Assembly: GCA_021736615.1 (NCBI GenBank)
Contig: JAIPFN010000133.1
Coordinates: forward strand, 1-14,807
Direction: 5' to 3'
Source of the DNA: Phycisphaerae bacterium
Lineage (GTDB): Bacteria > Planctomycetota > Phycisphaerae > Sedimentisphaerales > Anaerohalosphaeraceae
Length of the DNA: 14,807 bases
The translations under genes and the position numbers were made by a program. Position 1 is the first letter of the stretch. The number at the start of each line of letters is the position of its first letter. The notes below the pieces were generated by a model that worked only from the letters and a program-made list of their open reading frames with translations, had not been told where the DNA came from and did not search any database. Positions 1 to 14,807 of this stretch are shown here, piece after piece.

Positions 1-1
1 C

Positions 2-514
2 AGGCGTCTAAGCGCCGTCGACATCCCGGTAGACACCGGCGATTTCAGGCTCATCGACAAATGCGTAGTAGAGGCTTTTAAGCAGTGTCGTGAGCAAAGC
101 CGCTTCGTAAGGGGTTTGATCGCATGGACAGGCTTTAAGCAGGTCGCCGTATACTATGACCGCGACGAAAGATACGCCGGCGTTACAAAGTACAATTTCT
201 TCAAACTGGCAATGCTGGCTTTGGATGTAGTTATAGGCTTTTCCAGTCTTCCTTTGAGAATAGGCATTTTGCTGGGCCTGCTTCTTTGCTCGCTTTCACT
301 GCTGGTAACGCTGGTTGTGATCGGCAGATTCATGTTCTTAGGAGAGTCTATAACCGGTATGGGAATGATGATAATATGGATGCATTTCCTGATAGGGGGC
401 CAGTTCCTGATGCTCGGTCTCGTAGGCGAATACATAGCAAGAGTATACCGGCAAGTCCAAAACCGCCCGTTATACATAACAGCCGAAAAATCGAAAGACT
501 TAACGGTAAAATAG
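2..514 (+). CDS. Family 2 glycosyltransferase, GtrB/DPM-synthase type, C-terminal part (5' end outside window)
   Basis: The frame is open from base 2, so the gene begins upstream of the window; about 170 residues are visible. The first residues include DTGDFRLIDK and then RFVRGLIAWTGFKQ, the conserved end of the catalytic domain of polyprenyl-phosphate-sugar synthases of the GtrB/DPM1 class. DRDERYAGVTKYNFFKL follows, and then two strongly hydrophobic segments (about residues 65-110 and 115-140 of the visible part). The end, GEYIARVYRQVQNRPLYI, is the usual C-terminal signature. Known members move a sugar from a nucleotide donor onto undecaprenyl or dolichyl phosphate at the cytoplasmic face of the membrane. 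Here it probably supplies a lipid-linked sugar for glycan assembly or modification; the sugar cannot be told. No clear terminator follows the stop. Family is confident, substrate unknown. Confidence 0.9.
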   Translation, partial: RRLSAVDIPVDTGDFRLIDKCVVEAFKQCREQSRFVRGLIAWTGFKQVAVYYDRDERYAGVTKYNFFKLAMLALDVVIGFSSLPLRIGILLGLLLCSLSLLVTLVVIGRFMFLGESITGMGMMIIWMHFLIGGQFLMLGLVGEYIARVYRQVQNRPLYITAEKSKDLTVK

Positions 515-630
515 CAAAATTTGCCTGAACTTTCCGGATGCTTTTTCATATATGATAAAGCTGTCCCAAAAAAACCTTAAAAAACCCTTTTTCTTTTCTG
601 TATGAAAGACAAATGCCGTTGGGCAGAATT

Positions 631-635
631 GGGAG
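631..635 (+). promoter_or_regulatory. Ribosome binding site supporting a TTG start
   Basis: GGGAG lies 9 nt before TTG at 645. No in-frame ATG lies nearby, and starting at this TTG includes the whole first membrane segment, so the site supports the choice of start. Confidence 0.5.
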
Positions 636-644
636 TATCATAAA

Positions 645-2516
645 TTGGAAAACAAAAATAAATGGCTGAGCTTTTCAGTAATCACAGCCGTTTTTATCAC
701 ACTATTGGACATTGGCGAACTTTTCCATAAAACAGGCTTCGGCAAGTATGGAGTTGGCGAAATATCCCTGGAAATGATCGTGATAATGGCCCTGGCATTT
801 GTCGTTTATTGGCTTTTGCGCCTTTGTGTTCTAATGCCGTTCGTACGATTTTCCAAAGTTGACTCGACTAATCTTGACGTCGGGCTTTTTGCTTTTTTGG
901 CGATCTCTCATGTGTTTTACATCATCCACAGGCATTTGGAATTCGGCAATTTGCTTTCGGATATGAGATTAGTCGCCCTGATAATAGCTGTGCTTATTAT
1001 CTCACTGGTAATGAGTGTTCTTATTGTAAAACGTCTAAAACGCATCCAACAAAAAAAATGGCCCAAATATTTACAAAGGCTTAGTTTTATCATGAGCCTT
1101 ATGTTTATAATTGTCGTCGCAGTCGTTTCATTTCTAACTAATTACGACCCTCCAGTTGAAAAACCGGTCAAACAGGCAGTGCGATTGCCCGGCGCGCCAA
1201 AACACGTGATATTTATCGTCATTGACACGCTGCGTGCCGATGCAATTTCATGTATTAACCCGGACACGATGGCTACACCGAATATCGACGCACTTGCAGG
1301 TGACGGGGTTTTGTTTAATAACGCCCGCAGCACATCTCCATGGACCGTACCGTCTGTGGCATCGCTTTTGACAGGTGTTTCGCCTTTGGCACACAGAACA
1401 ATGACGATTAAATCGCAGCTGCCGGACGAATGTGTCACTATCGCGGAATATTTTGATCAACAAAATTATCAAACCGCCGCTTTCTACCAAAATACTAATC
1501 TTAATAACAGAAATTTCGAGCAGGGCTTCGATACCTTTAAGTTTCACGTTTTGCCAAAGGACTTTTTTTTGCATCAGAGACTGCTAAAATTCCTGGCAGG
1601 CAAGACAGAAACGATAAAAAGGCCGAAATGGGCAACTGATCAAGCGATAGGATGGCTGGATAAAAACATAGATCGCCATGGGTTTTTATACGTCCATTAC
1701 ATTGACCCGCATTCACCTTATACTCCAAAAGATGAATACTTACCCAAAGGAGATGTCCCCAAAAGGGTTGGTAAAACATTTAAAATTGAAAACTTCCTTT
1801 CAACAAGAACTGGTTTTCTTGTCCTTACTCAATCTGAAAAATCATGGGTCAGAAAACTCTACGAAGCCGAAGTTGCTAATATTGACGAAAATATCGGCAG
1901 AATTATTAATGACCTCAAAGCTAAAGGAATCTATGACCAGTCACTGATCGTACTTACAAGTGACCACGGCGATGAATTTTGGGAGCATGGTAGTGTTGAG
2001 CATGGCCATACGCTTTATAATGAACTATTACATGTTCCTATGATCATAAAAATGCCGTCGCAGAGTGTTAAAAGAGTCGTTGACTCGAGGGTGAAAATAA
2101 ACTCAATAACTCCGACTGTGCTCGATATTTGCAATATCAAATATGATCCTAAATCCATCTCCGCACCGTCACTTGCCGCTGCTATTACAAATGACGAAAA
2201 GGTGACTCCGGTAAATATTGTTGCGACAGGGCTTTTGTACTATGAAAACCGTATCGCAGTCGAATTTGATGATTACAAATACATCGAACGCCTTGATAAC
2301 GGCAGGCAGGAACTTTACAATATTAAAGATGACCCGGAAGAATTGATTAACATCGCAAAAGATAATACCGAAATCATAAGCATTGCAAAGAAGATTATTG
2401 CCGATGAACAAGAAAGAGCAAAAGCGTTAAGACAGGAAAACAATTTTAAAGATCCCCAGTCTGTTGAAATGAACAAGGAGGAGCTGGAAAGGCTCAAATC
2501 GCTTGGGTATCTTTAA
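645..2516 (+). CDS. Membrane-anchored sulfatase-fold (alkaline phosphatase superfamily) enzyme with Thr nucleophile
   Basis: 623 residues starting at TTG. The first ~170 residues hold about five hydrophobic segments (around 8-25, 44-64, 79-96, 108-128 and 147-166), followed by a sulfatase-type domain. Visible active-site parts are D194 in FIVIDTLRAD, T234 in SPWTVPSVASLLTG, HYIDPHSPY, D440-H441-G442 in TSDHGDEFWEHG and H453/H455 in EHGHTLYNE. True sulfatases need Cys or Ser where T234 sits, because that residue becomes formylglycine. Thr is the nucleophile in related phosphotransferases such as EptA and LtaS. A phosphotransferase or phosphodiesterase acting on a lipid-linked or surface glycan is therefore more likely than a sulfatase (inference). 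The architecture, membrane bundle then extracytoplasmic catalytic domain, resembles those enzymes. The protein ends in ERLKSLGYL, a tail shared with two other genes here. Substrate unknown. Confidence 0.88.
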   Translation: MENKNKWLSFSVITAVFITLLDIGELFHKTGFGKYGVGEISLEMIVIMALAFVVYWLLRLCVLMPFVRFSKVDSTNLDVGLFAFLAISHVFYIIHRHLEFGNLLSDMRLVALIIAVLIISLVMSVLIVKRLKRIQQKKWPKYLQRLSFIMSLMFIIVVAVVSFLTNYDPPVEKPVKQAVRLPGAPKHVIFIVIDTLRADAISCINPDTMATPNIDALAGDGVLFNNARSTSPWTVPSVASLLTGVSPLAHRTMTIKSQLPDECVTIAEYFDQQNYQTAAFYQNTNLNNRNFEQGFDTFKFHVLPKDFFLHQRLLKFLAGKTETIKRPKWATDQAIGWLDKNIDRHGFLYVHYIDPHSPYTPKDEYLPKGDVPKRVGKTFKIENFLSTRTGFLVLTQSEKSWVRKLYEAEVANIDENIGRIINDLKAKGIYDQSLIVLTSDHGDEFWEHGSVEHGHTLYNELLHVPMIIKMPSQSVKRVVDSRVKINSITPTVLDICNIKYDPKSISAPSLAAAITNDEKVTPVNIVATGLLYYENRIAVEFDDYKYIERLDNGRQELYNIKDDPEELINIAKDNTEIISIAKKIIADEQERAKALRQENNFKDPQSVEMNKEELERLKSLGYL

Positions 2517-2539
2517 ATGCCTGTTGATATATAATAAAA

Positions 2540-2570
2540 TGCCACCGGACCGGATAGTATTCGGTTGGCA
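2540..2570 (+). promoter_or_regulatory. Imperfect stem-loop, possible leader RNA element or weak terminator
   Basis: TGCCACCGGA can pair with TTCGGTTGGCA: ten pairs, including one G-U, with a single T bulge and a loop of about 10 nt. It begins 23 nt after the stop codon of the upstream gene. No U-run follows, so an intrinsic terminator is not well supported. Confidence 0.3.
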
Positions 2571-2648
2571 CTAACGCCGGTTATGCCCCGTCAGGGACTG
2601 TTCAATGCTGGCAGATGAGCTTTAAATCTTCGATAAACAGCTAAAAAA

Positions 2649-2666
2649 GCAATATCTATATATTGC
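2649..2666. repeat. Perfect 7-bp inverted repeat, possible operator
   Basis: GCAATAT-CTAT-ATATTGC is a perfect AT-rich dyad centred about 43 bp upstream of the candidate -35 box at 2701. Its size and position would fit a dimeric regulator site for the glycan block, but nothing identifies the regulator. It is not followed by a T-run, so it is not a typical terminator. Confidence 0.35.
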
Positions 2667-2700
2667 CGGTTCAATAATTTCCCTTGCAAAATGAAGTGAG

Positions 2701-2728
2701 TTGTGGTATTTTAACCGATGTGTATAAT
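2701..2728 (+). promoter_or_regulatory. Candidate sigma70-type promoter of the main glycan block
   Basis: TTGTGG at 2701-2706 and a consensus TATAAT at 2723-2728 are separated by 16 nt. Transcription would begin near 2735, giving a leader of about 88 nt before the first gene. The -35 box matches only its first three bases, so the call rests mainly on the perfect -10 and on the position. Confidence 0.45.
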
Positions 2729-2810
2729 TTGTTCTTATTGTAAAGCGATGGGTTTTGTGAATTAGGGCCGGAATATGCCTTTAATGCTGCTAGTCTCGCG
2801 ATAACTACTG

Positions 2811-2816
2811 AAGGAG
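2811..2816 (+). promoter_or_regulatory. Ribosome binding site of the oxidoreductase gene
   Basis: AAGGAG lies 6 nt upstream of ATG 2823. It is the best Shine-Dalgarno match in the window and marks the likely first cistron of the block. Confidence 0.75.
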
Positions 2817-2822
2817 TGCGTA

Positions 2823-3833
2823 ATGGCCATTAAGATTGGAGTTATAGGTTGCGGTTATTGGGGCCCCAATATAATCAGGAATTTCAGCGAGATTGACTCA
2901 ACCCAGATGTCGTATATTTGCGACCTGAACCGCTCCAGACTGGAAACAATAAGCAAATCCTATCCTGCCGCTAAGATCACCGATAATTATCAGGATATAC
3001 TCAATGACAAAGACATTGATGCGGTAGTTATCACCACGCCTGTTGACGCTCATTATACCCTTGCCAAAGAGTCCTTATTGGCCGGGAAACACGTCCTGAT
3101 TGAAAAGCCAATGGTAGGCAGCGTCGCCGAAGCAGAGGAACTGGTCCGGATCGCCGAGCAGAACAATAAAGTTCTGATGGTCGACCACACCTTTGAGTAT
3201 GCCCAGCCGATCAATGAAATAAAGAAAGTTGTTGATGACGGTAAACTTGGAGACATTTATTATATCAGGGCCGAGTGGCTGAACCTGGGATTGCTTCAGC
3301 CAGACGTAAATGTTATCTGGGACCTGGCGACTCACATTTTCTCTATCGTCAGTTATGTTTCCGGTATGAATCCGATCAGCCTCAATGCCGACGCCGGAGC
3401 CTATGTCAGAAAAGACATCCCCGAGATTGCCCATGTCCACGTCAAATACCCCAATAACATAACCGCCTATATGACGGTAAGCTGGCTCGAACCCAAAAAG
3501 ACAAGACGATTAACTATCATCGGCAGCAAAAAAACTCTTATCTATGATCTGATAAATGTCGAAGAGCCGATTAAAATATATGATACGGGAGTCGACCTGG
3601 CCAATCCTTCAGGCGACATAAATCAGTTAAGGGTAAACTACCGATATGGTGATATTCTCTCTCCTCATGTCAAAAACATTGAGCCGCTTCGCAAAATGTG
3701 TTCTCATTTTGCAGACTGCATCATAGATGGCACTACACCGATAAGTGACGGCAGATCAGGTCTAAATGTCGTAAAAATGCTCGAAGCTACCGAAGATTCT
3801 CTCAAAAACAATGGCATGGAGATTAAACTGTAA
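2823..3833 (+). CDS. Gfo/Idh/MocA-family NAD(P)-dependent sugar oxidoreductase, WbpB/WlbA-like
   Basis: 336 residues, a usual length for the family. The N-terminal Rossmann fold shows the dinucleotide loop G9-C-G11-Y-W-G14. The family signature E94-K95-P96 (VLIEKPM) carries the catalytic lysine, and D167 and H171 in WDLATH form the usual second-domain substrate site. WbpB/WlbA enzymes oxidise C3 of UDP-N-acetylglucosaminuronic acid, producing the 3-keto sugar that an aminotransferase then takes. That role is inferred mainly from the two downstream genes, which encode the expected acetyltransferase and aminotransferase. The stop codon overlaps the next start by one base (TAATG), implying translational coupling. 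The start is fixed by a good Shine-Dalgarno. Family is firm; the exact nucleotide sugar (uronic acid or 6-deoxy sugar) is uncertain because no dehydrogenase gene is visible. Confidence 0.88.
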   Translation: MAIKIGVIGCGYWGPNIIRNFSEIDSTQMSYICDLNRSRLETISKSYPAAKITDNYQDILNDKDIDAVVITTPVDAHYTLAKESLLAGKHVLIEKPMVGSVAEAEELVRIAEQNNKVLMVDHTFEYAQPINEIKKVVDDGKLGDIYYIRAEWLNLGLLQPDVNVIWDLATHIFSIVSYVSGMNPISLNADAGAYVRKDIPEIAHVHVKYPNNITAYMTVSWLEPKKTRRLTIIGSKKTLIYDLINVEEPIKIYDTGVDLANPSGDINQLRVNYRYGDILSPHVKNIEPLRKMCSHFADCIIDGTTPISDGRSGLNVVKMLEATEDSLKNNGMEIKL

Positions 3834-4306
3834 TGATCAAGGATGATGTAAAAATCGGCAAGGGCACTCAGATTTTCCATCCTGAGACGGTTAACATTTA
3901 CGGATGCCAAATCGGGGCCAATTGCAAAATCGGAACGTTTGTTGAGATCAGAAAAGATGTCATCATCGGCGATAATGTCAAAATTCAGACTTTTGTATTT
4001 ATTCCCGAAGGCGTAACTATAGAAGACGGCGTAATGGTTGGCCCGCATGTATGTTTCACAAACGACAAGTATCCAAGGGCCATCAATAAAGACGGAAGCC
4101 TAAAGGGCCCGGATGACTGGGAAATTACAGAGACTGTGGTCAGAAAAGGCGTAGGTATCGGGGCCAATGCAACGATCCTCTGCGGTGTCGAGATCGGCGA
4201 ATTCGCTATGATAGGCGCAGGCGCCGTCGTGACAAAGGACGTTCCGCCTCACGCGGTAGTAGCAGGAAATCCGGCAAGGATAATTAAAAAACAGGGACAC
4301 ATATAA
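3833..4306 (+). CDS. Hexapeptide-repeat N-acetyltransferase, WbpD/WlbB-like
   Basis: 157 residues made mostly of left-handed beta-helix hexapeptide repeats, such as IGANCKIGTFVEI and VIIGDNVKI in the first half and GVGIGANATIL, GVEIGEFAMIGAGAVVTKDV in the second. The end AVVAGNPARIIKK is typical. The central GPHVCFTNDKYPRA, with its histidine, matches the region that holds the active site in WbpD-like enzymes. Such enzymes are usually trimeric and cytoplasmic, and acetylate the 3-amino group of UDP-sugars using acetyl-CoA. It overlaps both neighbours by one base (TAATG at each end), so the three genes are probably made in balanced amounts. Pathway order would be oxidoreductase, aminotransferase, then this enzyme. 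A different acyl donor is possible; family confidence is high. Confidence 0.88.
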   Translation: MIKDDVKIGKGTQIFHPETVNIYGCQIGANCKIGTFVEIRKDVIIGDNVKIQTFVFIPEGVTIEDGVMVGPHVCFTNDKYPRAINKDGSLKGPDDWEITETVVRKGVGIGANATILCGVEIGEFAMIGAGAVVTKDVPPHAVVAGNPARIIKKQGHI

Positions 4307-5403
4307 TGAATGTACCTTTTGTTGATTTGAAGAGTCAGTACAAATCGATTAGCGGCGAGATCAAAGAGCAGATTGATGAAGTACTGGAAAATACGGCCTT
4401 TATTCTTGGCGATAAGGTCAGCCAATTCGAGATCGGCTTCGCGAAATATTGCGAAAGCAAACATGCAGTCGGCGTTAACAGCGGAACCGCCGCTTTGCAT
4501 CTTGCACTAGTTGCTCATGGCATCGGCCCGGGCGACGAGGTCATAACCGTCCCCAATACTTTCATAGCGACCGCAGAAGCAATCTCACACGCCGGCGCAG
4601 TTCCAGTACTGGTTGACATCGACGCCAAATCATACAATATTGACGTCACTAAGATCGCCCAGGCTATCACCCCTAAAACAAAAGCGATAATCCCCGTACA
4701 TCTGTTCGGTCAGTCCGCCGACATGGATCCCGTATCAGAGATCGCCAAAAAGCACGGTCTGGTCATAATCGAGGATTGCTGTCAGGCTCACGGCTCGCAG
4801 TACAAAGGCAAAAAAGTTCCGGTTACGACCACTGGCTGCTTTTCATTTTATCCGGGCAAAAATCTTGGTGCATACGGAGAAGCCGGTGCCGTTGTTACAG
4901 ACGATGACGAAGTCGCCGCGAAAGTTAAAATGCTTCGCGACCACGGCCAGGAAAAGAAATATTTCCACAAATACATCGGGTACAATTGCCGGATGGCAGG
5001 CTTCCAGGGTGCGGTTTTAAATATTAAGCTAAAATATCTCGATCAGTGGATTGCAGCCAGACAAAATGCCGCACGCCTGTACGATCAGTTGCTTGACGGA
5101 GTTGTTGATACACCTTGCCGCTCCGAATTGGCCAGCCACGTCTATCACCTGTATGTAATTAGAACTCCGCAAAGAGACGCCATGATCGAGTACCTTGGAC
5201 AGGCAAACATATCGACCGGAATCCATTACCCCATCCCGATACATTTGCAGGCCGCTTACGCGTCTCTTGGCAAGGGCGAAGGTTCATACCCCGTTTCCGA
5301 GCAAGCCGCCAAAGAAATCCTGTCTCTGCCGATCTATCCGGAAATAACCGAAGAACAGATCGAATATGTTTGTGAGAAAATTAAAAGTTTTCAAGCCAAA
5401 TAA
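4306..5403 (+). CDS. DegT/DnrJ/EryC1-family PLP-dependent sugar aminotransferase, WbpE/WlbC-like
   Basis: 365 residues, full length for the family, opening with the standard VPFVDLKSQY. Visible parts are GVNSGTAALHLAL (phosphate-binding part of the PLP site), the EVITVPNTFIATAEAI region, IIEDCCQAHGSQYKG with the aspartate facing the PLP ring nitrogen, and SFYPGKNLGAYGEAG, where K185 is the predicted Schiff-base lysine. The enzyme would transfer an amino group, normally from glutamate, to C3 of the 3-keto sugar made by the upstream oxidoreductase. Its start overlaps the preceding stop by one base (TAATG), and the next open frame begins directly after its stop. The gene order oxidoreductase-acetyltransferase-aminotransferase matches known 2,3-diamino sugar pathways. 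Family certain; C3 specificity inferred from context. Confidence 0.93.
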   Translation: MNVPFVDLKSQYKSISGEIKEQIDEVLENTAFILGDKVSQFEIGFAKYCESKHAVGVNSGTAALHLALVAHGIGPGDEVITVPNTFIATAEAISHAGAVPVLVDIDAKSYNIDVTKIAQAITPKTKAIIPVHLFGQSADMDPVSEIAKKHGLVIIEDCCQAHGSQYKGKKVPVTTTGCFSFYPGKNLGAYGEAGAVVTDDDEVAAKVKMLRDHGQEKKYFHKYIGYNCRMAGFQGAVLNIKLKYLDQWIAARQNAARLYDQLLDGVVDTPCRSELASHVYHLYVIRTPQRDAMIEYLGQANISTGIHYPIPIHLQAAYASLGKGEGSYPVSEQAAKEILSLPIYPEITEEQIEYVCEKIKSFQAK

Positions 5404-6150
5404 GTGAGACTAGCCCCTCCGGGTTTTTATATGACCATGAATAAACCACCAAAGATATTAGCTTTTATCCCTGTTTACAACGAAGAGAAACGGATCAGAA
5501 CCGTGCTCGAGAGATTTCCGTACGATCTGGTTGACGAACTGATCGTCGTAGATGACGGATCAACGGATGGAACTTTTGAGGTGATAAATGAGTTTGATGT
5601 TCAGGCTATCAGAAACGAAAGCAATCTCGGCATAGGCGTAGGGATGAAAAAAGCGATCCGCTACGGCCTCGATAATGATTTCGATATATTCGTCATCCTT
5701 GCCGGCAATGGAAAAGACGATCCCCAGGACATTCCAAAACTTCTTAAGCCTATAAACGAAGAAGATTACGATTTCATTCAGGGCTCACGGTGCCTGGAAG
5801 ACTCCAATTACAAAAAGAGCACCCCCTTTAGAAGGCAAGTGGCTATCAAGCTCTTTACAATGGTTTGGCGGCTGGCCACAGGCTTTGCTTCTACCGACGC
5901 ATCGAACGGGTTCAGGGCATATAAATTCAAATTGTTTGATGACATCAATATATTCCAGGATTGGCTCGATACGTATGAGATGGAATATTACATTTTCTTT
6001 AACGCCATCAAGAAAGGCTACAAAGTTAAAGAGGTCGCCGTCTCGAAGAATTATCCTTCAAAAAAACGATATACAAAGATCAGACCGATTATCGATTGGT
6101 GGAGAATTGCAAAGCCGATTATATATCTGAAGTTTGGTATTAAAAAATGA
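5404..6150 (+). CDS. Soluble DPM1-like family 2 glycosyltransferase with altered DxD motif
   Basis: Up to 248 residues. Counting from GTG 5404, it shows AFIPVYNEEKRI (20-31), VVDDGSTDGT (48-57), the RNESNLGIGVGMKKAI helix, and DASNGFRAY (165-173), all typical of GT2 polyprenyl-phosphate-sugar synthases. The usual DADGQHDP-like metal motif reads AGNGKDDP (100-107), so both aspartates of the canonical DxD are replaced. The C-terminus has no clear membrane segments, unlike GtrB-type enzymes. The start is uncertain: GTG 5404 directly follows the previous stop, while ATG 5431 or 5437 would give the more usual beginning MNKPPKILAFIPVYNE; none has a Shine-Dalgarno. It overlaps the next gene, a GT39-type transferase, by four bases (ATGA), suggesting that it makes the lipid-linked donor used by that enzyme (inference). 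Confidence 0.88.
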   Translation: MRLAPPGFYMTMNKPPKILAFIPVYNEEKRIRTVLERFPYDLVDELIVVDDGSTDGTFEVINEFDVQAIRNESNLGIGVGMKKAIRYGLDNDFDIFVILAGNGKDDPQDIPKLLKPINEEDYDFIQGSRCLEDSNYKKSTPFRRQVAIKLFTMVWRLATGFASTDASNGFRAYKFKLFDDINIFQDWLDTYEMEYYIFFNAIKKGYKVKEVAVSKNYPSKKRYTKIRPIIDWWRIAKPIIYLKFGIKK

Positions 6151-7640
6151 AAGTATCCGAGAAACTTGCACGTTTGTATGATTCCGAATTTCTGCTCTGG
6201 GGGATAGTAGGAGGCGGCATAATTGTACGTCTGATGAATCTTTTGTCTGCCAGGTCGCTATGGCTGGACGAAGCTTCCATTGCCGTCGACATCGTAAACA
6301 GAAGTTACCAGGGACTCCTGGAGCCTTTGCAGTACCATCACGCGGTACCCCCTTTTTTTTTACTGATAAGCCATTTTTTCGTTAACCTGTTCGGCAATAA
6401 CGAGATTGCCCTGCGCCTGCTTCCCTTTATCGCCGGGGTTTTATCTCTGATCCTTTTTGTACCCCTGTCCAAACGAGTTCTTCCCCGCAAGACAGTTCCC
6501 ATAGCAGTGCTTCTTTTTGCGGGTTCAAAATATTTGATCTATTATAGCGCCGAGCTTAAACAGTATTCCTGTGATGTCGCTGTTGTTTTGCTTCTTACAT
6601 TGATCGCTTTTTATATTATCGATCATGGGCTTTCATTTTTATCCTTGGTCGTTTTTGCACTTGCCGGGGCATTTAGTATCTGGATATCCCATCCATCGAT
6701 TTTTATTGCCGCCGGTATTGGTTCGGTAATGATCGTTTACTACCTCAGGGGCAGGCAATGGAAACAACTCGGCATTATTTCAATAGCTTTTCTGGCGTGG
6801 GGCTTAAGCTTGCTGGCGTGTTATCTATTAATCTATCGTCGTCACACAACTCCAGATGCGGTAATGGATTTCTGGAAAAACGCTTTTATGCCTTTCCCGC
6901 CTGTTAGTCTGTCTGATATACTTTGGTTTCCAAAGACTTTTGAAATTTTTTTCCATAATCCAGGTGGTTTTACGGATGTTGTCATGATTATGGCCATTCT
7001 CTTTGTTGTCGGTTTTCTATCAATGTTTAAAAACAAAAAACTGGAACTGGCCCTGTTGCTGGCACCTTTACTGGTCGCACTGATCGCTTCGGCATTACGA
7101 GCATATCCATTTGGAGGAAGGCTGATATTATATCTGGTGCCCTCTATGCTGATCGTTACAGCACAGGGTGCAGAACAGATAAGATCGAAATATCTGGAAA
7201 ATACACCTGTCCTCGGTATCTGCCTGGTCATGCTGGTAGTTTTTTCTCCGGTAAAGAATATGGTTAAATTGAGTTTTAAGCCTTTCGAAGTATCTGAAAC
7301 AAAACAGATATTTGAGCACCTTTCAGAAAACATTCAGCAGGGTGATGTAGTTTTCGTATCAAACGCAGCTTCAAGGGCGTTGGATTATTATGCCGGCCGA
7401 TATGGACTGGAACACATTAATCGCGTTGAGGGTTTATCTCCGAAATATAGTATAACAGACCATGCCGATTTGCTTGACACCCTTAAGGGTAAAAAAAGAG
7501 TTTGGCTGATTTTTGCGCATGTCAGTAAGAGAGATGGAATTGACTCTGAGTTGTTCACGCTTTTTTATCTTGAACGTTTCGGCAAAAGGATCGATACGCT
7601 CGATAACGGAACAGCTTCGCTATACCTTTTTGACCTTTAA
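6147..7640 (+). CDS. GT39/ArnT-like polytopic membrane glycosyltransferase
   Basis: 497 residues, with roughly ten or more hydrophobic segments through residue ~370 and a more polar C-terminal part of about 120 residues. RSLWLDEASIA, with D41-E42, lies in the first extracytoplasmic loop, where GT-C enzymes of the PMT/ArnT type hold their catalytic acidic residue. HHAVPPFFLLISH and YYSAELKQYSCD are further motifs of this group. Such enzymes transfer a sugar from polyprenyl phosphate to a lipid, glycan or protein on the outer face of the inner membrane. The start overlaps the stop of the DPM-like GT2 gene (ATGA), a natural donor-maker and donor-user pair. A C5-T9 tract at 6348-6361 lies inside the coding sequence. 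Acceptor and sugar are unknown, and a small O-antigen polymerase is less likely given the DE motif. Confidence 0.82.
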   Translation: MKVSEKLARLYDSEFLLWGIVGGGIIVRLMNLLSARSLWLDEASIAVDIVNRSYQGLLEPLQYHHAVPPFFLLISHFFVNLFGNNEIALRLLPFIAGVLSLILFVPLSKRVLPRKTVPIAVLLFAGSKYLIYYSAELKQYSCDVAVVLLLTLIAFYIIDHGLSFLSLVVFALAGAFSIWISHPSIFIAAGIGSVMIVYYLRGRQWKQLGIISIAFLAWGLSLLACYLLIYRRHTTPDAVMDFWKNAFMPFPPVSLSDILWFPKTFEIFFHNPGGFTDVVMIMAILFVVGFLSMFKNKKLELALLLAPLLVALIASALRAYPFGGRLILYLVPSMLIVTAQGAEQIRSKYLENTPVLGICLVMLVVFSPVKNMVKLSFKPFEVSETKQIFEHLSENIQQGDVVFVSNAASRALDYYAGRYGLEHINRVEGLSPKYSITDHADLLDTLKGKKRVWLIFAHVSKRDGIDSELFTLFYLERFGKRIDTLDNGTASLYLFDL

Positions 7641-7673
7641 CGCTGTGGTTTTACTGATTGAAACTGATCAAAT

Positions 7674-9179
7674 ATGCAAGATGAAATAATAAATGATACT
7701 GCCAAATCATCTCCCGACCTTTTCAAGAGGTCAGCCAGGGGCGGCGCCTGGGTTTTTGCCCTCAGGATACTCACTCAGGTACTATCTTTGGGCAGATATG
7801 TTTTATTGATGAACATCCTTGGCGTAAAGGACATGGGTCTGCTCGGAATCGCAATGCTTCTGATGCAGATACTTGACACCTTCTCGAACACCGGCTTCAA
7901 TGCCGCCTTGATCCAGAAAAACAAGAAGCTCGATTCTTATTTAAGCACCGCCTGGACGATTGGGATCATAAGGGCATTTTTCCTTTTTGCTATTCTGTTT
8001 GTCGTCGCGCCGCATTTCGCAAATTGGAAAGCAGACCCCGAAAAAACATTGCTTACCATAAAAGTTATCAGGGTTCTGGGCCTGTCATTTCTCATAGGTG
8101 CATTGGGAAATATCGGCATAATTCACTTCCAAAAAGAACTCCAGTTTCACAAGCAATTCTTAATCCAGATAGTTCCGGCATTTATAAGTATTATCGTCAC
8201 GGTCGTTTTGGTCTTAATATACAAAAGCATCTGGTCGCTCGTAATCGGAAGAATATCGGCAAATATCTTCAGATGTGTTTTCAGCTATTCAATGCACCCG
8301 TTCAGACCAAAGTTTCAAATCGATACGTACAAAGCAAAAGAAATGTGGCATTTCGGCAAATGGGAGTTTTGTTCGACTATCCTGGGATTCATATTGACCG
8401 ATGGAGATGATTTCTACGTCCTGGCCGCAATAGGCTCCGGCGCTCTTGCTCTTTACCAGGCCGCTTACAGATATTCGAATATACCCGCGACAGAAATAAC
8501 AAATGTAATCTCGCAGGTCTCGTTTCCGGCCTATTCAAAACTCCAAAATGACATCCCCCGAATCCGCCAGGCCTATCTCAAAATATTCGGTCTAACGTCG
8601 TTCCTGTCGATCCCCGTATCAGGGATGATCTTCATCTTGACCCCGTTTTTTGTGAAATTATGCTTTCAAGTAAGCTGGTGGCCGATGATCCCGGCAATGC
8701 AGGTGCTCGCATTAAAAGGCCTCGTCAGATCCCTCGGTGCAACCAGGGGCCCGCTCTTCCAGGCACTAGGACTGCCCGGAATAACCACAAAACTGCACAT
8801 TATAAGGGTACTCCTGATGGCGATACTCATTTATCCCCTCACGAGCCGATGGGGAATCTTAGGAACCGCGTGGTGCATTACCATTATCGGTGTAATTATG
8901 CAGCCGTTCGGTGTGTATTTGTCTGTTAAAGTGCTCAAAAGCTCATTTTATGAAATTCTAAAGCCCGCATTTATCCCATCCGTAGGAACCCTGTCGATGC
9001 TGTTGATTATGTGGCTCGTCGGTCGGATATACGGTGAAATTAACTTGATTTCTTTCGTACCCATAGCAATAATTGGAATAGTCGTCTATTTATTGACGAT
9101 ATATATTATGGATATGGTATTTGGTCATGGTTTTAAGAAAAATATATTTGAGCTGCTAGCTTCGGTAATCCGGCGTTAA
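7674..9179 (+). CDS. Wzx-type flippase / lipopolysaccharide biosynthesis protein (MOP superfamily)
   Basis: 501 residues, a typical length. SARGGAWVFALRILTQVLSLGRYVLLMNIL followed by MGLLGIAMLLMQILDTFSNTGFNAALIQ (both split over several positions, residues ~20-82) is the standard opening of the polysaccharide-synthesis (WzxC/TuaB-like) family. The remainder alternates hydrophobic segments and short basic loops, with about 12-14 membrane spans estimated by eye. The family flips undecaprenyl-pyrophosphate-linked glycan from the cytoplasmic to the outer face of the inner membrane. It lies 33 bp after the GT39 gene and 34 bp before a sulfatase-fold gene, with no Shine-Dalgarno before ATG 7674. 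Its presence supports a Wzx/Wzy-type or flip-and-decorate pathway rather than an ABC exporter, although no Wzy polymerase is seen here. Confidence 0.9.
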   Translation: MQDEIINDTAKSSPDLFKRSARGGAWVFALRILTQVLSLGRYVLLMNILGVKDMGLLGIAMLLMQILDTFSNTGFNAALIQKNKKLDSYLSTAWTIGIIRAFFLFAILFVVAPHFANWKADPEKTLLTIKVIRVLGLSFLIGALGNIGIIHFQKELQFHKQFLIQIVPAFISIIVTVVLVLIYKSIWSLVIGRISANIFRCVFSYSMHPFRPKFQIDTYKAKEMWHFGKWEFCSTILGFILTDGDDFYVLAAIGSGALALYQAAYRYSNIPATEITNVISQVSFPAYSKLQNDIPRIRQAYLKIFGLTSFLSIPVSGMIFILTPFFVKLCFQVSWWPMIPAMQVLALKGLVRSLGATRGPLFQALGLPGITTKLHIIRVLLMAILIYPLTSRWGILGTAWCITIIGVIMQPFGVYLSVKVLKSSFYEILKPAFIPSVGTLSMLLIMWLVGRIYGEINLISFVPIAIIGIVVYLLTIYIMDMVFGHGFKKNIFELLASVIRR

Positions 9180-9213
9180 TGCTGCTTATTAAAGTTGAAA
9201 TGATAATAATAAA

Positions 9214-10197
9214 ATGGATAGAACAAATATATTAGAACAACAATGGGACTACCTGATAATCCTTGATGCCTGCAGATTTGATTACTTCGAGAAGAATTAC
9301 GCCGATTACTTTGACGGCGAACTTACAAAGGTTAAATCAATTGGCTCTTGCACTGATGAATGGCGAGATAGAACTTTCACCTCTCGCTATGATGATATTG
9401 TATATATATCCTCGAATCCTCACATAAGCTCCGATCAGACAGTCACCGGCTTTCTCGGCGGCGACCATTTCCACGAGGTACATGATATATGGAATAAAGG
9501 CTGGGATTACACAAGGGGCACGGTATTGCCCGAAACGGTAACCGCTGCCGCCAAACAGATCGTTCCATCGCTAAAAGGCAAACGAGTCATCATCCACTAT
9601 CTCCAGCCCCACGCGCCTTACCTGACCTTGCCTGAAGATACCAAAGGCTTTGAGGATCCAAACGAAAGCATGCAAAAGTTTCTCGAAGGGATCGATAACG
9701 ACAACAGAGTTGGCAAACGCAGAAAAATTATTATGAGGAAAATCCTTCCATTGTTCAGGAACAACTTAATCCTGGGCAATCAACCTCATTGGATAATCAA
9801 GCAGCTTCTCTTTTTACCGCCGAATACACCGATGGATGCTGTTAGAAGAAAATACGGAGTTAAGGGCCTGCGTAAAGCTTACGAGATGAATCTCAGGACA
9901 GTTTTAGAACAGGTAAGGCTGCTCCTGCCGCACCTCCCTGGTAAAGTAGTAGTAACCGCCGACCACGGAGAACTTCTTGGTGAGAAGATGTGCTTTACTC
10001 ACAAGGGAAACTCGGACGACCCATTGCTTGTCGATGTGCCATGGTTCGTTCCGAATCCTGTTTCAGGGCAAACTGAAACGCAGGTTGAAAAAGAGCATAT
10101 CCCGGAAGATAACAATACTGATAATAATACCCCGGATGAAAAGAGTGAAGATTCCGCTCTTGCCGAAAAGCTAAGGGCATTAGGGTATATGGACTGA
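9214..10197 (+). CDS. Short sulfatase-like alkaline phosphatase superfamily protein
   Basis: 327 residues, shorter than classical sulfatases, with no signal peptide or membrane segment. It belongs to the compact group with LDACRFDYF near the N-terminus (D18 as probable metal ligand), then GSCTDEW, where T47 occupies the nucleophile position, YLQPHAPY, D250-H251-G252 in TADHGELLGE, and H263 in THKG. The core is followed by VPWFVPNP and then a polar, Asp/Glu/Asn-rich linker of about 35 residues before the final LAEKLRALGYMD. Relatives of this compact group are often seen beside capsule or O-antigen genes (recollection, not checked), but I know of no proven substrate. Lack of an export signal suggests a cytoplasmic place of action unless partners carry it. 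Hydrolase or transferase on a phosphate ester is the best inference; the metal ligand set looks complete. Confidence 0.8.
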   Translation: MDRTNILEQQWDYLIILDACRFDYFEKNYADYFDGELTKVKSIGSCTDEWRDRTFTSRYDDIVYISSNPHISSDQTVTGFLGGDHFHEVHDIWNKGWDYTRGTVLPETVTAAAKQIVPSLKGKRVIIHYLQPHAPYLTLPEDTKGFEDPNESMQKFLEGIDNDNRVGKRRKIIMRKILPLFRNNLILGNQPHWIIKQLLFLPPNTPMDAVRRKYGVKGLRKAYEMNLRTVLEQVRLLLPHLPGKVVVTADHGELLGEKMCFTHKGNSDDPLLVDVPWFVPNPVSGQTETQVEKEHIPEDNNTDNNTPDEKSEDSALAEKLRALGYMD

Positions 10198-10212
10198 GAC
10201 CTATTAGACTAA

Positions 10213-10241
10213 TTAACTTCCGCCGATACAGACTCTATAAT
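10213..10241 (+). promoter_or_regulatory. Candidate internal sigma70-type promoter before the asparagine-synthetase-like gene
   Basis: TTAACT (10213-10218) and a consensus TATAAT (10236-10241) are separated by 17 nt in the 59-bp gap. Transcription would begin near 10248, leaving only about 9 nt before ATG 10257. It may allow the last two genes of the block to be expressed separately. Confidence 0.4.
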
Positions 10242-10256
10242 TGAAAGTTATAAAAT

Positions 10257-12188
10257 ATGGCAGGATTGAATTTCATATTTTCCTTTGACAACGATGTCAC
10301 AGAGAAGGCATCTGCTTATCAGCAGGCGCTTAGCGAGACGTTGTTTGAGGATACCCATCATGTAGAGACTGTGTTTGAAACCGATCAGGTTTTATCAAGT
10401 TTCACGGGTTATGACAATTATCCTGCAAGAACTTTTGAAACTGATGGCATTAAGTATTATGTGGAAGGTTGCTTCTTCAATCTCTATCAGGAAACCGCCG
10501 ACAAGGCGATAGCTTCTTTTTCGAAAAGATTGTTCGCCGGCGACCAAACCGCAAAGAAGGACCTGACCGATTGGCTATTGACCGTTGACGCTGAGTTTTT
10601 GGTATTCGCGTATAGTTCTGCCGATAAACGCATCCTTATTTTCAATGACGTATTTGGTTCTCTACCGTGCTATATGCATCAAACAGACTGGGGAGTAGCC
10701 TTTTCTCGAAGCTTTCTTTTTGTTTCTAAATTCGTCGCACAGAAACAATTGGACCAGATGGCCATGGCGCAGTTCCTTACCCTCAGATACACGATCGGCG
10801 ACCGGACATATCTCAACGATGTTTACAGCATAAAGCCCGCTCAACTCATATCGATAGAAACCGATACACGAACTATGAGCAGGCAAGTGCTGCATGTTTT
10901 TAATTTCGAGAAAAAGAAATACAGATTCAGGTCGACAGAGAAGAACGCCTTAGAGTCGGCAAAATTATTTGCCGAAGGCTGTCGCCGCCGAACAGATCCT
11001 GATGGAAAGAATGTCGTCCTGCTTAGCGGCGGGCTTGATTCCCGTGCCGTCGCCGCCGGACTTAGTAAGGCAGGATGCAATTACGATGCTTTAACTCAGA
11101 TCGATTTATTTAAAACCGCTGAAAACGATTTTGAAATAGCCAGACTGGTCGCATCGGCAGTCGGAGTTACCTGGAAGGATCTACAAGCAGAACCTGTAAT
11201 TGGAAAAGCTCTACTAAGAACGCTAAAGATGAAGGGCGGTTTTGTATATCTTGGCAGAACTTTTCTCCTTCAGATAAATGACAGGATAGTCGCCGATTAT
11301 GGTCACAAAGCCAGGGTCTTTACCGGTCTGGGAGGTGACAAGGTCGCTCGTGATACGAGAAAAAAGGGCGTTTGGACGATCAATCAAATAATTGACCGTC
11401 TGCTTAGAAATGAAAGTGTTATGCCCCTCGACACATCCCTGAAACTTGCCGGCGTCTCTAAGGAAGATTTCTACAAAGAGCTGAGAAAAGAAATAGCTGC
11501 TTATCCCGAAAAGAGGATTTCGCAAAAATCCGTTCACCTTAACTTTTACATGAGAAATATAAAATGGCATTTCGAAGGTACCGACAGACAGCGAAATTTC
11601 TTCTGGACCGCAAGTCCGTTCTTCTCGATAGACTTTTTTCATTATATAATGAACTGTCCGGACCGTCAGAAAACATATTTAAGGTTTTACATTCATTTCC
11701 TGGACAACCTCAATAGAAGCGTTTCAGACTTGCCCTATGCGGTTAATTACAGCCTAAGGCCAGTATCGATAGCAAATTGCAGAAACCTGTCCTGGTATTG
11801 CAAGTGCTGCATAACCAATGCCTGGATAAGAATTCGCAGGTTCCCGAATCCGGTAAGATTTGTTATAAGAAAGATCAAGAAGTTATTTTCAAAGCCCGCT
11901 CCTGGTAGTAGCCGCAAGTTTGTCCACTCTGAAAATATTGTTAAGATTATAGAAGAACAGATTTCTAATTGCAGCCAAAAAGGTGATTTCCTCAATTGGA
12001 CCGCCATAAGGGACGTTCTCGAAAATTGCGAGAAATATAACAACGAATCAATGTACATTCTTTTAACTGTTGTTTCTATAGCAGAGCAGTTGGCGACAGG
12101 TAAAAGCTCTCTGGAAAAATATAAAGAGTCTGATTTTGGATCGTATAATTCTATTAGACGTGATGTTGACCCGACTTCGATCTCTTAA
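10257..12188 (+). CDS. Asparagine-synthetase-like protein with degenerate glutaminase domain
   Basis: 643 residues. The N-terminal ~235 residues resemble the Ntn glutaminase half of AsnB, including FNDVFGSLPCYMHQTDWGVAFS and the LTLRYTIGDRTYLNDVYSIKPAQ stretch. The protein begins Met-Ala-Gly where active enzymes have Met-Cys-Gly, so the nucleophilic cysteine is missing and glutamine hydrolysis is not expected. The synthetase half keeps the ATP pyrophosphatase loop S257-G-G-L-D-S-R263 and has FTGLGGDK where AsnB usually has GDGGDE. Residues ~505-555 hold a cysteine cluster (C508, C515, C517, C518) and a basic amphipathic stretch. The likely chemistry is adenylation of a carboxylate and attack by free ammonia or another amine. 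In a glycan locus this could amidate a uronic acid, as the AsnB-like WbpS is thought to do in Pseudomonas O-antigen loci. ATG 10257 is the only sensible start. Family firm; role inferred. Confidence 0.85.
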   Translation: MAGLNFIFSFDNDVTEKASAYQQALSETLFEDTHHVETVFETDQVLSSFTGYDNYPARTFETDGIKYYVEGCFFNLYQETADKAIASFSKRLFAGDQTAKKDLTDWLLTVDAEFLVFAYSSADKRILIFNDVFGSLPCYMHQTDWGVAFSRSFLFVSKFVAQKQLDQMAMAQFLTLRYTIGDRTYLNDVYSIKPAQLISIETDTRTMSRQVLHVFNFEKKKYRFRSTEKNALESAKLFAEGCRRRTDPDGKNVVLLSGGLDSRAVAAGLSKAGCNYDALTQIDLFKTAENDFEIARLVASAVGVTWKDLQAEPVIGKALLRTLKMKGGFVYLGRTFLLQINDRIVADYGHKARVFTGLGGDKVARDTRKKGVWTINQIIDRLLRNESVMPLDTSLKLAGVSKEDFYKELRKEIAAYPEKRISQKSVHLNFYMRNIKWHFEGTDRQRNFFWTASPFFSIDFFHYIMNCPDRQKTYLRFYIHFLDNLNRSVSDLPYAVNYSLRPVSIANCRNLSWYCKCCITNAWIRIRRFPNPVRFVIRKIKKLFSKPAPGSSRKFVHSENIVKIIEEQISNCSQKGDFLNWTAIRDVLENCEKYNNESMYILLTVVSIAEQLATGKSSLEKYKESDFGSYNSIRRDVDPTSIS

Positions 12189-12198
12189 TTTTTATAAA

Positions 12199-12203
12199 AA
12201 GGA
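12199..12203 (+). promoter_or_regulatory. Ribosome binding site supporting a GTG start
   Basis: AAGGA lies 6 nt before GTG 12210. The protein begins MSKILIIGIDGG, exactly at the first beta strand of the family, so start and site agree. Confidence 0.65.
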
Positions 12204-12209
12204 AACCCT

Positions 12210-13832
12210 GTGAGTAAGATACTTATAATCGGCATCGATGGCGGAACATGGGATGTTCTCACTCCTGCTATTAATCACGGGGCCATGCCGAATCTAAAGA
12301 AGATTATCGACTCGTCGGCCTCGGGCATTCTCGAATCGACGATGCCCGCGATTACACCGGCGGCGTGGGGCTCCTTTCAGACCGGCGTCAATTGCGGCAG
12401 AAACGGCGTATTCGATTTTTCATACTGGGACAAGTTAGAAAATAAAACCAGGTTTGTCAGTTCCTCCACTTTGCAGACAACTCTCTGGGAGATGGCTTCA
12501 GATGCCGGTAAACGTGTCGCGACAATTAATGTTCCCATGACCTACCCCCCGCGTAAAATCAACGGCTGCATGGTAACCGGAATATTAACCCCGTCGCTTG
12601 AATCGGAATTTACATACCCGCCTGATCTAAAAGAAAAGCTCCTCCATGCCGTCCCCGACTATCATATTTTTAACCTGCAAAATGCCGGTACGGGTTCGCC
12701 TCATGAAAACTTCGAAGGTTTTATCGATCAGATGGTTGACATAGTCGATAGCAGAACAAAGGCCGCAAAGTTCCTTATCGATACCGATGACTTCGACTTG
12801 TTTATGGTACACTTCCAGACCACCGACATCGTCCAGCATGCCATGTGGGGATACATGGACGAAAACTACCCTCTCTACGACGCAAACAAACGCGATTATA
12901 TTTTCGAGCACTTTTACAAACATCTCGACGCAAAGATCAAAGAGGTTCGCGATGCTTTCTCCGCAAAAGCCGGCGATGACTTCCTGACACTTTTTGTCTC
13001 CGACCATGGACAGGAGGCGCATAAAAAACGGATAAATCTCGGAAACTGGCTTTGCGATCAGGGACTCTTAAAGATCAATCCCATACGCAAGAAAAATAGA
13101 CCCCTGCTGAAAAAGATAACTTCAACGTTAAAGGTTGGGAAACTTCTCAGGCTTTTTATTTCCGAACAGTCTGTAAAAAAAATGGAGCGGTCCGTCGGTC
13201 TTAATTTCGAGCAGATAGACCTGCAAAACTCCAGCGCACTCTCTATCGGAAGGAGCGGCGAAGGTTTTATCTATTTACTCAAGGACGATGAGCAGGAAAA
13301 TGAACGGCTCAAAGACGATATAATTACCGGTCTGAAAAATATTTGCGATCCCTGTACAGGCGAAAAAGTTGTAAAAAACGTATTCCGCAAGGAAGATATT
13401 TACAGCGGCTCATTTATGCACAGAATGCCCGACCTGGTCGTCGAACCCGTTTCAGGATACAGCTTCACCGGCTGGTACCAATTGGGCGAGGGCCTCTTTC
13501 ATAATGTCGAGCCGATTGTCGATTTTCATATTGGCAAGCATCACAAAAATGGTATTATTATCGCATCAGGCAAAGACGTAAGACACTCTGATACAGTAAA
13601 GGCTCGCTTGATCGATATAGTTCCGACATTGCTCTACTACATGCAGCTGCCCGTCAAGGACGATCTCGACGGCCAGATCGTATTCGATTTATTTACCGAT
13701 CAGTTCAGACAGACAAATGATACGCCCGGGTTAAAAAAATATAAAGAAGCACCCGGTAAACAGGAATCCGAATATTCAAAGAAAGAAGAATCAGAGATCG
13801 AGCAAAGGCTCAAGGATCTCGGTTATTTTTAG
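12210..13832 (+). CDS. Type I phosphodiesterase / nucleotide pyrophosphatase-like alkaline phosphatase superfamily protein
   Basis: 540 residues. The complete metal and nucleophile set of the NPP-type fold can be traced: D10 in IIGIDGGTWD, T49 in MPAITPAAWGSFQTG (nucleophile), D206 and H210 in TTDIVQH, D265-H266-G267 in VSDHGQE, and H444/H445 in GKHHKNG. It should therefore be an active two-metal phosphodiesterase, phosphatase or phosphotransferase. There is no signal peptide or membrane span, so it acts in the cytoplasm unless recruited. Many relatives sit in exopolysaccharide loci without a proven substrate; nucleotide sugars, glycerol phosphate or lipid-linked intermediates are possibilities. 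After the core comes a lysine/glutamate-rich linker and the end IEQRLKDLGYF, shared in style with two other genes here. It lies 21 bp after the asparagine-synthetase-like gene and closes the block. Fold certain, substrate unknown. Confidence 0.87.
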   Translation: MSKILIIGIDGGTWDVLTPAINHGAMPNLKKIIDSSASGILESTMPAITPAAWGSFQTGVNCGRNGVFDFSYWDKLENKTRFVSSSTLQTTLWEMASDAGKRVATINVPMTYPPRKINGCMVTGILTPSLESEFTYPPDLKEKLLHAVPDYHIFNLQNAGTGSPHENFEGFIDQMVDIVDSRTKAAKFLIDTDDFDLFMVHFQTTDIVQHAMWGYMDENYPLYDANKRDYIFEHFYKHLDAKIKEVRDAFSAKAGDDFLTLFVSDHGQEAHKKRINLGNWLCDQGLLKINPIRKKNRPLLKKITSTLKVGKLLRLFISEQSVKKMERSVGLNFEQIDLQNSSALSIGRSGEGFIYLLKDDEQENERLKDDIITGLKNICDPCTGEKVVKNVFRKEDIYSGSFMHRMPDLVVEPVSGYSFTGWYQLGEGLFHNVEPIVDFHIGKHHKNGIIIASGKDVRHSDTVKARLIDIVPTLLYYMQLPVKDDLDGQIVFDLFTDQFRQTNDTPGLKKYKEAPGKQESEYSKKEESEIEQRLKDLGYF

Positions 13833-13839
13833 AGATTCA

Positions 13840-13890
13840 CCGTAGCGTCGGCATCCTGCCGACATTCGATGTTGGCTAGAAGCCAACATC
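13840..13890. repeat. Double-hairpin repeat, copy 1
   Basis: Begins with CCGTAGC followed by the perfect hairpin GTCGGCA-TCC-TGCCGAC. Four bases later comes a second perfect hairpin, GATGTTGGCT-AGA-AGCCAACATC (13868-13890). It starts 7 bp after the stop of the phosphodiesterase gene. No T-run follows, so it is not an ordinary intrinsic terminator, though two stacked hairpins could slow polymerase or protect the mRNA 3' end. Confidence 0.7.
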
Positions 13891-13979
13891 ACGTCTGGCT
13901 GCGTCACAATGGCGTTTCGGATTTCGGTAATTAGTATTTTAAATTTGTTCAGGATTTAGATATTAGAATTTACTCTACT

Positions 13980-14031
13980 CCGTAGCGTCGGCATCTTGCC
14001 GACAGCTTCTGCGGGCAGAATGTCCGCAGAA
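13980..14031. repeat. Double-hairpin repeat, copy 2
   Basis: The first 25 bases match copy 1 at 24 positions, and the single change (TCC to TCT) falls in the hairpin loop: GTCGGCA-TCT-TGCCGAC. A second hairpin follows with a different sequence, TTCTGCGG paired with CCGCAGAA around a 9-nt loop. The conserved-first, variable-second design suggests a dispersed repeat family of the REP/palindromic type. Two copies 140 bp apart in the same orientation are seen. Confidence 0.7.
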
Positions 14032-14084
14032 TAGAGTTGGACAATATGCCCGCGAGATACTCGATAAGACGTTAGAAAAATAGA

Positions 14085-14114
14085 TTGACGTTGATAGATT
14101 ACCAACATTATAAT
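14085..14114 (+). promoter_or_regulatory. Near-consensus sigma70-type promoter overlapping the GT9 start region
   Basis: TTGACG (14085-14090; five of six consensus bases) and TATAAT (14109-14114; perfect) are separated by 18 nt. Transcription would begin near 14121, downstream of ATG 14113, so the real translation start may lie further in. This is the best promoter match in the window and marks a new transcription unit. Confidence 0.55.
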
Positions 14115-14807
14115 GGCTTTTAATATGAAGTGGAAACCGATTTTAGAACCTATTGGACTATATAATCCTTTCATGCGGATGCGAGACAAGGCTATCGCCG
14201 CAGCCGGAGATATCAAATTCAATACCTACCGCCGGCGCGTTAAGAGGTACAGGAGTTTGCATCATGTTGACGCCGCAAAGCCGCGAGTATTGATCGCCGC
14301 TGACGGCGGTATCGGCAATGCCGTTCAGGCCACTCCGCTCGTCCAGACCGCCAGAATGTTCTGGCCGAATTCACAGATAACCCTGCTCACATCGGCAGGA
14401 GATTTATTTGAAAACTGGTGCGTCCCCGACAGAGTTATTCATACTGTTGGCGACATTGAAGGCCAATCGTTTGACCGAACCTTCCTGACATATTCTGCTC
14501 ATTGGGGTCAACTTGCGTGGATGGAAAAAATCGATTGCGGAAATGTTATCAGGCCAAAGCAGTACTTTGACGAAGTATTCCTCAAACCCGAGAGACAGTA
14601 CAATATGGATATGATCAGGCGGCTGGGATACAAAGGCCCCTCGCCTGCGTTATATGTTTCCTTAAAAGAAAAACAGGATGTCTTAACAGATGCCGCAATG
14701 CGGATATGTTTTGTACCCGGCAGCAAAAACGAACCAAGATGGATTCATAAACGCTGGCCGTATTATTCTCAGCTTGCAGAAATTCTGATCGAAAAATATC
14801 CCGACTG
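14113..14807 (+). CDS. GT9 (heptosyltransferase-like) glycosyltransferase, 3' end outside window
   Basis: An open frame runs from ATG 14113 to the window end; 231 codons are visible and no stop is reached. Residues ~58-80 read PRVLIAADGGIGNAVQATPLV, the GGIGN-type nucleotide-sugar loop and following helix that open the GT-B fold of family 9 (WaaF/WaaC/RfaQ). MFWPNSQITLL follows. FVPGSKNEPRWIHKRWP (about 200-216) is the start of the donor-binding domain. The enzyme would transfer a heptose or other sugar to a glycan or lipid core in the cytoplasm. The first ~55 residues are basic and outside the usual domain. Possible starts are ATG 14113, 14125 and 14173; a strong -10 box overlaps the first, so 14125 or later is plausible. 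There is no Shine-Dalgarno for any. Family firm, start uncertain. Confidence 0.85.
   Translation, partial: MAFNMKWKPILEPIGLYNPFMRMRDKAIAAAGDIKFNTYRRRVKRYRSLHHVDAAKPRVLIAADGGIGNAVQATPLVQTARMFWPNSQITLLTSAGDLFENWCVPDRVIHTVGDIEGQSFDRTFLTYSAHWGQLAWMEKIDCGNVIRPKQYFDEVFLKPERQYNMDMIRRLGYKGPSPALYVSLKEKQDVLTDAAMRICFVPGSKNEPRWIHKRWPYYSQLAEILIEKYPD

Follow-up and report, generated by a model that had tools for sequence, protein, structure and literature searches.

A conserved L-x-x-L-G-Y tail of Thr/Ser-type alkaline-phosphatase-superfamily proteins as a possible tethered docking helix

Alkaline-phosphatase-superfamily proteins of the locus

Three proteins of the alkaline phosphatase (AP) superfamily, P1, P2 and P3 (Table 1), are encoded in the analyzed window, i.e., the whole stretch of 14,807 nucleotides of a Phycisphaerae contig, and are accompanied by genes for glycosyltransferase, flippase, aminotransferase and hexapeptide-repeat proteins. 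Their coordinates, lengths and endings agree with those reported in an earlier note on this DNA. P1 and P3 are assigned to the superfamily by Pfam matches (PF00884 at 3e-47 and PF01663 at 9e-33, respectively). The Pfam search returned no match for P2, the best Foldseek matches of which are the catalytic domains of MCR/EptA (E 1.5e-6, TM 0.45); in profile comparison P2 matches the P1 family (E 1.2e-11).

All three proteins possess a Thr as predicted nucleophile and an Asp-His-Gly motif presumably involved in metal binding (T234/D440-H441-G442 in P1, T47/D250-H251-G252 in P2 and T49/D265-H266-G267 in P3). The Cys/Ser in C-x-P/A-x-R of formylglycine (type I) sulfatases is found in none of them. 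The AlphaFold2 model of P1 consists of five long helices (residues 6-166) followed by a core (187-598), and the charges lead one to expect the catalytic domain outside the membrane. On the explanation tentatively favoured below, the enzymes of the present locus would probably transfer sulfo or phospho groups to a glycan, either kind being equally conceivable, rather than be sulfatases; the AP-superfamily proteins Agl30 and Agl31 are likewise sulfotransferases (PMC11980604).

Table 1 Features of the three AP-superfamily proteins in the window
Feature	Positions	Strand	Remarks
P1, AP-superfamily protein (PF00884), 623 aa	645..2516	+	N-terminal membrane part predicted as five helices
P1 membrane part, residues 6-166, five predicted helices	660..1142	+	AlphaFold2 model
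P1 predicted nucleophile Thr234 (TVPS, not Cys)	1344..1346	+	column invariant in 120 relatives
P1 tail, residues 611-623 (KEELERLKSLGYL), predicted helix 611-619	2475..2513	+	pLDDT block means 73, then 60
P2, short AP-superfamily protein, 327 aa	9214..10197	+	no membrane part seen
P2 predicted nucleophile Thr47	9352..9354	+	invariant in 120 relatives
P2 variable charged linker, residues 284-308	10063..10137	+	pLDDT mostly <50
P2 tail, residues 309-327 (ending AEKLRALGYMD), predicted helix 309-322	10138..10194	+	sequence, AlphaFold model
P3, PF01663 AP-superfamily protein, 540 aa	12210..13832	+	no membrane part seen
P3 predicted nucleophile Thr49	12354..12356	+	conservation of 90 % or more across 119 relatives
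P3 variable linker, about residues 497-523 (limits approximate)	13698..13778	+	homologue tails, column entropies
P3 tail, residues 524-540 (KKEESEIEQRLKDLGYF)	13779..13829	+	sequence, homologue tails, entropies

Conservation and predicted structure of the tail

P1, P2 and P3 share the C-terminal motif L-x-x-L-G-Y, and a stop-to-stop scan of both strands (at least 40 codons) found it at the frame end of only these three in the window. Composition only gives a chance of about 1e-4 per protein, so that three occurrences in one locus are not attributable to chance. Among the 120 homologues listed per protein (counting the window's own P0001, P0121 and P0241), LGY lies at most 4 residues from the C-terminus in 116 (P2), 101 (P3) and 95 (P1), and a looser motif is present in 118, 112 and 115, respectively. 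Some of the homologues lacking LGY are shorter and stop before the tail or have a different end (SLKSLGKV in P0081).

The charged linker that the earlier note had placed between core and tail of P2 and P3 was confirmed and varies among relatives, while the tail behind it, where present, is strongly conserved, including the kind of residue at L(-2), at K/R(-6) and after the Tyr. Profile-profile comparison of the P2 and P3 families yielded a single match, which covers the tail as the final 25 columns (E 1.4e-5, probability 80 %). The tail is common to three AP families with cores that align weakly or not at all. A natural P2-P3 fusion (P0129) retains one tail. In the AlphaFold monomers of P1 and P2, the tail is predicted as a short helix of low confidence (pLDDT block means 60-75) detached from the confident core; the core packing that the earlier note named as counter-evidence is not predicted for these two. 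Homologues and models together support the tail as a module separate from the catalytic core.

L-x-x-L-G-Y is also a common helix ending, a Schellman-type cap, matched here by the distances between the invariant L, G and Y, and the proteins may retain it because it helps each of them to fold, stay soluble or remain stable. Full or partial forms of the motif are likewise found at the ends of CysD (GYF/GYM), of a putatively Era-like GTPase (LKTLGYS) and of a prepilin-like ORF of genome G002 (LDKLGY, L091). However, a cap would have little to stabilise on a helix that follows a low-confidence linker, conservation in P2 and P3 extends in kind to the further positions named above, and the tail is absent from all Cys-type enzymes of the census below while showing up on small proteins adjoining tail-less APs. 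A passive cap is regarded as quite improbable.

Distribution between nucleophile branches

In a census of P1-like proteins covering eight genomes plus one additional locus, which were not sampled at random (genomes were found via P2 relatives, regions came from among the PF01663 matches listed, and most G006 and part of the G002 regions were picked by tail pattern), the tail was found on 0/36 Cys (formylglycine-type) and 38/60 Thr/Ser proteins (35 terminal, 3 internal), with nucleophile and tail assigned by profile alignment and pattern and many ORF starts uncertain. Leaving out G006, the counts are 0/35 and 31/52. P1-like Thr-type proteins without tail include 7/7 in G005 and both Thermoplasmata rows. 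Among P3-like proteins, the tail is missing from most rows of Ser type and there tracks Thr better than "Thr/Ser".

A FastTree phylogeny was computed from 107 cores ending 40 residues ahead of the protein end (P1 included, P2 and P3 not; 13 homologues added; rows of <250 residues or without readable nucleophile omitted). The Cys group forms one side of a branch with support 95, in a run that gave long-branch warnings. Tail presence requires 10 changes on this tree versus 36 in shuffles, with internal and GYW-type tails scored as tail and the AP-TPR fusions L030 and L112 (internal LGY) as none. As part of the overall explanation tentatively favoured below, the tail may represent an old part of a transferase-like AP branch with Thr/Ser nucleophile. 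Among the P1-like proteins examined, it was confined to the Thr/Ser side, with no case of the formylglycine type. Many genes annotated as sulfatase may encode transferases.

Exported proteins, fusions and gene neighbourhoods

The tail occurs in bacteria and archaea. Its carriers include proteins with a membrane part predicted as five helices, one that starts like a lipoprotein (L130) and others lacking any export signal (automatic export classes were poor and missed Tat signals; those of G002 were redone), so that it should be present on either side of the membrane. For such a range of enzymes, a receptor travelling with the enzyme is the simplest assumption. Four fusions show the order AP-LGY-TPR with the motif internal, indicating that it follows the AP domain rather than the protein end. 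These fusions, together with the activity of tagged Agl30/31, rule out a signal formed by the free C-terminal carboxylate.

Genes adjacent to those of tail-bearing APs encode (i) an oxidoreductase and a HlyD-type protein (L130), (ii) a response regulator (L131), (iii) a TonB receptor (L144), (iv) a glycosyltransferase (L143) and (v) a lipid-synthase-type membrane protein (L075). The unrelated neighbours in L130, L131 and L144 exclude a glycan-locus tag, and tail-bearing APs do exist outside glycan loci. The earlier note had proposed a docking or targeting motif, apart from the active site, by which separate enzymes would reach a common partner, for instance a membrane assembly complex. The separate module is retained in view of its conservation, the detached predicted helix and its presence on small neighbours; service to glycan loci, or to a single complex of this kind, is not supported considering exported APs, unrelated neighbours, the Thr/Ser branch and the AP-TPR fusions.

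CysD-like, ribbon-helix-helix-like (RHH-like) and TPR-like proteins and the Era-like GTPase also bear the tail, which is accordingly not exclusive to AP proteins. Genome tail strings were taken only where ending in frame and give minimum counts (G008: 25/34 strings). Six in-frame strings of G002 comprise the P2 and P3 homologues, the prepilin-like ORF, and three that have no tail-bearing ORF of 90 aa or lie outside the DNA read. HbYX-type proteasome motifs need a hydrophobic residue at the position of the tail Gly, so that the tail does not fit this type.

Small RHH-like proteins bearing the tail

Tail-less Thr/Ser APs from haloarchaeal plasmids (five from one genus) are accompanied, in 7/10 cases, by a small tail-bearing RHH-like protein at most 70 bases away; for tail-bearing APs this applies to 0/22. 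The tail-bearing AP of L185 (19945-21261) is followed, on the same strand and 485 bases off, by a gene for an RHH-like protein with tail, and for the tail-less APs of L274, L279 and L283 no RHH-like tail partner was found. One bacterial phylum has the same layout, with an RHH-like tail protein beside a tail-less AP. In a bacterial operon, the RHH-like partner lacks an export signal although the AP (L109) has a lipoprotein-like start, and thus the pair may never meet. Fusion of RHH to AP in G445, G452 and G470, considered from open-frame lengths, was ruled out, the genes being separate. Judged by sequence, the small RHH-like tail proteins beside tail-less Thr/Ser APs are a new observation.

Two of the RHH-like proteins match antitoxin-like or CopG-type RHH models (one below cut-off). 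Such carriers, as well as the conserved hydrophobic C-end on a tether, would be compatible with a degron or protease-recognition tail setting enzyme levels. Against such a turnover signal, the tail has carriers within the cytosol and beyond it, archaea and bacteria, both of which possess it, differ in their proteases, the motif is internal in the AP-TPR fusions, and Agl30 and Agl31 tagged behind the tail were still detected and active, according to the available parts of PMC11980604. Such a signal is considered very improbable.

CysD-like proteins and sulfate activation

The haloarchaeal CysD-like protein ends with DLMERLRDLGYM or a near variant in 32/32 ORFs read. In Haloarcula rara (G006), where mapping took 32/37 matches (five of these outside mapped regions), the 19 true frame-end tails belong to 15 APs, one CysD-like protein (PF01507) and one RHH protein, the remaining two not being credible genes. 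CysD-like genes adjoin tail-less AP genes in 4/31 loci; in Halopiger a PAPS-reductase-family gene lies two genes from a tail-less AP gene, and in G005 an APS kinase gene follows one. CysD, the small subunit of sulfate adenylyltransferase, differs from AP in its unrelated fold; among the sequences read it ends in ..K-x-x-G-Y-F or, in another set of bacteria, in ..L-R-x-x-G-Y-M, and the residue ahead of the Gly is E, Q or D rather than L in the majority of the bacterial sequences.

One may speculate that a third protein, perhaps a handler of activated sulfate, reads the tail and joins AP-type transferases with CysD-like enzymes. The tail inventory of G006, the CysD-like endings, the gene neighbourhoods above and the sulfotransferase function of Agl30 and Agl31 would agree with such a hub, but exported-looking tail-bearing APs should not reach it in the cytosol, and both Agl proteins are functional in a foreign species (PMC11980604, parts available). 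Moreover, the three haloarchaeal genomes examined contain no CysN over cut-off, ruling out CysN as general receptor, and a full-length APS kinase match in only one. The hub is viewed as unlikely.

Proposed function of the tail

The explanation tentatively favoured here, possible though short of probable, is that AP transferases use the tail as a tethered docking helix, in cis or in trans. The tail would be a short amphipathic helix on a tether, with a Gly cap and the invariant Tyr at its end, and would dock non-covalently on the catalytic domain of an AP. That domain would most likely belong to a sister subunit or, once substrate is bound, to the tail-bearing protein itself. Once docked, it could serve as assembly arm or active-site lid. 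Working as a detachable piece, it could also come from a small neighbouring RHH-like protein where the enzyme has lost its own.

That the tail is conserved, modular, missing from the Cys branch and present on small neighbours is evident at the sequence level; we infer the AP domain as receptor and assembly or closure as effect. Docking onto the AP domain is opposed by AlphaFold giving no confident tail placement on the monomer cores of P1 and P2, and no docking groove was identified on the AP core. An AP-only role is contradicted by the tails of the CysD-like protein, the Era-like GTPase and the prepilin-like ORF, and RHH supply as a rule by tail-less APs without partner and the tail-bearing L185 AP with one. 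The tail-less Thr-type rows of G005 and Thermoplasmata and the Ser-type P3-like rows likewise count against the favoured explanation. A broader version appears rather doubtful, in which the tail acts as a transferable module for activation or docking, supplied in trans by RHH-like proteins in archaea and bacteria, and the haloarchaeal link to the CysD-like protein wires a sulfate-transfer pathway. If RHH-like proteins do supply the tail in trans, it would provide a handle on enzyme assembly or switching-on.

Comparison with characterised systems

EptA/MCR phosphoethanolamine transferases and LtaS-like enzymes have five N-terminal membrane helices before the AP domain, an arrangement also predicted for P1. 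The catalytic domains of EptA/MCR are nearest in fold to P2, at a TM of only about 0.45, and P1 scores far below the NCBIfam cut-offs for LtaS (18.2 vs 970 bits) and pEtN transferase (15.6 vs 500). A literature search of titles and abstract starts, covering few subscription journals, retrieved no description of the LGY tail.

A precedent for the favoured explanation is the choline sulfatase SmCS, in which a C-terminal arm reaches the next subunit and helps to form its active site; this helical tail drives oligomerisation, and deletion of 12 residues causes strong activity loss (PMC5870055, parts available). By description, SmCS resembles P1-P3 as an AP-superfamily enzyme with C-terminal tail, but differs in being a sulfatase with a long, structured tail, the LGY motif being unmentioned in the available passages.

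Agl30 (VNG1056C) and Agl31 (VNG1057C) of Halobacterium salinarum are AP-superfamily N-glycan sulfotransferases, active in another species with tags fused behind the tail; the available parts of PMC11980604 leave their mechanism open and make no mention of the tail. Translation of the published primers yielded the ends HLEDLGYL (Agl30) and LEELGYT (Agl31), and that of the VNG1063H primer KELGYIE in one of three frames (position within the gene not given). Although archaeal, Agl30 and Agl31 share with P1-P3 the AP fold, a glycan-locus gene and the LGY tail, in a comparison covering these three features. The tail is thus present on two AP-type glycan sulfotransferases of experimentally demonstrated function.

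Conservation and predicted structure of the LGY tail

The coordinates and C-terminal endings that the earlier note had given for three proteins of the alkaline phosphatase (AP) superfamily (P1, P2 and P3) are right, as read from the ORFs encoded in the window. Profile comparison links P2 to the P1 family, and the structures closest to the P2 model are catalytic domains of MCR/EptA transferases (TM about 0.45). The window is taken as a glycan locus. The asparagine-synthase-like protein has weak scores to known families (25–48 bits) and may represent a less known type. The organism names given for P2 and P3 relatives are Planctomycetota, most rows carrying no name.

Proteins and coordinates of the window and of further loci
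Feature	Locus	Position	Remarks
P1	window	645–2516	623 aa; PF00884
P2	window	9214–10197	327 aa; no match of its own in the Pfam search
P3	window	12210–13832	540 aa; PF01663
Asparagine-synthase-like protein	window	10257–12188	between P2 and P3
AglJ/PpgS-like glycosyltransferase	window		
Gfo/Idh-type dehydrogenase	window		
Hexapeptide-repeat protein	window		
DegT aminotransferase	window		
PMT_2-type membrane protein	window		
Polysacc_synt flippase	window		
Tail-less PF01663 AP gene	L146 (Zipacnadia genome G005, C323)	2658–4567	APS kinase gene follows within a few bases
Small LGY-tailed protein	L037	579–1109	weak TPR match; divergent from PF01663 AP gene
Small LGY-tailed protein	L109	2442–3029	weak TPR match; divergent from PF01663 AP gene
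Small tail protein beside tail-less AP gene	L184, L185, L272, L276, L280, L281, L282		
Tail-less MGLFDRL-type AP family	L199, L200, L201, L213; L279		

LGY lies at most 4 residues from the C-terminal end in 116 (P2), 101 (P3) and 95 (P1) of 120 homologues each, the window protein included, and a looser tail motif is present in 118, 112 and 115 rows, respectively. Among the latter, leucine at −5 and tyrosine at 0 vary little or not at all, which is partly circular, since rows were picked by the motif; the counts of 116, 101 and 95 are the fair figures. As the linkers of P2 and P3 (positions −20 to −45) have entropies of mostly 3.3–3.9 bits in the looser-tail rows, the proposed stronger conservation of tail than linker holds for both proteins. 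Comparison of the P2 and P3 profiles reported the tail as sole match.

AlphaFold models of P1 and P2, built with the 120-row alignments, combine confident cores with a short helix at the C-terminus whose confidence is low to moderate: residues 309–322 in P2 (75 and 66 as block means, most of the linker being under 50) and 611–619 in P1 (73 and 60, the preceding core reaching about 98). These confidence values and the P2 linker suggest a tail helix detached from the core. Five long helices N-terminal of the P1 core are read as predicted membrane helices. A natural 854-aa fusion of P2 and P3 homologues on one contig (P0129) retains the P2 linker and carries a single tail, located at the P3 end.

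Distribution of the tail

The supposed role of the tail as a tag of glycan loci was not borne out, since tail-bearing AP proteins adjoin unrelated genes: (i) oxidoreductase and HlyD-type genes in case of a lipoprotein-like AP (L130), (ii) a response regulator (L131) and (iii) a TonB receptor (L144). Another adjoins a glycosyltransferase (L143).

A census covered 141 AP ORFs from eight genomes and one Thermoplasmata locus, grouped by nearest window protein. In the P1-like group, the tail is found on none of 36 proteins with a cysteine nucleophile (Cys-type), while among 60 with threonine or serine it is terminal in 35 and internal in 3 (Fisher p 2e-11, relatedness ignored); one of 3 further proteins without readable nucleophile also has it. 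The Haloarcula rara regions were picked largely by tail pattern; exclusion of this genome leaves 0/35 Cys-type and 31/52 Thr/Ser-type proteins with tail. The 22 Thr/Ser rows scored tail-less include two (L030, L112) with LGY before TPR repeats, outside the first search pattern, and four with GYW-variant ends. The tail is missing from the Thr-type P1-like rows of G005 (all 7) and Thermoplasmata (2). The tail is present on 11 of 12 P2-like proteins, and is terminal in 15 and internal in 1 of 30 P3-like rows, 7 of the 9 Ser-type rows being without it. Among 25 AP ORFs read in the Phycisphaerae genome G002, the tail is confined to two, the homologues of P2 and P3 in its glycan locus; all 21 Cys-type proteins lack it, 20 having a Tat-like start.

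In a FastTree of 107 cores (each truncated 40 residues short of the C-terminus), a branch with support 95 separates the Cys group from the rest, and tail state requires 10 changes vs 36 in shuffles. The tail thus accompanies the Thr/Ser side, switching there repeatedly.

Small tail proteins beside tail-less AP genes

The 19 sites read as true frame ends with tail in H. rara comprise 15 AP, one CysD-like and one ribbon-helix-helix (RHH) protein and 2 not credible genes. In genome G008, nine in-frame match strings, a lower bound, belong to 5 AP proteins, a TPR-like lipoprotein, an RHH-like protein of 66 aa, an Era-like GTPase and a frame of 27 codons. GY-capped ends on unrelated proteins leave some probability for the less likely alternative that the tail is a passive helix cap.

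The main new finding is a small tail-bearing protein beside tail-less AP genes. In haloarchaeal plasmid stretches, 34 complete AP genes were read, 22 with and 12 without tail, the latter being Cys-type in 2 (L287, L288) and Thr/Ser-type in 10 cases. A tail-bearing protein of 62–76 aa is encoded at most 70 bases from 7 of these 10, vs none of the 22 (p 4e-5). In L185, a tail-bearing AP on the same strand as the small gene likewise has it as immediate neighbour, 485 bases off; counting it gives 7/10 vs 1/22 (p 3e-4). With five Halorussus species taken as one, the ratio is 3/6 vs 0/22 (p 0.006) or 1/22 (p 0.02). L184 and L185 had suggested the idea, other plasmid loci being examined afterwards, and L280–L282 were chosen because the same genus had already shown the arrangement.

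The two genes are convergent in L184, divergent in L185 and co-directional in Halorussus (4-base overlap or 2–3 bases between). The tail-less L185 AP is short (337 aa), and its gene may be broken. Nine of the small proteins align mutually; that of H. rara (L079) matches RHH_1 over cut-off and that of L184 a FitA-like RHH model under cut-off, while no RHH model scored above chance for the L185 and bacterial proteins. In one bacterial phylum, a relative of the small protein occurs in 6 of 57 genomes (source counted), and a tail-less AP gene adjoins it in 5 of the 6 loci. At L109, the AP has a lipoprotein-like start and the small protein no export signal, which a simple partner model does not explain. 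One of the small TPR-like proteins of L037 and L109 has a lipoprotein-like start.

Most likely, the tail represents a tethered docking helix of AP-type transferases, which would account for (i) its absence on the Cys branch, (ii) its presence in both compartments, (iii) its internal placement and (iv) its occurrence on small neighbour proteins.

Possible link to sulfate activation

A CysD-like protein (PF01507, under CysD cut-offs) was matched in 38 of 40 haloarchaeal genomes, one match being weak, and ends with the tail in 32/32 ORFs. This occurrence leaves some probability for another, less likely reading, in which a third-party hub would read the tail. Canonical CysD of the Planctomycetota examined ends in GYF, and a second CysD-like group in GYM (once KLRSLGYM). 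Of 31 loci, 4 have the tail-bearing CysD-like gene next to a member of a haloarchaeal AP family without tail (MGLFDRL or a similar sequence). On a Halopiger plasmid, such an AP lies near genes annotated as PAPS-reductase family and inorganic phosphate transporter. The pairing of AP and APS kinase genes in L146 fits sulfate transfer.

Comparison with known AP-superfamily enzymes

Deletion and mass spectrometry assigned N-glycan sulfation in Halobacterium salinarum to two members of the AP superfamily, the membrane protein Agl30 and the cytosolic Agl31, both of which, produced in Haloferax volcanii in C-terminally tagged form, sulfate its glycan (Zaretsky et al. 2025, PMC11980604). Translation of the cloning primers published there places HLEDLGYL (Agl30) and LEELGYT (Agl31) directly before the tag; one of the three frames of a primer for a third AP gene, VNG1063H, yields KELGYIE. 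The tail goes unmentioned in the parts of that study consulted, and the Agl30 end had no exact-pattern match in 392 genomes of the order. Since these sulfotransferases carry the tail, transfer of a sulfate or phosphate-type group is likely, rather than proven, for the window enzymes. For a docking helix, the receptor would probably be an AP domain, for which choline sulfatase, as far as described in the part consulted, provides a precedent (PMC5870055).
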